A stretch of DNA of 64,000 nt from Hyphomonadaceae bacterium (GTDB lineage Bacteria; Pseudomonadota; Alphaproteobacteria; Caulobacterales; Aquidulcibacteraceae). A program made the translations under genes and the position numbers. The stretch lies in contig JAKFWO010000009.1 in the NCBI GenBank assembly GCA_021731815.1, positions 1-64,000 of the forward strand, written 5' to 3'. This document shows, piece after piece, positions 1-64,000 of this stretch. The notes below the pieces were generated by a model. That model was not told where the DNA came from, ran no database searches, and saw nothing but the letters and a program-made list of their open reading frames with translations. How positions within the stretch are numbered: position 1 is the first letter of the stretch; every line of letters begins with the position of its first letter.

Positions 1-53
1 TACCTCCCCACATCGACCCCACCCGACGACACCAATCCTCCTGAAAGCTCCCC

Positions 54-1173
54 ATGCGCGCTGAAATGGAAGCCGCGATCGCCGCAATCCGCAAATCCGC
101 CGCCATTTTGCGGAGGCGTCTTTGACTGGGACATTTCGCTGAAACGGCTCGACGAACTCAATGCCCTGGCCGAAGCCGGAGATCTGTGGAACGATCTCGA
201 AAAGGCGCAAAAGCTGATGCGAGAGCGCAACGCGCTCGCGGCGGCAATGGACAATGTGCGCGCCATGGAGCGTGAGACCGCCGACGCCACCGAGCTTGCC
301 GAACTCGCCGAGGCCGAGGGTGACGAAGCAACGCTTGCCGATCTCGAACGCGACCTGAAAAGCGCCGCAGACCGGGCCGCGCGCGCTGAGCTCGAGGCAC
401 TGCTTTCGGGCGAGGCAGACCGCAATGATTGCTATGTCGAATTCAATGCCGGGGCGGGTGGAACCGAAGCCCAGGACTGGTGCGCCATGCTGCGCCGCAT
501 GATCGCGCGCTGGGCCAATGCCCATGGCTATGGGGTGGAAGATGTCGACGACCATCCCGGCGAGGAAGCGGGCATCAAATCGGCAACGCTGCTCATCAAA
601 GGCGAAAACGCCTATGGCTGGCTGAAATCCGAAAGTGGCGTGCATCGTCTGGTGCGGATTTCGCCCTTTGATTCCAATGCCCGCCGCCATACCAGCTTTG
701 CGAGCGTCTGGGTCTATCCGGTCATCGACGACACCATCGCCATCGAAATTCAAGACAAGGATGTGCGGGTGGATACCTACCGCTCCTCCGGTGCCGGCGG
801 CCAGCATGTCAACAAGACCGATTCAGCGGTGCGCCTGACCCATATGCCCACCGGAATCGTCGTGGCGTGCCAGAATCAGCGCTCCCAGCACCGCAATCGC
901 GAACAGGCATGGGACATGCTGCGCGCCCGGCTCTATGAGCATGAATTGTCCATTCGCGAAGCCGCCGCCCAGGCGGTGGAGGACAATAAATCCGAAATCG
1001 GCTGGGGACGTCAGATCCGTTCTTATGTCCTGCAACCCTATCAGATGGTCAAGGACCTGCGTACCGAGGCCGAAACTTCGGACGCGCAAGGGGTTCTCGA
1101 CGGCGATATCGACCGCTTCCTATCGGCGGCGCTGGCGAGGCGTGCCGGGCTTGATGACGAAATCCCGGCCTGA
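54..1173 (+). CDS. prfB: Peptide chain release factor 2 (RF2), expressed by programmed +1 frameshift
   Basis: RF2 ends translation at UGA and UAA codons in the ribosomal A site. The gene is in two frames: 23 codons from ATG 54 end in an in-frame TGA at 123-125, and the remaining product reads in the +1 frame from GAC 124 to the stop at 1173, giving 372 residues, close to E. coli RF2. The short first frame ([10 protein letters not shown]...) looks like the usual RF2 N-terminus, so the ATG at 54 is the real start and the ATG at 217 is internal. The stop-codon-reading SPF tripeptide is at residues 203-205 and the catalytic GGQ at 248-250. The autoregulatory frameshift site is described separately. 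Family assignment is certain; the frameshift is read directly from the sequence. Confidence 0.96.
111..126 (+). promoter_or_regulatory. Programmed +1 ribosomal frameshift site in prfB
   Basis: A Shine-Dalgarno-like CGGAGG (111-116) is followed by three bases and then CTT TGA C (120-126). This is the same order and spacing as the classical prfB site, in which slow RF2-dependent reading of the UGA lets the ribosome slip forward on CUU. High RF2 would terminate here; low RF2 would allow the shift and full-length synthesis. Confidence 0.93.
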
Positions 1174-1185
1174 CCGTTGGATGCC

Positions 1186-1962
1186 TTAAAACGGAATCCG
1201 TGTGCCATCCCAGGCGAAGGCATGGCCGCTGTCGCCGGGCGCGAGCCGGTCGAGCACGTCGAGCAGATGGCTCGCCGCCACATCCGGCGCAAACAGTTTC
1301 CCGGGCGCGAGCGCGCGTTGAAACGGCGCGGACAGGGCGCTGTCCACGGTGCCGGGATGGAGCGCGACACAGATCGCAAAAGGGTTTTTGCGCGCGAGTT
1401 CGATCGACATCGTGCGGATGATCTGGTGCAGCGCGGCTTTCGAGGCCCGATAGGATGCCCAGCCGCCCAAACGGTTGTCGCTGATCGAGCCCACCCGCGC
1501 CGAGAGCGCTGCAAGGATCGCCCGCCGGTTCACGGCCAGCAAGGGAAGAAAATGCTTTGCGATCAGTGCGGGTCCTGTCGCATTGAGCGCAAAGGCATAA
1601 GCGAAGGCTTCGGGTGAAAACTCGCGCCATGATTTTTCGGGTTGAAAGCCGTCTTTTGCGTGCAGAACGCCGGTGGCGATGATCACGAGATCAAGCGGAC
1701 CCGCGCGGCCGATGGCTGCGGCGGCATCGGCAATACTGGCCTCGTCGCGCAGATCGAAGGCGAAGGGAATGGCCCCCTCGGGCAAGGGCGCGCGCGGCAC
1801 CCCGCTTCCGGCCCGGCTGCCCGCCCGGCTGCCCGCATGCACTTCCCCGAAATTGCGCGCGCATACCAAGGCGGTGAGGGCATGGCCGATGGCACCGCTC
1901 GCACCGAAAATGACGGCGCGGCCGGGACGCGCTGCGGGGCTCAATTCAGCGCCTCCGGCCAT
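1186..1962 (-). CDS. Short-chain dehydrogenase/reductase, C-factor (CsgA)-like
   Basis: Classical SDR of 258 residues. The N-terminal Rossmann strand carries GASGAIG at residues 20-26 for NAD(P) binding, and the catalytic YxxxK is seen as YRASK, followed by a helix and a PG turn (HPGTVDSAL), as in the C-factor/CsgA branch. The substrate cannot be told from sequence. A run of GSRAGSRAGSG near residue 50 comes from a 12-bp tandem duplication in the DNA (around 1810-1835) and is probably a lineage-specific insertion in a surface loop. The gene starts 11 bases after the stop of the LpoA-like gene and may be cotranscribed with it; it converges on prfB with only 12 bases between the stops. Confidence 0.85.
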   Translation of the reverse strand: MAGGAELSPAARPGRAVIFGASGAIGHALTALVCARNFGEVHAGSRAGSRAGSGVPRAPLPEGAIPFAFDLRDEASIADAAAAIGRAGPLDLVIIATGVLHAKDGFQPEKSWREFSPEAFAYAFALNATGPALIAKHFLPLLAVNRRAILAALSARVGSISDNRLGGWASYRASKAALHQIIRTMSIELARKNPFAICVALHPGTVDSALSAPFQRALAPGKLFAPDVAASHLLDVLDRLAPGDSGHAFAWDGTRIPF

Positions 1963-1973
1963 GCGGGCAAGCG

Positions 1974-3380
1974 TCAGCTCCCCGGAGACGCAAAGGCCTT
2001 TGCGCCCGCCTCGCGCACCACCGGGCCCTGGGGCGAAACCTCGATGATCGCCAAACCGCGCTCGACAAGGCCATTCGATCCGAACCGGAACAATCCGTCC
2101 GTGCCCAGGAAACCCTGTTCATGCTGAATGGCTTCGGCAAGGATCCCGGGTCCGCCATTGGCGCGGTTGAGTGCGCTCATCAGCGCGGTCGCGTCATAGG
2201 AATAGCTCGAGATTCGTGAGGGCTTGCGCCCGTTGGCGGCCTCGAAGCGGGTGACGAATCCTGCGCGTGCCGTCGGGTCGGGGGCCGCGAACCAGGCACC
2301 GAAATACGAGGATTCGCGCGTGAGATCCGTATCCGACCACGAGCTGATCCCCAGAATCCGTACCGCGCGCGGATCCACCCCATTGCCCGCGATCAGCGGC
2401 AAAGCAGCGCGCAAAGTGTCGCCACGGTCAGGAATGAAGATCGCCCGCTTGCCTGGCGGGGCGGGCGCGCGGCGCAGGGCGGTCGCCAGCGTTTTCGCCG
2501 GGATCTCCATCTGCTTGACCCCGCGCGGATCATTGCTGCGCGGATAAAACTCCACCACCGGAACCGCCAGCCCGCGCGCCTGCGCCTCGGTTTGCGCCGC
2601 CAGGGCCGCACGCCGGCCAAACACGTCGTCTGGTGCAAATATATAAAGGCTCGTCACGCCCTGACGCGCGGCGTAATCCACGATGCGCCGGGTTTCCTGC
2701 TCGGGCAGGGCGCTCAGAAGCCAGGTTCCCGGGCCGGCGACACTGGAATCCGAGGAAAAGGCGATGATCGGGCGCCCGGCCGCACCGGATGTGGCGCTGA
2801 CCGTCCCACGAACCTCGGCCGCCAGCAGCGGGCCGATAATCGCATCCGCGCCATTGGCAATGGCTTCCTCGGTGGCGCGGCGGGCGCTGGCCTCGGTCTC
2901 GCCGCTGTCGATCGGCATCAGAACGAGCGCGCGGTCCTTGACGTCGAACAGAGCAAGTTCCGCCGCAGCGAGCAGATTGCGCGCCTCGTCGCGAAATGTC
3001 GCGCTGCTGAATGGCAAAAGCACCGCGACGCGCGAAAACGCCTTGCCCGCCAGATGGGGTGGCGAAAGCCCATAGGTTCCGGCGACATTCGCGGTTTCGG
3101 GCTGGGGGACGCGGACCAGATTGGCAGCGACGCTCGCGGGTTGGCCCGAGACGCTGCCGAGCGCGATGGTCGCCGCCGGCAAAGCGCGGGGCGCTTCCTT
3201 CTCCGGCAACGGTGCCACGGGGCCGGTCACGCCGGTTGAGGTCGGCGGCGGCCGCGTAGCATTGCAGGCCCCGAGCATCAGGAGCGTTGCGAAAACGGCC
3301 GCGGCGGCCCTGCCACGCTTCGCTGTCCGGAAGGGGACAGGGGTCCCGATATCAGGGGTCCCGATATATGGAATGGTCAT
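1974..3380 (-). CDS. LpoA-like penicillin-binding protein activator lipoprotein (periplasmic binding fold)
   Basis: A 468-residue lipoprotein. After a basic N-terminus and a hydrophobic stretch comes a lipobox LGAC, so the mature protein should be attached to a membrane by its cysteine. The rest has the type I periplasmic-binding fold of the Leu/Ile/Val-receptor superfamily (VAVLLPFS start, GADAIIGPLLAAEV, IFAPDD). Position supports LpoA/YraM: in many proteobacteria yraM stands divergent to rsmI (yraL) with yraN next, exactly as here. I chose ATG 3380 because the signal peptide follows directly; the open frame extends further upstream to 3554 but through repeat DNA. The segment before the signal peptide contains IGTPDIGTP, encoded by a short direct repeat. 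Whether it activates a PBP is inferred from family and context. Confidence 0.82.
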   Translation of the reverse strand: MTIPYIGTPDIGTPVPFRTAKRGRAAAAVFATLLMLGACNATRPPPTSTGVTGPVAPLPEKEAPRALPAATIALGSVSGQPASVAANLVRVPQPETANVAGTYGLSPPHLAGKAFSRVAVLLPFSSATFRDEARNLLAAAELALFDVKDRALVLMPIDSGETEASARRATEEAIANGADAIIGPLLAAEVRGTVSATSGAAGRPIIAFSSDSSVAGPGTWLLSALPEQETRRIVDYAARQGVTSLYIFAPDDVFGRRAALAAQTEAQARGLAVPVVEFYPRSNDPRGVKQMEIPAKTLATALRRAPAPPGKRAIFIPDRGDTLRAALPLIAGNGVDPRAVRILGISSWSDTDLTRESSYFGAWFAAPDPTARAGFVTRFEAANGRKPSRISSYSYDATALMSALNRANGGPGILAEAIQHEQGFLGTDGLFRFGSNGLVERGLAIIEVSPQGPVVREAGAKAFASPGS

Positions 3381-3413
3381 CTTTCCCGCCCTTTTGCCGC
3401 GAGTGGTTCGTTG

Positions 3414-3458
3414 CCGACATTTGCATCCCATTGATACGAACCGGCGAGCAAATGTCGG
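3414..3458. repeat. Dispersed hairpin element, copy 1 (11-bp stem, 23-nt loop)
   Basis: CCGACATTTGC (3414-3424) pairs perfectly with GCAAATGTCGG (3448-3458). The 23-nt loop begins ATCCC and contains GATAC. A second copy at 28083-28127 has the same arms, the same loop length and the same conserved loop positions. Confidence 0.85.
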
Positions 3459-3595
3459 AATCATAAGAACCAATCGCAAGTTGTTGGTTTCAGTGGATCT
3501 TTTGAATTCGAGATTTGCCTGCCCGCCTGATGTTGAACGGGATGCAAATGTCAAATTCGATCCACCAGGGCGGACATGCCACCACTCTTCAATGT

Positions 3596-3651
3596 CGCCC
3601 GATCATCGCGCCCGATCATCGCGCCCGATCATCGCGCCCGATCATCGCGCC
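3596..3651. repeat. 13-bp tandem repeat, four units
   Basis: The unit GATCATCGCGCCC occurs head-to-tail at 3601-3613, 3614-3626, 3627-3639 and 3640-3651 (last one a base short), preceded by a partial unit. Because 13 is not a multiple of three the array shifts reading frame with each unit, which argues against coding use. Confidence 0.92.
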
Positions 3652-3749
3652 AGTGCATGGGTCCTTCCCGGGACTTCCGCGCGGGTTCTCGCCGGACATT
3701 CACCCGGAAATTTGCCCGCACCCACGTCACCCGATAGGATTGGTCGGTC

Positions 3750-4844
3750 ATGACCAATTTCCCGCACACCAGTTTCCCGCACATCAGGCACGATACCGAA
3801 TCCGGTCATCCTCCGGGCTCCGCAGAGAATCCGGGCACCAATCCGGATGCCCGAATTACCCCTGAGCCCGCAAGCAAACGGACGGCGCGCTCATTCTCTA
3901 GCCGAAGGGGCGACCCGCGCCAAGCCGGCGAAGTGGATTCGGCAGATGTTTCCGCGTCGGTTCCCCAGAGGACAGCCCTTGCTCCCGGGCTTTGGCTGGT
4001 GGCGACCCCGATCGGCAATCTCGGCGACCTCACCCCACGGGCGCTCGATATTCTCTGCCGCGCGGATCTGGTTCTGGCCGAAGACACGCGGGTGACAGGA
4101 AAGCTGCTCGCGCTGCATGGCAAGAAAAGGCCGCTCCTGCCCTATCATGAGCATAATTCCGCCGGAATGCGGCCGCGTATTCTCGCCGAACTCGGCGCGG
4201 GGCGGAGTGTGGCGCTGGCCTCGGACGCCGGAACGCCGCTCATCTCTGATCCCGGCTACAAATTGGTGCGCGCAGCGGTCGCGGCCGGGCATCGGGTTAG
4301 CCCTGCGCCGGGGGCCTCGTCGGTGCTGGCGGCGCTGGTGGTCTCGGGCCTGCCGAGCGACCGCTTTCTGTTTGCCGGCTTCTCGCCCCATCGCGTGCAG
4401 GAGCGGCGGCGGTTTTTCGCGGAACTCGCGCCGGTCAATGCAACCATCGTGTTTTTCGAGGCACCGGGCCGGCTGGCGGCCAGCCTTGCCGCGGCCGCAG
4501 AAATTTTCGGGGATCGCCCGGCGGCAATGGCCCGTGAACTCACCAAATTATTCGAGGAAATCCGCCGGGACAGTCTTCCCGCCCTTGCCGGATATTATGC
4601 CGGCCAACCCGCGCCGAAGGGCGAAATCGTGGTGGTCATCGGCCCACCCGCGACCCGGATCGCCGAAGGAGGGGAAGCGAAAGCGGAGAGCCAGGCGCTC
4701 GATCTCGCCTTGCAGGCAGCACTCGCAACACAAACGCTGAAAGCGGCCGTGGCGGCGGTTTCCGTTGAATTCGGTCGGCCGCGCAAGGAGGTCTATTCCC
4801 GGGCGCTTGCACTTCGTGGACCCGGAGCCCGGCCCGAGCCATGA
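3750..4844 (+). CDS. rsmI: 16S rRNA (cytidine(1402)-2'-O)-methyltransferase
   Basis: RsmI 2'-O-methylates C1402 in the decoding centre of 16S rRNA using S-adenosylmethionine. The core starts with LVATPIGNLGDLTPRAL, followed by AEDTR, the HNS and SDAGTPLISDPG motifs and PGASS, all typical of the family. The open frame gives 364 residues, some 80 more than the family needs; residues 1 to about 80 are low in complexity, and the DNA under them includes a short duplication (TTTCCCGCACA, twice near 3767-3787). An in-frame GTG at 3933 would give a normal-sized enzyme, so the start is uncertain. The stop overlaps the yraN start by four bases (ATGA), indicating translational coupling. Confidence 0.93.
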   Translation: MTNFPHTSFPHIRHDTESGHPPGSAENPGTNPDARITPEPASKRTARSFSSRRGDPRQAGEVDSADVSASVPQRTALAPGLWLVATPIGNLGDLTPRALDILCRADLVLAEDTRVTGKLLALHGKKRPLLPYHEHNSAGMRPRILAELGAGRSVALASDAGTPLISDPGYKLVRAAVAAGHRVSPAPGASSVLAALVVSGLPSDRFLFAGFSPHRVQERRRFFAELAPVNATIVFFEAPGRLAASLAAAAEIFGDRPAAMARELTKLFEEIRRDSLPALAGYYAGQPAPKGEIVVVIGPPATRIAEGGEAKAESQALDLALQAALATQTLKAAVAAVSVEFGRPRKEVYSRALALRGPGARPEP

Positions 4845-5308
4845 ACCGCATCCGCGCCGCCAGTGCCCGCAGGCTGGCCGAGCGGCGGGGCCGCATGGCC
4901 GAATGGGCCGCGGCTTTGTGGTTGATCCTGAAAGGATATCGCATTCTGGCTCGCCGCGCCCGCACGCCCTATGGTGAAATCGACCTCATCGCGGTGAAGA
5001 ATCATGTCGTGTGCTTTGTCGAGGTAAAATCGCGCGCCGACCTTGTGACCGCGCTTTCGGCGCCCGGCCCGCGCCAATTGCGCCGGATTGCGTCGGCGGC
5101 TGCCCATTGGATGGGCAAGCGGGCCTGGGGGCGGAAAAGCAGCACGCGCGATCCGGTCGCGTGCCCGGTCGCCAGCCCGGTCGCCGGAGATGAAGCGAAC
5201 CGGGGGAAAGGGTTCGGCTGGCGCTATGATCTCATCGCCATTCCCCGCAAGGGTGCCTGGGTCCACAAGCGCGATGCCTTCCGGCCCGAGGCCGAATGGG
5301 AGAAATGA
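4841..5308 (+). CDS. yraN: UPF0102 family protein YraN
   Basis: Small protein with a predicted restriction-endonuclease-like fold, as in the YraN family. Visible family features are the N-terminal helix region (RRGRMAEWAAALWLILKGY), GEIDLIA and FVEVKSR, which together form the nuclease-like E/D-ExK pattern. The biochemical role of the family is not firmly known. It overlaps rsmI by ATGA, a widely conserved neighbour. The region after residue 100 holds a duplication (PVACPVASPVAG, from a 12-bp repeat), absent from the usual family length of about 120, which explains the 155 residues here. Confidence 0.9.
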   Translation: MNRIRAASARRLAERRGRMAEWAAALWLILKGYRILARRARTPYGEIDLIAVKNHVVCFVEVKSRADLVTALSAPGPRQLRRIASAAAHWMGKRAWGRKSSTRDPVACPVASPVAGDEANRGKGFGWRYDLIAIPRKGAWVHKRDAFRPEAEWEK

Positions 5309-5350
5309 GCGCCTCATCGGGTTTACGAAAAGGCTCTGCCGGAAATCCCT

Positions 5351-5462
5351 GGAGCGTGATAGCCAAAAGTGGATGCCGGTTTTGGTGGCCATCACGCTCC
5401 AAGCTTTTGATTTAGAGCCTGATCGTTTGAGCTTGATTCAATCTCAAACGATCAGGCTCTAA
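5351..5462. repeat. Compound palindrome, copy A (two hairpins)
   Basis: First hairpin: GGAGCGTGAT (5351-5360) with ATCACGCTCC (5391-5400). Second: a perfect 20-bp stem, 5412-5431 with 5443-5462, 11-nt loop, ending in GCTCTAA. The TAG stop of emrB (5459-5461 on the minus strand) lies in the last arm. Layout matches the copies near 12.9, 28.5 and 54.7 kb, although the arm sequences differ. Confidence 0.85.
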
Positions 5463-7171
5463 TGCCCGGATACGGCGGCATTTCCTGCCGAAATCGGGCC
5501 GGAACTGGTGCGCACCCGGCCGATGGCCAGCGTCAATATCGCACCGAGTGCGAATGCGTAACCCAGCACGATGAAACCATCCGCAAAGGCCATCGTTGAT
5601 GCATCCCGGGCGAGTATTCCCGTGAGTTGCTGAAGCGCGCCGCTTTCGGGATCGGCGATACCCAATTGCGCGTCGCGAAAGGCGAGGGTCTCGAGAAAAT
5701 TGGTCACCGCCAGATTGTCGGGCGCAATTCCCTCGCTCAATCGCAAACGGTGGAAATCCGTGCGATCCGACAACAGCTGGACGAGGCCGGCCAAAGCCAT
5801 GGCCCCACCGATATTGCGCACAAGCTGGAACAGGCTGGAGGCACTCTTGATGCGCTCAGGCGGAAGGGATGCCATGGAAACGCGCGTGGCGGGGATCATG
5901 GCGATCATGATTCCCGCCCCCGTCCAGATCTGGGGCCAGAACATTTCGGCAAAGCCCCATTGGGGGGTCAAATGGGCCATATCCTGGAAGCCCCAGGCGG
6001 CCAGAAGCATCCCGCCGGCCATTTGCAGCCTTGGGTCGATCCGGTCGGACAATTTTCCGGCGATGGGTGCCGCCACGAACATTGCGAGCCCGGTTGCCAG
6101 CATCACCACGCCGATATCGAGCGCACCCAATTGGCGGACTTCGGCAAGAAACAGGGGCCGCAGAAACACCGAACCATACAGCCCCGCACCCACGATGAGT
6201 TGCAGCGCCGAGCCGATCGCGAAACTGGTATTGCCGAAGGCCTTCAGATCCACGATCGGGTTGGAATAATTGAGGCTTCGCCACAGAAAGATCACGCAGC
6301 CGATGGCAGAAGCACTGGCCGCCAACAGAACCGCGCGGTCGTCGAACCAGTCATTGCGCGGGCCTTCCTCGAGGAAAAACTGGAGACAGCCCAGAAAGAT
6401 CGCCATTGTGACGAGGCCGAGCCAGTCAATGCCGCGCGACAGGCGGGGATCGCCCTTGTCGAAATCCCCGAACCGCAAAACGATCAGCACGATCGCAATC
6501 CCCGGGATCACATTGACAAAGAACAGCCAATGCCAGCTTGCGGCCTCGGTGATATAGCCGCCGATCGTCGGGCCAATGGTCGGGGCGAGCGTGGCGATCA
6601 GGCTTACCACCACGGTGGTCAGGGTCCGGTGGCGTTCGGGGAATGCCGTGAAAGCAAGCGCGAAGACCGTGGGGATCAGCGCACCCCCGAAAAAACCCTG
6701 AAAGGTCCGCGCGAGGATCATCTGATCCATGCTCTGCGCAAGTCCGGCCAGCACGCTGAAGCCGGTAAATCCGATGGCGGCCATGACGAAAGTCGGGCGC
6801 GAGCCCAGCCAGCGCGACAAATAGCCCGCCAGCGGGATCATCACCACTTCGGCGATGAGATAGCTCGTCTGCACCCAGGAGACTTCCTCCCGGCTGGCAG
6901 CGAGGCCGGCCTGGATCTGCGGCAGCGATGCCGCAACGATCTGGATGTCGAGGATGGCCATGAACATGCCCACCACCATCGCGATGAAAGCGATGATGTG
7001 GCCGATCTTGACGACCGGCTCTGCCTGCGCGGAGGTCGCATCATTCAGGAGGGCGGGTCTGTCTTCGGACGGCGCGACAGGCATCTGCTCGCGCAGGCGC
7101 AATACCCGCAGCATCCGCGCGCGCATGCGGTGCCTGTTCTCGTCCTCGAGCGGGGATTCGAGCGCGGTCAT
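5459..7171 (-). CDS. DHA2 family (EmrB/QacA-type) multidrug efflux MFS transporter
   Basis: Inner-membrane drug/proton antiporter with the hydrophobicity of a 14-helix DHA2 transporter. The first helix carries the DHA2 signature MAILDIQIVAASLPQI, motif A-like GYLSRWLGSRP follows helix 2, and motif C (APTIGPTIGGYI) sits in helix 5. It follows an EmrA-like adaptor 43 bases upstream, so the pair should form a tripartite pump with an outer-membrane channel of the TolC type that is not in the window. I prefer ATG 7171; a GTG at 7249 in the same frame would overlap the adaptor gene. The stop codon lies inside a compound palindrome, which may act as the operon end. Confidence 0.9.
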   Translation of the reverse strand: MTALESPLEDENRHRMRARMLRVLRLREQMPVAPSEDRPALLNDATSAQAEPVVKIGHIIAFIAMVVGMFMAILDIQIVAASLPQIQAGLAASREEVSWVQTSYLIAEVVMIPLAGYLSRWLGSRPTFVMAAIGFTGFSVLAGLAQSMDQMILARTFQGFFGGALIPTVFALAFTAFPERHRTLTTVVVSLIATLAPTIGPTIGGYITEAASWHWLFFVNVIPGIAIVLIVLRFGDFDKGDPRLSRGIDWLGLVTMAIFLGCLQFFLEEGPRNDWFDDRAVLLAASASAIGCVIFLWRSLNYSNPIVDLKAFGNTSFAIGSALQLIVGAGLYGSVFLRPLFLAEVRQLGALDIGVVMLATGLAMFVAAPIAGKLSDRIDPRLQMAGGMLLAAWGFQDMAHLTPQWGFAEMFWPQIWTGAGIMIAMIPATRVSMASLPPERIKSASSLFQLVRNIGGAMALAGLVQLLSDRTDFHRLRLSEGIAPDNLAVTNFLETLAFRDAQLGIADPESGALQQLTGILARDASTMAFADGFIVLGYAFALGAILTLAIGRVRTSSGPISAGNAAVSGH

Positions 7172-7214
7172 CGCGGTTCCGGTGGCAGAATCCGAAAAGG
7201 GGTTGGGGGCGGGC

Positions 7215-8330
7215 TCACTGGATCGCCTCGGGCCTCGTATGGGCGGCACCGGTCGTAACGGCGATCTGGCCTTTGGCTCCGGCAGCCGTTTGCGTCACCG
7301 ATTTCAAATCGATCCTTGCCGCCGCCGACAGGCCGGGTGCCAGACGCGCGGCAATGGGCTGGCCGGGATCGATCGAAATCCGCACCGGCACGCGCTGGAC
7401 GATCCGCGTGAAATTGCCGCTGGCATTTTCGGGCGGCAGCAGGGCAAAGCGCGAACCTGCTGCCGGCGAGAAACTTTCCACCCGCCCGGTGATATGTTCC
7501 TTGGGAAAGGCGTCGAGCTTCAGGGAAACCTTCTGGCCAATCGCGATGTTGGCCAATTGGGTCTCTTTGAAATTGGCCATGACATAGGAATTTTCGACCG
7601 GAACGATCATCATCAATTGCTGGCCCGGGCGGATTTTCTGGCCCAGCCGCACGCTGCGCGCGACCACCACGCCATCGATCGGGGCACGGATATCGGCGTG
7701 TTCGCGGGTGATCCTGGTCTGGTCGAGTGCCGCTTCCGCCGCGAGGATCCGGGCATCGAGCCGCATGATCTCGGCCTTCAGAGCCGACACGCCGCTTTGC
7801 TCGGAAGTCAGCCGCGCGCGCCATTGGCTGACCGCCGCCTGCGCGCGGTCATGCTCGGCCTTTGCGGTGTCGAGCCGGGCTTCAGCCACCCAGCCATTGG
7901 CATTGAGGCTTTTTACCCGTTCGAAATCGCCCGCGGCTTTCGCGAGATCGGCATCTGCCGCGCGGATATTGGCCGCGGTCGACACGGCAAATTCACCCTG
8001 CTGGAGGATGCGCTGGTGCGTTACCGCGCGTTCGGCACGCAAGGCGGCGATGTCGGCGCGCGCGCCCGCACTGGCCACTTCCAGCGACGCCGGATTGAGC
8101 CGCGCCAGCAAATCCCCCTTGCGCACCCTCTGGTGGTCGGCGACGAGAATTTCGGCCAATTCGCCGGTGATCAGCGAGGAAATCGGCGCGATGTCGGCCT
8201 CGACATAGGCATTGTCGGTGCGTGCAAAGCGCGCATTCTCGCGGACGAGGTGCACGCCACCGATCAATGCGGTGATCAGCACGGCACCAGCGAAAGCGAC
8301 TTGTGCTCCCGTTTTGAGGGTAAGCTTCAT
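7215..8330 (-). CDS. HlyD/EmrA family periplasmic adaptor subunit
   Basis: Membrane-fusion protein of 371 residues with a single N-terminal membrane anchor (about residues 8-28), then the first half of the lipoyl/biotinyl domain (NAYVEADIAPISSLITGEL), a coiled-coil hairpin rich in A/R/E (about 90-200), the second lipoyl half (APIDGVVVARSVRLGQKIRPG) and a beta-barrel domain. It links the inner-membrane transporter encoded next to an outer-membrane channel. The preceding codon is GTG (8331-8333), but ATG 8330 has the better-placed GAGAAG ribosome site. A perfect palindromic operator lies about 90 bases upstream, suggesting repression by a dimeric regulator encoded elsewhere. Confidence 0.92.
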   Translation of the reverse strand: MKLTLKTGAQVAFAGAVLITALIGGVHLVRENARFARTDNAYVEADIAPISSLITGELAEILVADHQRVRKGDLLARLNPASLEVASAGARADIAALRAERAVTHQRILQQGEFAVSTAANIRAADADLAKAAGDFERVKSLNANGWVAEARLDTAKAEHDRAQAAVSQWRARLTSEQSGVSALKAEIMRLDARILAAEAALDQTRITREHADIRAPIDGVVVARSVRLGQKIRPGQQLMMIVPVENSYVMANFKETQLANIAIGQKVSLKLDAFPKEHITGRVESFSPAAGSRFALLPPENASGNFTRIVQRVPVRISIDPGQPIAARLAPGLSAAARIDLKSVTQTAAGAKGQIAVTTGAAHTRPEAIQ

Positions 8331-8420
8331 CACGACTTCTCGAATCCTCCGGCAGGCCCCAACCCTGCGGCAGAAAAGTCAGCACAGGCCAGCCCTGACC
8401 GCTCCCGATCCGCCCGATTG

Positions 8421-8458
8421 AAAGAATTAAATGGACCCATCAGTCCATTTAATTCTTT
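8421..8458. promoter_or_regulatory. Perfect 16-bp inverted repeat, probable operator of the efflux operon
   Basis: AAAGAATTAAATGGAC (8421-8436), six-base spacer, then GTCCATTTAATTCTTT (8443-8458). The core ATGGAC-N6-GTCCAT resembles TetR-type operators, and the AT-rich flanks could hold the promoter of the emrAB-like operon on the minus strand. A terminator is a weaker reading: there is no operon ending at this place on either strand except the distal end region of rimI, which points the other way. Confidence 0.7.
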
Positions 8459-8563
8459 TTGCACATTCCCCGTCCCTCGGCAAGCGCCAAATCGAACCAA
8501 AACCCGATCCGGCGCGAAATTGTGCCACATGGGTTCGCCCAATATGGCCGACAGGCCAAAAGA

Positions 8564-9016
8564 TCACGTTAAGATGCGTTCCAGAATATGCGCGTCGACC
8601 TGCCCGGGCCCCCGGGAGTAATAGGCCTTTCTCAGACCCTTTCGGACAAAAAAGCTGGTCTCATAGAGATGAAGGGCGGCGACATTGTCCGAAGCGACTT
8701 CAAGGAAAAGTGATCGAACGCCTTTTTCCCGCGCCGATTCGATCAGGGCGGCGATGAGCGCGCGCCCGATGCCGCGCTGACGCACCCGCGGACGCACGGC
8801 GATGGTCAGGATTTCCCCCTCCTCGCCCGAAAACTGGCCCAGAATGAAGCCGTCGGGATATGCGTCGTCCCCGGCACCAAACCCGGAAATCGCGGGCGCG
8901 CACAGCATCCGCGCCATTTCCGGACCGGACCACGGGCGATCAAAGCATTCGCCATGAATCCCCGCGATAATCTCCGCATGCCGGGCTTGCAGCGGTGCGA
9001 CGATATTGGCCGTCAT
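8564..9016 (-). CDS. rimI: Ribosomal protein-alanine N-acetyltransferase (RimI-type GNAT)
   Basis: GNAT acetyltransferase of 150 residues that in its family acetylates the N-terminal alanine of ribosomal protein S18. The acetyl-CoA loop is visible as [13 protein letters not shown], followed by [16 protein letters not shown] and the aromatic AYYSRGPG end, as in alphaproteobacterial RimI. The start at 9016 is set by a four-base ATGA overlap with the rph stop, so translation is probably coupled. Other RimI-like GNATs of unknown substrate cannot be excluded. Confidence 0.82.
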
Positions 9017-9747
9017 CGCCCGGTGATCGCAGCCTGCTGAAGGGCAAAGAGCCGGCTGCATCCATCCCGTGCGAGGCGCAAAAGCGCGTCGAATTCCTCG
9101 GTCCGGAAGGGACGGGCCTCGCCCGTCGCCTGGATCTCGACAATTCCGCCATCGGCGGTCAGCACGAAATTGGCATCGATTTCGGCATCCTTGTCTTCCG
9201 GATAATCGAGGTCGAGCAAGGGCTCATTCCCTACGATCCCGCAGGAGATTGCCGCCACCTGGCCGATCACCGGATCGGAAGCGAGAACGCCTTCCTCCTT
9301 CAAATAGGCGCAAGCGAGGCGCAGCGCCACATAGGCCCCGGTAATCGCCGCCGTGCGCGTGCCGCCATCGGCCTGAAGCACGTCGCAATCGAGGGTGATC
9401 TGGCGTTCCCCTAGCGCCTTCAGGTCAACAACCGATCTCAGGGACCGCCCGATCAGACGCTGGATTTCCTGACTGCGGCCCGATTGCTTGCCGCTCGCGG
9501 CTTCGCGCCGCGTGCGCTCATGGGTGGCACGCGGCAGCATTCCATATTCGGCAGTCACCCAGCCCCGGCCCTGTCCCTTCAGCCAGCCAGGGATGCCCGT
9601 TTCCACGCTTGCCACGCACAAAACATGGGTGTGACCGAATTTGGCAAGGCACGAACCCTCGCCATAGCGCATCGCGCGCGGTTCGAGGCTGATGGCACGC
9701 AATTCGTCGGATGCACGTCGGGAGGGGCGGAGAAAACGGGGATTCAT
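9013..9747 (-). CDS. rph: Ribonuclease PH
   Basis: Phosphate-dependent 3'-to-5' exoribonuclease that trims the 3' ends of tRNA precursors. Family motifs visible: the N-terminal R..R...ELR, the [18 protein letters not shown] strand, [29 protein letters not shown] and [19 protein letters not shown], which includes the catalytic acid and phosphate-binding residues. Starting at ATG 9747 gives 244 residues, the normal size; the open frame continues upstream but without similarity. It is the first gene of a two-gene unit with rimI and faces the MarR-type gene, with 193 bases between them for both promoters. Confidence 0.95.
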
Positions 9748-9940
9748 GATTATTCCATGGGCATGAGAAGTCGGGTGCCAAAAATCGGCATCTTCGTTTT
9801 GGTTTCGCCAAAGCCATCCGGCTTCGGGCGGGATCCGCAACTGCGCCAGTTCCTGTCCCGTTAAGCCTCTGATAAAAGGGGGTCGCATAGAACAGGATCT
9901 GTGAGGGCGCGGGGAATCCACCCCGCCGGAGAGAAGACCG

Positions 9941-10777
9941 ATGGCTTCCCGACCTTCAAAAACCGAACCATCCGGATCCGGAAAGCGCAAGGCATTGTTT
10001 CTCGAATCTCCCGGCCATCTCATCTATCGTGCCCATCAGCTGGTTGCCGACAGCTTCGCGACCGGGGCAGATCCTGCGGCGCTGACCATGCGCCAGTATG
10101 TTTTGCTCTCGGCGATCGCCATTCATGGCGGCGCGTCCCAGTCGGATCTCGTGCGCAAGACGGGCATCGACCGCTCGACACTGGCCGAAATGATCGCCCG
10201 CCTGCAATCGCGGGGTCTGGTCGATCGTGGCCGCACGGCCAAGGACGGGCGAACCAAATCGGTCAGGATTACGCCCGAGGGCAAGAAGGCGATCGAGGAG
10301 GCTCTCCCGCGTGCGGAACGTGCTGACAAAGCCTTGCTGACCTTGCTGAGCAAACGCCGCCGCGCCCATTTGATGGAGATTCTCCTGACCATCACTGAAT
10401 CAGTCGAAGACAAGAAGAAAATCAAGGACAAAAAATCCAAAGCGGAAAAGACGAATATCGAAAGGCCCGACGCTGAAATCACCCGGCCCGACAAAGCCGG
10501 ACCGGCAACGTCGAAAGCCGGAAAAAAAGGGGGCAAATCAGGTCGTCGGAAGGTCGATGCCGTCGCCAATCCCGTGATTGCCGTGGTCGCAGACCTTGAG
10601 AGCGCCTTGTCTGCCCCCGCACCCGGCCACGAGAAAAAACCGGGAACACGGAACAAGGCAGCGGCCAAAGACGCGGGCGGCGTTGCCACAGGCGCGCAGA
10701 CGAAAATTTCCGCGATCATGCCCAAAAAGCCTGAAAGCGCGAAGCCAAAAGCCGAAAAGGTCCGAAAGAAAAAGTAA
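9941..10777 (+). CDS. MarR family transcriptional regulator with long lysine-rich C-terminal tail
   Basis: Residues 1-150 form an ordinary MarR winged-helix repressor: dimerisation helix ([10 protein letters not shown]), DNA recognition region ([29 protein letters not shown]), the wing [20 protein letters not shown] and a closing helix. From about residue 155 to 278 the protein changes to a disordered Lys/Ala/Pro-rich tail with motifs such as [20 protein letters not shown] and [12 protein letters not shown], resembling bacterial histone H1-like tails. Typical MarR proteins stop near 150 residues. The ribosome site GGAGAGAAG sits before ATG 9941. Target genes are unknown; the tail could strengthen non-specific DNA binding or nucleoid association (inference). 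Confidence 0.85.
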
Positions 10778-10822
10778 CGCGGCGCGAGCGTCTTTTCGGT
10801 CCCTTGCCCCGGTGCCCGCAGA

Positions 10823-11926
10823 TCAGCCGGGAAAGCGCAGAAAAACCCGTTTGCTGTCGGCAATGGCCTGCTCGATTTTCTGCAGTGAGCGCGCGGCTGC
10901 CTCGGCCTGGGCGAGAACCTCCTGTTCGCGTAAACTGTCGAGCGCCTGACGCAAATGCACCGCCGCCTGGGTGAGCATCGCATTGTCGAAATTTTTGGCA
11001 CCCATACCGGCAAGCGCCCGACCCAGCTCCAGCTCGCCAAAGGCATGCGCCACGGGGTCCTTTGCGCGGTCGGTCTCGGCAAGGGCGGCGAGGCGCGCCT
11101 GATAGGCCCGTTCATACCAGGCCTGTCCCCCGCCGCGCTCGGCAAGGCTGAGCGCGCCTGCGGCGTAATCCGAAGTCATCAGCGCCGCCGTTGCGCGATC
11201 AAAACAATGGGCACTTTCGCGCATCACCGCCAGGCGTTCGACAATCGGCATGAGCTTCTCAACCCGGAAATCGGGCGGGCGCGACAAGATCGGTCGCACG
11301 GCGCGCGCAAGAATATAGGCCAGCGCTTCGCGGGTTTCGAGCGTCCAGTTCTCTGGACGATCGTGGATCTCGCATTCGATGGGGTCGATTTCCCGATGAC
11401 CGGTCCATTCCTCGGCAACCACCGCCATGAGGCGCAGATTCGAGCGCGATCCGCTGCGCGCGCTCATCCATACGAACAAATCGGCGCCGGACTGCTTCAG
11501 CAGGTTTCGTGCCTCGGCAATTGTATTGAGGCGAAGGCCTGGTGCGGTATCGGGCCGGGGCACGGCGAGCGATTCCGGAAAGAACCGAACCAGTTTCTGC
11601 GCGTTGAAAACAAAGGCCCCGAAATGGTTTTCCAGCGCCTCCTCGATCGCCTTGCGATATTTTCGACCGCCGCGCTCCCGGCAATCAGCGATCACAATCA
11701 GCAATTCATGGGACTTTGATGCGGTTAATGCCTGGGTAGCGAGCGTCCGACGGGTCAAGGCCGCCCCCGTGGCCAAAGCGCGCATGACCATGGTTATCAT
11801 CAGCACCGCGAGGAAAATCAGCGCGCCCCCGCCAATCCATTGCAGCCACACGCTGAATTCCTGCGCACCCGCTTGCGCAAGAAAATTGTCCCGGATTCCC
11901 GACAAGATCGCCCTGACGTCCAACAT
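10823..11926 (-). CDS. Unknown membrane-anchored protein with large soluble domain
   Basis: I do not recognise the family. ATG 11926 is chosen because GGAG lies six bases upstream; it gives 367 residues. One hydrophobic helix at about residues 25-46 (WIGGGALIFLAVLMITMVMRAL) anchors a large soluble part. A Rossmann-like beginning (HELLIVIADCRERGGRKYRKAIEEAL) is followed by SGADLFVWMSARSG and, in the last third, alanine- and leucine-rich helices with the look of TPR-type repeats (AVHLRQALDSLREQEVLAQAEAAARSL). No catalytic motif is evident. It converges with the MarR-type gene, 45 bases between stops. Confidence 0.7.
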   Translation of the reverse strand: MLDVRAILSGIRDNFLAQAGAQEFSVWLQWIGGGALIFLAVLMITMVMRALATGAALTRRTLATQALTASKSHELLIVIADCRERGGRKYRKAIEEALENHFGAFVFNAQKLVRFFPESLAVPRPDTAPGLRLNTIAEARNLLKQSGADLFVWMSARSGSRSNLRLMAVVAEEWTGHREIDPIECEIHDRPENWTLETREALAYILARAVRPILSRPPDFRVEKLMPIVERLAVMRESAHCFDRATAALMTSDYAAGALSLAERGGGQAWYERAYQARLAALAETDRAKDPVAHAFGELELGRALAGMGAKNFDNAMLTQAAVHLRQALDSLREQEVLAQAEAAARSLQKIEQAIADSKRVFLRFPG

Positions 11927-12268
11927 CAATTGCTCCAGAGGCGGGCACCTACCCAAACCGCGCCGGCGATGCAAGCGACAGCGGCATCTGTCGCACGTGT
12001 TGCGCATCGCGTCATGGTAACGCGAGCCCTGTTTAAGGCTGCAGTCAAGGCTCAAATATGGCAATACGGGAAGTTTTCCGCAATCGCATCATATCAGCCG
12101 CCAGTGGGAGGACACACCGCGCTCGCGGTCATGTGACCGGCGCGAGCTTGCGCCGCGGATTGACGGGGAATAGGATTTTGACGAAACGGGGAAGTCCCGA
12201 AATGTCCAGATCAGGGGTTATTCTGGCCCCCGTTCTGATTTGGCCACTTTACGCAACAGGAGTACTCA

Positions 12269-12787
12269 ATGCAGCGGATCATTACCTTTGTGCCCAATAT
12301 TTTGGCCATCATCATGTCAATCGTGTTTATCGACAGTTTGCGGTTCAAATTCACCAATAAGCCCGAGACCATCCAGATTTTCCAGAATCTGTTGGATGGC
12401 TGGGCCGCGACATGGGGAGCCAAGGGTCTGTTCGCCCAGACCGGATTGTTCAGCCAATATGCGATTGGCTCAGCAGAAATCGTCGCATCGGCCTTGCTTT
12501 TGCTGGGAATTTTCAAGGCTTTTCACCATTTGCAGGCGCTGGGTGCATTGCTCGCGGTGGCGATCATGACCGGCGCAGTTTCGTTCCATTTGTTTACGCC
12601 ATTGTCCACCGATCCCAACCGGGATGGCGGTGGTTTGTTCGTGGTTGCCTGCTTCAATCTCGTTGCAGGGATTCTTCTGATCACCGTGTTCCGCCGCAAG
12701 GAGGCGCTGGCCTTTGCCGAACGACTGGGCAAGGCATTCGGACCCCAGAAATCGGGCCAGAATTCGGGCCAGAATTCGGGGATGTGA
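12269..12787 (+). CDS. DoxX-like integral membrane protein
   Basis: Small inner-membrane protein of 172 residues with four predicted helices. The pattern after helix 1 (SLRFKFTNKPETIQIF) and the DGGGLFVVACFN motif before helix 4 match DoxX-like proteins; members of this group are often linked to redox or sulfur metabolism, but no function can be assigned here. A good ribosome site (AGGAG) precedes ATG 12269. The C-terminus ends KSGQNSGQNSG, encoded by a 12-bp tandem repeat (about 12754-12782), and a long imperfect hairpin follows within 20 bases of the stop. Confidence 0.75.
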   Translation: MQRIITFVPNILAIIMSIVFIDSLRFKFTNKPETIQIFQNLLDGWAATWGAKGLFAQTGLFSQYAIGSAEIVASALLLLGIFKAFHHLQALGALLAVAIMTGAVSFHLFTPLSTDPNRDGGGLFVVACFNLVAGILLITVFRRKEALAFAERLGKAFGPQKSGQNSGQNSGM

Positions 12788-12803
12788 TGACGACCGGGCC
12801 CTT

Positions 12804-12854
12804 CGGAACAGGCTGTTTTCACGATCTTTTGTGTCGTGGGAAAAGCCTGTTCGG
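12804..12854. repeat. Long imperfect hairpin after the DoxX-like gene
   Basis: Arms 12804-12824 and 12834-12854 pair at 17 of 21 positions with a nine-base loop. It starts 17 bases after the stop codon and may protect or terminate the transcript, but there is no T-run typical of an intrinsic terminator. Confidence 0.6.
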
Positions 12855-12934
12855 GGGGTGCGGCGCAGACCCTGTCGCGAAATTGCCCGTGGCCGACAAA
12901 AAGTGCCCCCGTGCGCCCGATGCATCTCGCCGCC

Positions 12935-13047
12935 AGAGCGCGTTCAGAAAAAATGGAGCCCGGTTTTCGCCTGAACGCGCTCCAAATCATTGAAACCGAG
13001 CATCTTCAATTCAGACATTCGGCTCGGATTTCCTTGAAAATGCTCTA
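12935..13047. repeat. Compound palindrome, copy B
   Basis: First hairpin opens with AGAGCGCGTTCAG and closes with CTGAACGCGCTC; second hairpin opens GAGCATCTTCAA and closes TTGAAAATGCTC followed by TA. It is nearly identical over its whole length to copy C at 28475-28589. Confidence 0.9.
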
Positions 13048-13308
13048 GTTTGAGTTTCCGGTTCTATCGGGATCTACCGATTGGTCCCAACCGCGCCGAT
13101 CGGAGCGCGCGCCCAAAGCTCTGGCCCCCCGAATTCCAACAGGAAGTATCTCAGCGCTTCATCCCTCGGGAGTCCGCGCGGGCAGACGAGAAAACAGAGT
13201 CACTTAACCACTTGCAACAAGAAGCTCCGCCACCGCACTTTTGCTCTGGCGGACAAGTGATCTGGTGGTTCTGTCGACTGAAGCCTCACGCTTCGGGGTA
13301 CAGGTATG

Positions 13309-14319
13309 TCAGGCCGGCGAACGGGCGACGGAGCCCGCCGGCACCGCAATCTCCGTCATGCCGGCTGAGGCCGGCGTGACATTGGCGCTGGTGGCCTCGG
13401 CGAATCCGTTCAGCGTCGATCCATCAAAGGCGGGGGTCGAATCTCCGACCGATCCGGAATCATAGTCAGCAGCAGGCGTCGCCGACAGATCCGCGCGTGC
13501 CGGGCCGCGGGCCGCGCGGGCTTCCGCCAGACGTTGGCGCGCCACCGACCATTCCGCCCCCCGGGGAAAGCGATAGAAAATATGCACGCCAAACTGGTCT
13601 GTGCGTACCAGACCCGCGCGCCAGATGGGAGCCACTGCGGTCGTATGATAATGGGTGGCGTTGCCGGTCAGCGGGCGCGACAATTCCAGCAGCGTATGCA
13701 TGGCCGTGACATTGGCATGACGCCATGCGAGGCCCCGTGGCCGGTGTTTCAGGGAACCATCGCAGGTAAAGGTGAACTGGCACCCGGTCTTCAGATGCGA
13801 GCCCTGATAGACCACGCCGCAAATCGTATCGGGATAACGGGGATCATTGACGCGATTCATCACCACTTCGGCGACCGCCAATTGGCCGACTGCGTTTTCA
13901 CCCCGCGATTCGAAATAAATCGCCTCGGCAAGGCAGCGACGCTCGGCGATTTCCTTCTCGGCCTCGTCATATTGCGCGGCGGTGAAGGTTTCGATCCCGC
14001 CAATGGCGCGCACATCGCGATTGCGCTGGCTGGCGAGCTGCACGACTTCCGCGGGCCCCTGGGCGACCGCTTCCTCGACCCTGGCGCGCCAGCCCTGTTC
14101 CTTCGAGCGCCAGCCGGCGGCCTGGGCAACGTCGAGCCCGGCCTCACGCGCCACACGCACCGCAATGGAGAGGTTACGCGCCTCGCCCCGCAGCGAGGCA
14201 TCCTCGCGCTGGGCCTCGGCCTGGCGGGCGATTTGCGGCAAGCCGACGGCGACTACGGCGGCGCAGGCGACGAGGCCGAAACTGTAGCCGATCTTCAGGC
14301 GGCGATCTTCCTTGCTCAT
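13309..14319 (-). CDS. SleB/CwlJ-type cell wall hydrolase (Hydrolase_2)
   Basis: Membrane-anchored peptidoglycan hydrolase. ATG 14319 is preferred over 14406 because GGTGGAAG lies just upstream and a membrane helix (about residues 9-27) follows. The catalytic domain begins CLAEAIYFESRGEN, with the conserved glutamates of the SleB family, and continues through AVAEVVMNRVNDPRYPDTICGVVYQG, CQFTFTCDG and THYHTTAVAPIW. In alphaproteobacteria such enzymes act in vegetative wall remodelling, not spore germination. The last 30 residues (VTPASAGMTEIAVPAG) are encoded by a palindromic repeat that has become part of the reading frame. Confidence 0.88.
   Translation of the reverse strand: MSKEDRRLKIGYSFGLVACAAVVAVGLPQIARQAEAQREDASLRGEARNLSIAVRVAREAGLDVAQAAGWRSKEQGWRARVEEAVAQGPAEVVQLASQRNRDVRAIGGIETFTAAQYDEAEKEIAERRCLAEAIYFESRGENAVGQLAVAEVVMNRVNDPRYPDTICGVVYQGSHLKTGCQFTFTCDGSLKHRPRGLAWRHANVTAMHTLLELSRPLTGNATHYHTTAVAPIWRAGLVRTDQFGVHIFYRFPRGAEWSVARQRLAEARAARGPARADLSATPAADYDSGSVGDSTPAFDGSTLNGFAEATSANVTPASAGMTEIAVPAGSVARSPA
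13355..13380. repeat. Palindromic repeat inside the 3' end of the SleB-type gene
   Basis: GTCATGCCGGC (13355-13365), four-base loop, GCCGGCGTGAC (13370-13380). It encodes the peptide VTPASAGMT, a well-known trace of such palindromes translated at protein C-termini. Confidence 0.75.
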
Positions 14320-14859
14320 ATTCTTCCACCATCCCGGAATCGCGCCCGGCCGCGTGATCGCGCGCAAGCGCGTCACCAGTGGAGAATTGAGCCAATTTAT
14401 TGCCATAAGGTTAATCCGTCCGTGGGCGGAGCCCCGCGCCGACCGCCCGGGAAGGGCGATAACAGCACAAGACCACAGCCCGGCCTGAGCAGAATCCCAT
14501 ATTCAAACAGGATGCCCCAAAATCCCTAATTCCTTGTTCCATGGCCCGGTTCCGGAAAAATCACCCGGCCGCCCCCATGGACAGGGTCAAGGATGGCCGA
14601 AAACCGGCCTTTTGTCGACTCACTTCGGAACGAAGCGGTCGCGCCGGCATCCAGTCTGGCACTTCCCCTCGACGCAAAGCCTTGCAGGCAAAGGGGCCGG
14701 ATGCTGGGCGTAATGCACTTACATTTCTGTCAGGAGAGAGATTCCGGCCGGCACGGACTGCAAGAGATCCGATCTTGTCTTCCCCCGCTTGCTTTTGTCA
14801 CCGCGCCGGCGCTATTCTGGTATGCGGGGCTCTGCGAGCGACGTTCGGGAAGCAATTTC
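14320..14859. other. Long divergent leader between SleB-type gene and lapA
   Basis: No conserved gene is visible in these 540 bases. Open frames run into lapA from upstream but have no family features before the lapA start. Promoters for both divergent genes should lie here. Confidence 0.5.
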
Positions 14860-15123
14860 ATGCGTATCACCGGTTTTGCGGCGATCCTCGCCGCGTTTGC
14901 AGCAGTGTGGATCGCGCTCGCCAATCCCGATCCGATCGTGCTGCGGTTCGACGCGGTGGATCCGGAAAACGGGCCGAAGCTGAGCGGGTCGGCTGCGATC
15001 TTCATGCTCGCTTCTTTCGGGCTCGGGGCCTTGTTCGGCGGGCTGGCAATCGGGGCAGCAAAGCTCAAGGGCCTCAATCTCGACCGCTTCCGCAAATTGC
15101 GCCGCGCCGCCGCCAAGGATTGA
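14860..15123 (+). CDS. lapA: LapA family (DUF1049) small inner-membrane protein
   Basis: An 87-residue protein with two hydrophobic helices (about 4-20 and 41-63) around the family motif NPDPIVLRFD, ending in a basic amphipathic tail (KLRRAAAKD). LapA partners LapB in control of lipopolysaccharide assembly in enterobacteria; in alphaproteobacteria the role is inferred only. The ATG at 14860 is chosen because the conserved part begins there and GGGAAG precedes it; longer open frames upstream lack similarity. Confidence 0.75.
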   Translation: MRITGFAAILAAFAAVWIALANPDPIVLRFDAVDPENGPKLSGSAAIFMLASFGLGALFGGLAIGAAKLKGLNLDRFRKLRRAAAKD

Positions 15124-15224
15124 GGCCGAGGCAGCAGGGCGCGACAGCCGGCCCCGGCTTCCGCCTGTTCCGTTTCCGTCCCCGTCCCCGTCCTGAATGT
15201 TCGGTGGCCTGCTTCCCCCTGAGT

Positions 15225-16595
15225 CTATTTCTTCCGGGCGGGAGCGAGAATATCGAGCGCGGCAACCGTCATCGCTTCCACTCCCGTGCGGATGGTCTCC
15301 TCTGGCGTGATCCGGAACAAGGGCGAATGGTGGGAGGCTGCACGCGGCAATTCTTCGCGCGGGGTGCCTCCGACATTGAAATAGACCCCCTTCACTCCGG
15401 ATTCAGGGGTGATGAAATAGGCGAAATCCTCCGCCCCCATGCCCTGGCGGGGCGTGTCGTCGAGGCGGGTTTCGCCAAAGGCCGCGACAAAGGCCCGACG
15501 CACCCGGCGCGCGGTTTCCGGATCATTGGCGGTCGGCGGGGTGCTTTCGCCAGTGGCCTTGACCACGGGCAGCAGATTTTCCGGCACCCCCAGCGCGCGC
15601 GCCGTGCCTTCCGCGATCCGCGTGATGCCTGCGAGCAATTGGTCGCGGGTTTCGCGGTTGTCGGCGCGCACGGTGAGCTGGAGATTCACTTCCTCGGGAA
15701 TGATATTGTGCTTGGTTCCGCCATGAATGCTGCCGACCGTGACCACGCCCGGCTCGAGCGGATTGATCGAGCGCGCGACGAGGCTTTGCAGACTGACCAC
15801 GATCTGGGAAGCGATGAGGACCGGGTCCACACCCTTATGGGGCGCAGCCCCATGCGCGCCGATCCCGCGCACCCGGATATCGACGGAATCCGAGCTCGAA
15901 TAGGCAAGCCCTTCCTCCACCTTGATCTGGCCGAGGGGCAGCAGCGAATTGACATGCAGCGCCAGCGCGTAATCGGGCTTCGGGAAGCGGGAATAGAGCC
16001 CGTCTTCCAGCATGCGCTTTGCGCCGCCGATCCGTTCTTCCGCCGGCTGGCCGATCAGCACCAACGTCCCGCGCCAGTCCTGTTTAAGCTCCATGAGCTG
16101 GCGGGCCGTGCCGACCAAAGCCGCGACATGGGCATCATGCCCGCAGGCATGCATGACCGGGCGCTCCACGCCCTCAATATCGACCTGGCGGGCTTTGGAG
16201 GCATAAGCGAGGCCTGAACGCTCCTCCACCGGCAGTGCATCCATATCGGCACGGATCAGCACAACCGGTCCGGCCCCATTGCGGGCGATCGCGACAATTC
16301 CGGTTCCGCCGACATTGGTGGTGACCTCAAAACCGAGATCGCGCAGATTTTTGGCGAGAATGCCCGAAGTGCGGGTTTCCTTCCAGGACAATTCCGGATT
16401 TTGATGGAGATCGGTGAAGAGCGGGCCGAGTTTTTCGCGATAATCGGCGGCCACCCGATCCGAGAGACCGGGGACGGGTTTGAGCCCACCGGAGTTTTTG
16501 GCCGGGGCAGCCATGGCGGCCCCGGTCATGGCCGGCGCGGCCAGGCCGAGCACCAGAGCCGCGGCCAAAAAGGGCGTGAAAACAGAGCGGATCAT
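15225..16595 (-). CDS. Periplasmic M20-family metallo-amidohydrolase/peptidase
   Basis: Zinc-dependent amidohydrolase (M20D branch: IAA-amino acid/hippurate hydrolase type) of 456 residues. A Sec signal peptide of about 30 residues ends ...AMAAPA, so the enzyme is exported. Metal and catalytic motifs are in order: LHQNPELSWKE, RADMDALPVEE, HACGHDAHVAALVG, QPAEERIGGAKRML (catalytic and metal glutamates), GAHGAAPHKGVDP in the dimerisation domain and FNVGGTP with SHHSPLF near the end. The preferred substrate cannot be read from sequence. The ribosome site GGAGG stands before ATG 16595. It lies alone on the minus strand, 95 bases downstream of efp. Confidence 0.92.
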   Translation of the reverse strand: MIRSVFTPFLAAALVLGLAAPAMTGAAMAAPAKNSGGLKPVPGLSDRVAADYREKLGPLFTDLHQNPELSWKETRTSGILAKNLRDLGFEVTTNVGGTGIVAIARNGAGPVVLIRADMDALPVEERSGLAYASKARQVDIEGVERPVMHACGHDAHVAALVGTARQLMELKQDWRGTLVLIGQPAEERIGGAKRMLEDGLYSRFPKPDYALALHVNSLLPLGQIKVEEGLAYSSSDSVDIRVRGIGAHGAAPHKGVDPVLIASQIVVSLQSLVARSINPLEPGVVTVGSIHGGTKHNIIPEEVNLQLTVRADNRETRDQLLAGITRIAEGTARALGVPENLLPVVKATGESTPPTANDPETARRVRRAFVAAFGETRLDDTPRQGMGAEDFAYFITPESGVKGVYFNVGGTPREELPRAASHHSPLFRITPEETIRTGVEAMTVAALDILAPARKK

Positions 16596-16689
16596 AAAAG
16601 CCTCCGGCCAAAATTCGTTCGATGGGCAGCATCTTCCGAATTCTGTTCCCTGGCAAGCCCATGGCCTCGGCGCGGACGTCGCCCGTGCT

Positions 16690-17256
16690 TCATTCCTTCG
16701 AGCGCTCGATATATTCGCGGTCGGCCACCCGAACGACGACCCGCTCGCCCGCGCTCATATAAGGCGGAACCAGCACGCGCACGCCGTTTTCGAGCGTCGC
16801 GGGCTTGTAGGAGGACGAGGCCGTCTGGCCCTTGACTGTCGGCTCGGTCTCGGCAATCGCCATGATCACTGTCTCGGGCAGGCTGACCCCGAGCGGTTTG
16901 CCCTCGAAGCTTTCGATCTCGACACTCATATTGGGCTGGAGGAAATCGATCTGGTCGCCGATCAGTTTTTTCTCCACATTGATCTGTTCGTAATTTTCGG
17001 TGTCCATGAAGACGAGAAAATCGCCATCCTCATAGAGATACTGATAGGTTTTCTGGTCGAGACGCAGGCGCTCGACCACATCGCTCGATGAAAAGCGCTC
17101 ATTATATTTCGCGCCGGTCTGAACATCGAACATTTCCACCTGGTTGAACGCGCGCAGATTACCCGGTGTGCGGATCTCGATCTTGGTCACCACAAAAATC
17201 TTGCTCTTGAAATTCAGCACCATGCCCGGACGGATGGCGTTGCCCATGACTTTCAT
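16690..17256 (-). CDS. efp: Elongation factor P, variant with Asn in place of the modifiable Lys
   Basis: EF-P enters the ribosomal E site and relieves stalling at consecutive prolines. Starting at ATG 17256 gives 188 residues, the canonical length, with the KOW-like domain I, and OB-fold domains II and III ending VKGQTASSSYKPATLENG...VPPYMSAGERVVV. The tip of domain I, normally PGKG with the lysine that is beta-lysylated, hydroxylated or left bare, reads TPGNLRAF: Asn33 occupies the lysine position. The surrounding residues are conserved, so this is a true variant rather than damage. No epmA, epmB or earP gene is near. Upstream open frame to 17319 lacks similarity. Confidence 0.95.
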   Translation of the reverse strand: MKVMGNAIRPGMVLNFKSKIFVVTKIEIRTPGNLRAFNQVEMFDVQTGAKYNERFSSSDVVERLRLDQKTYQYLYEDGDFLVFMDTENYEQINVEKKLIGDQIDFLQPNMSVEIESFEGKPLGVSLPETVIMAIAETEPTVKGQTASSSYKPATLENGVRVLVPPYMSAGERVVVRVADREYIERSKE

Positions 17257-17592
17257 GTCGGTCTCTTTGAAATGGAAAAGCGGTGCGCAGGGCACCGGAA
17301 ACGACGATTCAAGTCGCACATGTCCGATTTGGCGCGAAATGTCACGCCCCTTGCACCGGTCGCGATACGCATCCTGTGCCCGAGAATCAGGCGGAATGAT
17401 GAATCACCTGCCAGAATCCCGGGCTGATCTGCGCCATTTTGCTGCACTGCGGCACCAATGAATCGCCCTGATGCCAGGACTTTGCTCATCTTTTTCACCG
17501 ACACCGGAAATCGACGGTTGATCGAACCGGGGGATGGGTTTTGCAGCCGCTGGCGCAAGCGTGCCCGGCGATTCCATGGACAGGAGCAACGG

Positions 17593-18357
17593 ATGAAATT
17601 CGTCACCGTGATATCGACGCTGGCATTGAGTGCGGCGGCTTTCGCCGGGCAGGCTTTTGCGCAGACGGCACCGCCAGAAGCCGAAGAAGGGCCCGCGCTG
17701 CCCACGGTTTCGGCCTCTTTCGCCTTCACCAATGATTATGTCTTCCGGGGCATCAGCCAGACCTTTGGCCGCGTCGCCATTCAGGGGAGTTTCGACCTCA
17801 CCCATACGATCGCGGGGCTCCCGGTCTATGCAGGGGCATGGGCGTCCAATGTCGATTTCGGAACCGAAACCGATGTCGAAATCGATTTCTACGGTGGTCT
17901 CAAGCCGAAACTCGCCGGCCTCGATTTCGATCTCGGCTTTACCTATTTCTATTATCCCGGCTCGGATGCGGGCTTTGCCAACGGGCTTGATTATGTCGAG
18001 TTCAACGGGGGTGTTTCAAAGACGCTCGGAATATTTACCGTCGGTTCGAAAACCTCGATTTCGCCCGATTTCACACTCGATTCCGGACTGGGCGTGTGGT
18101 GACAGGGCACGGCGGTTGCCGCGGTCAATAAATGGCTGAGCGTGGACGGTTTGCTGGCCCGGCAATGGGTGCGCGAGAACGCGAATTTCGGCGCACCCGA
18201 TTATACGACCTGGGCGTTCGGTGCCACGGTCTCGTTTCCCGGAACCTTCCTCGAAGGCTTTTCGGTGGATGGCCGCTATCTCGACACCAATCTCGGGTCG
18301 ACCGCTTTCCCCTTCGCGGATTCGCGTGGCGTGGTCACGGTCAAGCGGGTGTTTTGA
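17593..18357 (+). pseudogene. TorF-type putative porin interrupted by one in-frame TGA
   Basis: The frame opens at ATG 17593 (AGGAG upstream), has a signal peptide ending AFAQ, then a beta-barrel of the TorF family: VSASFAFTNDYVFRGISQT near the mature start, alternating aromatic strands and a terminal F (VTVKRVF). At 18100-18102 a TGA follows a TGG codon; translation then continues in the same frame with barrel-like sequence to a normal stop at 18355-18357. Without the TGA the product would be 254 residues, the normal size. One base change (TGG to TGA) explains it. It may be a recent pseudogene, a sequencing error, or, least likely, readthrough. Confidence 0.82.
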
Positions 18358-18363
18358 ACCGGG

Positions 18364-19605
18364 TCATGAACGATAATCGCCATTGATCTCGACATAGGCC
18401 CTGGTCAGGTCGCAGGTACGCATGCGCGCCTGGCCGGGGCCGTCGCCGACCTCGATGCCGATCTCGAGCTCGGGTCGCTTCATATAGGCCGACATGGCGG
18501 CCTCATCATAATCGGGTGATATTGCACCATTGCGCGCTGCCCACAAATCGCCGAAGCGGATGGCGATCCTGTGGCGCGAAATGGCGTCACCAGTCCGCCC
18601 CAGCGCCATGACGATGCGGCCCCAATTGGCGTCCTCGCCCGCGATCGCGGTTTTGACCAATGGGCTTTCGGCAATGGTGCGGGCGAATTTTTTGGCCGCC
18701 CGGTCCGATTGCGCGCCGGCAATCCTGATGGTCACGAATTTGCGCGCGCCTTCACCGTCCTTGACCAGCGCCACCGCCAGTTCTTCCATGACCGCGTTGA
18801 GCGCGTGGCGAAAGCCGGTGGCGCGCGGGTCACTGGCGCGGGCGATCGCCCGATGGCCGGCCTTTCCCGTGGCAAACAGCAGCGCGCAATCATTGGTGGA
18901 GCAATCGCCATCGACCGTGACGCTGTTGAAACTGTCTTCGGCCCCCGCGCGCAACATGGTTCCCAATGCGGAGGCGGAAATATTGGCGTCGGTGAAGATG
19001 AAGGCCAGCATGGTGGCGAGATCGGGGGCGATCATGCCCGACCCCTTGGCGATGCCGACGATATTGACGCTTTTGCCATCGATCGCCGCGCGCGCCGAGG
19101 CGATTTTCGGAAAAGTATCGGTCGTCATGATGGCACGCGCGGCATCCGTCCATTGGCCAGGCGCGAGGCGTCGGGCGATTTCGGGAACGACCGCGAGGAT
19201 CTTCCCGGAATCAAGCAACACCCCGATCACCCCGGTGGATGCTGCCAAAACCGCCTCGGCAGGCACGCCCATCGCGGCGGCGGCGGCGGCAGTCGAGATG
19301 CGGCAGGCCTGATCGCCCGCATCTCCCGTAAAGGCATTGGCGCAGCCGGCATTGACGAGCAGCCCGCGCGCCGTGCCCCGCGATGCGGCGAGTGCGGCAA
19401 GGGAATGATCGGTGGGCGACGATCCCACCCGATTGGTCGTGAATATCCCCGCTGCCTTCGTGCTGGCCGCGAGACGAAACAATACGAGATCAGGGCGATC
19501 GGTTTTGTAAAACCCCGCCCGTCCGATCGCGAGCTCGACCCCGTCGATCGCCGGTGCGGGCGCAATCACTTCCGGCGCAAAAGGGGAGGTCTGGATCACG
19601 CCCAT
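18364..19605 (-). CDS. argJ: Bifunctional glutamate N-acetyltransferase / amino-acid N-acetyltransferase
   Basis: ArgJ transfers the acetyl group from N-acetylornithine to glutamate in the cyclic arginine pathway. It is made as a precursor that cleaves itself before a threonine; the cleavage site is seen as KGSGMIAPDLATMLAF with the threonine in ATML. Other family motifs: FTTNRV near the N-terminus, NAGCANAFTG, STGVIG, DGDCSTND and the DLTRAYVEINGDY C-terminus. Start: the conserved N-terminus (TSPFAPE) begins right after ATG 19605, giving 413 residues; the frame runs further upstream. It converges on the broken porin gene with six bases between stops. Confidence 0.94.
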   Translation of the reverse strand: MGVIQTSPFAPEVIAPAPAIDGVELAIGRAGFYKTDRPDLVLFRLAASTKAAGIFTTNRVGSSPTDHSLAALAASRGTARGLLVNAGCANAFTGDAGDQACRISTAAAAAAMGVPAEAVLAASTGVIGVLLDSGKILAVVPEIARRLAPGQWTDAARAIMTTDTFPKIASARAAIDGKSVNIVGIAKGSGMIAPDLATMLAFIFTDANISASALGTMLRAGAEDSFNSVTVDGDCSTNDCALLFATGKAGHRAIARASDPRATGFRHALNAVMEELAVALVKDGEGARKFVTIRIAGAQSDRAAKKFARTIAESPLVKTAIAGEDANWGRIVMALGRTGDAISRHRIAIRFGDLWAARNGAISPDYDEAAMSAYMKRPELEIGIEVGDGPGQARMRTCDLTRAYVEINGDYRS

Positions 19606-19829
19606 GATCGGTGAATTCCTGACAAGGGGGCTGGCTTCCCGGGATTCTGCCATGCCCGCGGGAGGCCCGATTAAGGGCAGAAGCCCGCCCATGCAAGCCG
19701 GCGGAAAGAATCTTCCAGTGGCCGCCATGCCCTTGCATTATTGACGCGATGTCCTGCGCGACTGGCGTGATTATCCTGTGAAGCCATTCAGGACCGGTCG
19801 CCGCCGGACTTTTGCCGCGACCCCGGATT

Positions 19830-20612
19830 TCAGCCGCGCGGTTCGGTCATCACATCCACCACGATGGGCTCGCCACGCTCACGGCGGTGGGAATGCGATG
19901 CCGGGGCGAGATGCGGTTGTGCCATCGGCACCACCCGGCCAAGGGCTTCGGCCTCTGTCTGCGGCGACACCGGATATTCGTCCGATCCCAGCACCGGTCC
20001 GGCTTCGAAGGTGATCGGGCGTTTGAGGCCCATGACCTCGCGCGTGCGCGCCAAAACATGCGGACCCGTGTCGATCAGCACTGCCATGGCCGTGCCCTCA
20101 TTATAGTCGTGGGGCAGGCCCAGATGGATAAAGGGCCAGCGCAAAGCCTGCAATCGCGGCAGAAAAAACGTGTCGCACACCAAAGTGTAATGGGTGAGTC
20201 CGCGGCGGACAGCGGCCTCGATCAGGCCCGCGGTCAGTTCCGCGCTGACGGCGCTGCGCGCGGTTCCCACCATCCGCCGCGCCTCGGGGGAGAGAAAAAA
20301 GCGGGTGATTTCATAAATTTTTGGGCCGGAGGGCACTTCGCCTTCGGCCACCAGATGCGCGAAGCGGTCGGCGAGCAAAGAACGCCGCTCGGTCGGGCAA
20401 ATGCGATAGGATCCGTCGACATCGCCTGCTTCATCCAGATGCAGCAGATAGATGGCGTCATCATCGTCATATTCGTCAATTTCGCGGCCATCCCCGCGAT
20501 CAAGATCGCGCCAGCCACGCTCCACGACGTAGAAATCATGGCGCAGACGAAACATCTGTTCGATCTGTTCGGCATAACGGGCACGATTGGCGCTGGTCAC
20601 CAGATGAATCAT
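19830..20612 (-). CDS. LuxI-type acyl-homoserine-lactone synthase
   Basis: Makes N-acyl-homoserine lactone from S-adenosylmethionine and acyl-ACP (or acyl-CoA). All invariant family residues are present at near-standard spacing: R24, F27, W34, D46, D49, R70, E101 and R104. The protein has 260 residues, against about 200 for typical LuxI; the extra is a charged, proline-rich C-terminus after about residue 205. A strong ribosome site (GGGAGGG) precedes ATG 20612. No luxR-type receptor gene lies in the window, so the receptor must be elsewhere or absent. It stands divergent to a glycosyltransferase operon with 186 bases between starts, and upstream of argJ on the same strand. The acyl chain cannot be predicted. 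Confidence 0.88.
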   Translation of the reverse strand: MIHLVTSANRARYAEQIEQMFRLRHDFYVVERGWRDLDRGDGREIDEYDDDDAIYLLHLDEAGDVDGSYRICPTERRSLLADRFAHLVAEGEVPSGPKIYEITRFFLSPEARRMVGTARSAVSAELTAGLIEAAVRRGLTHYTLVCDTFFLPRLQALRWPFIHLGLPHDYNEGTAMAVLIDTGPHVLARTREVMGLKRPITFEAGPVLGSDEYPVSPQTEAEALGRVVPMAQPHLAPASHSHRRERGEPIVVDVMTEPRG

Positions 20613-20798
20613 TTCGATGCCCTCCCGTCAGACTTTTTGATGAACGCGGCCGCAATTTGTCACGAATTATTTGCTCAAAAAAGCAACGTTTATGTTACCG
20701 ATCGGTTTGCGATCATGAATTTGAACTTCGGCTTTCTGGATCGATGACCCATCGCTTCCCGGAATCCGGCAAAATCTGGCCAATGGCGCAGGCGGGCA

Positions 20799-22001
20799 AT
20801 GCGAACGGTGCTGCAAATCATTCCCCGCCTCGAAAGCGGCGGCGCAGAAGAGACCACGCTGGAAATCGTCGAGGCCCTGGTCCGCAATGGCGATCGGGCA
20901 TTGGTGGCTTCGCAGGGTGGCCGATTGTTGCCTGCATTATTGGCGCGCGGCGGGGAACATTTCGCGCTTCCCCTGGCCTCCAAAAATCCATGGACGATCT
21001 GGCGCAATATCGGCCGCTTGCGTGACCTGATCGGGCGCGAAAGGGTCGACCTCCTGCATGTTCGATCGCGGGCTCCGGCCTTCAGCGCGCTGGGGGCGGC
21101 GCGGCGGGCGGGCATTCCGATGGTCGCTACCTATCACGGAGCCTATTCCGCCCGGAACCCTTTGAAGCGCGCCTATAATTCGGTGATGACCAAAGGGGAT
21201 GCCGTCATTGCCAATTCGAATTTCGTGCGCGACCACGTCGTCGCCGAACATGGGCTGTCACCCGACCGGGTGATTACCATCCCGCGCGGCGTGGATGAGG
21301 CGCGCTTTCGGTCCGAGGCGATTTCACCCGAACGCCGGCAGGAAATGGCGCGAACACTGGATTGGGCGCGGGATTTTCCGGTCAAGATCGCCTTTGCCGC
21401 GCGTGTCACCCGCTTCAAGGGACATTTGCTGGCGCTCGAAGCCCTGTCGCGTCTGCCCGACGACCAGCGCCGCCAGATCGCGATCGCGATGGCCGGCTTT
21501 GCACCCAAAGGGGATCCTTTCCCGGCCGAGATCGAGGCCTTCGCCCGCGCCCGGAATCTCGCCCATCACATTAAATTGATCGGCCCGGTTTCGGATATCC
21601 CCGCGCTGTATAACTGGGCGGATGCCGGGATCGCACCCACCACCTATCCGGAAGCCTTTGGCCGCGCCGCCATCGAGGCCCAGGCCATGGGCCGGCCGGT
21701 CATCGCCGCCGGCCATGGCGGAACGCTGGAAACGGTGCGCGATGGCGAAACCGGGCTGTGGTTTGCGCCCGGCGATGTCGAGGACCTTGCCCGGAAATTG
21801 GGGACATTATTGTCACTCGGCCCCGAAGGTCGCCGAAAGATGGGCGAAGCCGGCGCAATTTGGACGCGATCACGATTTACGCTTGAAAACCTTCAGGTAA
21901 TGACTTTACGTGTTTATGATAATGTGTTGAAAACCGGGAGGCGGCCGGGGGCGGATCAGGACAGCACGCATGGGCGCCAATTTTTCGGACAATTCCGTTA
22001 A
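20799..22001 (+). CDS. Glycosyltransferase family 4 protein
   Basis: GT-B fold sugar transferase of 400 residues. The acceptor domain starts VLQIIPRLESGGAEETTLEIVEAL, typical of GT4 enzymes for lipopolysaccharide or exopolysaccharide; the donor domain carries ARVTRFKGHLLALEAL and the E-x7-E motif region (PEAFGRAAIEAQAMGRPVIA). No signal peptide or membrane helix is seen. Donor and acceptor are unknown; this protein resembles the core/lipid-A-linked GT4 found next to GT9 enzymes in alphaproteobacteria. Its 3' end overlaps the following GT9 gene by 32 bases, so the two are one operon. Confidence 0.9.
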   Translation: MRTVLQIIPRLESGGAEETTLEIVEALVRNGDRALVASQGGRLLPALLARGGEHFALPLASKNPWTIWRNIGRLRDLIGRERVDLLHVRSRAPAFSALGAARRAGIPMVATYHGAYSARNPLKRAYNSVMTKGDAVIANSNFVRDHVVAEHGLSPDRVITIPRGVDEARFRSEAISPERRQEMARTLDWARDFPVKIAFAARVTRFKGHLLALEALSRLPDDQRRQIAIAMAGFAPKGDPFPAEIEAFARARNLAHHIKLIGPVSDIPALYNWADAGIAPTTYPEAFGRAAIEAQAMGRPVIAAGHGGTLETVRDGETGLWFAPGDVEDLARKLGTLLSLGPEGRRKMGEAGAIWTRSRFTLENLQVMTLRVYDNVLKTGRRPGADQDSTHGRQFFGQFR

Positions 22002-23049
22002 TCCGGAAAAGTCCCGTCACGCGAAAAATCCCGGTGGCCCATTTAGATCGGGCCGGACCGGGACCTCGCGCAAGATATTGTGCCTCGTCCCGCACAGTCT
22101 GGCGGGGTTCGTGCGTGCTTTGGGGCCCGCCCGCGAATTGCGTCGCTTTTTCAATTCGGCGAGGATCACCGCGCTGACCCATGCCGGGCTGCACGATCTT
22201 GCGAATGGGTGCCCCAGTTTCGACGAAAGCGATTTTTCAGGCGCTCCGGCCGATAGCAAGGCTTTTGCCGCGATCATCGGCAGAATCCGCGCGCAAAAAT
22301 ATGATCTGATCGTGGACTGGCGGGCGGATGGTTTTTCAAAACGCATCCACGATGCGCTGTGGCTGTCGCGCCCATATTGGTCATCACCCGAAGGGGTAAG
22401 GGACCTCGTCGGCCCCAATTTGTCTGCCTATGCCTCGCAATTGAATGCGCTTGGTGTTCGCGACCAGAACGATGCCCCGTGGTCGCGGCCTCCCCGACCC
22501 GATATGTCCTGGGCGCGGGCAGCAAAGCGCGACGCACCCCGCATGCAACCGGAACATTCAGGGCTGTCGGGCCCGTTTGCCCTGTTTGCGCTCGGTGCAC
22601 CGGAAAGTTTCGAGGGCAAGCCCTGGCCGGAAAAGCGCTTCGCCGAATTGTGCGCGCGCATGGCTGCCCGCGGCCTTGCGCCGGTCATTGTCGGTGCCGA
22701 AAGCGAGCGGGACGCGGGGGCCGCGATTTCGCGGGCCTGCCCGCATGCACGCAGCCTGATCGGACGGCTGGACTATTATCAGATCGCCTGCCTTGCGGAA
22801 AAAGCTGCGGCGGTGGTGGGGACGGAAGCCGGAGTGTTCCACCTTGCCCTGGCCGCAGGTGCGCCTGGTGTCGCGTTATTTACGACCGGCTCGTTGCCAA
22901 CCGCACCAATCGCACCGGCGCGCCAGGTCATCATGCTCCACGCTGCCGAGATCGAGACGATCGGTGCCGCGGAAGTCGAAAGCGCGTTGTCCGCGCTGGG
23001 CGCATTTGACAGCTCACCACGCCTGCAGCCCCGGGCCGGAAACTGGTGA
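21970..23049 (+). CDS. Glycosyltransferase family 9 (heptosyltransferase-like) protein
   Basis: A 359-residue GT-B enzyme of the ADP-heptose:LPS transferase family. The fold begins KILCLVPHSLAGF at about residue 35 and the C-terminal donor site reads FALFALGAPESFEGKPWPEKRFAEL, RSLIGRL and AAAVVGTEAGVFHLALAAGAP, matching the GT9 G-x2-W...KRWP and GxDxGxxHxAAA patterns, with T-E-A-G in place of the usual TDSG. The first 34 residues are poorly conserved and the true start may be later. It probably adds a sugar in the lipopolysaccharide core together with the preceding GT4. Confidence 0.85.
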   Translation: MGANFSDNSVNPEKSRHAKNPGGPFRSGRTGTSRKILCLVPHSLAGFVRALGPARELRRFFNSARITALTHAGLHDLANGCPSFDESDFSGAPADSKAFAAIIGRIRAQKYDLIVDWRADGFSKRIHDALWLSRPYWSSPEGVRDLVGPNLSAYASQLNALGVRDQNDAPWSRPPRPDMSWARAAKRDAPRMQPEHSGLSGPFALFALGAPESFEGKPWPEKRFAELCARMAARGLAPVIVGAESERDAGAAISRACPHARSLIGRLDYYQIACLAEKAAAVVGTEAGVFHLALAAGAPGVALFTTGSLPTAPIAPARQVIMLHAAEIETIGAAEVESALSALGAFDSSPRLQPRAGNW

Positions 23050-23505
23050 ATTGCCCGCCCTGATCCATCCGGATCAGGCACGGCACCGCGATCGCTCCCC
23101 TGTCATGGGGAGCCTTGCCGATCCGATCGCCCCGAAAGACCCGGAATGATTGTCTGCGGCCGGGTCGCGGGCCAGACCCTTTTGCATTGTCCCCAAACCT
23201 TCCATCATGCCCCGGACGATTGATCGGGAACGGGAACCGCGGCTGCCGCCGGTTAAGTCATGTTACCCGCATGCGTGGTTTTGACCCGTGCGAATTTCCG
23301 GGAGCGTTCGCCGGAATCGATGATCCAGCCAATGAGCCGTGGGGTATGCGTTCGGTGGCTCCATCGGAGCGAAACCGGTGCGCCGGGAAGTTTCAATTTT
23401 TTTCATGCCGATCTGTATTCACTATCTTGTCGCATTGGATTTTCTGAACGCATTATATGGTGAATTCTATCACATGGCGTCGCTTGAATGCGAAGGAGTA
23501 GCTTT
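23050..23505. other. Intergenic region without recognisable gene
   Basis: These 456 bases between the GT9 gene and the barstar-like gene contain short open frames without family features. The last 50 bases are AT-richer and should hold the promoter of the barstar-like gene. Confidence 0.5.
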
Positions 23506-23892
23506 ATGGCTGTCCTCGATGTTGTACGCTTTTTGCATTCAAACGAACCCTTGGCACCGGGGCCGCTCAGCCTCATTGCCCGGGTCGAGGCCGTTGGCGC
23601 AAACAGTGTCGGCCTCAAGGAAGCTATCGGAAACGCGCTTGGCGGCTTTCCCTGTGATTCCCGGGATTCAGAGGGATTTCTGGAATGCCTGGCCGATCTT
23701 TCCTGGCTCGACAATTATTCCGAGATCATCCTCGATTTCCGATCCCTGCGGATGATCGACGCGGAGGCCCAGGAATTGCTCGAACATATTGTCGAGAATG
23801 CTGCCCGCAGGACGATACGCCCCCGGGTCAGGATTATACTGGGTGCTGAACGCCAATATCTCGTGCATGGACTTTACAGCTCAAATCCCTGA
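23506..23892 (+). CDS. Barstar-like small protein (putative RNase inhibitor fold)
   Basis: 128 residues, no signal peptide or membrane segment. The central part (LKEAIGNALGGF..., EGFLECLADLSWLDNYSEIILDF, ELLEHIVENAARR, RVRIILGAER) follows the barstar order of helix, acidic helix with a D-x-L-W-like motif, and strand. Barstar proteins bind and block barnase-type secreted RNases; many bacterial homologues are orphans. No barnase-like gene is visible nearby. A strong ribosome site (AAGGAG) precedes ATG 23506. The family call rests on my pattern reading and is moderate. Confidence 0.5.
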   Translation: MAVLDVVRFLHSNEPLAPGPLSLIARVEAVGANSVGLKEAIGNALGGFPCDSRDSEGFLECLADLSWLDNYSEIILDFRSLRMIDAEAQELLEHIVENAARRTIRPRVRIILGAERQYLVHGLYSSNP

Positions 23893-24238
23893 ACCGCTTG
23901 CCACCCATCCCGGCCCAGTCTTGCCCGGTGGACAAGAAATACCGGTTTTTAGCCTTCGGTTACCGGCTACATGAACTGGCCCCCGGGGCAAATTTCGGTA
24001 CCAAGTCTCCAATGGCGATTTATCGTGTGCCGCCAGGACCGGACATTTTAAAGAAGGTGGGGAGAGATCTCGGCCCGACAGCAATTCAAATTTTTGAATT
24101 CAGGTACTTTCCAATTGAAAACCGGATGGGACCTTCCCATTTGCGCGAAGCGCGTGCTCCCGCGCGCAAGTCCGGCTGCATGAAGGCTCGCGAACCGACG
24201 CCGTCCGCCGCTGATTTTTTCGCCGATCCGGAGCCCTT
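23893..24238. other. Intergenic region without recognisable gene
   Basis: 346 bases between the barstar-like gene and the NlpC/P60 gene. No conserved reading frame, RNA fold or repeat recognised. Short AT-rich patches near 24040-24110 could carry a promoter. Confidence 0.5.
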
Positions 24239-25180
24239 ATGTTTGATCCCCGCGTGACACCGGCCCGTCCCGAATGCGCGGCCGAACGGCTGAGAGGGCG
24301 CGTGGAGGCGCTCCGCTTCAGCCCGGGCGCGCAATTTCGCGTCAGAATGCCAGCCGAAGCCTTGCGCGCTGCCCCCGCGGGCGATGCCGAGCAATGGAAC
24401 CAGGCTCTGCTGGGCGACGACTTTACCGTCTATGACCAGATAAGCGAGGGGGCCGATGAATGGGTGTGGGGCCAATTGGCGCGCGATCTCTATGTCGGCT
24501 GGATGCGACGGAGTGCGCTTTCGCCTTCAGCGATAATGTCGCCGGTCACCCATTCCGTGATGGTGCGCCGCACCTATGCGTTTTCCCGGCCCGATCTGAA
24601 ATCCGCGCCGCTTGCATTATTGTCGCGCAATTGCCGGATTGCGGCGACGGAGGAATCGGGGCGCTTCACCCGGGACCCGGCTGTGGGCTGGATTGTTACC
24701 GATCATCTGGCACCCATTGGGATCTGGCGCCCGGATCCGGTCGCGGTCGCCGTCGAGGATCTGGGCGCGGTCTATCAATGGGGTGGCGTGGAGAATGTGG
24801 GACTCGATTGCTCCGGACTTGTCCAGATGGCGTTTCTCGCCGCCGGGCTCGCAATACCGCGCGATACCGACATGCAACGCAAGGTGCTCGGTGAAAGCCT
24901 TCTGATCGGCGACGGGCCGGACGGTTCCCGGAATACCGGCGAATATTCTCCGCTTTCGGTGGAATTGCGCCGGGGCGATCTGATTTTCTGGCAAGGCCAT
25001 GTCGGGATGATGTGCGATTCCGATAGTCTGTTGCACGCCAACGCCTTTCACATGGCAACCCGGATGGAGAAGCTCGAGGAATGCGCGCAGCGGCTGTTCC
25101 CACGCGCGGGGCCCATTCTTGCGGTGAAGCGGGTTGAACGGGGGCTGCGGGGCCGCGTCGATCCGCCAGATGCCTGGTGA
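24239..25180 (+). CDS. NlpC/P60 family peptidoglycan endopeptidase with SH3-like domains
   Basis: 313 residues. The N-terminal half has bacterial SH3-like segments (NQALLGDDFTVYDQ, WVWGQLARDLYVGWM) of the kind found before NlpC domains in alphaproteobacteria. The C-terminal NlpC/P60 domain begins YQWGGVENVGLDCSGLVQ with the catalytic cysteine in DCSG, and the histidines are in GHVGMM and HANAFHM. Such enzymes cut the bond between D-glutamate and diaminopimelate in peptide stems. No signal peptide is visible, so it may work on imported muropeptides in the cytoplasm (inference). GGAG stands five bases before ATG 24239. Confidence 0.88.
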   Translation: MFDPRVTPARPECAAERLRGRVEALRFSPGAQFRVRMPAEALRAAPAGDAEQWNQALLGDDFTVYDQISEGADEWVWGQLARDLYVGWMRRSALSPSAIMSPVTHSVMVRRTYAFSRPDLKSAPLALLSRNCRIAATEESGRFTRDPAVGWIVTDHLAPIGIWRPDPVAVAVEDLGAVYQWGGVENVGLDCSGLVQMAFLAAGLAIPRDTDMQRKVLGESLLIGDGPDGSRNTGEYSPLSVELRRGDLIFWQGHVGMMCDSDSLLHANAFHMATRMEKLEECAQRLFPRAGPILAVKRVERGLRGRVDPPDAW

Positions 25181-25481
25181 GCCCGTTCCGGAAATATTGC
25201 GTCTGCCGGATCCACTGCATCCCGCACGGGATTTTCTGACCTCAGAAGGCGATCAACCTTCGCACAAGAAACAATGAAGCGGCCTGAGCAGCCGCCCCGT
25301 TGTTTCGGGGAAATAATTCCGCTATTGGGCGCCGAACCGCCAAAATGGCGCGGACGGGGCCGCGTCGCCGGGTGACATGTTCTTTTTGTCATACACGATG
25401 GCGATGATCGGGGGCGGCGAAGCTCTCCGTTTCGCCCCGCCACGCCTGCGCGCCAAGCATTCGGATGATTGGGAGAATTTT
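25181..25481. other. Intergenic region upstream of the SapC gene
   Basis: About 300 bases with no gene. A weak hairpin (CCCCG...CGGGG near 25300) might end the NlpC transcript, but it lacks a clear T-run. Confidence 0.4.
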
Positions 25482-26273
25482 ATGGAACATACGCCGCCCG
25501 CCAGCCAGCCGCAAATTACCGGAAATGTGGTGCTCTACCACGCGCCGGAACCCTTGTCGCTGGATCAGCATCGCGGGCTTGGGGCCAAGCGCGTCGACAA
25601 GCCCTTCGCCTTCCTCGCGACCACCCATCTCGTGCCCCTGACGGTTGCCGAATTCGGCCTTGCGGCGGCAAGCTTCCCGATCATTTTCGTGGGGGATGAC
25701 AAATTTCCCGTGGCGGTGATGGGCGCGCGCGCCGGCGAGAACGTCTTCGTTTCGGCCACTGGCGAACCGGACCCGGAAATGTATGTGCCGGCCTTTGTGC
25801 GGCGCTATCCCTTTGTGTTCGCCGCTGATGAACAGGGCGACCGCCTGTTATTGTGCATCGACCGTTCGGCACCGATGATCGGGGAAAATCCCGATGTTCC
25901 GTTTTTCGATGGCGAGGAGCCCTCGAAATACACCCAGGATGCCATCGAGTTCTGTAAGGAATTCGAGGTCCAGCGCCGGGCGACCGAGCAGTTTCTTGCA
26001 ATTCTGAAACAGCATGATCTGTTTGAGTCCAAAACGGTCTCCTTCACGCCGCGCCTGCCTGACGGCACACAGGGTGAACCGCAAAAAGTCGCCGATTACT
26101 GGTCGGTGTCGGAAGAAAAGCTCAACCGCCTGTCGGGCGAAATCTATCTCCAGCTGCGCGACCAGGGCGTGATTGCGGCCGCCTATGCGCATCTGTTGTC
26201 ATTGCTGCTGTGGCCCCGGGTGATCCAGCGCACGCTTCAGCGCGTCGAAGCCCAGCCGCAACATATCATGTAG
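25482..26273 (+). CDS. SapC family protein
   Basis: 263 residues matching the SapC family found near S-layer or peptide-transport genes in proteobacteria; the function is not established. Visible family patterns include PLSLDQHRGLGAKR, the HLVPLTVAEFGLAAASFPIIFV segment, YVPAFVRRYPFVFA and FFDGEEPSKYTQDAIEFCKEFE, and the C-terminal helix AAAYAHLLSLLLWPRV. ATG 25482 is chosen because of GGGAGA upstream; the frame opens earlier at 25377. The gene ends before a short tandem array and a strong terminator shared with ctrA. Confidence 0.85.
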   Translation: MEHTPPASQPQITGNVVLYHAPEPLSLDQHRGLGAKRVDKPFAFLATTHLVPLTVAEFGLAAASFPIIFVGDDKFPVAVMGARAGENVFVSATGEPDPEMYVPAFVRRYPFVFAADEQGDRLLLCIDRSAPMIGENPDVPFFDGEEPSKYTQDAIEFCKEFEVQRRATEQFLAILKQHDLFESKTVSFTPRLPDGTQGEPQKVADYWSVSEEKLNRLSGEIYLQLRDQGVIAAAYAHLLSLLLWPRVIQRTLQRVEAQPQHIM

Positions 26274-26280
26274 GCTGAAT

Positions 26281-26336
26281 GGCCTGAATCTTCGGGGCCT
26301 GAATCTTCCGGGGCCTGAATTTTCGGGGCCTGATCC
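26281..26336. repeat. 15-16-bp tandem repeat downstream of the SapC gene
   Basis: Units starting GGGCCTGAATCTTC occur at 26281-26294 (partial), 26295-26310, 26311-26325 and 26326-26336 (partial). The full unit matches 14 of 16 bases of the reverse complement of the tandem unit at 61688-61735. Confidence 0.85.
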
Positions 26337-26343
26337 CCAACGC

Positions 26344-26374
26344 AAACGGCCGGCACGCGAAGTGCCGGCCGTTT
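26344..26374. terminator. Bidirectional intrinsic terminator between SapC gene and ctrA
   Basis: Perfect 13-bp stem: AAACGGCCGGCAC (26344-26356), loop GCGAA, GTGCCGGCCGTTT (26362-26374). A-tract before and T-tract after the GC-rich core fit termination from both sides of these convergent genes. Confidence 0.9.
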
Positions 26375-26415
26375 CTGTTCGCTTCGTGAATTTCGCGCCG
26401 ACCTTCTCTGGCCTA

Positions 26416-27108
26416 TCACGCGGCTTTCGAGCTTTCGGGCGGATCGCGCAGCACATAGCCGCGGCCCCAGACGGTCTCGATCGGCTCGCCACCACCCGAA
26501 TCGCGGAGCTTCTTGCGCAGCTTGCAAATGAACACGTCGATGATCTTCAGTTCCGGATCGTCCATCCCGTTATAGAGATGGTTGAGGAACATTTCCTTGG
26601 TCAGCGTGGTGCCCTTGCGCAGCGAGAGCAGTTCCAGCATCTGATATTCCTTGCTGGTCAGATGTACGCGCTGGCCGGCGACCTCGACAGTTTTGGCGTC
26701 GAGATTGAGCACGATCGTGCCGGTGCGGATCAGGGATTCGGGGTGATTATTGGCGCGCCGGACAATGGCCTGAATGCGCGCAATGAGTTCGCCCTTGTAA
26801 AAGGGCTTGGTCATATAATCATCGGCCCCCACGCCGAGCAATTTGACTTTCTGGTCGACATCGGAGGTGGCGGTGAGGATCAGCACAGGCGTGCGCACGC
26901 GCGCCATGCGTAATTTCCGCAGCACATCGCTTCCGGGCATATCGGGGAGCGTGAGGTCGAGCACGATGATATCGTATTCGAACACCTTGCCCAGATCGAT
27001 GCCGTCTTCGCCCAATTCGGTCGAATCCACTGTAAAGCCAGCGGATTTCATGATCATCTCAAGACTGAGCAGCATATCGCGCTCGTCTTCGATCAACAGC
27101 ACGCGCAT
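26416..27108 (-). CDS. ctrA: Cell-cycle master response regulator CtrA
   Basis: OmpR-family response regulator of 230 residues. Receiver domain: acidic pocket E7/D8, phosphoacceptor D51 ([13 protein letters not shown]), the conserved T in LTAT and KPF. Winged-helix output domain: [31 protein letters not shown] and [13 protein letters not shown], which is diagnostic for CtrA. The protein ends in Ala-Ala, the ClpXP degradation signal known from Caulobacter CtrA. CtrA activates or represses cell-cycle, motility and division genes by binding TTAA-N7-TTAA sites. The 214-base upstream region includes TTAAG and GTTAAC 11 bases apart, not the canonical spacing, and a GAATC methylation-type site. ctrA converges on the SapC gene. 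Confidence 0.97.
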
Positions 27109-27322
27109 CGAAAATCTCCCGTTTCGCGTTTAATGGCCGTTATCGCGCTTTTCGACTTCCTTGCAGGAAAAGATCGAAAGAGTGCTTGATTTCCAAGGCG
27201 ACGTTAAGACCAAATTCGTTAACAATACCTGTCGCTAAACTGATTTGGCCGATGTGAGAATCCCGTTATTCGCTATGAATGAAAACTTTTAGCAGCATGG
27301 GTGCAGCGGAATTCGGAAAGGG

Positions 27323-28021
27323 TCACGGGGCCCAGAACAACCGCAGGCGCGGGCCGAGATCCCCGATCAGGGCCCGCACGGGTGCCATGTGATCGGGACC
27401 GGGGGCGAGATTATTGGCGAGAACCACCCTTTTTTCCGTGCCCGTCAGCGCCAGAATGGCCGATCGGGTCGGGGCAATGAACCGGCGCGTCAAGGTGAAC
27501 CGGGCAAAGGGCGCATCGGCTGGCAGGGGATCGGGGCAGGTTTCGACTACATTTGCCGGATTTTCGGGGTCGAGGGCTTCCGATAATCCCGAACCGCCGG
27601 GGAACCAGGATGCGGTATGGCCATCCATGCCCATACCGAACACGGCCGCGTCGAGTATTCGGCCCGCCAGCCTTGCCTGAGCGCTGGTGTCCGTGCCGAG
27701 GGGAAGCAGCATGGCCGTCGCCGCCCGTTTCTGCATCAGCGTGCGCCGCACCAGGCCCTCATTGGAGGCCGGATGGTCGCGGGACACCTGGCGATCATCG
27801 ATGAGAACGAGGGTGACCTTCTCCCAGGCGAGATCCGCTTCGGCCAGCAATTCATAGATCGGGGCCGGGGTCGACCCGCCCGAAAGGCCTATCAATGCAT
27901 GGCCCTGATGGCGCAAGGCCTCGCCAAGGCGCGCTGAGAGCAGGCGCACGGCGGCTGCATTCATGGCGGCGCGGGTGCTGAACGCGCAGAAGCGGCGATC
28001 GGATTCAGGTGCCATGGTCAT
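27323..28021 (-). CDS. pgl: 6-phosphogluconolactonase
   Basis: Hydrolyses 6-phosphoglucono-delta-lactone, second step of the oxidative pentose-phosphate and Entner-Doudoroff routes. 232 residues with the SIS-like family motifs ALIGLSGGSTPAPIYELLA, LIDDRQVSRDHPASNEGLVR and AAVFGMGMDGHTASWFPGG, the last containing the catalytic histidine. It lies downstream of zwf on the same strand, the usual pairing, but 565 bases of palindromic repeats separate the two, so cotranscription is doubtful. ATG 28015 is an alternative start two codons in. Confidence 0.93.
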   Translation of the reverse strand: MTMAPESDRRFCAFSTRAAMNAAAVRLLSARLGEALRHQGHALIGLSGGSTPAPIYELLAEADLAWEKVTLVLIDDRQVSRDHPASNEGLVRRTLMQKRAATAMLLPLGTDTSAQARLAGRILDAAVFGMGMDGHTASWFPGGSGLSEALDPENPANVVETCPDPLPADAPFARFTLTRRFIAPTRSAILALTGTEKRVVLANNLAPGPDHMAPVRALIGDLGPRLRLFWAP

Positions 28022-28082
28022 CGGTCAGATTTCGGTCCGGCTTCGCCCCACAACAGAATGATCAGCTTCCAGTGGTTGGATT

Positions 28083-28127
28083 CCGACATTTGCATCCCGG
28101 CGATACCTCCCCGCGAGCAAATGTCGG
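28083..28127. repeat. Dispersed hairpin element, copy 2
   Basis: CCGACATTTGC (28083-28093) and GCAAATGTCGG (28117-28127) with a 23-nt loop that shares ATCCC, GATAC and the terminal GCGA with copy 1 at 3414-3458. Confidence 0.85.
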
Positions 28128-28155
28128 GATCATGAAAGCCGCCAGTTGTGGAACC

Positions 28156-28463
28156 TCAACAGGTTGTCCGGACCCGAAGATAGGCTGAAGCGCGAGGAAA
28201 AACTGAAATGAAACAGCATTGACGCTGGAATCCTGGCGCATCGCTGCCGAGGTAAGGCAATGTTTTCATTGGTAGAACCATAGCGCCTGGATAGCGATCG
28301 TCAAGGACGCGCCCAAGGCGCGCCGCATAGCGGTAAATCCTTGACGATCGCTATCCAGGCGCAAAAATGCGTCCATGAGAACAAAGGGTGGCTCCGTCCG
28401 GTGGACGCATCGTCACCGGCGCATATTTGGCCCGCCAATCATGCGACTGAGACAACCTGTTGA
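28156..28463. mobile_element. MITE-like non-coding element with terminal inverted repeats and a 25-bp palindrome
   Basis: TCAACAGGTTGTC (28156-28168) is matched exactly by its reverse complement at 28451-28463. Inside is a perfect 25-bp stem (28283-28307 with 28338-28362, 30-nt loop) and a smaller repeat ATGCGTCCA...TGGACGCAT (from 28367). No reading frame of note is present. Target duplications were not seen. Size of about 308 bp, terminal repeats and lack of coding fit a MITE, but no second copy lies in the window to prove mobility. Confidence 0.6.
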
Positions 28464-28474
28464 AAGTTTACCAC

Positions 28475-28589
28475 TAGAGCGCGTTCAGAAAAAGTGGAGT
28501 CCGGTTTTTCGCCTGAACGCGCTCTAAATCATTGAATCTGAGCATTTTCAATTCAGACATCCGACTCGGATTTCCTTGAAAATGCTCTA
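28475..28589. repeat. Compound palindrome, copy C
   Basis: First stem AGAGCGCGTTCAG / CTGAACGCGCTCT; second stem GAGCATTTTCAA / TTGAAAATGCTC. It begins with CTAGAGC and ends GCTCTA; the final CTA is the TAG stop codon of zwf on the minus strand. Confidence 0.92.
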
Positions 28590-30044
28590 TCCCTGATCAT
28601 CCCAGGAATGGCCGTGCAGCCCGGTAAGCGTATAGGCACCCGGCGGGCCCCAGGCACCGGAATCATAGCCTTCGGGCTGGACATTCTGCTGCTCCCATCC
28701 CGCGGCAATGGCATCGATCCACCCCCAGGCAGCCTCGACCTCATCGCGCCGGACAAACAATGTCGAGCGCCCCTCCAGGGCGTCGAGAAGCAGGCGTTCA
28801 TAGGCGATGCGCCGCCGCGGACGTTCGGCGCGGAAGGCGTCATCCAGCGACAGATTGAGCGGCAGCGGCCGTAGCTTCATCCCGTCATGCGCAAGGCCCG
28901 GCGCGGAATTCACCAGCACCAGCGAGATTTTTTCGTCCGGCTGGATGTCGATGATCAACCGGTTTTGCGCGATCCGTCCCTGTTGGAAAATGGAATGCGG
29001 AACCCGGCGGAACTGGATGATCACCTTGGTCCGCCGCTCGGGCATGCGCTTGCCGGTGCGCAGATAAAAGGGCACGCCAGCCCAGCGCCAATTGTCGATC
29101 TGCGCGCGCAGGGCGACATAGGTCTCGGCGCGGGCGGGAAAGCCTTCGGCCTCGTCGGCATAGGCCTTGACCCTCTGCCCGCCCGACATGCCGGCGCGAT
29201 ATTGTCCGCGCACAGTATCAGCCACCACATTGGCCGCATTGATCGGGCGCAGGCAGCGCAACACCTTCACCTTTTCGGTGCGCACGGAATCGGGGTCGAG
29301 ATTGGCGGGCGGCTCCATGGCCACCAGGCAGAGCAATTGCAGCAAATGGTTCTGCACCATGTCGCGGATCGCGCCATATTCGTCGTAATAGGAAGCACGG
29401 CCCTCCAGCCCCACGGTCTCGGCAATGGTGATCTGGACATATTCGATGGAATTGGCATTCCACAATGGCTCGAACAAGGCATTCCCAAAACGCAGGGCCA
29501 ACAGGTTCTGAACCGTCTCCTTGCCGAGATAATGGTCGATCCGGAAGGTCCGGTCCTCGGAAAACGCCGCCGCCACGCCGTCATTGATGGTTCGCGAGGA
29601 CGCAAGGTCGCGCCCGATCGGCTTTTCCAGCACGATACGCGCCCGGTTATGGGCAAGGCCCGCCCCCGCCAGTCCTGCAGCGATTGCGCCATAATGGCTC
29701 GGCGAGGTCGAGAGGAAGAATGTGGTGTCCACTTCGCGGCCGATCAGCTCCGCCAGAGCGGCAAAATCCTCTGCCTTTGCGGAATCGAAGGACTGATAAG
29801 CGAGGCGCGGGGCAAAGCGTGTCCAGGCGGCGTCGGAGAAAATGGCCCCTTCCGCCCGGGCACGCACGGATTTCTCAACCAGCGCCCGAAATTCCTCTGC
29901 TGCCATCGGGCCGCGCCCGGTGCCGAAAATCCGCAGATCGGCCGGCAGCAACCCTTCCTGATCGAGGAAAAACAGCGAGGGGAACAGCATTCGGCGCGCA
30001 AGATCACCCGTTGCACCGAATATCACGAGCGATCTTGGGGCCAT
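28587..30044 (-). CDS. zwf: Glucose-6-phosphate 1-dehydrogenase
   Basis: Oxidises glucose-6-phosphate to 6-phosphogluconolactone with NADP+. 485 residues, the normal length. NADP-binding GATGDLARR at residues 10-18, EKPIGRD in the coenzyme domain, the active-site RIDHYLGKE with its catalytic histidine, SYYDEYGAIRDMVQNHLLQL and FYLRTGKRMPER in the catalytic domain are all present. Ribosome site AGAGGAGA precedes ATG 30044. Its product feeds pgl, the next gene on this strand. The stop codon is formed by the end of compound palindrome C. Confidence 0.96.
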   Translation of the reverse strand: MAPRSLVIFGATGDLARRMLFPSLFFLDQEGLLPADLRIFGTGRGPMAAEEFRALVEKSVRARAEGAIFSDAAWTRFAPRLAYQSFDSAKAEDFAALAELIGREVDTTFFLSTSPSHYGAIAAGLAGAGLAHNRARIVLEKPIGRDLASSRTINDGVAAAFSEDRTFRIDHYLGKETVQNLLALRFGNALFEPLWNANSIEYVQITIAETVGLEGRASYYDEYGAIRDMVQNHLLQLLCLVAMEPPANLDPDSVRTEKVKVLRCLRPINAANVVADTVRGQYRAGMSGGQRVKAYADEAEGFPARAETYVALRAQIDNWRWAGVPFYLRTGKRMPERRTKVIIQFRRVPHSIFQQGRIAQNRLIIDIQPDEKISLVLVNSAPGLAHDGMKLRPLPLNLSLDDAFRAERPRRRIAYERLLLDALEGRSTLFVRRDEVEAAWGWIDAIAAGWEQQNVQPEGYDSGAWGPPGAYTLTGLHGHSWDDQG

Positions 30045-30382
30045 TCAGTTCTCCTCTACGCAGCGGAACGCCTTCGCGTGATACACGGGCGCGGTCCCGA
30101 TGAAAAGTTTCAACACGCGCGCGTTCCAGCAGACATGGAACCCGGTTCGCTGCGCAGGACAAGCGCGCAATGCGTTGGATCGCGTGAAGGAGCTGGCCAA
30201 AGTGTCAGGCCCGAACATGCGATGGATCCGGTGTTGGGGACCAGCCAAATCGCACCGTGTGCGGGCATTGATATGATCGACAGGGAACTGACCGATCCCA
30301 AATGGGCCAATCCTGTTTGAGCCAATCCTGTTTGGGGGTCAGGATGGTTGACCTTGCGCCCGGACGGTGGAAAGAACCGCAA
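30045..30382. other. Divergent region between zwf and thiD with a 15-bp direct duplication
   Basis: 338 bases with no gene. GCCAATCCTGTTTG occurs at 30306-30319 and again at 30321-30334, one base apart. No TPP riboswitch core is visible upstream of thiD. Confidence 0.6.
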
Positions 30383-31267
30383 ATGAAATCTCCTTTGTCA
30401 TCGTCATCCCCTTCGCCCGCAGACAAGTCCGGTCAAACCGGTTTCCGGGGCCGCGTCCTGGTGATTGCGGGCTCCGATTCGGGGGGCGGGGCGGGCATTC
30501 AGGCCGATATCAAATCCGTGACCGCGCTCGGCGGCTACGCGATGACCGCGATCACCGCATTGACCGTCCAGAATAGCCTCGGCGTGTTCGGCGTGCATGC
30601 CGTGCCGCCCGAATTCATCCGCGCGCAGATGGAGGCCGTGGTCAAGGATCTCGGCACGGATGCCATCAAGACCGGCATGTTGGCCAATATCGCCATTGTC
30701 GAACTGGTGGCCGAGGCGCTCGATAGTCTGTGCCCGGGAATTCCCGCGATCATCGATCCGGTCATGGTGGCCAAGGGTGGCGCACCGCTGCTGGAAGCGA
30801 AGGCGGTCGAGGCCATGCGCGCGCTGATGGTCCCTCGGGCCTTTCTGCTGACCCCCAATGCCCCGGAAGCCGAGCGCCTGACCGGTATTGCCGTGAACAA
30901 TGTCAGCGGCCAGCGTCGCGCGGCCGAGCGCCTGATGCGCGCCGGTGCCCGCGCCGTGCTCCTCAAGGGCGGGCATCTGGAGGGCGGGCATTCGGGTGGC
31001 GACCAGATCACCGACGTCCTCGCCACCGAACAGGGTGAGCTGATATTTGAGAGCCCGCGCATTCACACCCGTCACACCCATGGCACGGGCTGCACGCTCG
31101 CCTCCGCCATCGCGGCCCGAATTGCCCAGGGTGACCGATTGCCCGACGCGGTGGACACAGCGCGCGCATATCTGGCCGAGGCGATCAAGCGCGCCCCCGG
31201 CTTCGGGGCAGGTCACGGGCCGCTCGATCATGCCTGGCCGATGCGGGAAAGCCGCCGCGAAACCTGA
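30383..31267 (+). CDS. thiD: Bifunctional hydroxymethylpyrimidine kinase/phosphomethylpyrimidine kinase
   Basis: Phosphorylates HMP and HMP-phosphate for thiamine synthesis or salvage. Ribokinase fold with the substrate site VLVIAGSDSGGGAGIQADIKSV, the GGYAMTAITALTVQN strand, LLTPNAPEAERLTG, LLKGGH and the catalytic THGTGCTLASAIAA loop with its anion hole. From ATG 30383 the protein has 294 residues; a poorly conserved serine-rich start of about 20 residues precedes the fold. No other thi gene is in the window and no riboswitch was seen, so regulation is unclear. Confidence 0.95.
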   Translation: MKSPLSSSSPSPADKSGQTGFRGRVLVIAGSDSGGGAGIQADIKSVTALGGYAMTAITALTVQNSLGVFGVHAVPPEFIRAQMEAVVKDLGTDAIKTGMLANIAIVELVAEALDSLCPGIPAIIDPVMVAKGGAPLLEAKAVEAMRALMVPRAFLLTPNAPEAERLTGIAVNNVSGQRRAAERLMRAGARAVLLKGGHLEGGHSGGDQITDVLATEQGELIFESPRIHTRHTHGTGCTLASAIAARIAQGDRLPDAVDTARAYLAEAIKRAPGFGAGHGPLDHAWPMRESRRET

Positions 31268-31295
31268 ATGCGCGCCCCGCCTCTGCCAGAGCGGC

Positions 31296-31751
31296 TCAAT
31301 GACCCGGCCCGGCCACCAGCGTAAACCGGAAACTGCCTTCGCTTTCATGCCCGTCCAGCGACACCAGCCGCCAGCGTATCTGCCAGGTGCCGGGCAGCGC
31401 CGGAGATGGCTCCGCCGGGTCTGACAAAAGTGCAATGCGGACGATCGAATTCAGCGGTCGTCCGCGATTCTCTGGTCCGGACTGCACCGGCACCGGGGCA
31501 CCGAGCAAAAGCTGACGCCCCGAGGGATCGATTACCTGCACCTCGAAATGGTCGAGATCCAGCGTCTCACTGAATTCGAGCCGCAATTCCGTGGGCGCGC
31601 GCGTGATGGTTCCTCCCACCGCCGGGCTGGCGCGCAGCAGCAGGGAATGGGCGAAAGCAGGCGGCGCCGGCACGCACGCTGCCAGAACCAGAAAAACCAG
31701 AACCGGAAAAACCAGAACCCAAAAAACAACGCCGGTCATTCCTCGCATCAT
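31296..31751 (-). CDS. CopC-domain periplasmic copper-binding protein
   Basis: 151 residues. A long hydrophobic signal peptide ends AFAH, so the mature chain should start with the histidine that forms part of the CopC Cu(II) site; SLDGHESEGSFRF near the C-terminus supplies the second conserved histidine, and the fold carries ASPAVGGTITRAPTELRLEFSE. CopC proteins bind and hand over copper in the periplasm. The start is set by an ATGA overlap with the upstream gene. The signal peptide contains a 15-bp triple tandem repeat in the DNA (31684-31727) giving VLVFP/VLVFL/VLVFW-type repeats. Part of a three-gene copper-related cassette. Confidence 0.82.
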   Translation of the reverse strand: MMRGMTGVVFWVLVFPVLVFLVLAACVPAPPAFAHSLLLRASPAVGGTITRAPTELRLEFSETLDLDHFEVQVIDPSGRQLLLGAPVPVQSGPENRGRPLNSIVRIALLSDPAEPSPALPGTWQIRWRLVSLDGHESEGSFRFTLVAGPGH

Positions 31752-32728
31752 TTGGTGCGTCCCCATAATGGCTTGCCGATGGTTCCGGGAAAAATGTCGT
31801 CAAGGAAAAAATGGGCTTGCAGGGCAAATCCGGTGCGGCGTCCGCTCCGATCGTTCAGGGGCACGACCGCTTCTGCACCCAATTGAAAATATTTTCCGAT
31901 CCAGAAAAACCCGGGCTGAATGGTCCCGGTCACGCTTTCGCCCTCGCCGCGGTGAACCGCTTTGGCGAAGGAGAATTCGGTGACCGGCGTCAGACGCGCG
32001 AAAAACCCCGGCAAGGCCAATCCCCGGATCTGCGAATTCAGATAAGACAGGCTATATTGCACAGTGAAGCCGCCATTGAATTCCGACGCGATCGGGTCGC
32101 CGTCTTCGGCAATCCTTCGCCCGGGAATGACATAAGCGGCCTGGCCGGTCAGCGCGAGGGGGCGCAAATATCGGAGATTTTCCGGCAAATCCCCCAGCCC
32201 CTTTCCGAAGAACAGGGTCGGGGCCCAGGAATTATAGGGCGCGAGCTCGAGGCGCGCCGATCCCGTCCCGCCCCATTCGATCCCCAGCCCGGCCGACAGA
32301 ATGGTCTCGTGCTTCGCGCTGGTCAGGAACTGGTACCTGAAGCTCGTTTCGATATTTTCGAATCCGCTCAGGATTTCGCCGTCCTCGGCCTCCCGGGTCC
32401 GTCCCGCCTCGATCGACACGCTGAAGAAGCGTGCGAGGCGCCTGGAATATTCACCTTCGATTTCACGCGCGCCATTGAAGCGGGAAAAGATCGGCAGCGT
32501 CAGTTCATCGGCCACAGCGGGGTCTTCGATTGCGATGGTGGACGGGAAAAACCGGGCCCCGGCGCGGCCATGGGCATTCGCGGACGGCGCAAGACCGGTC
32601 AGTGCGATCGCAATGCCGAACGCCAGACAGGTCGCGATGCCGTCCCCGGGCCCGATCTTGCCTCGATCGTTCCTGCGCAGATTGGGTCTGCCGGGCCTCG
32701 CCCGATCGGTAGAGGTCGTGATGGTCAT
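31748..32728 (-). CDS. Outer-membrane beta-barrel-like protein of a copper cassette
   Basis: 326 residues from ATG 32728 (AGGA upstream). After a basic leader comes a hydrophobic helix (CLAFGIAIALTGLAPSANAHG) that looks like a signal peptide. The rest alternates polar and aromatic residues as in transmembrane strands (FRYQFLTSAKHETILSAGLGIEWG, VQYSLSYLNSQ, GFALQAHFFLDDIFP). I do not recognise a named family. Position between a DUF2946-like protein and CopC, with ATGA coupling to copC, suggests a role in copper or other metal passage across the outer membrane (inference). The open frame extends upstream to 33172 but through sequence with no similarity. Confidence 0.7.
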   Translation of the reverse strand: MTITTSTDRARPGRPNLRRNDRGKIGPGDGIATCLAFGIAIALTGLAPSANAHGRAGARFFPSTIAIEDPAVADELTLPIFSRFNGAREIEGEYSRRLARFFSVSIEAGRTREAEDGEILSGFENIETSFRYQFLTSAKHETILSAGLGIEWGGTGSARLELAPYNSWAPTLFFGKGLGDLPENLRYLRPLALTGQAAYVIPGRRIAEDGDPIASEFNGGFTVQYSLSYLNSQIRGLALPGFFARLTPVTEFSFAKAVHRGEGESVTGTIQPGFFWIGKYFQLGAEAVVPLNDRSGRRTGFALQAHFFLDDIFPGTIGKPLWGRTK

Positions 32729-32879
32729 GGGAAATTCCTGAAGAACAGATGCGCCGGCCAGAATTCGCGCGACAGGCAATCGCCACGGAAGAAGCGGTGC
32801 AAGGATTGGCGAGCGGCGAGGACGGGGCGCTTGGAAATGCGCTCCGACACGGAGCGGGAAACGCCTGTGAAAAAGCAGT

Positions 32880-33275
32880 TCAGACGGCCTGTGGCGGCCC
32901 GGTGGCGGGCGGCGGTGGCGCGGCGAGCGGCCGCACGCTGGTGACATGCGGAGGCGGATAAGCCAAGTCCCGCGGCCGGGCGGCCGGGGACATATCGGGG
33001 ATCGGGAGCAAAGGCGGCGCAAATCCGCCATGCCCGGCAAACGGGCAGATCCCGTCTGCTCCGGCAAGGGATGCTGGATTGTCCGGTTGCTCGCCATCAC
33101 GGACGATCCGGACATCAACGACCATTCCTTCGGGATTACCGCAAAAAGCCATGCGGAATCCGCGATCAGCATCCGCGCGCGGCATATAGCCGAACGGGAT
33201 CATCGCCTGCGCCGTAAAGGCGATCAGCAGGGCAACAAGCCGAAATGCGCACAAGGCGCGAATGATGCGGTTCAT
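32880..33275 (-). CDS. DUF2946-like small secreted/membrane protein
   Basis: 131 residues from ATG 33275, with an N-terminal hydrophobic segment (ALCAFRLVALLIAFTAQAMIP). The motif FGYMPRA and CPFAGHGG, with a cysteine-histidine pair, resemble DUF2946 proteins, which occur in copper-linked clusters with TonB receptors and PCuAC chaperones. The C-terminus is proline-rich. It stands 151 bases upstream of the barrel protein on the same strand. Function unknown; metal binding through the Cys/His residues is an inference. Confidence 0.65.
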   Translation of the reverse strand: MNRIIRALCAFRLVALLIAFTAQAMIPFGYMPRADADRGFRMAFCGNPEGMVVDVRIVRDGEQPDNPASLAGADGICPFAGHGGFAPPLLPIPDMSPAARPRDLAYPPPHVTSVRPLAAPPPPATGPPQAV

Positions 33276-33529
33276 CGTCACTGAGTTACGATGCAATATC
33301 GCGCCATTCGGGTCAATGAGGCGGGCCTTCGGCCCGGCGTGAAAAGCGCCGGGGGTTGCGGTGGCCAGACACACCGGCCGGATGCCGACCCTGAATGTTA
33401 CGTAATTGGCGCGCCCGCATGGGAGATGATTGATTTCCCTGTGGCAGGGAAAAGGCTCCCTGCGTGAGACGCTGGCTCCGTCGCAAGGGTGTCGCGATCC
33501 GGGGATCGGGCGGAAAAGGGAACCGGCCT

Positions 33530-34615
33530 ATGGTTTTTCGGAATTTGCTGGCGCTTGCGCCCTTTATGGCCGCGCTGACCGGCGGTGTCATGGTTTCCAC
33601 CCCTGCATGGGCTCAGGGATCCTCTGGCGCACCGGTGGGACAAACGCTCCCGCCGGAAGCCAACTCTCTTCCCGATGACCCTGAGGCACCGGAGGAAGTC
33701 GTGGTCGAGGGCCTTCGCAAGGGCCCCCGCCTGTGGCTCGCCAGCAAGGACGGGCGCGAAATCTGGCTGCTTGGCATGACCCCGGTCTTGCCCAAAGGCG
33801 TCATGTGGGACACGTCCGAGGTCGAGAAAGTCATGGCGGAATCGGATGTCGTCATGCGCGCCGGTGCCAATGTCTCGCTGTCTGCGGGATTAGGAAAATC
33901 GCTCGGCCTGTTGTTCAAATTGCCGAAATTACTGAGCTACACAAAAAATGAGGACGGCGCGAAACTGAAGGAGGTTTTATCACCGGAATCATGGGCGAGG
34001 TTCGACAGGATCCGCCGTGCAACGGGCGAGGATGAAGGCGATTACGAAAAACTGCGCCCGATCGCAGCGATTGGCAAATTGACCTCCGAATATTACGAAG
34101 ACCAGAATCTGACCGGAGTTGCATTACTGACATCGCTGGGAATACTGGAGAAAAAGCACAAGAAGAAGCGGGTGACTTCCGATGTCGCGGTCTCGCTCAA
34201 AGGCGTCAAGGTCACGGAACTTGCCGCCCAAATCGACGCAGCCACAGACCGGATTGAAGGTGCGTGTTTCGACGAACGATTGCGTTTCATTGAAACCGAT
34301 ACGGGCAAGCTTCGGCGCCGCGCCAATGCCTGGGCCAAAGGTGATGTGAAAACCCTGCGCACATTGGTCATTGAGTCAAACACGCAGAGCGCATGCGCCA
34401 ATCCCCTGATCGAAGCGTTCAAGGGCAATCCGGCGCTGGCGAAATTCACCGCGGCATTCGACCAATCGGAGGCACTGTTCTACGCCAATCTGGAAAAGGA
34501 ACACGGTCCCCGGCGCCGCATCCTGGTCTATGCCTCGATTGATTCCGTTCTCGACAAGAACAAGGGCCTGTTGGCCTATCTCGCCGGGAAGGGCTATGCG
34601 ATCGAGGGGCCTTGA
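33530..34615 (+). CDS. TraB/GumN family lipid-free exported protein
   Basis: 361 residues with a signal peptide ending AWAQ. The conserved core includes LWLASKDGREIWLLGMTPVLPKGV, VEKVMAESDVVM and the C-terminal ILVYASIDSVLDKNKGLLAYLAGKGY, which fits the TraB/GumN (TIKI-like) family, although the usual GTIH motif is GMTP here. Eukaryotic relatives are metalloproteases; whether this one is active is open because the usual histidine is missing. It stands alone, convergent with typA. Confidence 0.75.
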   Translation: MVFRNLLALAPFMAALTGGVMVSTPAWAQGSSGAPVGQTLPPEANSLPDDPEAPEEVVVEGLRKGPRLWLASKDGREIWLLGMTPVLPKGVMWDTSEVEKVMAESDVVMRAGANVSLSAGLGKSLGLLFKLPKLLSYTKNEDGAKLKEVLSPESWARFDRIRRATGEDEGDYEKLRPIAAIGKLTSEYYEDQNLTGVALLTSLGILEKKHKKKRVTSDVAVSLKGVKVTELAAQIDAATDRIEGACFDERLRFIETDTGKLRRRANAWAKGDVKTLRTLVIESNTQSACANPLIEAFKGNPALAKFTAAFDQSEALFYANLEKEHGPRRRILVYASIDSVLDKNKGLLAYLAGKGYAIEGP

Positions 34616-34674
34616 AACTGTGAATTTGCATATCGTCGTCTTGCAGGCAGCGCGACCTGAATAGTGCTGGCAGC

Positions 34675-36531
34675 TCAGCCCACGCTTTCGCTCATTTTCT
34701 CGCGGCGTTTGCGTTCATTGGGGTCGAGCCAGCGTTTGCGCACGCGAATGGCCTTCGGCGTAACTTCCACCAATTCGCTGTCCTCGATCCAGGAAATCGC
34801 CCGCTCCAGCGTGAGCTTGTGGGGCGGGGTGAGGCGGATCGCCTCGTCCTTGCCCGAGGCCCGCACATTGGTCAGTTTCTTGGCCTTCATCGGATTGACT
34901 TCGAGGTCGTCGGCGCGGGAATTTTCGCCGATGATCATGCCTTCATACACCGCCTCGCCCGGATCGACGAACAACACGCCGCGATCCTCGAGATTCCACA
35001 GGGCATAGGCCGTCGTCTCGCCGATTTCATTGGAAATCAGCGCGCCATTGCGCCGGCCCGGAATATCGCCGGCATGGGGCAGATAATCGAGAAACACCCG
35101 GTTCATCACCCCCGCCCCGCGGGTATCGGTCATGAATTCCGAGTGATAGCCCACCAGCCCGCGCGAGGGGCCGTGAAAGACCAACCGCGTCTTGGCACTG
35201 CCGGACGGGCGCATATCATTCATCTGCGACTTGCGCTGCGCCAGTTTTTCGATCACTGCCCCGGAATATTCATCATCGACATCGATGACGATTTCCTCGA
35301 AGGGTTCGAGCACCGCGCCGGTTTCCTCGTCCCGCCGGTACAGCACGCGCGGACGCGAGATGGACAATTCGAAGCCTTCACGGCGCATGCTCTCGATCAG
35401 CACACCCAATTGCAATTCGCCGCGCCCGGCCAGTTCATAGGCGTCTTTGTCCGCGGTTTCGGTGACCTTGATGGCGACATCGCCCTCGGCCTGGGCAAAC
35501 AGCCGCGCGCGGATGACCCGCGATTGTACCTTGTCGCCATCGCGGCCCGCCAATGGGCTGTCATTGATGGTTACGGTCACAGCCAGTGTCGGCGGATCGA
35601 TCGGGGTGGCGGGCACCGGTTCCTCGACCATGAGATCACAGATCGTATCGGCGACGGTTGCATGCGGCATTCCGGCAATGGCGATGATGTCACCGGCCTC
35701 GGCAAATTCCACCGGCACGCGGCGCAGGCCGCGATAGGCAAAAAGCTTTGACAGCCGCGCGCGCTCGATCTCGCGTCCGTCGCGCGACAGGGCCTTCACC
35801 GTCTGACCGACGGAAATGCGCCCGGATTCGACCCGGCCCGTGAGCGTCCGGCCCATGAAGGCATCCGAATCGAGGATCGTCGCCAGCATTTTGAAGGGCT
35901 GGTCGAGGAAACGCTGCGGCGCGGGATCCGGTACATGCGAAAGAATGAGCTCGAACAAAGGCTTCAGGCTCTCGCGCGCATCGCCCATGGAGGTCAGCGC
36001 CCAGCCTTCCTTGCCCGAGGCATAGACGAAGGGGAAATCGAGCTGCTCATCGCTCGCGCCGAGGGCTGCGAATAGATCGAACACGTCATTGACCGTCTTG
36101 TCGGGCTCGGCATTCGGCCGGTCGACCTTGTTGAGCACCACGATCGGCCGCAGCCCCAGCCGCAGCGCCTTGGACAACACGAATTTTGTCTGCGGCATCA
36201 CACCTTCGGCGGCATCCACCAGCAACAGGCAGCCATCGACCATGGACAGCACGCGCTCCACCTCGCCACCGAAATCGGCATGGCCCGGCGTGTCGACGAT
36301 GTTGAAATGCGTTTCGCCCGTGTCATTCGACCAGATGATCGAGGTGCATTTGGCGAGAATGGTGATGCCGCGCTCCCGCTCCTGCGGGTTGGAATCCATT
36401 GCGCGCTCCTGGCGCGCCTCGTTCTCCCGATAGGCCCCGCCCTGGGCGAGCATCTGATCGACCAGAGTGGTCTTGCCATGGTCGACATGGGCGATGATGG
36501 CGACGTTGCGCAGTCGGCGCGCAGCGGTCAT
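34675..36531 (-). CDS. typA: Ribosome-associated translational GTPase TypA/BipA
   Basis: GTPase of the EF-G family that acts in 50S assembly and stress responses. 618 residues from ATG 36531. G1 AHVDHGKTT, switch region [13 protein letters not shown]3 [14 protein letters not shown] and G4 NKVDRP are all present, then the beta-barrel domain and the BipA-specific C-terminus ending [37 protein letters not shown]. The start is fixed by the conserved [15 protein letters not shown]. It is a single gene transcribed away from the tRNA and rfb genes. Confidence 0.97.
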
Positions 36532-36639
36532 GGTCGTCTCCGGGAAAAGGGGCTGTTGGCGCGCCTTATAGGCATCCAGCGGCCAGGAAGATACGCCCCA
36601 ACAGCTAAATTCGGCAAAACACCCACACAAATCGCCTTT

Positions 36640-36668
36640 TTGCCATAATGCATGTTGTTAAAAATACT
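36640..36668 (+). promoter_or_regulatory. Possible sigma-70-type promoter of the tRNA gene
   Basis: TTGCCA (36640-36645), 17-base spacer, AATACT (36663-36668), 46 bases before the tRNA. Four of six bases match each consensus hexamer, in an AT-rich patch unusual for this GC-rich DNA. Confidence 0.4.
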
Positions 36669-36713
36669 CCCCAGCCCACAAATCTTCGGCTAAGGACTTC
36701 GCCTCTCCATCAC

Positions 36714-36788
36714 GGGCGCGTAGCTTAACGGCAGAGCCGGCGGCTCATAACCGCTCAAGTGCGGGTTCGACTCCTGCCGCGCCCACCA
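36714..36788 (+). tRNA. tRNA with CAT anticodon (elongator Met, or Ile2)
   Basis: 75 bases including encoded CCA. Acceptor stem GGGCGCG with CGCGCCC, short D loop, anticodon stem GGCGG/CCGCT around CTCATAA (anticodon 36746-36748), T arm GCGGGTTCGACTCCTGC. The paired 1-72 position (G-C) excludes the initiator tRNA. CAT can mean elongator methionine or lysidine-modified isoleucine; sequence alone does not decide. Confidence 0.93.
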
Positions 36789-36881
36789 TCTTTTGTTTGC
36801 CCGGTATCGGATCCCGGCCGGAGCCTCGCGCTCCTCGATGTGTAGAAGAAAGAAAGCTCAGGCCTTTCAGCGGAGAAAAAG

Positions 36882-37424
36882 GTGAAATTCCGAAATTTCG
36901 ACATCGATGGGCCGAAACTGATTTCGCCGACCCGGTTTAGCGATTTGCGCGGTTTTTTTCATGAAACATGGAAGGATGAATGGTTTCGCGCCAATATCGC
37001 CGATACCGGCTTTGTGCAGGACAATGAATCCTGTTCAGCGGCACAGGGCACCATTCGCGGCCTGCATTTCCAGCGCGAGCCCATGGCCCAGGGCAAACTC
37101 GTCCGCTGTGTGTCGGGGGCCATTTTCGATGTGGCGGTGGATATCAACCGGCACTCGCCGAATTTCGGCCGCTGGGTCAGCGCGGTGCTCAGCGGCGAGA
37201 ATGGCGACCAGATGTGGGTTCCGGCCGGATTCGCCCACGGATTCTGCACCATCGCGCCCAATTCCATCGTCAGCTACAAGGTGACGTGCCATTATTCACG
37301 GCCACATGATGCCGGGATCGCCTTTGACGATTCTGACCTTGCGATCCAATGGCCTGTTGATCGAAGCGAAGCGATCCTGTCGGACAAGGATCGCGACTTG
37401 CCCTTGCTGGCGACGCTGCTTTAG
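36882..37424 (+). CDS. rfbC: dTDP-4-dehydrorhamnose 3,5-epimerase
   Basis: Third enzyme of dTDP-L-rhamnose synthesis. 180 residues of the cupin-fold RmlC family: SPTRFSDLRGFFHETW, QDNESCSAAQGTIRGLHFQ with the catalytic histidine, GAIFDVAVDINRHSPNFG, VPAGFAHGF and YKVTCHYSRPHDAGI. The start is GTG 36882 with GGAG upstream. First gene of an rfbCBDA cluster, 93 bases after the tRNA. Confidence 0.95.
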   Translation: MKFRNFDIDGPKLISPTRFSDLRGFFHETWKDEWFRANIADTGFVQDNESCSAAQGTIRGLHFQREPMAQGKLVRCVSGAIFDVAVDINRHSPNFGRWVSAVLSGENGDQMWVPAGFAHGFCTIAPNSIVSYKVTCHYSRPHDAGIAFDDSDLAIQWPVDRSEAILSDKDRDLPLLATLL

Positions 37425-37475
37425 AGTCATGGTCCTGGGGTGATTCACCGCAAAATGCGCATTCGTGTGGGTAAG

Positions 37476-38522
37476 ATGCGAATATTGGTGACCGGCGGGG
37501 CAGGTTTTATCGGGTCGGCCCTGGTGCGCCTGCTGATCGGCGAGGGCCATCAGGTGCTCAATGTCGACAAGCTGACCTATGCCGGCAATCCCGCTTCGCT
37601 TGCAGACATCGCCACGTCGCCCGGTTACCGTTTCCTTCAGGCCGATATCGCAGATCGCGCCGCGATGGATACCGCCCTTGCCGGGTTCCGGCCCCAATTG
37701 GTGATGCATCTGGCGGCTGAAAGCCATGTCGACCGGTCGATCAATGCTGCCGGGGGGTTCATCCACAGCAATATTCTCGGCACATTTACCCTGCTCGAGG
37801 CCGCCCGGCATTTTTGGGCCTCGCAGCCGGCCAGTGACCGGAGCGAATTCCGCTTTCTCCATGTCTCGACCGATGAGGTCTTCGGCTCGCTGGGGGCCGA
37901 TGGCCTGTTCAGCGAGACCACCCCCTATGATCCCTCCTCGCCCTATTCGGCGTCCAAGGCGGCCTCCGACCATCTGGTCCGGGCCTGGGGCCGGACCTAT
38001 GGGCTGCCGATCCTTGTTTCAAATTGCTCGAATAATTACGGACCCCGGCATTTTCCGGAAAAACTGATCCCGCTCAACATTCTCAATGCGCTGGAAGGCA
38101 AGCCGCTGACCGTCTATGGGGACGGGTCAAATATCCGCGACTGGCTGTTTGTCGAGGATCACGCGCGCGCCCTGTGGCTGATTGCCACGCAAGGGCGAGT
38201 GGGCGAAACCTACACGATCGGCGGGCGTAACGAGCACTCGAATCTCCACGTGGTCGAACGGATCTGCGCGCTGATGGACGAGCTTGCGCCCAAAAACCAT
38301 CCTCATGCCGATCTGATCACCTTTGTGGCCGATCGCCCGGGGCATGACCATCGCTACGCCATCGATGCCGGCAAGCTGGAAAAGGAGCTGGGCTGGAGGG
38401 CTGCCGAGAGTTTCGACAGCGGCCTGCGCAAGACCGTGGAATGGTATTTGGCCAATGAAGCGTGGTGGGGGCCGCTGCGCGGCGGAATCTATGCGGGTGA
38501 GCGCCTGGGAATAGTGACCTGA
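37476..38522 (+). CDS. rfbB: dTDP-glucose 4,6-dehydratase
   Basis: Second enzyme of dTDP-L-rhamnose synthesis; NAD-dependent extended SDR of 348 residues. Rossmann GGAGFIGS at the N-terminus, [24 protein letters not shown], the catalytic [15 protein letters not shown] (YxxxK), [14 protein letters not shown] and [15 protein letters not shown] are all in place. ATG 37476 is chosen because the nucleotide-binding strand follows at once; the frame opens at 37440. The last base of its TGA is the first base of the rfbD ATG (TGATG), so translation is coupled. Confidence 0.95.
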
Positions 38523-39427
38523 TGCCCCTGAAGATCCTCATCACCGGGAAAGAAGGCCAGGTCGATAGTGAATTCGCGCTGCGCGCCGCCGCGAGCCATG
38601 ACATCGAACTCACCCGCATCGGTCTCCCGGACTGCGATCTCGGCCGGCCGGAAAGCCTGCGCGCGCCGGTTCTTGCCGCGCGTCCGGATGTCATTATCTC
38701 CTCGGCCGCCTTTACCGCAGTGGATCGCTGCGAGGCCGAGGAAGATTTGGCCTTGCGGGTCAATGCCCATGGTCCCGGTGCTCTTGCCGGCCTCGCGGCC
38801 GAATTGGGCGTTCCGATCCTTCATCTCTCCACCGACTATGTCTTTTCTGGCGAAAAAACAACGCCATGGCAGGAAGATGATCTTCCCGCGCCGGTCAGCG
38901 CCTATGGGCGGACCAAGCTTGCCGGGGAGCTGGCAGTGCGTGCGGCGACCGATAATCATGTGATCCTGCGCACTGCCTGGGTCTATTCGGTCCATGGCAC
39001 CAATTTCGTGAAGACCATGCTGCGACTTGCCGAAACCCGCGACGAGATCAGCGTCGTCACCGATCAATGGGGTTGCCCGAGTTCAGCCGCTGAAATCGCC
39101 CGTGGGCTCGAGACCATTGCGCGCCGGGTCGCCGTCGATGCCAATCCCGCTTTGCGGGGGACATTTCATATGACCGGTCAGGGCGAGACCCATTGGGCGG
39201 GGTTTGCCGAGGTGATTTTCGAGGGTGCGCGCCGGCGCGGGGCAAAGGCCGCGCGAATTATCCCTATCGCTGGTTCAGCCTGGCCGAGTCCGGCGCGGCG
39301 GCCGGCCAATTCCCGTCTGAATTGCGACAGGCTCCGCGACATTTATGGGCTTGGCCTGGCACCATGGCGCGAATCGCTGGAGAAATGCCTCGATCAATTG
39401 ATCGGTCAAGCGAAAGAAATGTCATGA
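38522..39427 (+). CDS. rfbD: dTDP-4-dehydrorhamnose reductase
   Basis: Last enzyme of dTDP-L-rhamnose synthesis, NAD(P)H-dependent. 301 residues; [10 protein letters not shown] nucleotide-binding motif (second half GQVD instead of the usual GQLG), the strand [27 protein letters not shown], catalytic YGRTK and [16 protein letters not shown]. The C-terminal substrate domain contains [17 protein letters not shown]. Overlaps rfbB by one base and rfbA by four. Confidence 0.94.
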
Positions 39428-40287
39428 AGGGAATCATTCTGGCCGGAGGATCGGGCACCAGGCTCCATCCCATGACCCTGTGCATGTCAAAGCAGATGAT
39501 GCCGGTCTATGACAAACCGATGATCTATTACCCGCTGTCGACACTGATGCTGGCGGGAATTCGCGAGATCATGGTCATTTCCACCCCCCATGACCTGCCC
39601 CTGTTTCAGCGATTGCTGGGGGATGGCACGCAATGGGGAATGTCATTTCATTATACCGTTCAGCCGAGCCCCGATGGCCTCGCGCAAGCCTATCACATTG
39701 GTGCCGATTTTGTCGCTGGTGGAGCTTCGTGCCTGATTCTGGGCGATAATCTCTACCATGGGGCCGATCTCGAATCCCGGCTGGTGCAGGCGGCGGCGCG
39801 CGTGTCCGGGGCCAATGTGTTCGCCTATCAGGTCTCCGACCCCGAACGTTATGGCGTCGTGGAATTCGACGATCAATTCAGGGCTTTGTCGGTCGAGGAA
39901 AAACCTGCCCGGCCCAAATCCCACTGGGCGATCACCGGACTCTATTTCTACGACCAACAGGTGGTTGATATCGCTGCGAATATAAAACCCTCAGCCCGCG
40001 GCGAATATGAAATCACCGATGTCAATCGCATCTATCTCGAGCGCGGGCAATTGCAGGTCAGCCCGCTCGGCAGGGGCTATGCCTGGCTCGACACCGGCAC
40101 GCCCGACAGCCTGCTCGAAGCCGCCGAATTCGTGCGGGTGCTCGAAAAACGTCAGGGCTTCAAGATATCCTGCCCGGAGGAAATTGCCTGGCGCAAGGGT
40201 TTCATCACGGATTCCGAATTCGCTACCCTTTCCGGAAAACTGGGCAAAAGCGAATATGGCCAATATTTGCGCAAATTGCTTGGCTGA
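39424..40287 (+). CDS. rfbA: Glucose-1-phosphate thymidylyltransferase
   Basis: First enzyme of dTDP-L-rhamnose synthesis, joining dTTP and glucose-1-phosphate. 287 residues, starting [18 protein letters not shown], the nucleotidyltransferase signature, then [63 protein letters not shown] and [18 protein letters not shown]. The ATG overlaps the rfbD stop (ATGA). Last gene of the cluster; no glycosyltransferase follows directly, so rhamnosyl transfer must be done by enzymes encoded elsewhere, possibly those at 20.8-23 or 52.4-54.6 kb. Confidence 0.96.
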
Positions 40288-40321
40288 AGGGGCCCGAATT
40301 CCGTGAATGCCCGGCACCCGG

Positions 40322-41464
<1,143 letters not shown>

Positions 41465-41691
41465 CTACGTCGAAATCCGCTGCGCCAGCCACAGGATGCG
41501 CCGCCGGATTGAACAAATGCCGAATTGGCGCCTCTCATACGCAGGGCGGCGCGCCGAATCAATTGGCGGTCGCCGCGGCACCGCCTTGATGCCTCCGGGA
41601 CTTGCGCGCCACACTGCCGTCTATAGTTTGGCGCGCGCGCCCGCACACACGCTTTTTCCTGTTCGTTCGGTGCCGGAGGCTAAACCTTTCG

Positions 41692-42036
41692 ATGGCTGAT
41701 GATCATCGTGAATCCCCTCACCGCAGCGCGGATGAATGCACCAATATGGGCGAGGTGCGCGCTGAAATCGATCGGATTGACCGCCTGCTCGTGCGGATCC
41801 TCGCCGAGCGCCAGAGTTATATGGACGCCGCCGCGCGCATCAAGCCCGACCGCCATGCGGTTCGCGACGAGGCACGCATTCGCGATGTTCTCGAAAAAGT
41901 TAAGGCTGCCGCCGACCGTGAGGGGCTTGCCTGGACGATCGCCGAACCCGTATGGCGCGAATTGATGGAGCGCTGCATCGCCTATGAATTCGAGGCCTTC
42001 GACGCCTTGCGCAAGCCGGTCAGTGCCAGCTCCTGA
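41692..42036 (+). CDS. Chorismate mutase (AroQ type II)
   Basis: Converts chorismate to prephenate for phenylalanine and tyrosine. 114 residues, all-helical: VRAEIDRIDRLLVRILAERQSYMDAAARIK contains the active-site Arg and the LL..R pattern of the AroQ monofunctional enzymes, followed by VRDEARIRDVLEKVKAAA and PVWRELMERCIAYEFEAF. ATG 41692 follows GGAGG at 12 bases. The 3' end overlaps the Hpt gene on the other strand by 55 bases. Confidence 0.9.
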   Translation: MADDHRESPHRSADECTNMGEVRAEIDRIDRLLVRILAERQSYMDAAARIKPDRHAVRDEARIRDVLEKVKAAADREGLAWTIAEPVWRELMERCIAYEFEAFDALRKPVSASS

Positions 42037-42371
42037 TCGAAACGCAGGGTTTCGGTCCGGGTTGCCTCGATCTGTTCGCGAATGTCCTGCATCGTCAATG
42101 CAATGCTGACCCGGCCGGGCGGTTCGGGGGCGAGGGTGAGGCGCTCGAGCTGCTCGCAGGAAGAAGCCAGCGCCACCGCCCCCACCCCGCGCGCCGAGCC
42201 CTTGAGCGAATGGGCGGCATTGCGCCACATGGCGGGATCGTGGTCGAGGTCGAAAAACGGTGCCCAGACATCGATCTGGTGGCGAAACAGGCCCAGCACT
42301 TCCTGCATCAGGGCGACATCGTCATAGGCCGCGCGACGCAAGAAATCGCGGTCGAGAACGGGTTCGGACAT
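41982..42371 (-). CDS. Hpt (histidine phosphotransfer) domain protein
   Basis: 129 residues forming a single Hpt four-helix bundle. The phosphoacceptor His54 is in NAAHSLKGSARGVGA, the classic HxLKGxA motif. It shuttles phosphate between a hybrid histidine kinase and response regulators. It is not ChpT, which has a different fold. No partner kinase is adjacent; ctrA is the only response regulator in the window and lies 15 kb away. The stop region overlaps the chorismate mutase 3' end by 55 bases, tail to tail. Confidence 0.85.
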   Translation of the reverse strand: MSEPVLDRDFLRRAAYDDVALMQEVLGLFRHQIDVWAPFFDLDHDPAMWRNAAHSLKGSARGVGAVALASSCEQLERLTLAPEPPGRVSIALTMQDIREQIEATRTETLRFDQELALTGLRKASKASNS

Positions 42372-42556
42372 GCGGCGAATCACTCCCTGGTCAGATACTC
42401 GCTGAAAAATACCGGAAAATTGCCCCGAACGCATCAGGCGCACATGAATTCGCGGAAAACCGGCCTGTCCGGCACGGCCCAATGGCACTTTCAAATTGAT
42501 CGAAGCCATGCGAGAGCTTTCCCGAAAATTGTTTCGATTTGCCGGAGATACGACAT

Positions 42557-43015
42557 ATGGGTGCTGTTGATCGCTTGCTGGAGATCGGCCTGGAATTGCC
42601 CGAGCCCGCGATTCCCGTAGCCAATTATGTGCCCTTTGTCCGCACGGGTTCGTTCGTTCACGTTTCAGGGCAGGTCTCTGTGGATGCCAATGGCGGGATC
42701 AAGGGCAAGGTCGGGCGCGATCTCAGCCTCGAACAGGGTCAGGCGGCAGCGCGGCTCTGTGCGATCAATCTGCTCGCCCAGATGCGGGCCGCCTGTGGCG
42801 GGGATCTCGACCGCGTGCGCCAGGTGGTCAAGCTCAATATTTTCGTCAATTGCACGCCGGATTTTGCCGCCATTCCGGCAGTCGGCAATGGGTGCTCGGA
42901 TCTCATCGCCGCAATTCTCGGCGATGCAGGCCGGCATGCGCGCTCGGCAGTGGGCTCGGTCAATCTGCCGCTGGATTTTGCCGTTGAGGTCGATGGCATT
43001 TTCGAGATCGCCTGA
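42557..43015 (+). CDS. RidA/YjgF family enamine deaminase-like protein
   Basis: 152 residues of the long RidA-like subgroup. Patterns: FVRTGSFVHVSGQVSVD, DRVRQVVKLNIFVNCTPDFAAIPAVGNG and RSAVGSVNLPLDFAVEVDGIFEIA, the arginine in RSAVG matching the catalytic arginine of RidA. Members hydrolyse reactive enamine/imine intermediates; the substrate of this subgroup is uncertain. ATG 42557 has GGAGA upstream; ATG 42539 is possible. The next gene starts 17 bases later, so they are likely cotranscribed. Confidence 0.87.
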   Translation: MGAVDRLLEIGLELPEPAIPVANYVPFVRTGSFVHVSGQVSVDANGGIKGKVGRDLSLEQGQAAARLCAINLLAQMRAACGGDLDRVRQVVKLNIFVNCTPDFAAIPAVGNGCSDLIAAILGDAGRHARSAVGSVNLPLDFAVEVDGIFEIA

Positions 43016-43032
43016 CTGCGCGCGCTGCGGTA

Positions 43033-44232
43033 ATGGCCTCCGATTCCACGCCTGCGGATCGCGCAACAGTGAAAATCACCCTTGCCGAGGGGCTGAAATC
43101 CGTCGGACGCGATGAATGGGACGCGGTCGCCAATCCGGCGGATCGCCCCTTCGATCCATTTCTGGGCTGGGATTATCTTGAGGCGCTGGAAAATTCGGGC
43201 GCCGTGAGCGCGCGCGAGGGCTGGGCCCCCCATCACCTCCTTGCGCGTGACGGAACAGGCGCGCTGGCGGGCGCGATGCCCTTATATCTCAAGGGGCATT
43301 CTTATGGCGAATATGTGTTCGACCACGCCTGGGCGGAAGCGTTCGGCCGGGCTGGCGGACGCTATTACCCGAAATTGCTGAGCGCCGTGCCCTTCACGCC
43401 TGTGACAGGGCGCCGGCGGCTCACGCGACCGGGACCCGATCGCGCCGGAACCGAACGGGCATTGCTCAATTCCGCGATCTCACTCGCAGCCGATAACCGG
43501 ATTTCAGGCCTGCACATCAATTTCCCCGAGGCAACGGAATGGCAGGCGCTTGGCGAGGCCGGGATGCTGTTGCGCCAGGACAATCAATATATTTTCGAAA
43601 ACCGCAATTATCGCGATTTCGACGATTTTCTTTCGGTCCTGTCATCAGAAAAGCGAAAAAATCTGCGCAAGGAACGCCTCCGTGCCCGCGAGGGGCTGAA
43701 TATCCGCGCTTTGACCGGAAGCGCGATCTCAGAACAGGATTGGGACCATTTCTTCGCGTTTTACATGGATACCGGCGCGCGCAAATGGGGCCAGCCATAT
43801 CTCAACCGCCTCACCTTCGCCTTGTTTCACGAAAGATTGCGCGACCATATCCTGCTGGTACTTGCTGATCGCGGGGGGAAACCCATTGCGGGGGCGCTGA
43901 ATTTCATTGGCTCGGACGCGCTCTTTGGCCGCTATTGGGGCGCCAGCGAATTCGTATCCGGCCTGCATTTCGAACTCTGTTATTACCAGGCAATCGATTT
44001 CGCGTTGGCGCGCGGCCTGTCGCGGGTCGAGGCCGGGGCGCAAGGCGACCACAAACTCGCCCGCGGCTATGCCCCGAAAGCGGTTTATTCCGCGCATTGG
44101 ATTGCCGATCCCGGATTTCGGGCGGCCATTGCCGGGTTTCTGGACAAAGAGCGCCGGGCGGTGGAAGCCCAGATCGCCGCGCTCGGCGAATATACGCCCT
44201 TTCGCAAGGGCCCGGCGGGTGACGGGGACTAG
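43033..44232 (+). CDS. Peptidogalycan biosynthesis/FemAB-like GNAT protein (DUF482)
   Basis: 399 residues of the alphaproteobacterial DUF482 family, built from two GNAT-type folds. Recognised by NPFLGWDYLEALE-like start (PFDPFLGWDYLEALENSG), VFDHAWAEAFGRAGGRYYPKLLSAVPFTPVTG, the middle RKNLRKERLRA and FGRYWGASEFVSGLHFELCYYQAIDFAL, and AGAQGDHKLARGYAPK. Named for possible roles in peptidoglycan or polysaccharide modification; biochemical activity is not proven. Follows the RidA gene closely. Confidence 0.88.
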   Translation: MASDSTPADRATVKITLAEGLKSVGRDEWDAVANPADRPFDPFLGWDYLEALENSGAVSAREGWAPHHLLARDGTGALAGAMPLYLKGHSYGEYVFDHAWAEAFGRAGGRYYPKLLSAVPFTPVTGRRRLTRPGPDRAGTERALLNSAISLAADNRISGLHINFPEATEWQALGEAGMLLRQDNQYIFENRNYRDFDDFLSVLSSEKRKNLRKERLRAREGLNIRALTGSAISEQDWDHFFAFYMDTGARKWGQPYLNRLTFALFHERLRDHILLVLADRGGKPIAGALNFIGSDALFGRYWGASEFVSGLHFELCYYQAIDFALARGLSRVEAGAQGDHKLARGYAPKAVYSAHWIADPGFRAAIAGFLDKERRAVEAQIAALGEYTPFRKGPAGDGD

Positions 44233-44671
44233 CTGTCTTGCCTCAACAGGATATTGGCGATTGCGCGACAGGCCGTCTGCCCATGCGAGGTCAATATTCG
44301 TCCGGCGGACAGAGTAATCCATTGTTTTCATAAAAACCAAGGTGTTGCTGGTGCTACAGGCGGGCGCGCGCGTCCGCGGCGAGGGCAAGGATTCATGCAG
44401 CAAATTCAACCCATGGTTTGGCCGAAAACCATCCCTTGAAAATCCACATCTTGAGCATTCTGAATTCAGAAACCCGGTTCGAATTCCCTTGACAACGCTC
44501 GAAATCCCCGGCGCCGGGACACGGCCTTTCCTTGAAATTTGACGCAAACGGCAAGTACGTCCATCATTCATGAATTCCGGATCCAGACAGGGTCGGAATT
44601 TACCCATGAACGCCGCGCGCCTGTCCACATCTCGCAAATGGCACTGACAATCAGGGATTTGAGCCAAGGAC
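44233..44671. other. Intergenic region with degenerate compound palindrome
   Basis: 439 bases upstream of the TetR gene. A diverged half of the compound palindrome is at 44452-44500. No gene seen. The promoter of the TetR-Nudix operon should lie in the last 150 bases. Confidence 0.55.
44452..44500. repeat. Compound palindrome remnant, copy E (second hairpin only)
   Basis: GAGCATTCTGAATTCAGA...CCTTGACAACGCTC keeps the order of the second hairpin in copies B and C but has lost perfect pairing. Confidence 0.55.
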
Positions 44672-45421
44672 ATGTCCAGTCTCGCATCCGATAATGGAAC
44701 CGACCCAACCGAACACGTTTCGGGAATGGCGGCCGAACTCACGGGAGAGGACAATGTACCCGGCGCGAGTCCGTCGGACCGCCGCCGCAAAAGGGTGCGC
44801 GAGGCAATCATTCTCGCCGCCGAGCAGGTTTTTGCCGCCGAAGGCGCGCAAGGCCTGTCGATCCGCCGCCTCGCGGAAGCTGTCGATTATTCTCCGGCGG
44901 CGCTTTACAAATATTTTCCCTCCAAGGGCGCGGTGATCGCGGCACTCAAGGAGGCGTTTTTTGAGAAGCTGGTCGGCCGAATGGAGGATCCCGCGGCGCT
45001 GGCGGGCGATGCCATCGGCAATTTGCGGCGGGCCTTCATCACTTATGTGGAGATCGGCGTTTCCCATCCCAATCATTACGCTGCCGCTTTTGCGTCAAAA
45101 GGCGAGGACGATTTCGTCACGCCGGCCGAGGAATGTAATAACAGCGAAAAGGCCTATCAGTTCCTGCTGGCGCGCGTCGAGCATGGCGTTCGTTCCCGCC
45201 AGCTTGCGGACATCAACCCGGTCTATGCCAGCCTGTCCCTGTGGGCGTCAATGCATGGCTTGACCATGTTGATGGTCAGCCTGCCGCGCTTTCCGGAATT
45301 TGCGGATCCGGAGTTACAGATTTCACGCCGGCAATTCATTGAATATCACGCCGACCTCGCTTTGCGCGGACTGGCGGCCTGCACCGCCCCGGTTCCGATC
45401 GCGCCGCCGCGGCAGGGCTGA
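44672..45421 (+). CDS. TetR family transcriptional regulator
   Basis: 249 residues. The helix-turn-helix is clear: REAIILAAEQVFAAEGAQGLSIRRLAEAVDYSPAALYKYFPSKGAVIAAL. The ligand-binding part is all-helical and variable (TetR_C_33/WHG-like pattern with PNHYAAAF). The N-terminus has about 35 extra disordered residues. AAGGA precedes ATG 44672. It is followed after three bases by a Nudix gene, so they form an operon, and the regulator probably controls itself. Confidence 0.9.
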   Translation: MSSLASDNGTDPTEHVSGMAAELTGEDNVPGASPSDRRRKRVREAIILAAEQVFAAEGAQGLSIRRLAEAVDYSPAALYKYFPSKGAVIAALKEAFFEKLVGRMEDPAALAGDAIGNLRRAFITYVEIGVSHPNHYAAAFASKGEDDFVTPAEECNNSEKAYQFLLARVEHGVRSRQLADINPVYASLSLWASMHGLTMLMVSLPRFPEFADPELQISRRQFIEYHADLALRGLAACTAPVPIAPPRQG

Positions 45422-45424
45422 ATC

Positions 45425-46060
45425 GTGGCATCCGGCAGCGAGGATTCCGGTGCCAAAACCGATCCCCCGACCGGGGATCCATGGCACTGGGAATCCGAAC
45501 GCCACATCTATGAAAATTCGTGGATTTCCGTTTTCGAGCGCCGGGGCCGGAAGCCCGATGGGACCCCCGGCCTCTATGGCATCGTCCGTTTCCGCAATCG
45601 GGCGATCGGCGTGATCGCCCTGTTCGCCGATGGAAGTCTCACCCTGGTCGGCCAATTCCGCGTGCCGCTCGACCGCTGGAGCTGGGAAATCCCCGAAGGT
45701 GGCGGACCGCCGGATGAGCCTCCGCTGACTGCCGCCCAGCGCGAATTGGCCGAGGAAACAGGCCTCTCCGCCACGCAATGGCGCGAAATCCTGCGTACCG
45801 ACATTTCCAACAGCGTCACCGACGAAACCGGCGTGGTTTTTCTCGCCACCGGCCTCGCGGAGGGCATCGCGCATCCCGAAGGCAGCGAGCATCTGTCCCT
45901 GCGACGCGTGCATTTCCCTACCGCCCTTGCCATGATCGACACAGGCGAGATCCGCGACGCCCTCACCCAATTGGCATTGTTGCGCGTCTATCGCATGGCG
46001 ATGACGGGGGAATTGCCCCCGGAATTGTGCGCTGCACTGCTGGATCAGCGGGACGATTGA
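45425..46060 (+). CDS. Nudix hydrolase (ADP-ribose pyrophosphatase-like)
   Basis: 211 residues, GTG start at 45425. A perfect Nudix box Gx5Ex7REUxEExGU is present as GGGPPDE...REL..EETGL, after the strand IGVIALFADGSLTLVGQFRVP and the WSWEIPEG approach typical of ADP-ribose/ADP-sugar pyrophosphatases. Substrate not certain. Immediate 5' neighbour is the TetR gene. Confidence 0.9.
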   Translation: MASGSEDSGAKTDPPTGDPWHWESERHIYENSWISVFERRGRKPDGTPGLYGIVRFRNRAIGVIALFADGSLTLVGQFRVPLDRWSWEIPEGGGPPDEPPLTAAQRELAEETGLSATQWREILRTDISNSVTDETGVVFLATGLAEGIAHPEGSEHLSLRRVHFPTALAMIDTGEIRDALTQLALLRVYRMAMTGELPPELCAALLDQRDD

Positions 46061-46370
46061 GACCGATGCCCTCGTAAAATCTGCTGTTCACGCCTACATG
46101 GAGCCCACAGGCTTTGGAGGCACGCAGATAACTGGCCGCGGCAATAGCCTCGGCTTCATTCTCAGAATAATGCCCTGGTTTGATGGCGATATTCTTGCAT
46201 ATTTTTCGATGCGTCTTGCCGGGTAGCCCCCGGTTTCGCAGTGAACATGGGCACAGCCAATGAATATTCAAAACCCTGCCAAGGCCCCGGAAAAAAACAC
46301 GCCCGGATTTCCTTGATACTATTCCCGCAAGAATTTACACGCGCATGTTGCCCCATGGAGAGCCAGAACC
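46061..46370. other. Intergenic region upstream of cysE
   Basis: 310 bases without a recognisable gene, repeat or RNA. Several frames are open but show no family features. Confidence 0.45.
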
Positions 46371-47207
46371 GTGAACAGCCCCAATCCAGTCCTCGTCGCC
46401 GACACCGGTGCTTCCGTCTGGGCGAGCCTGCGCGTGGACGCAGCGACCGCAGCCGCCGCCGAGCCCATTCTGGCGAGCTTTCTGAACGCCACAGTTCTCC
46501 ACCACGACCGGTTTTCGGACGCACTGGCCTATCATCTGGCGCAAAAGCTCGCCAATGCGGACATGAATGCCTTGCTGATCCGCGATGTCTGTCATTCCGC
46601 TTTTGAGGACTGGCCTGAACTCATCACTATCGTAGAGCGCGACATGCGCGCCGTGCGCGAGCGGGACCCGGCCTGCCGCACCTATCTGCAACCCTTTCTG
46701 TATTTCAAGGGCCTCGTGGCCCTGCAGGCCTATCGCATTTCGCATTGGCTGTGGCGCGAGGGGCGTGACATCCTCGCCTTTCACCTGCAGAGCCGGACCT
46801 CGGAATTGTTCGCGATCGATATTCACCCGGCTGCCGAGATCGGCGCAGGCGTGTTCATCGACCACGGCACCGGTATCGTGATCGGGGAAACCTCGCGCGT
46901 GGGCGACGATGTTTCGATGCTGCACGGGGTCAATCTTGGGGGCACCGGCAAGGAACGCGGCGACCGCCATCCCAAGATCGGGCGTGGCGTGCTGCTGGGG
47001 GCCCATGCCAAGGTGCTCGGCAATATCACCGTCGGCGATTACGCGAAAATTGCCGCGGGCTCGGTGGTACTGAGCCCGGTGCCCGCCGGCTGCACGGTCG
47101 CTGGCGTTCCAGGCCGGCTCATCAATTGCCCGACCTGCCCCGAACCCGCCGCGAGCATGGACCAGACCCTGCCCGCCCAGGCCCAGGCTTCATTGCCGCC
47201 ACAATAA
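46371..47207 (+). CDS. cysE: Serine O-acetyltransferase
   Basis: First step of cysteine synthesis: acetyl-CoA plus serine to O-acetylserine. 278 residues. N-terminal helical domain (VWASLRVDAATAAAAEPILASFLNATVL), DMRAVRERDPACRTYLQPFLYFKGLVALQAYRISHWLW, then the left-handed beta-helix with hexapeptide repeats: IDIHPAAEIGAGVFIDHGTGIVIGETSRVGDDVSMLHGVNLGG containing the catalytic His/Asp. The start is GTG 46371 with ATGGAG upstream. Tail of about 20 residues is proline/alanine rich. Confidence 0.95.
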   Translation: MNSPNPVLVADTGASVWASLRVDAATAAAAEPILASFLNATVLHHDRFSDALAYHLAQKLANADMNALLIRDVCHSAFEDWPELITIVERDMRAVRERDPACRTYLQPFLYFKGLVALQAYRISHWLWREGRDILAFHLQSRTSELFAIDIHPAAEIGAGVFIDHGTGIVIGETSRVGDDVSMLHGVNLGGTGKERGDRHPKIGRGVLLGAHAKVLGNITVGDYAKIAAGSVVLSPVPAGCTVAGVPGRLINCPTCPEPAASMDQTLPAQAQASLPPQ

Positions 47208-47553
47208 GGCGGGCATGTGCGAAGAAAGCCGGTGCCCGAAGTCCAGAGACTACGCCGTTGCAAAGACACGGTTTTCAGGGAATCGTGATTCCCTGCTACT
47301 TCCTCTCTCCGTCCTGGCACGGTTCACAGATTGTGACGCAAACCCGGTTTGGACATTGGCGGGTTGCACGCGGCAGCGCGAAGATGGCACCGTGCCGGTA
47401 TTATCCGCAGGTTCTTTATCAGTTTCCAACGAGGCCCCCGATGCCGCCATCGATATTCCTTAGAGAGCATCGCAAAGATCTTGTATCGAAACATTGTCGA
47501 CGAACCCAACGGGTTGTGCGAGCGCGCCTCCCCCGCCTTTGATCAGCAGACCG
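47208..47553. other. Intergenic region before IS3-family remnant
   Basis: 346 bases with no conserved reading frame. Base composition is less GC-biased than in the neighbouring core genes, as expected near an insertion. Confidence 0.4.
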
Positions 47554-47619
47554 TGACCCAGTCTCTTCAAACGCGTCCGGCCTGAGAGTTAGGATGGACT
47601 ATATTTTTGGAGGAAGATC

Positions 47620-48039
47620 ATGTCCCGGAAGCGTTACACGCCCGAGGAAATCTTTGCCAGGCTGCGGCAAGTTGAAGTGATTACGGCGCGAGGCGGCTCA
47701 GTCGCGGATGCTGTGAAGAGCATCGGCGTGACGGAGGTGCGTTACTATCGCTGGCGCAAGGAATTTGGCGGGCTGCGGACCGACCAGGTGAAGCGGATCA
47801 AGGAATTGGAGATGGAGAATTTGCGGCTGCGAAAGGCTGCGAGTGATCTGACGCTCGATAAATTGATCCTCAGGGAAGCCGCCTCGGGAACCTTCCAGTC
47901 CCCGCTCGTCGCCGAGTCTGCGTCGAGCACGTACAGCAGAAGCTGGATATTTCGGAGCGTCGCGCGTGCGCGGCGCCTGGACATTATCGCTCGACGCAGC
48001 GCCGGACGCCGAACACGCCCGACGATGAAGCGGGGCTGA
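47620..48039 (+). pseudogene. IS3-family transposase OrfA, extended by loss of its stop
   Basis: MSRKRYTPEEIFARLRQVEV, an HTH, then YYRWRKEFGGL and the leucine-zipper LEMENLRLRKAASDLTLDKLILREAASG are typical OrfA. In related elements OrfA ends shortly after EAASG; here the frame runs on for some 45 unrelated residues, so the normal stop was probably mutated. Ribosome site GGAGG precedes ATG 47620. Confidence 0.8.
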
Positions 48040-48760
48040 TTGGGGACATTGTCGAACTGGCGCGCACATGTGGCCGCTACGGGTATCGCCGAACCCGCGC
48101 GATGCCGGAGGCGGCCGGATGGGACGTGAGCGTCAAGCGCGTCGCACGCATATGGCGGCGAGAGGGCCAGAAAGTGCCGATGAAGCAACCGAAACGCGGT
48201 CGTCTGTGGCTGAACGACGGCTCGTGCGTGCGGCTGCGCGCGGAGTAGCGCAACCATGTCTGGGCCTACGATTTCGTCGAGGAGCGCACCCATGATGGAC
48301 GGAAAATCCGCATGCTCTGCGTGGTCGATGAATTTACCCGCGAGGCGCTGGCGATCCGCGTGGCATGACGGCTCAACTCAAGCGATGTTATCGACGTGTT
48401 GGCTGATCTGAAAATCACGCGCGGCGCGCCCGAGCATGTGAGAAGCGACACGATCCGAAGTTTGTCGCCATCGCCCTGGGCGAGTGGGTCGCCGAGGGCG
48501 TCACCAAGACCGCTTACATCGAGCCGGGCAGCCCATGGGAGAACGGTTACGTCGAAAGCTTCAACGGGAAGCTCCGCGATGAGCAGCTCAATCGCGAAAT
48601 ATTTTACACACTCCGAGAGGCGCAGGTGCCGATCGAGGCTTGGCACCGTCACTACAACGCCGTGCGTCCCCACTCTGCGCTGGGCCGGAGGCCGCCCGCG
48701 CAGGAGACAATCGTCATGCTGGCGTCATGCTGGCGTCATGCGGGCGTGGCCGCTGCGCGT
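47901..48760 (+). pseudogene. IS3-family transposase OrfB (rve integrase), inactivated
   Basis: Reading frame pieces carry GRYGYRRTRAM, VWAYDFVEERTHDGRK, CVVDEFTREALAI and, in a different frame, YIEPGSPWENGYVESFNGKLRDE and VRPHSALGRRPP. In-frame stops are at 48246-48248 (TAG) and 48366-48368 (TGA), and a frameshift near 48450 separates the two aspartates from the glutamate of the DDE triad. Confidence 0.85.
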
Positions 48761-48891
48761 CGTCGGAAAACCAGAAATGGAGGCCGCAATGAACTAACGT
48801 TTAGCCCGGACGCGCGAATGGGGGCAGGTCAGAAACCGGAGATGCCGTCGGGATTGCGGATATTGAACAGGTTGAGGCTGTCGCCTCTGCT

Positions 48892-49785
48892 TCAAGAATC
48901 GGGTTGTGCATTGCTTCGCTGCAGTATGAATGCCTCCTTGAGAAGGTTTTGCGCTTTCAGAAACCCGGCGATCGATTCATAGGTCACGGTGGCGATCGGT
49001 CCATCATGGTCATCGATGCGCAACCGGGGATCAAGCTCGGGCCCCAGAACTCTCTGGAGCAATCCGGGCTTGATCACAGAGGCCTCAAATCCCAGTTCCC
49101 GGAGCTTCTGCTTGATCGCAGGATAGGGGTCAATATCCCATTGCCGGGATACAATCACGTCGAGCATGAACTCATTGCAATTCTGATATCTTCCGTCGAA
49201 AGGGTTCGAAATCAGGGAATAATCAGCAATGTGAACCCTGCTATAGGACGGATCGAGTACCGCGGCCTGAAGCTTTTCCTGAAGGTCCGGCACTGGAACT
49301 ATAATGCCGACATCATCTACCACCGATCCCGCGGTGAAATCTGCCGGCCAGTCCTGATGAAGATATGATGACAGTACAAGATCGCCTTCGCCATGGAAGA
49401 GATTGTAAACCGCATACGCCTTCCGGATTTCCCCGTCAGACATCCTTACATCCGACTGCACCCAAAACGCGCCATGCGTGAAGGATATCCCCTTCGGCAG
49501 CTTGCTGCGGGGACGTCCAGTACGAAACACGATGGCGGTCTGCACATTGTCGGCGAGCAATCGCGCTTCAATCTGATCTGCGAAATCCGCCGATTCATCC
49601 GACGAGAGTAAAGCAGGCACTTGTCGGTTGCTCGAATACCCCGCAAGATCGACGGGCCCGCAGCCGCTGACCATCACCAGCGTAAGACATCCAAAGCACC
49701 AGACGATCAGCCGACCAGACCGGGATATGCGGACCCAGCTTGCAAGGAATCGTCGAAGAAAACTTCTCCGCACGACCGGATTCAT
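48892..49785 (-). CDS. Lipoprotein of the DUF2145 type
   Basis: 297 residues. Basic N-terminus, hydrophobic helix and lipobox VSGC, so probably a membrane-attached periplasmic lipoprotein. Body features: KAYAVYNLFHGEGD, SSYLHQDWPADFTAGSVVDDVGIIVPVPDLQEKLQAAV and YQNCNEFMLDVI, which fit DUF2145 in my reading. Function unknown. ATG 49785 is chosen over ATG 49794 because GGAGGA lies directly against 49794 but nine bases before 49785. It starts divergently from comM and ends 60 bases from the IS remnant. Confidence 0.68.
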   Translation of the reverse strand: MNPVVRRSFLRRFLASWVRISRSGRLIVWCFGCLTLVMVSGCGPVDLAGYSSNRQVPALLSSDESADFADQIEARLLADNVQTAIVFRTGRPRSKLPKGISFTHGAFWVQSDVRMSDGEIRKAYAVYNLFHGEGDLVLSSYLHQDWPADFTAGSVVDDVGIIVPVPDLQEKLQAAVLDPSYSRVHIADYSLISNPFDGRYQNCNEFMLDVIVSRQWDIDPYPAIKQKLRELGFEASVIKPGLLQRVLGPELDPRLRIDDHDGPIATVTYESIAGFLKAQNLLKEAFILQRSNAQPDS

Positions 49786-49943
49786 GAATTTCATTCCTCC
49801 ATAGGGCCAGACGCGCTTTCCCTACATCGGTTCGGGTCTGTAGGCAAGCTGCAAAAAACGGGCTTTGTTCAAATTTTGTTCTTGATATGAGCCCCATTCT
49901 CTGTTCCTCTGTGGAAAATCAGAAACAGGAAGGGAACACATCC

Positions 49944-51530
49944 ATGGTTACGCGTATCTCGACCTGTGCCCTGGAGGGGGTGGAAGCAAGGCCGGTAGAT
50001 GTCCAGGTCCAGATCGTCAGCGGGCAAACAATCTTTTCGATCGTGGGTTTACCCGATAAGGCGGTGGCGGAAAGTCGGGAGCGGATCAGGGCGGCCCTCG
50101 CCTCGCTTGGTCTGGGCCTGCCGCCGGAACGTATCATCGTGAATCTGGCCCCCGCGGATCTGCCGAAGGAGGGCAGCCATTACGATCTTGCTATCGCATT
50201 GGCGATCATGGCTGCGATTGGTGCTGTACCACGCGATGTGACGGAGGGGTCGGCCGCCTTTGGCGAACTCGGACTCGACGGAGGGTTGACGGCCGCGCCG
50301 GGCGCATTGCCCGCCGCCATGGCTGCGCTGGCACAGGGAAAACAATTCATTTGCCCATCGGCATGTGGCGCAGAGGCAGCATGGTCTGGCGGACATATTA
50401 TCGCGGCCGATAATTTGATGTCTCTCGTCAATCATTTTCGCGGCGTTCGTCCGTTGAATCCACCGGCACCGGGCGCGGCGATCGATGGAAATGCTGTTCC
50501 GGACATTGCCGATATCAAGGGTCAGAGCCGTGGAATCCGGGCCCTGATCCTTGCCGCCGCGGGTGGGCACAACATCCTGTTATCGGGCCCTCCCGGCTGC
50601 GGGAAAACCATGTTGGCCCAGCGTCTGCCCGGGCTCCTTGCCCCGCTCCGCGCCGAAGAAATGCTCGAACTCAGCCTGATATATTCGGTAGCTGGATTGC
50701 TTCCGCGCGGCGAGATGCGGCGTGCCCGGCCCTTTCGGGCACCCCATCACTCGGCCAGCATGGCGGCAATTATCGGTGGCGGTGCGCGGGCAAAGCCGGG
50801 CGAAATTTCTCTCGCGCATAACGGCGTGCTGTTTCTCGATGAACTTCCGGAATTTTCTCCGGTCGTAATTGATTCGCTGCGCCAGCCATTGGAGAGTGGT
50901 GAGGTGTTTATTGCGCGCGCCAATCGTAGAACGCGCTATCAGGCGGCATTTCAATTGGTTGCCGCCATGAATCTGTGCAAATGCGGTGCTGAAAGTGCAG
51001 AGGATTGCCGGCGGGGTCCCAGATGCTCGGAAGAATATCTGTCGCGTTTGTCGGGGCCGTTTCTCGATCGGATCGACCTGACCGTCCCACTGAGTGCGGT
51101 CAAGATTGCCGATCTGGCACTCAAATCGCCGCCGACCTTCAATTCGGCACAGGGCCAGGCTTTGGCAGAAGGAGCGCGCAAATTGCAGCGCGAACGCGGC
51201 GATGGTCGCCCGAATGCCCGCATCTCGGGTGCTGAGGTCGACGCGCTCGTTCAGTTGGAGCCAGCCGCTGCAGCACTTCTGTCGAGCGCGGCGGAACGTT
51301 TCGGCCTGACGGCGCGTGGATATTACAAGACCCTTCGGCTGTCGCGAACCATCGCAGATTTGCGCTTGAGTGAGGGCAATGAGGCACCGGTCGACCAGAC
51401 CGTGATTCGGGCAGATGTCGCCGAGGCCCTGAGTTACCGGCTTCCGGGACAGATTGGCGGCACTTTTGGAAAAGCGGGCACGGCGCAGCGCGCGCGGCCC
51501 AGGCTGATCTCTTCTTCCGCCTTCCATTAG
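49944..51530 (+). CDS. comM: YifB/ComM family Mg-chelatase-like AAA+ ATPase
   Basis: ComM is a hexameric helicase that promotes branch migration during natural transformation. 528 residues: N-terminal Lon-like S5 domain (VDVQVQIVSGQTIFSIVGLPDKAVAESRERIRAAL), AAA+ with Walker A SGPPGCGKTMLAQRLPG, Walker B GVLFLDELPEF, the RAPHHSAS loop, a zinc-binding cysteine cluster CKCGAESAEDCRRGPRC and the C-terminal Mg-chelatase domain GLTARGYYKTLRLSRTIADL. ATG 49944 is chosen for AGGAAGGGA upstream. Flanked by IS debris on both sides but intact. Confidence 0.94.
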   Translation: MVTRISTCALEGVEARPVDVQVQIVSGQTIFSIVGLPDKAVAESRERIRAALASLGLGLPPERIIVNLAPADLPKEGSHYDLAIALAIMAAIGAVPRDVTEGSAAFGELGLDGGLTAAPGALPAAMAALAQGKQFICPSACGAEAAWSGGHIIAADNLMSLVNHFRGVRPLNPPAPGAAIDGNAVPDIADIKGQSRGIRALILAAAGGHNILLSGPPGCGKTMLAQRLPGLLAPLRAEEMLELSLIYSVAGLLPRGEMRRARPFRAPHHSASMAAIIGGGARAKPGEISLAHNGVLFLDELPEFSPVVIDSLRQPLESGEVFIARANRRTRYQAAFQLVAAMNLCKCGAESAEDCRRGPRCSEEYLSRLSGPFLDRIDLTVPLSAVKIADLALKSPPTFNSAQGQALAEGARKLQRERGDGRPNARISGAEVDALVQLEPAAAALLSSAAERFGLTARGYYKTLRLSRTIADLRLSEGNEAPVDQTVIRADVAEALSYRLPGQIGGTFGKAGTAQRARPRLISSSAFH

Positions 51531-52375
51531 ATGCGGGACTCATCGGAACATGGTAGATTTACCACCGAACCAAAGGTGGTTGCAAAGCTGACGCTGCGTT
51601 TTTCATAATGAGTTATAATCGGGCGAAAGTCCTCGGGCCGGTGACGTGAGCCCCTGAACTGCCTCCAGATTTTGGTAGAGTCCGTCAGAACCGGGAGATG
51701 GACGAATGAAGCGGTCACGGTTCACGGACGAACAGATTATCGGGATATTGAAGGAGCCGGAAGCGGGTGCGAAGACGGTGGATGTCTGCCGCAAGCACGG
51801 CATCGCGGATGCAAGCTTCTACAAATACAAGGCGAAGTCCGGCACTTCGGAAGTCGCGGCCTCAACGACAATCGAGACCTGGGCGAATTCCGGGCCGATG
51901 GGCGAATGTTCGTGCCGAGACGCCAAAGCGAGCCGCCACGGCCCGTGGTGCCAGGCTCAGCCCGGTCGCGCATCGCACCATCCCGGCTCGACCGAAGCAA
52001 GCAGTTCGGGTCGGAGGCACAACCAGCCAAAGGCTCACAGCAGGGACGCCCGGGACGACTGGAGCACGGTTTTGCGATTGTTGAATCGGGTTCGGATGCG
52101 CTTAAATCCGCCGGGCAGATTCAACCGATATCTGTTCTCCACGGCCGTGGCGGATTCGGTTTTCATCTCGAAGGCATAGCTATGACACCGGCGAGCTTGA
52201 CCGGTCATGACCGTCGCCGGATTACGGCGATACCACCAGTTTACCGGCAGTGATTTCACACAACCAGGCGCAGCGGATTGCCCGATCCATTACCGGATCT
52301 GGTTTGACTTCTTGTGAACGGACAATCCCCAATGCTCTGCGGAATGCGAGCAACGGTCCAAAACGGCTTGCATCG
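51531..52375. other. Gene-free region with IS debris
   Basis: 845 bases between comM and the glycosyltransferase operon. The left end and start of a second IS3-type element lie at 51647-51860; the rest (51861-52375) carries no recognisable gene, only scrambled open frames. Confidence 0.6.
51647..51860 (+). mobile_element. Fragment of an IS3-family element (left end and N-terminus of OrfA)
   Basis: TGAGCCCCTGAA marks a typical left end, followed by a leader ending GATGGACGA and an OrfA start MKRSRFTDEQIIGILKEPEAG...DVCRKHGIADASFYKYKAK. After about 45 residues the similarity to OrfA ends, so the element is truncated by deletion. Confidence 0.78.
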
Positions 52376-53428
52376 TCAGGGGCCGGGCACCTTGCCGGGG
52401 ACCCGGCTTGCCACGGGTTTTATGTCGGCACTACGCCGCGAAATTTTCCACGGTGCCCAGGTCATGGCGCGCGCGATATCGGCAACAGATCCCCGGCGCG
52501 AACCCAGAAGTTTTCTGCGATCCTCGCGCAAGGCTGAGAGCCCTCGATACCCGTCGCGCAATGCGCGCGCGAATGGGTCGGAGAATCCGTGCCCACGGGC
52601 TCGCGCAAGGAGATAAAGATCCACCAGGCGGCGCGCCGGCCAAAGCGGCCAGTAAATCAGCCCTGGCGTGCTTTTATATCCCGCCCAGATACGGTTGCGA
52701 TGCCCGTGATACAGGGTGAAATCGCTGTGGCGGCCGCTGATGCCCGATCCTTCATGCAACACCACAGCATCGGCGACCTGCACCGCGCGCCCGCCCGCAA
52801 GCCGCAGCCGAAACCCCAGATCGACATCTTCGCCGTAACAGAAAAAGCGCTCGTCAAATCCTCCGAGAGCATCGAAACGCGCCTTCCGATACAACGCAGC
52901 TGCCGCGCAGGGTGAAAAGCATTCGCCTTCGGGCGGCAGATCCCGCGCGCTCCAGCCAAAATGGCCGCGATAGGGAATACCCAGCGCGTGGAACACGTCG
53001 CCGGCACCATCGATCAGAGTGGAATCATCAGCGACGAGCTGTGTCGAGCCAAATGCCTCGACGTCGGGATAGCGCACCGTCGCCGCCATTAATCTTTCCA
53101 GCCAATCGGGGCGCGGATAGGCGTCGGGGTTGAGACAGGCCAGCCAGCTTCCGCGGGCAATCCGCGCTGCGCGGTTGTTTCCGGCAGCGAAGCCAAGATT
53201 GGAATCGGAACGAATCAGCCACGGCTTCAGCCGATGCGCTTTTGCGCTGTCCGCAGATTCGTCCTTCGAATCGTTGTCGAGGACAATCGTTTCAAAGCGA
53301 CGAAAGGTTTGCACTTCGAGGCAGTCAAGCGTCCGACCCAGCCGCACTCCCGAATTGTAGTTGACGATCAACACGCTGACGATGGGGTCGGCAATATCAA
53401 CAGGCATAGTCATGTCAAAGCCTTTCAT
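52376..53428 (-). CDS. Glycosyltransferase family 2 protein (rhamnosyltransferase-like)
   Basis: 350 residues. GT-A fold: VSVLIVNYNSG, the DNDSKDES strand, NLGFAAGNNRA, LNPDAYPRPDWLERL with the NPD variant of DxD, and FFCYGEDVDLGFRLRLAGG with the catalytic ED motif. These features match the WbbL-like rhamnosyltransferase group, which would fit the rfbCBDA operon, but the donor sugar is not certain. It overlaps the upstream GT4 gene by ATGA, and its 3' end lies at the edge of the IS-scarred region. Confidence 0.87.
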   Translation of the reverse strand: MKGFDMTMPVDIADPIVSVLIVNYNSGVRLGRTLDCLEVQTFRRFETIVLDNDSKDESADSAKAHRLKPWLIRSDSNLGFAAGNNRAARIARGSWLACLNPDAYPRPDWLERLMAATVRYPDVEAFGSTQLVADDSTLIDGAGDVFHALGIPYRGHFGWSARDLPPEGECFSPCAAAALYRKARFDALGGFDERFFCYGEDVDLGFRLRLAGGRAVQVADAVVLHEGSGISGRHSDFTLYHGHRNRIWAGYKSTPGLIYWPLWPARRLVDLYLLARARGHGFSDPFARALRDGYRGLSALREDRRKLLGSRRGSVADIARAMTWAPWKISRRSADIKPVASRVPGKVPGP

Positions 53429-54630
53429 TCGAGCGCGCGCGCATAGCCTGATCCGTCGAGCGTCGAAGCGATTTTCCTGCGGGCTGCCTCGCCGAGGCGC
53501 ATGCGGAGAGCAGGATCATCCAACAGAACCGACAAGGCGGCGACGGCTGCCGCGGAATCCGGTTCGGCCCACATGCCGCTCGCGTTACCATAGACGCCGC
53601 TCGCGTCGACGACCGGAACCATTTGTGCCGGAACCGGGATTCCGCATGTTTCGTCGACAAAGTCCCTGCTTCCCGACCAGTCGGTCGCAATGATGGCAGC
53701 GCCAAGAGCCATCGCCTCGGCGATCGCCAGTCCGAATCCCTCTGCACGATGCAACGACAGGAAGATGTCGCAGGTTTCGAACAGTTCGGCGCGCGCAACT
53801 GCATCGAGCGAACGATCGATGAGACGGATGCGCGGATCGCCGGCGCATGCGACGGCGATCTTGTCGGCATAGGCTGAAAACTCGGTGAGGTTGCGGGTCT
53901 TGACGACCAGCGAGCAATCATCGCGCCCGGCGGCTGCACGCCGGAAGACCTCGATCGCGCCGAGTACATTTTTGCGCTCAAAAGACGATCGGCCATCGGC
54001 CATTGTCAGACAGACGCCGCCTTTGCGCCGCATGCGTGGCGGATTCGAGGACGGAGCAACGAAATGAGGGGCAAGTTTCACCGGCGTCGCGACAACATTC
54101 TTGATGGCCTCGACGACAAATCGGGTCGGTGCCCAGATTTCGGTGAGATGCCTTTCCGCCGCCCGCCACGACAAGGGGATGCGGGAAAGCTCATAGTTCC
54201 AGGAGCCAATGACACGCCAGCGCCTTGGTCTTTGCATGCCAAGGACGAACAGCGCGCGCTCTGTTTCGGGCGCATTGGCATGCAGGACAAGTGTACCTTT
54301 GCGTGCGCTGGGCATGTCTGACAATTGGATATCCGGAACGAGATCACACTGCCCGAAAGCGTCGCTCAGATCGACCGCGACAACGGCGCGGCCTTGATCC
54401 TCCAGTGCGGCGACGCAGGCCCGGGCCGCCTCGCCCAGGCCACTGGCCGTCCGAAAGAACCCCGCGATAACCAGTGGTCCCTCAGGCACCAGGCCAGGTT
54501 CGAGGGGCCGCGCCGCAAGCAAACGGCGCAAGCGCCAGCGTATGCGCGCAGCGATTGCCGTGCGGGTTGGCCTCGAACGCTTCCGGAGTTCCGATGAATC
54601 CATGTCGATTATGCCAGAATTGCCGGGCAT
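53425..54630 (-). CDS. Glycosyltransferase family 4 (GT1-type domain) protein
   Basis: 401 residues. N-terminal acceptor domain starts PLVIAGFFRTASGLGEAARACVAAL; the donor domain has LVVKTRNL, RAELFETCDIFLSLHRAEGFGLAIAEAMALGAAIIATDWSGSRDFV with the E-x7-E motif. No membrane helix. Probably acts with the following GT2 enzyme on one polysaccharide. ATG 54630 or 54603 may be the start; neither has a strong ribosome site. Confidence 0.87.
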   Translation of the reverse strand: MPGNSGIIDMDSSELRKRSRPTRTAIAARIRWRLRRLLAARPLEPGLVPEGPLVIAGFFRTASGLGEAARACVAALEDQGRAVVAVDLSDAFGQCDLVPDIQLSDMPSARKGTLVLHANAPETERALFVLGMQRPRRWRVIGSWNYELSRIPLSWRAAERHLTEIWAPTRFVVEAIKNVVATPVKLAPHFVAPSSNPPRMRRKGGVCLTMADGRSSFERKNVLGAIEVFRRAAAGRDDCSLVVKTRNLTEFSAYADKIAVACAGDPRIRLIDRSLDAVARAELFETCDIFLSLHRAEGFGLAIAEAMALGAAIIATDWSGSRDFVDETCGIPVPAQMVPVVDASGVYGNASGMWAEPDSAAAVAALSVLLDDPALRMRLGEAARRKIASTLDGSGYARALE

Positions 54631-54703
54631 CCCCTGATAGCCTGATCCGGGCGGCCATCCGGCCGCGATTCTCGTGTCTTTCCTGAAGGCCGAAGCGGCT
54701 GTC

Positions 54704-54790
54704 AGAGCGCGCTCAGAAAAAGCGGAATCCGATTTTTCTTCCGAACATGCGCCAATTAATGAATCCGGACATTTTCAATGAGGATGCTCC
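54704..54790. repeat. Compound palindrome remnant, copy D
   Basis: AGAGCGCGCTCAGAAAAAGCGGA and a trailing GGACATTTTCAATGAGGATGCTC keep the order of copies B and C but pairs are broken and the second hairpin has lost its middle. Confidence 0.65.
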
Positions 54791-54831
54791 TGGCCCGGCC
54801 CGTATTCAGACGCAGCACCCTTGCAATCGCC

Positions 54832-55644
54832 CTATTCCCCTTTCCACTGCCCGGCGCGCTTTTCCACAAACGCCTCCATGCCCTCGCGCTTGTCGGCAGT
54901 GCCATTGAGCGCGTGGAACAGGCGGCGCTCGGTCCAGATTCCCTGGGCGAGCGTGGTTTCAAATGCGAGATTGACCATTTCCTTGTTCATGATTGCCGCA
55001 AGCGGGGCCATTTTCGCGATTTCGACAGCGGTTTTCAGGGCTTCGGCGAGCAAATCGGCATCGGGGATCACGCGGGCGACCAGCCCGGCGCGCTCGGCCT
55101 CCTGAGCGTCCATCATCCGCCCGGTCAGACACATTTCCATGGCCTTGGCTTTGCCAATGGCCCGGGTCAGACGCTGGGATCCGCCCATGCCCGGCGCGAC
55201 ACCGAGTTTGATTTCGGGTTGCCCGAATTTGGCGTTCCCGGCCGCCAGAATGAAATCGGCCATCATCGCCAATTCGCAGCCGCCGCCCAAAGCATAGCCG
55301 GACACGGCGGCGAGCCAGGGCTTGCGGGTGGCGCAGATGCGCGTGGTCCATTCCACAAACCAATCCACCCGATACATGTCGGCAAAGCCCATTTCCGTCA
55401 TTTGCCGGATATCGGCCCCCGCCGCAAAGGCTTTGGCCGATCCGGTGAGGACGAGGCATCTTTGGGCAGGGTCTGCGTCATAGGCCGCAAACGCGTCGAC
55501 CAAAGCGGCCAGGACATCGCTATTGAGCGCGTTGAGGGCTTCGGGCCGGTTGATGGTGAGGAGGGTCACCCCATCGTCGCGGCGATCGATCAACAGCACC
55601 AGCGGGGTCGGCGCAGATGCGGAGAGAGGGTTTGCGTCGGTCAT
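54832..55644 (-). CDS. Enoyl-CoA hydratase
   Basis: Crotonase-fold enzyme of 270 residues adding water to trans-2-enoyl-CoA in beta-oxidation. Oxyanion hole [11 protein letters not shown], the two catalytic glutamates in [12 protein letters not shown] and [21 protein letters not shown], and the C-terminal [14 protein letters not shown]. Strong similarity to short-chain ECH. Start ATG 55644 has AGGA seven bases upstream. It stands as a single gene beside the DUF465 genes. Confidence 0.93.
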
Positions 55645-55743
55645 CGATTATCCTGTTCGCGCGGGCGATTTTCGTGGAAACATGCGGTCAAGACCGGCGA
55701 CGCCCTGGCTTCCGGTTTTCGGCTCCGAATTCCGCTCCCGGTT

Positions 55744-55971
55744 TTACGCAATAATATCGGGGAACAACTGATCCTCCAGCGTGCGGATGGCATCCTTGAG
55801 CACAAGTTTGCGCTTTTTCAGCCGCGCAAGTCGAATCTGGTCGCCATTGGCGCGGATGATGTCGGCCACTTCGTCGTCCAGCGCCCGATGCTCCTCGCGC
55901 AATACGGAGATCCGGGCGCGAATCGCCATGGCTTGCGGGTCAAAAGGATCACTCCGGCCGGAATCGTGCAT
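55744..55971 (-). CDS. DUF465 (YdcH/SlyX-like) small coiled-coil protein
   Basis: 75 residues from ATG 55971, chosen because GGAG stands six bases upstream and the longer frame lacks similarity. The helix IRARISVLREEHRALDDEVADI, a short turn (RANGDQIRLARLKKRKLVLKDAIRTLED) form the antiparallel coiled coil of DUF465. Function unknown. It faces a second DUF465 gene on the other strand. Confidence 0.82.
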   Translation of the reverse strand: MHDSGRSDPFDPQAMAIRARISVLREEHRALDDEVADIIRANGDQIRLARLKKRKLVLKDAIRTLEDQLFPDIIA

Positions 55972-56472
55972 GCGCCGCTCCGCAAGCCCACGCGACGCGC
56001 GAGCACCTGCCTTCACCCGATCGAATGACCTCACCCGATCAGAACAAAACGCATGATTCCGAAATCCGGAATCATGAATCCCGATTCCATCGATTTGATT
56101 CGATCGGGCAATGTCACGTTTCTACCCTGCTTTCGTGAATTGGCCAATCAGGCACACCAATTTGGTACACCAACCGGGCACATCATCCGCGCTCAGGGCA
56201 CCATCTTCGCGCAAAAGGCGAATTTTCCACAGACACGACGCTTTGGCTCTTCCCCTCTGCCACTATTGGAGTAGTCTCGTCTGGCTCAGCCGGAGCGGCG
56301 CGGGCGCAACAGGCATGAACAGGTGGCGCGTTTTCGTCACCCCCGCCAGTTGGAAAAACCACCGAGTTCCCGGTCGCGCGGACCATGACCCTCCGCGACG
56401 GATCAGGGAACAAAGGGTCCGGGACGTCGCCGTTCCAGGTCTGGGTGAACGCCCAGCACGAGGAGGCCGCCC
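55972..56472. other. Divergent region between the two DUF465 genes
   Basis: 501 bases with a perfect 9-bp hairpin (56052-56076) and no other recognisable gene. Promoters for both divergent genes should be here. Confidence 0.5.
56052..56076. promoter_or_regulatory. Inverted repeat between divergent DUF465 genes
   Basis: CATGATTCC (56052-56060), seven-base spacer, GGAATCATG (56068-56076). No T-run follows, so an operator is more likely than a terminator; GATTC/GAATC inside each arm is also a CcrM-type methylation site. Confidence 0.5.
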
Positions 56473-56652
56473 ATGGCGATTGACGCCCGCATCCGTGAAC
56501 TCAAAGCCCGCCATTCGGAACTGGATGCCAGGATCCGGAACGAAGTTCGAAGCCCGGCAACGGACAGCACGCGTATCGCCGAACTCAAGCGCAAGAAGCT
56601 GAAACTGAAGGAGACGATTGAAGGCCTCGAACAGCCGGCCCCCGGAGGGTAA
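56473..56652 (+). CDS. DUF465 small coiled-coil protein
   Basis: 59 residues: MAIDARIRELKARHSELDAR followed by a turn and RIAELKRKKLKLKETIEGLE, the same helix-turn-helix coiled coil as the gene at 55744-55971. GGAGG lies seven bases before the ATG at 56473. Small size and coding pattern fit YdcH-type proteins, which are often found in such pairs. Role unknown. Confidence 0.82.
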   Translation: MAIDARIRELKARHSELDARIRNEVRSPATDSTRIAELKRKKLKLKETIEGLEQPAPGG

Positions 56653-56777
56653 AGGGGAGAAGCGGGCGGAAGGCGCACGGGGTTTCATCCCTGACCTCCT
56701 CCGGCGCTTTGGCGCATCGGTTGCATGGTTTCTTTCGGCATGAAACAGTGCCAGAGAAGTCTGCCCGGAGAAATTTT

Positions 56778-56820
56778 CAGGGTGACAGTCATTCAGGGTG
56801 ACAGTCATTCAGGGTGACAG
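56778..56820. repeat. 16-bp tandem repeat upstream of the HD-domain gene
   Basis: CAGGGTGACAGTCATT at 56778-56793 and 56794-56809, with a third partial copy 56810-56820. Confidence 0.92.
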
Positions 56821-56887
56821 GCGGTCGAATTGACCGGTTCGACCGGAGAAAATTGCCCGAGCCGCCGCCCCGGCAGCACTCACGGGC

Positions 56888-57568
56888 ATGAGCAATCCGA
56901 TGGCCCCGCAACCGCGCAATTCTGCCACCTCCCGCAAGCGGTCCCGCCAATCGGGCAGTGATCCTGCACGCGCATGGCAGCGTATGTTGTCAGGTCGGCG
57001 GCTGGATCTGCTCGATCCCTCCCCGCTCGATATCGAGATCGAGGACATCGCCCATGGTCTGGCGCGGGTGGCGCGCTGGAATGGTCAGACCTCCGGCCCC
57101 AATGGCTTTTCCGTTGCCCAGCATTCGGTGCTGGTTGCCGATATCTGCACAAGCCTCGCGGTCCGGCAGAACGGGCACCCCTTCAGCCCGGCCGACCGGC
57201 TCTATGCGCTTTTGCACGATGCGCCGGAATATGTGATCGGGGACATGATCAGTCCGTTCAAGGCGGCTTTGGGATTCGATTATCGCCAGTTTGAGGATCG
57301 GCTCGCCTGCGCCATTCATATTCGCTACGGTCTTGGTCCACGCCCGTCGGAACCCGTGGCCCGTATCATCAAGGCCGCCGACCGGATCAGTGCTTTTTTC
57401 GAGGCCGTCGAGCTGGCCGGTTTTTCAATCGCCGAGGCCCGCCAATGGTTTGGAGACCCGGCGATCGAACTTTTCGAGCCCCTCATACCGCTCCCCAGCC
57501 AGGAGGCCCAGACCGGTTTTCTGGAAAAATTTCGTCTGGCCCTTGCCGAATATGATGCGGCGCGCTGA
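56888..57568 (+). CDS. HD-domain phosphohydrolase (YfbR-like)
   Basis: 226 residues. HD metal ligands are visible as H in FSVAQHSVLVADI, the HD pair in LLHDAPEYVIGD and D in IIKAADRISAFFEAVE. YfbR-type enzymes dephosphorylate deoxyribonucleoside monophosphates; the family branch here is inferred. N-terminal 30 residues are low in complexity. No strong ribosome site; start at ATG 56888 fits length. Confidence 0.85.
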   Translation: MSNPMAPQPRNSATSRKRSRQSGSDPARAWQRMLSGRRLDLLDPSPLDIEIEDIAHGLARVARWNGQTSGPNGFSVAQHSVLVADICTSLAVRQNGHPFSPADRLYALLHDAPEYVIGDMISPFKAALGFDYRQFEDRLACAIHIRYGLGPRPSEPVARIIKAADRISAFFEAVELAGFSIAEARQWFGDPAIELFEPLIPLPSQEAQTGFLEKFRLALAEYDAAR

Positions 57569-57600
57569 TCGGCACTAAATCAACCCGAACCCCCACACGA

Positions 57601-58380
57601 TCACGATCTTGCCGGCGCCGAAAACAAGGCAACGCGCTCGCGGCCGGTGACCGGATCACGGTCGACCAGCGCCCATTGCCCTTCCCGGGGCTCGACACTT
57701 GCTGACAAATCCAGCATGCGCCCCTCGATCGTCCGGCGAATGCGCAGATCAAGTTTGCGGGTCGCTTTCCAGCCGCGAATATGGAATTGCGCCCCAGGCG
57801 GATTCTGGAAAACGGCGATCAGCCGCGGACGGGGATCGGCCCGCCACATCTGGATCACCGGGGCGATATCCCGGCGGTCGGGCGGTGAGGCAATTGCCCA
57901 ATAGCGCCCATCGGGCGAGGGCTGGGGAATATCAAGCGCGGCGATCTGTGAGCCCCCGAGCGAATCGACCAGCAGATAATCGGTGAGCGTCGCAAAATGC
58001 CGTTCGATGACATGGTAGAAGGGACGATCGCCCAGCGAGCCAACATAAAAATGCCGGACGCAGGGCCGCGCCGCAGCCGGGCATTGCACGCGGTCGACAT
58101 AACGCAGCAGCCGCCGGGAGCCCCAGCTGACCAACAAGGCCGCACCGCGCCGGCGGGCGGCCCCGCGGGACAAGGCGATCGCCGCTTCTTCTTCCGCGAC
58201 CATGGGGTCAATTGGCGCAGGCGACACTGGTAAAGCGGGAATCGCAATTCCGGCTTCTTGTGCCGTTGACGGTTTCGCAGGGACGGGATCCCCGCCCCCG
58301 GAACAGGCCGTCGTCAGCACGGCAAGTCCAAACAGGCCGATCAGGCGGAGGCGAAGGAAAGACAAGCCTGCATTGCGCAT
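57601..58380 (-). CDS. Hypothetical lipoprotein
   Basis: 259 residues, ATG 58380 preceded by GGGGAGCAGG. Signal peptide with lipobox LTTAC, then a proline/alanine-rich linker (about 25-60) and a soluble domain with LLVSWGSRRLLRYVDRVQCP, RHFYVGSLGDRPFYHVIERHF, and WALVDRDPVTGRERVALF. I do not recognise the family. It lies 25 bases downstream of secA on the same strand, so may be in one transcript. Confidence 0.7.
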   Translation of the reverse strand: MRNAGLSFLRLRLIGLFGLAVLTTACSGGGDPVPAKPSTAQEAGIAIPALPVSPAPIDPMVAEEEAAIALSRGAARRRGAALLVSWGSRRLLRYVDRVQCPAAARPCVRHFYVGSLGDRPFYHVIERHFATLTDYLLVDSLGGSQIAALDIPQPSPDGRYWAIASPPDRRDIAPVIQMWRADPRPRLIAVFQNPPGAQFHIRGWKATRKLDLRIRRTIEGRMLDLSASVEPREGQWALVDRDPVTGRERVALFSAPARS

Positions 58381-58405
58381 CACCTGCTCCCCTTCACACG
58401 CGAAT

Positions 58406-61111
58406 TCAGACCGTTGCACTCACCCGGATCTCGCCATGGCAATGCTTGAATTTCTTTCCCGATCCACAGGGGCAGGAATCGTTGCGGCGCGTGCGATCCC
58501 ACCCCTCCGGCAATTCAGAGACCGGCTTGAGCGCGGCGGAATCATCGCCCCGTGAGGCGTCCAGCGCGGGATGGCGGGAAGAATGAACAAGGATCGGTTC
58601 CTCGCTCGCCGCCGCCTGGGCCGGAGCGGGCTGCATCACATGCATGAGTGTGCGCGTGACTTCCGTGCGCAGGGTGCTCAGCATGGTTTCGAACAGCGAA
58701 AACGCTTCGGATTTGAACTCGTTGAGTGGATCGCGCTGGGCATAGCCCCGCAAATGGATGACCGAACGCAAATGGTCGAGATGAGCGAGATGCTCGCGCC
58801 AATGATGGTCGAGGATCTGGAGCAGAACCTGTTTTTCGACCCAGCGCATGCGTTCAGGACCCATCTGGGCGGCATGGGCGGCAGCGGCTTCATCTCCCGC
58901 GCGCAGGATGCGGGCCATGATCTCTTCATTGGCCGCGCCATCTTCGGCCGCCCATTCAGGAACAGGCAGGTCGACGCCCAGCAATTCAAAGACATCGGCC
59001 TTGAGATCATGGACCTTCCATTTTTCGGCATAGGCCTTTTCGGGCATGTCGCGGCGGACGAGGTCCTCGACTGTTTGCAGCCGCATTTCGGCCACGACCT
59101 CGGAGACATTTTCCGAGCGCATGAATTCGATGCGCTGCTCGAAAACCGCCTTGCGCTGGTCGTTGATAACATCATCAAATTTCAGCAGATTCTTTCGAAT
59201 CTCGAAATTCCGCTGCTCCACCCGTTTTTGCGAGGTTTCCAGCGCCTTGGTCATCCAGGGATGGACAATCGCCTCGCCATCACGAATGCCGAGCCCGCGC
59301 ATGATGGCATCGAGCCGATCGGCCGCGAAAATGCGCAGCAGATCGTCCTCAAGGCAGATATAGAATTTGGAGCGGCCGGGATCGCCCTGGCGCCCGGTCC
59401 GGCCCCGCAATTGATTGTCGATCCGTCGGCTTTCATGGCGTTCTGTGCCCAGAACATAGAGCCCGCCGGCCTCGATCGCGAGGCGCCGTTGCTCGTCGAT
59501 CTCTGCATTGATCGCACTGCGCCGGGCAGCAATCTCGGCTTCCCCCGGCGTCCCGCCTTTGGCCTGTTCCTCGGCCAGCCAATCGGCCAAAGTGAATTCC
59601 GCATTACCGCCCAATTGAATATCGGTGCCGCGACCGGCCATATTGGTGGCGATCGTCACAGACCCCGGGATTCCGGCCTGGGCAATGATATGGGCTTCCT
59701 GCTCGTGATAGCGGGCATTGAGCACGCGGTGGGGAATGTTGCGGCGCTGCAATTCGGCCGAGAGCTTTTCGGATTTGTCGATCGACACGGTGCCCACCAG
59801 CACGGGCTGGCGGCGGGCATGGCAATCCAGAATATCGGTGATCACCGATTCCGTCTTCTCGGGCTGGGTGCGGTAGATCTCGTCCTCGTCATCGATGCGC
59901 TGGACCTTGCGATTGGTCGGCACCTCGACAACTTCGAGCTTGTAGATATCCGCAAATTCCACGGCTTCGGTCGCCGCCGTCCCGGTCATTCCGGACAATT
60001 TATCGTAGAGCCGGAAATAATTCTGGAAAGTGATCGAAGCGAGCGTCTGGTTCTCGGGCTGGACAAAGGCCTCTTCCTTGGCCTCGATCGCCTGGTGCAG
60101 ACCTTCGGACAGGCGCCGGCCCGGCATCATCCGCCCGGTGAATTCGTCGATCAGAACGACCTCGCCATCCTTGACGATGTAGTCCTTGTCGCGAAAGAAC
60201 AATTTATGGGCCCGCAGCGCCTGGTTGGCGTGGTGCACGACCGAGACATTGGCCGGATCGTAGAGATGCCCGTCGAGCAGACCGGCATTGTGGAGCAATT
60301 CCTCGACAAATTCGGACCCGTCTTCGGTAAACACCACCGAACGCTGCTTCTCGTCGAGCTCGAAATGTTCGGGTGCGAGCTTGTCGATCAGCGCATCTAC
60401 GGCGCGGTAGAATTCGGTGCGATCCTCGGTGGGGCCCGAAATAATCAGCGGCGTGCGCGCCTCGTCGATGAGAATGGAATCCACTTCGTCGACAATGGCG
60501 AAGCGATGCCCGCGCTGGACCATATCGGTCAGCGAATATTTCATATTGTCGCGCAGATAGTCGAAACCGAATTCATTATTGGTGCCATAGGTGACATCGC
60601 AGGCATAGGCTTCGCGCCGCTGGCGATCGTCGAGTCCGTGAATGATGCAGCCGACCGAAAGCCCAAGGAAGCGATAGACCTGGCCCATCCAGTCCGCGTC
60701 GCGTTTGGCGAGGTAATCATTGACCGTGATCACATGCACGCCGCGTTCTTCCAGCGCATTGAGATAGACCGGCAGGGTGGCAACCAGCGTCTTGCCTTCG
60801 CCGGTGCGCATTTCGGCGATCCGCCCCATATGCAGGATCATCCCGCCCATCAATTGCATGTCGTAATGGCGCTGGCCGAGGGTACGCCGCGCGGCCTCGC
60901 GCACGACAGCAAAGGCTTCGGGCAGGACCTCGTCAAGGCTCGCGCCAGTGCGCAGGCGTGCCTTCAGTTCCGGCGTGCGCGCGCGCAGGGCTTCGTCCGA
61001 CAGGGCTTCAATGGTCGGCTCGAGCGCATTGATGCGCGCGATCCGTTGCTTCATCCCGCGAAGCTTGCGTTCATTGACCGAACCAAACAATTTCGTCGCA
61101 AATTTCAGCAT
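58406..61111 (-). CDS. secA: Preprotein translocase ATPase SecA
   Basis: The motor that drives unfolded proteins through SecYEG. 901 residues. Walker [28 protein letters not shown] with the DEAD-like box, the PPXD and helical wing regions, [43 protein letters not shown] and the C-terminal zinc motif [14 protein letters not shown] are present. Ribosome site GGAAGAG precedes ATG 61111. Divergent to the parvulin lipoprotein, a conserved alphaproteobacterial neighbour. Confidence 0.98.
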
Positions 61112-61865
61112 TCCGCTCTTCCATCACACGTGTCGCGCAATCTTCACGCTCACGGACCCAAATCCCGCCACGATTTTCCGGAAACAATTTTTCCGGAAAA
61201 CGGCATCCCAACTCAGGTCCAAATCAGGCCGCAGGTCCTGACCCGAGCACAGCATCGCACCAAAACCGCGCGCGCGTTCCATCGCTTCTTCGGTATTACG
61301 CCGGAAATCCGGCACGACTTCGAATATATGGTACCCAATCGTTACGTTGTCGCTTCTTCCACTGTTTTCGCGTGCCCGAAATTGTGGTTCGGGGGACTTG
61401 CGTACCCGAACGCGGTCCGCAAATGCCCGAAAATCCTCAAAGCCAGTTCCCGCGCCGGGTGTCGGGATCAGGCCCGCGAGCTTTCTCCCGCAACATTCCG
61501 CCTGAATTGCGGCACCGGCCCTGCCGATATCCGTCACCGCCGACGAATCCTGCCCGCCTTTCTGCGCAGGATCGGCATGGCGGGAATGCTATCCTGAAAC
61601 CGCGCCACCGAAAAGACTGCTTTCACCCGCACAGGGTCATCATGCCGCCGCATTATCCCTTCACAGGCATCATCATCCAACAAACATGCCCCGGAGGCTT
61701 CAGGCCCCGGAGGCTTCAGGCACCGGAGCTTTCAGGCAATTGACCGGCGCGGCGTACAGATCGGGCTCGACTTGTGAACGGGCTCCACTTAAGGACGGGT
61801 CCATTGCGTGTCAAATGAGCCCACTGCACGGCCCCTGTTTTCACGGGGCGTCCCGGAGGAAGCAC
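61112..61865. other. Long divergent region between secA and the parvulin gene
   Basis: 754 bases without a credible gene. An open frame on the minus strand (61124-61537) has no family features. A tandem array lies at 61688-61735; promoters of both genes should be here. Confidence 0.5.
61688..61735. repeat. 16-bp tandem repeat, three units
   Basis: GCCCCGGAGGCTTCAG at 61688-61703 and 61704-61719, and GCACCGGAGCTTTCAG at 61720-61735. The reverse complement matches 14 of 16 bases of the tandem unit at 26295-26310. Confidence 0.92.
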
Positions 61866-63029
61866 ATGATCATTCGCGGCATCAGATCCGTTGCGCGAGA
61901 TATTGGGCCCGTGAATTTCCGGTTTGCCGGGCTTATGATCCTCGCGCTTCTGGCCGCATGCGGCGCGCAAACCGAGGACGGGACCGGCACCCGCCGGCAA
62001 AAGGTGGGCGGCGAGATCGCTGCCATGGTCAACAATAACCCGATCTATACTGCCGATGTGCAATTGGAGGCGGTGGCCCAGGGCATCGTCCAGCCGGGCG
62101 AGACCCTTGCGCCCAGCTCACCCGAATTCACCGGGATCGTCGATGATCTGGTCGACCAGCGCCTGTTGTCATTGCAGGCGGAGGCACAAAATCTCGACAA
62201 GGACGACCAGTCCCGCCACCGCCTGCGGTCAGCGCGAGAGCGGATTCTGGGCAATATCCTGATCGAAAACATCGTCGCCAATCAGGCGACGGATGAATCC
62301 GTCCAGAAACTCTATCGCGAGCAATTGCGCCTGCTGCAATTGGGCGACGAAACGCGTGTGCGCCACATCATTGTCGGAACGCGCGAGGAAGCCCAGGCCA
62401 TCATCAAATCGGTCAAGGGGGGCGAGGATTTTTCAACCCTTGCCTTCCAGCATTCGCGCGATCCCGAAAGCCGGGCCGAAGGCGGGGATCTTGGCTATGT
62501 CACGGCCGACCAGTTCGAAGAGCCCTTTTCCGCCGCCATCGCCAACACACCAGTGGGTGAAATCGCCGATCCGTTCCCGAGCGCCATGGGCTGGCATGTG
62601 CTGCGTGTCGAAGACCGGCGCACCAAAGCACCGCCATCGCTCGAGGAAATGCGCCCGCAGATCATGCGCTATATGACCTTGCAGGAAATCCAGAAGATCC
62701 TCGAAAAGCTGCGACGCGAAGCGCGCGTCGTCCGGGTGGTGAAGCCGGTTCGCAGCAAGGGATCGGAAGATCCGTTCGGCCCGCCACCGGTGACGGCAAA
62801 GCCCATTCCGGAACCAGTGGAAGATCCGGCGGCCGTCCTGCTCACACCATCCGATTCTCAGCCCGATTCACAGCCCGATTCACCACCTGCGGCGGCTCCA
62901 TCGGGGGCGACGGTGCCAGGTGCCTCCGCTCCACCTGCAAATGCTTCCCCGGCGGCCCCGCCAACAGCAAGTCCGTCTGTGCCCCCGAACGCGAACAGAA
63001 ACCCAGTCAGGAAGCCTGTAAGGCCCTGA
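61866..63029 (+). CDS. Parvulin-type peptidyl-prolyl isomerase lipoprotein
   Basis: 387 residues. Signal peptide with lipobox LLAACG, N-terminal SurA-like chaperone helices (VNNNPIYTADVQLEAVAQG... VDDLVDQRLLSLQAEAQ), one parvulin domain (TRVRHIIVGTREEAQAIIKSVKGGEDFSTLAFQHSRDPESRAEGGDLGYV...GWHVLRVEDRR) and a disordered Pro/Ala/Ser tail of about 100 residues with a duplicated DSQPDSQPDS. It likely folds outer-membrane proteins in the periplasm. GGAGG before ATG 61866. Adjacent to secA as in many alphaproteobacteria. Confidence 0.93.
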   Translation: MIIRGIRSVARDIGPVNFRFAGLMILALLAACGAQTEDGTGTRRQKVGGEIAAMVNNNPIYTADVQLEAVAQGIVQPGETLAPSSPEFTGIVDDLVDQRLLSLQAEAQNLDKDDQSRHRLRSARERILGNILIENIVANQATDESVQKLYREQLRLLQLGDETRVRHIIVGTREEAQAIIKSVKGGEDFSTLAFQHSRDPESRAEGGDLGYVTADQFEEPFSAAIANTPVGEIADPFPSAMGWHVLRVEDRRTKAPPSLEEMRPQIMRYMTLQEIQKILEKLRREARVVRVVKPVRSKGSEDPFGPPPVTAKPIPEPVEDPAAVLLTPSDSQPDSQPDSPPAAAPSGATVPGASAPPANASPAAPPTASPSVPPNANRNPVRKPVRP

Positions 63030-63234
63030 TTCGATGACATTTTCTATCGACCGGCACGAAGGGTCGCTGCGTTCACGAAATCGCGATGTGTAAATTTTTT
63101 GTAAGGCGCAGAACGGGTCATTAACAAATCGACAAGATTTCGCCTCTTTTCCGCCCCGAACTTGTCAAGAACGCAATTGAACATCCTCCTGTGCAGCGAA
63201 TCAGTCCCCTCGCTGCCACGGTGGAGAATTGCTG

Positions 63235-64000
63235 ATGACCCCCGATCCCAAGCGCAATCTCAACGAAGACATCAACAATGATGGCACGGTTCCGGCGAAG
63301 CCCGTGAAAACCGCGCGCAAGCCAGGGCCCCCAAAGAAGTCGCGCCGCGTGCCGGATTCGGTGCCCCCTTTGCTCGCCCGCGCGTCGGGCGCAGGCGACG
63401 GACTGCTTTTGGGGCGGCATCTTCCGAGCGCCGGGCCGTCGGTGCCGGGTTTTCGTGAATCTTCCGTCAACCGCAATGGCCCGGCCGCGAGCTCGCCTGT
63501 CACGCTCGAGGGCGAGGGTCATGTGCTGACCATCGCGCCGACCGGTGCCGGGAAAGGCCGCGGCAGCATCATCCCCAATCTTTTGCGTTACGAGGGATCG
63601 GTGATCGTGCTCGACCCCAAGGGCGAGGCCGCCGCGGTCACGGCACGCCGTCGACGTGAAATGGGCCATGATGTGCGCATCATCGACCCTTTCGGACTGG
63701 TGAACAAACACACCGATTCGCTCAATCCCTTCGACATTTTCGATCTGCCCGGCATTGACCACGGTGCCGAGGCCGAGGCGCTTGCGACCCTGCTGTCAGG
63801 AAATTTCCAGTCCACCAAGGAACCGTTCTGGGACATCTGGGGTCGGGCTTTGTGTGCGGGTGTCATCGCGGCTGTCGCCCAGACCGAAGGCCCTGCAACG
63901 CGGAATTTCTCAAAGGTGCGCGATTATCTCAAAAGCGCGGATCCGGTCTATGGCCTCGCCAGCCTGCTCGAACGGCATGGTACGCAGCTCAACCGGCTGT
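63235..64000 (+). CDS. VirD4/TraG-type conjugative coupling ATPase without membrane segment (partial)
   Basis: Incomplete at the window end (255 codons visible). After a charged, proline-rich N-terminus of about 50 residues comes DGLLLGRHL, LEGEGHVLTIAPTGAGKGRGSIIPNLLRYEGSVIVLDPKGEAAAVTARRR with Walker A, then RIIDPFGL, SLNPFDIFDL and QSTKEPFWDIWGRALCAGVIA. Canonical VirD4 proteins have two N-terminal membrane helices; none is present here. GGTGGAGA precedes ATG 63235. Coupling proteins bring DNA-protein complexes to a type IV channel; no relaxase or T4SS gene is in view. Confidence 0.85.
   Translation, partial: MTPDPKRNLNEDINNDGTVPAKPVKTARKPGPPKKSRRVPDSVPPLLARASGAGDGLLLGRHLPSAGPSVPGFRESSVNRNGPAASSPVTLEGEGHVLTIAPTGAGKGRGSIIPNLLRYEGSVIVLDPKGEAAAVTARRRREMGHDVRIIDPFGLVNKHTDSLNPFDIFDLPGIDHGAEAEALATLLSGNFQSTKEPFWDIWGRALCAGVIAAVAQTEGPATRNFSKVRDYLKSADPVYGLASLLERHGTQLNRL

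Follow-up and report, generated by a model that had tools for sequence, protein, structure and literature searches.

Elongation factor P (EF-P) relieves ribosomes that stall on prolines, and in most bacteria it has a chemically modified lysine at its tip. The EF-P encoded in the window, i.e. the whole 64,000-nucleotide stretch of DNA analysed here, carries an asparagine at the tip of its β3-β4 loop. Across the aligned sequences, this Asn tip is part of a coupled loop signature, T-P-G-N-x-R, found with all 36 Asn tips sampled. We propose that the loop around Asn33 is most likely used unmodified, with a probability of about 0.6, the coupled set of residues doing the job of the modified lysine or arginine. 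The window efp encodes the organism's sole and probably functional EF-P, of the Asn-tip type. This type is a documented minority rather than an unprecedented one, and is now seen in Alphaproteobacteria.

Overall structure of the window EF-P

The efp gene (16690..17256, minus strand) encodes a protein of 188 residues with an ATG start and a TGA stop, assigned as EF-P by domain profiles, an AlphaFold model and Foldseek; its translation (17256..16690, minus strand) begins MKVMGNAIRPGMVLNFKSKIFVVTKIEIRTPGNLRAFNQVE. Profile matches delimit, with approximate boundaries, three domains on the minus strand: the KOW-like N domain (PF08207, residues 6-60, 17077..17241), the central OB domain (PF01132, residues 69-122, 16887..17052) and the C-terminal OB domain Elong-fact-P_C (PF09285, residues 130-185, 16698..16868). 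All three exceed their Pfam cut-offs, indicating a complete three-domain EF-P, and the NCBIfam equivalog TIGR00038 ‘efp’ gives 212.1 bits against a cut-off of 185.8. The AlphaFold model has a mean pLDDT of 87.6 and a pTM of 0.64, at which the inter-domain angle is uncertain. Structural similarity search using Foldseek revealed that the model matches solved EF-Ps with E-values of 2.5e-19 to 9e-15 and has their three-domain tRNA-like fold. The protein was also scored as an EfpL/YeiP paralogue and rejected: it reaches 145-148 bits, below both cut-offs (216 and 264), and its loop has seven residues.

A single EFP_N match came from the window genome, an assembly of 2.53 Mb with 99.77% completeness and 0% contamination in which efp lies on a 104-kb contig. 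Hence no second canonical EF-P, which the first-pass annotation had considered as a possible carrier of the main function, was found in this genome. One EF-P was likewise counted in each of five Asn-type alphaproteobacterial genomes, and the Asn-type Alphaproteobacteria tested gave no second EF-P-like copy. As a separate observation, the acidobacterial and Phycisphaerales genomes with Asn-type EF-Ps at loci L069 and L097 carry a second EF-P-like protein (L134 and L135), one of which has the EfpL-like loop STPTARGGQT.

In the leader of efp (17257..17316, minus strand), the purine-rich stretch AAAGAGA lies a short distance before the ATG and is a candidate weak ribosome-binding site, recognized by eye. 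Profile matches assign the downstream neighbour as an M20 family peptidase/amidohydrolase (15225..16595, minus strand) and the divergent upstream neighbour as a Gcw_chp family protein (17458..18102, plus strand). The window also encodes an autoinducer synthase family protein of 260 residues (19830-20612, minus strand; PF00765, 72 bits).

The Asn tip is coupled to companion residues

The β3-β4 loop (17140..17169, minus strand) reads T30-P31-G32-N33-L34-R35-A36-F37-N38-Q39 (ACACCGGGTAATCTGCGCGCGTTCAACCAG); Asn33 forms the tip, and Thr30 and Arg35 occupy positions -3 and +2, respectively. Residue 33 aligns with Lys34 of E. coli EF-P, in agreement with the Asn tip reported by the first-pass annotation. 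We compared 111 aligned EF-Ps, comprising 36 Asn-tip and 75 Lys-tip rows. Thr at -3, Arg at +2 and Lys, Leu or Trp at +1 occur in 36 of 36 Asn-tip rows, which are related and thus do not represent 36 independent events; moreover, the rows were gathered by similarity to the window EF-P, and the count may thus have missed less common Asn-tip loops. Among the Lys-tip rows, Gly occupies +1 in 75/75, and Arg at +2 and Thr at -3 each occur in 2/75. The window EF-P has the complete companion set proposed for the Asn type, i.e. T(-3), K/L/W(+1) and R(+2). Correction for shared descent on a loop-free tree left three strongly supported N/K contrasts, too few for significance, none of which contradicts the coupling. 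Residue 34 changed alongside the Asn in all three, and T30 and R35 in one to two. The longer LRAF segment, whose fixation the first-pass annotation had proposed to examine, is kept by both of the closest relatives and by the majority of the remaining alphaproteobacterial Asn types, two of which have LRSF.

Searching DNA for the pattern T-P-G-N-x-R-x-hydrophobic-x-Q gave matches in 13 of the 385 genomes sampled class-wide, five of these 13 being EF-P. Together with three more, these make eight Asn-type alphaproteobacterial EF-Ps with the TPGNLR string, from at least four families, namely those of the window, L032, L033, L034, L119 (G378), L155 (G186), L156 (G298) and L157 (G195). Asn tips are frequent among the Acidobacteriota, Planctomycetota and deltaproteobacterial loci sampled. 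In two previous surveys, Asn-tip EF-Ps account for 2.2%, in bacteria without yjeA/yjeK (Bailly & de Crecy-Lagard 2010, PMC2821294), and for 2.23% of 1166, with Pro invariably at -2 (2019 study, PMC6544042). The window EF-P shares these features: an Asn tip, Pro at -2 and a genome in which EpmA/EpmB were not found. The accessible portions of PMC2821294 and PMC6544042 contain no description of the T(-3)/R(+2) companions, and the literature searched, in which subscription journals were mostly beyond reach, gave no study that had tested the function of a naturally occurring Asn-tip EF-P.

Asn33 is conserved in the nearest relatives

The string TPGNLRAF is identical in Amphiplicatus metriothermophilus (75% EF-P identity) and in a Parvularculaceae MAG (71%). 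The Asn codon is AAT, AAC and AAT in the window, Amphiplicatus metriothermophilus and the MAG, respectively, and the flanking codons differ too. Pairwise dN/dS of efp among the three is about 0.17-0.21, figures that are approximate as dS is near 1. These ratios indicate that efp is under purifying selection in the window genome and its two nearest relatives. There is practically no chance that Asn33 is a sequencing error or the product of a pseudogene or contamination: independent genomes carry the same loop with different codons, the frame is full-length, and the 104-kb contig belongs to a nearly complete, uncontaminated genome. Altogether, a loop common to relatives with other codons and a dN/dS of ~0.2 argue that Asn33 reflects neither sequencing error nor decay. 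The first-pass description of an intact and conserved EF-P thus holds, given the full-length frame, all domains above cut-off and the loop kept in two relatives.

The window genome is the only member of its genus in the sample. We searched 36 other genomes of its family, whose EF-Ps are 39-48% identical to the window EF-P, and the loop is PGKGTPV, of the Lys type, in 12 of the 12 read.

Known modification enzymes do not account for the Asn tip

Because the EpmA/EpmB, EarP and YmfI systems target Lys or Arg, none of them would use Asn33 as a substrate. In profile searches of the window genome, the best EpmA match reached 24 bits, below the cut-off of 286.9, and EpmB had no match. The 24-bit EpmA matches are fragments of a single 619-residue frame, best read as the lysyl-tRNA synthetase LysS. 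EarP had no match in the window genome either, but the control genomes were equally silent. Of the enzyme search proposed in the first-pass annotation, the part on EpmA and EpmB thus gave a clear negative, whereas the silent control deprives the EarP part of its weight. EarP acts on Arg, and is thus irrelevant to an Asn tip. Three modified forms were accordingly tried and rejected: a lysylated EF-P, with Asn33 at the tip, EpmA below the cut-off and EpmB without a match; a rhamnosylated EF-P, with Asn and not Arg at the tip and Pro present at -2; and a 5-aminopentanolylated EF-P, with Asn33 and not Lys at the tip and the best of the SDR proteins in the window genome at 206.6 bits against the curated YmfI cut-off of 238.

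EpmA exceeds the cut-off in five of the five same-family Lys-type relatives tested. Seven Asn-type alphaproteobacterial genomes have no EpmA over the cut-off; the same negative came from G298, also of the Asn type, which was left out of the seven at a completeness of 57%. The divergent slot beside efp is occupied by EpmA in G033, a same-family Lys-type genome (locus L030, the one examined), versus Gcw_chp in the window.

Asn33 might alternatively accept an unknown modification, such as glycosylation, hydroxylation or deamidation, which would give the tip a long projecting group again. In several lineages, Lys- or Arg-tip EF-Ps are modified by unrelated enzymes (PMC6544042). EF-P modification has evolved on more than one occasion, and Asn is strictly retained within the type. 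Nevertheless, we regard such a modification as unlikely, because no candidate partner gene emerges from the neighbourhoods: efp lies beside the M20 peptidase and Gcw_chp genes in the window, a metallo-beta-lactamase fold at L032 and a 6-PGDH-like gene at L033, and these neighbours show no conservation across the Asn-type genomes inspected. In addition, the coupling to Arg at +2 suggests a built-in solution. By eye, a suhB-like gene sits beside efp in the Asn-type loci L034 and L119. Sequence does not decide between the two options raised by the first-pass annotation, but a modification-independent mechanism is plausible and is better supported than a different modification.

Origin of the loop

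Trees and AU tests were built with the loop columns removed. In these loop-free trees, the Asn-type alphaproteobacterial EF-Ps fall within the alphaproteobacterial EF-Ps. The string RTPGNLRAF is identical in Acidobacteriota and Phycisphaerales, which would fit horizontal transfer of the whole efp from Acidobacteriota, Planctomycetota or deltaproteobacterial lineages. However, the loop-free backbone is alphaproteobacterial, and grouping with the Asn types of the other phyla sampled was rejected, with p-AU of 0.0001 for all eight and 0.0003 for the window group, leaving whole-gene transfer very improbable. With this transfer rejected, TPGNLRAF would have arisen by convergence on a different backbone, or a short loop would have been exchanged. 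Gene conversion of the loop only, or transfer within Alphaproteobacteria, may be the source. A single clade of the eight alphaproteobacterial Asn EF-Ps has a p-AU of 0.25 and appears in 46% of bootstrap trees; the tree tests may be compatible with a single origin of the loop in Alphaproteobacteria or with more than one.

EF-P types also alternate within families of the window's order, even inside one genus code (g22). For example, G037 and G060 have a more divergent EF-P beside epmA, while their respective relatives G049 and G048/G056 have the PGKGGAF/PGKGPAY types; of these relatives, G049 was tested for EpmA and lacks it. This alternation suggests repeated swapping of efp, or of efp together with epmA, within the order.

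A proposed modification-independent mechanism

By homology, the window EF-P would bind between the E and P sites of the ribosome and reach toward the peptidyl transferase centre. We propose that Thr30, Asn33, the bulky residue 34 and Arg35 together replace the modified Lys or Arg of other EF-Ps. In this arrangement, Arg35 probably presents a positive charge to the P-site tRNA, at its CCA end, or to 23S rRNA, residue 34 may stiffen or reorient the loop, and Thr30 and residue 34 would together set it. There is precedent for EF-P function without modification: in Thermus thermophilus EF-P, the tip Arg32 contacts C75 and C2064/C2065 of 23S rRNA (cited in PMC2821294), and EfpL functions although its tip is unmodified (PMC11611912).

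The E. coli K34N variant alone is inactive (PMC6544042). This fits an Asn that needs its companion residues, and it also indicates that the Asn itself may contribute little. The same inactivity is compatible with another explanation, in which the window EF-P has lost or reduced its Pro-Pro role and is kept for a secondary one, the lineage coping by ribosome changes, ABCFs (YfmR/Uup) or few polyprolines. B. subtilis tolerates efp loss (PMC6613710) and ABCFs overlap with EF-P (PMC11381351). However, the full loop and the domains are strongly conserved across several families, and ValS of the window genome retains PPP (motif PPPNVTG), so that a need for EF-P-type activity in principle persists in this organism; we therefore give this explanation little credence. 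As a side observation, ValS of Rickettsiales MAG G063 and G378 (L142 and L143) is of a different type, which shares ~28% identity with the ValS of the window genome and 68% between the two, and retains PPP (DTPPPTVSG).

Returning to the unmodified loop, a bolder and more tentative proposal, which we hold to be possible but short of even odds, is that TPGN[KLW]R represents a catalytic loop that has evolved repeatedly and works without modification. The place of the modified tip would be taken by Arg at +2, positioned by the bulky +1 residue and by Thr at -3. Transplanting the whole loop, and not Asn alone, would then make E. coli EF-P independent of EpmA. Accounts of EF-P usually describe a dependence on a long, modified side chain at the tip. 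A single-copy Asn-tip EF-P with strict companions and no EpmA/EpmB found offers a concrete way into the chemistry needed at the peptidyl transferase centre, and the missing companions could explain, or not, the inactivity published for K34N.

Comparison with known EF-P systems

The window EF-P resembles the Asn-type EF-Ps of the literature (PMC2821294 and PMC6544042), which also have an Asn tip, Pro at -2 and a genome without the EpmA/EpmB pair; the window member differs in its alphaproteobacterial host. EfpL/YeiP shares the EF-P fold and needs no tip modification, but its loop is extended and has an Arg tip (PMC11611912).

Outside the Asn clade, the closest backbones, with 50-56% identity to the window EF-P, belong to alphaproteobacterial Lys-type EF-Ps with PGKGGAF or PGKGPAY loops. 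Compared to the window EF-P, they have a Lys tip, Gly at +1 and no Arg at +2, and nearly all those sampled likewise lack EpmA over the cut-off. More broadly, many alphaproteobacterial Lys-tip EF-Ps (PGKGGAF, PGKGPAY and PGKGGAY; L035-L038, L056, L057 and similar) come from genomes without EpmA over the cut-off. By contrast, the PGKGTPV type of the window's own family is the same gene in sister genera, yet is EpmA-linked (5/5 tested) and more distant in sequence (39-48% identity).

Among solved structures, Corynebacterium glutamicum EF-P (6s8z) matches the window EF-P model in Foldseek with a TM-score of 0.83. We take this protein to be an unmodified Lys-type EF-P, and thus a precedent for function without modification.
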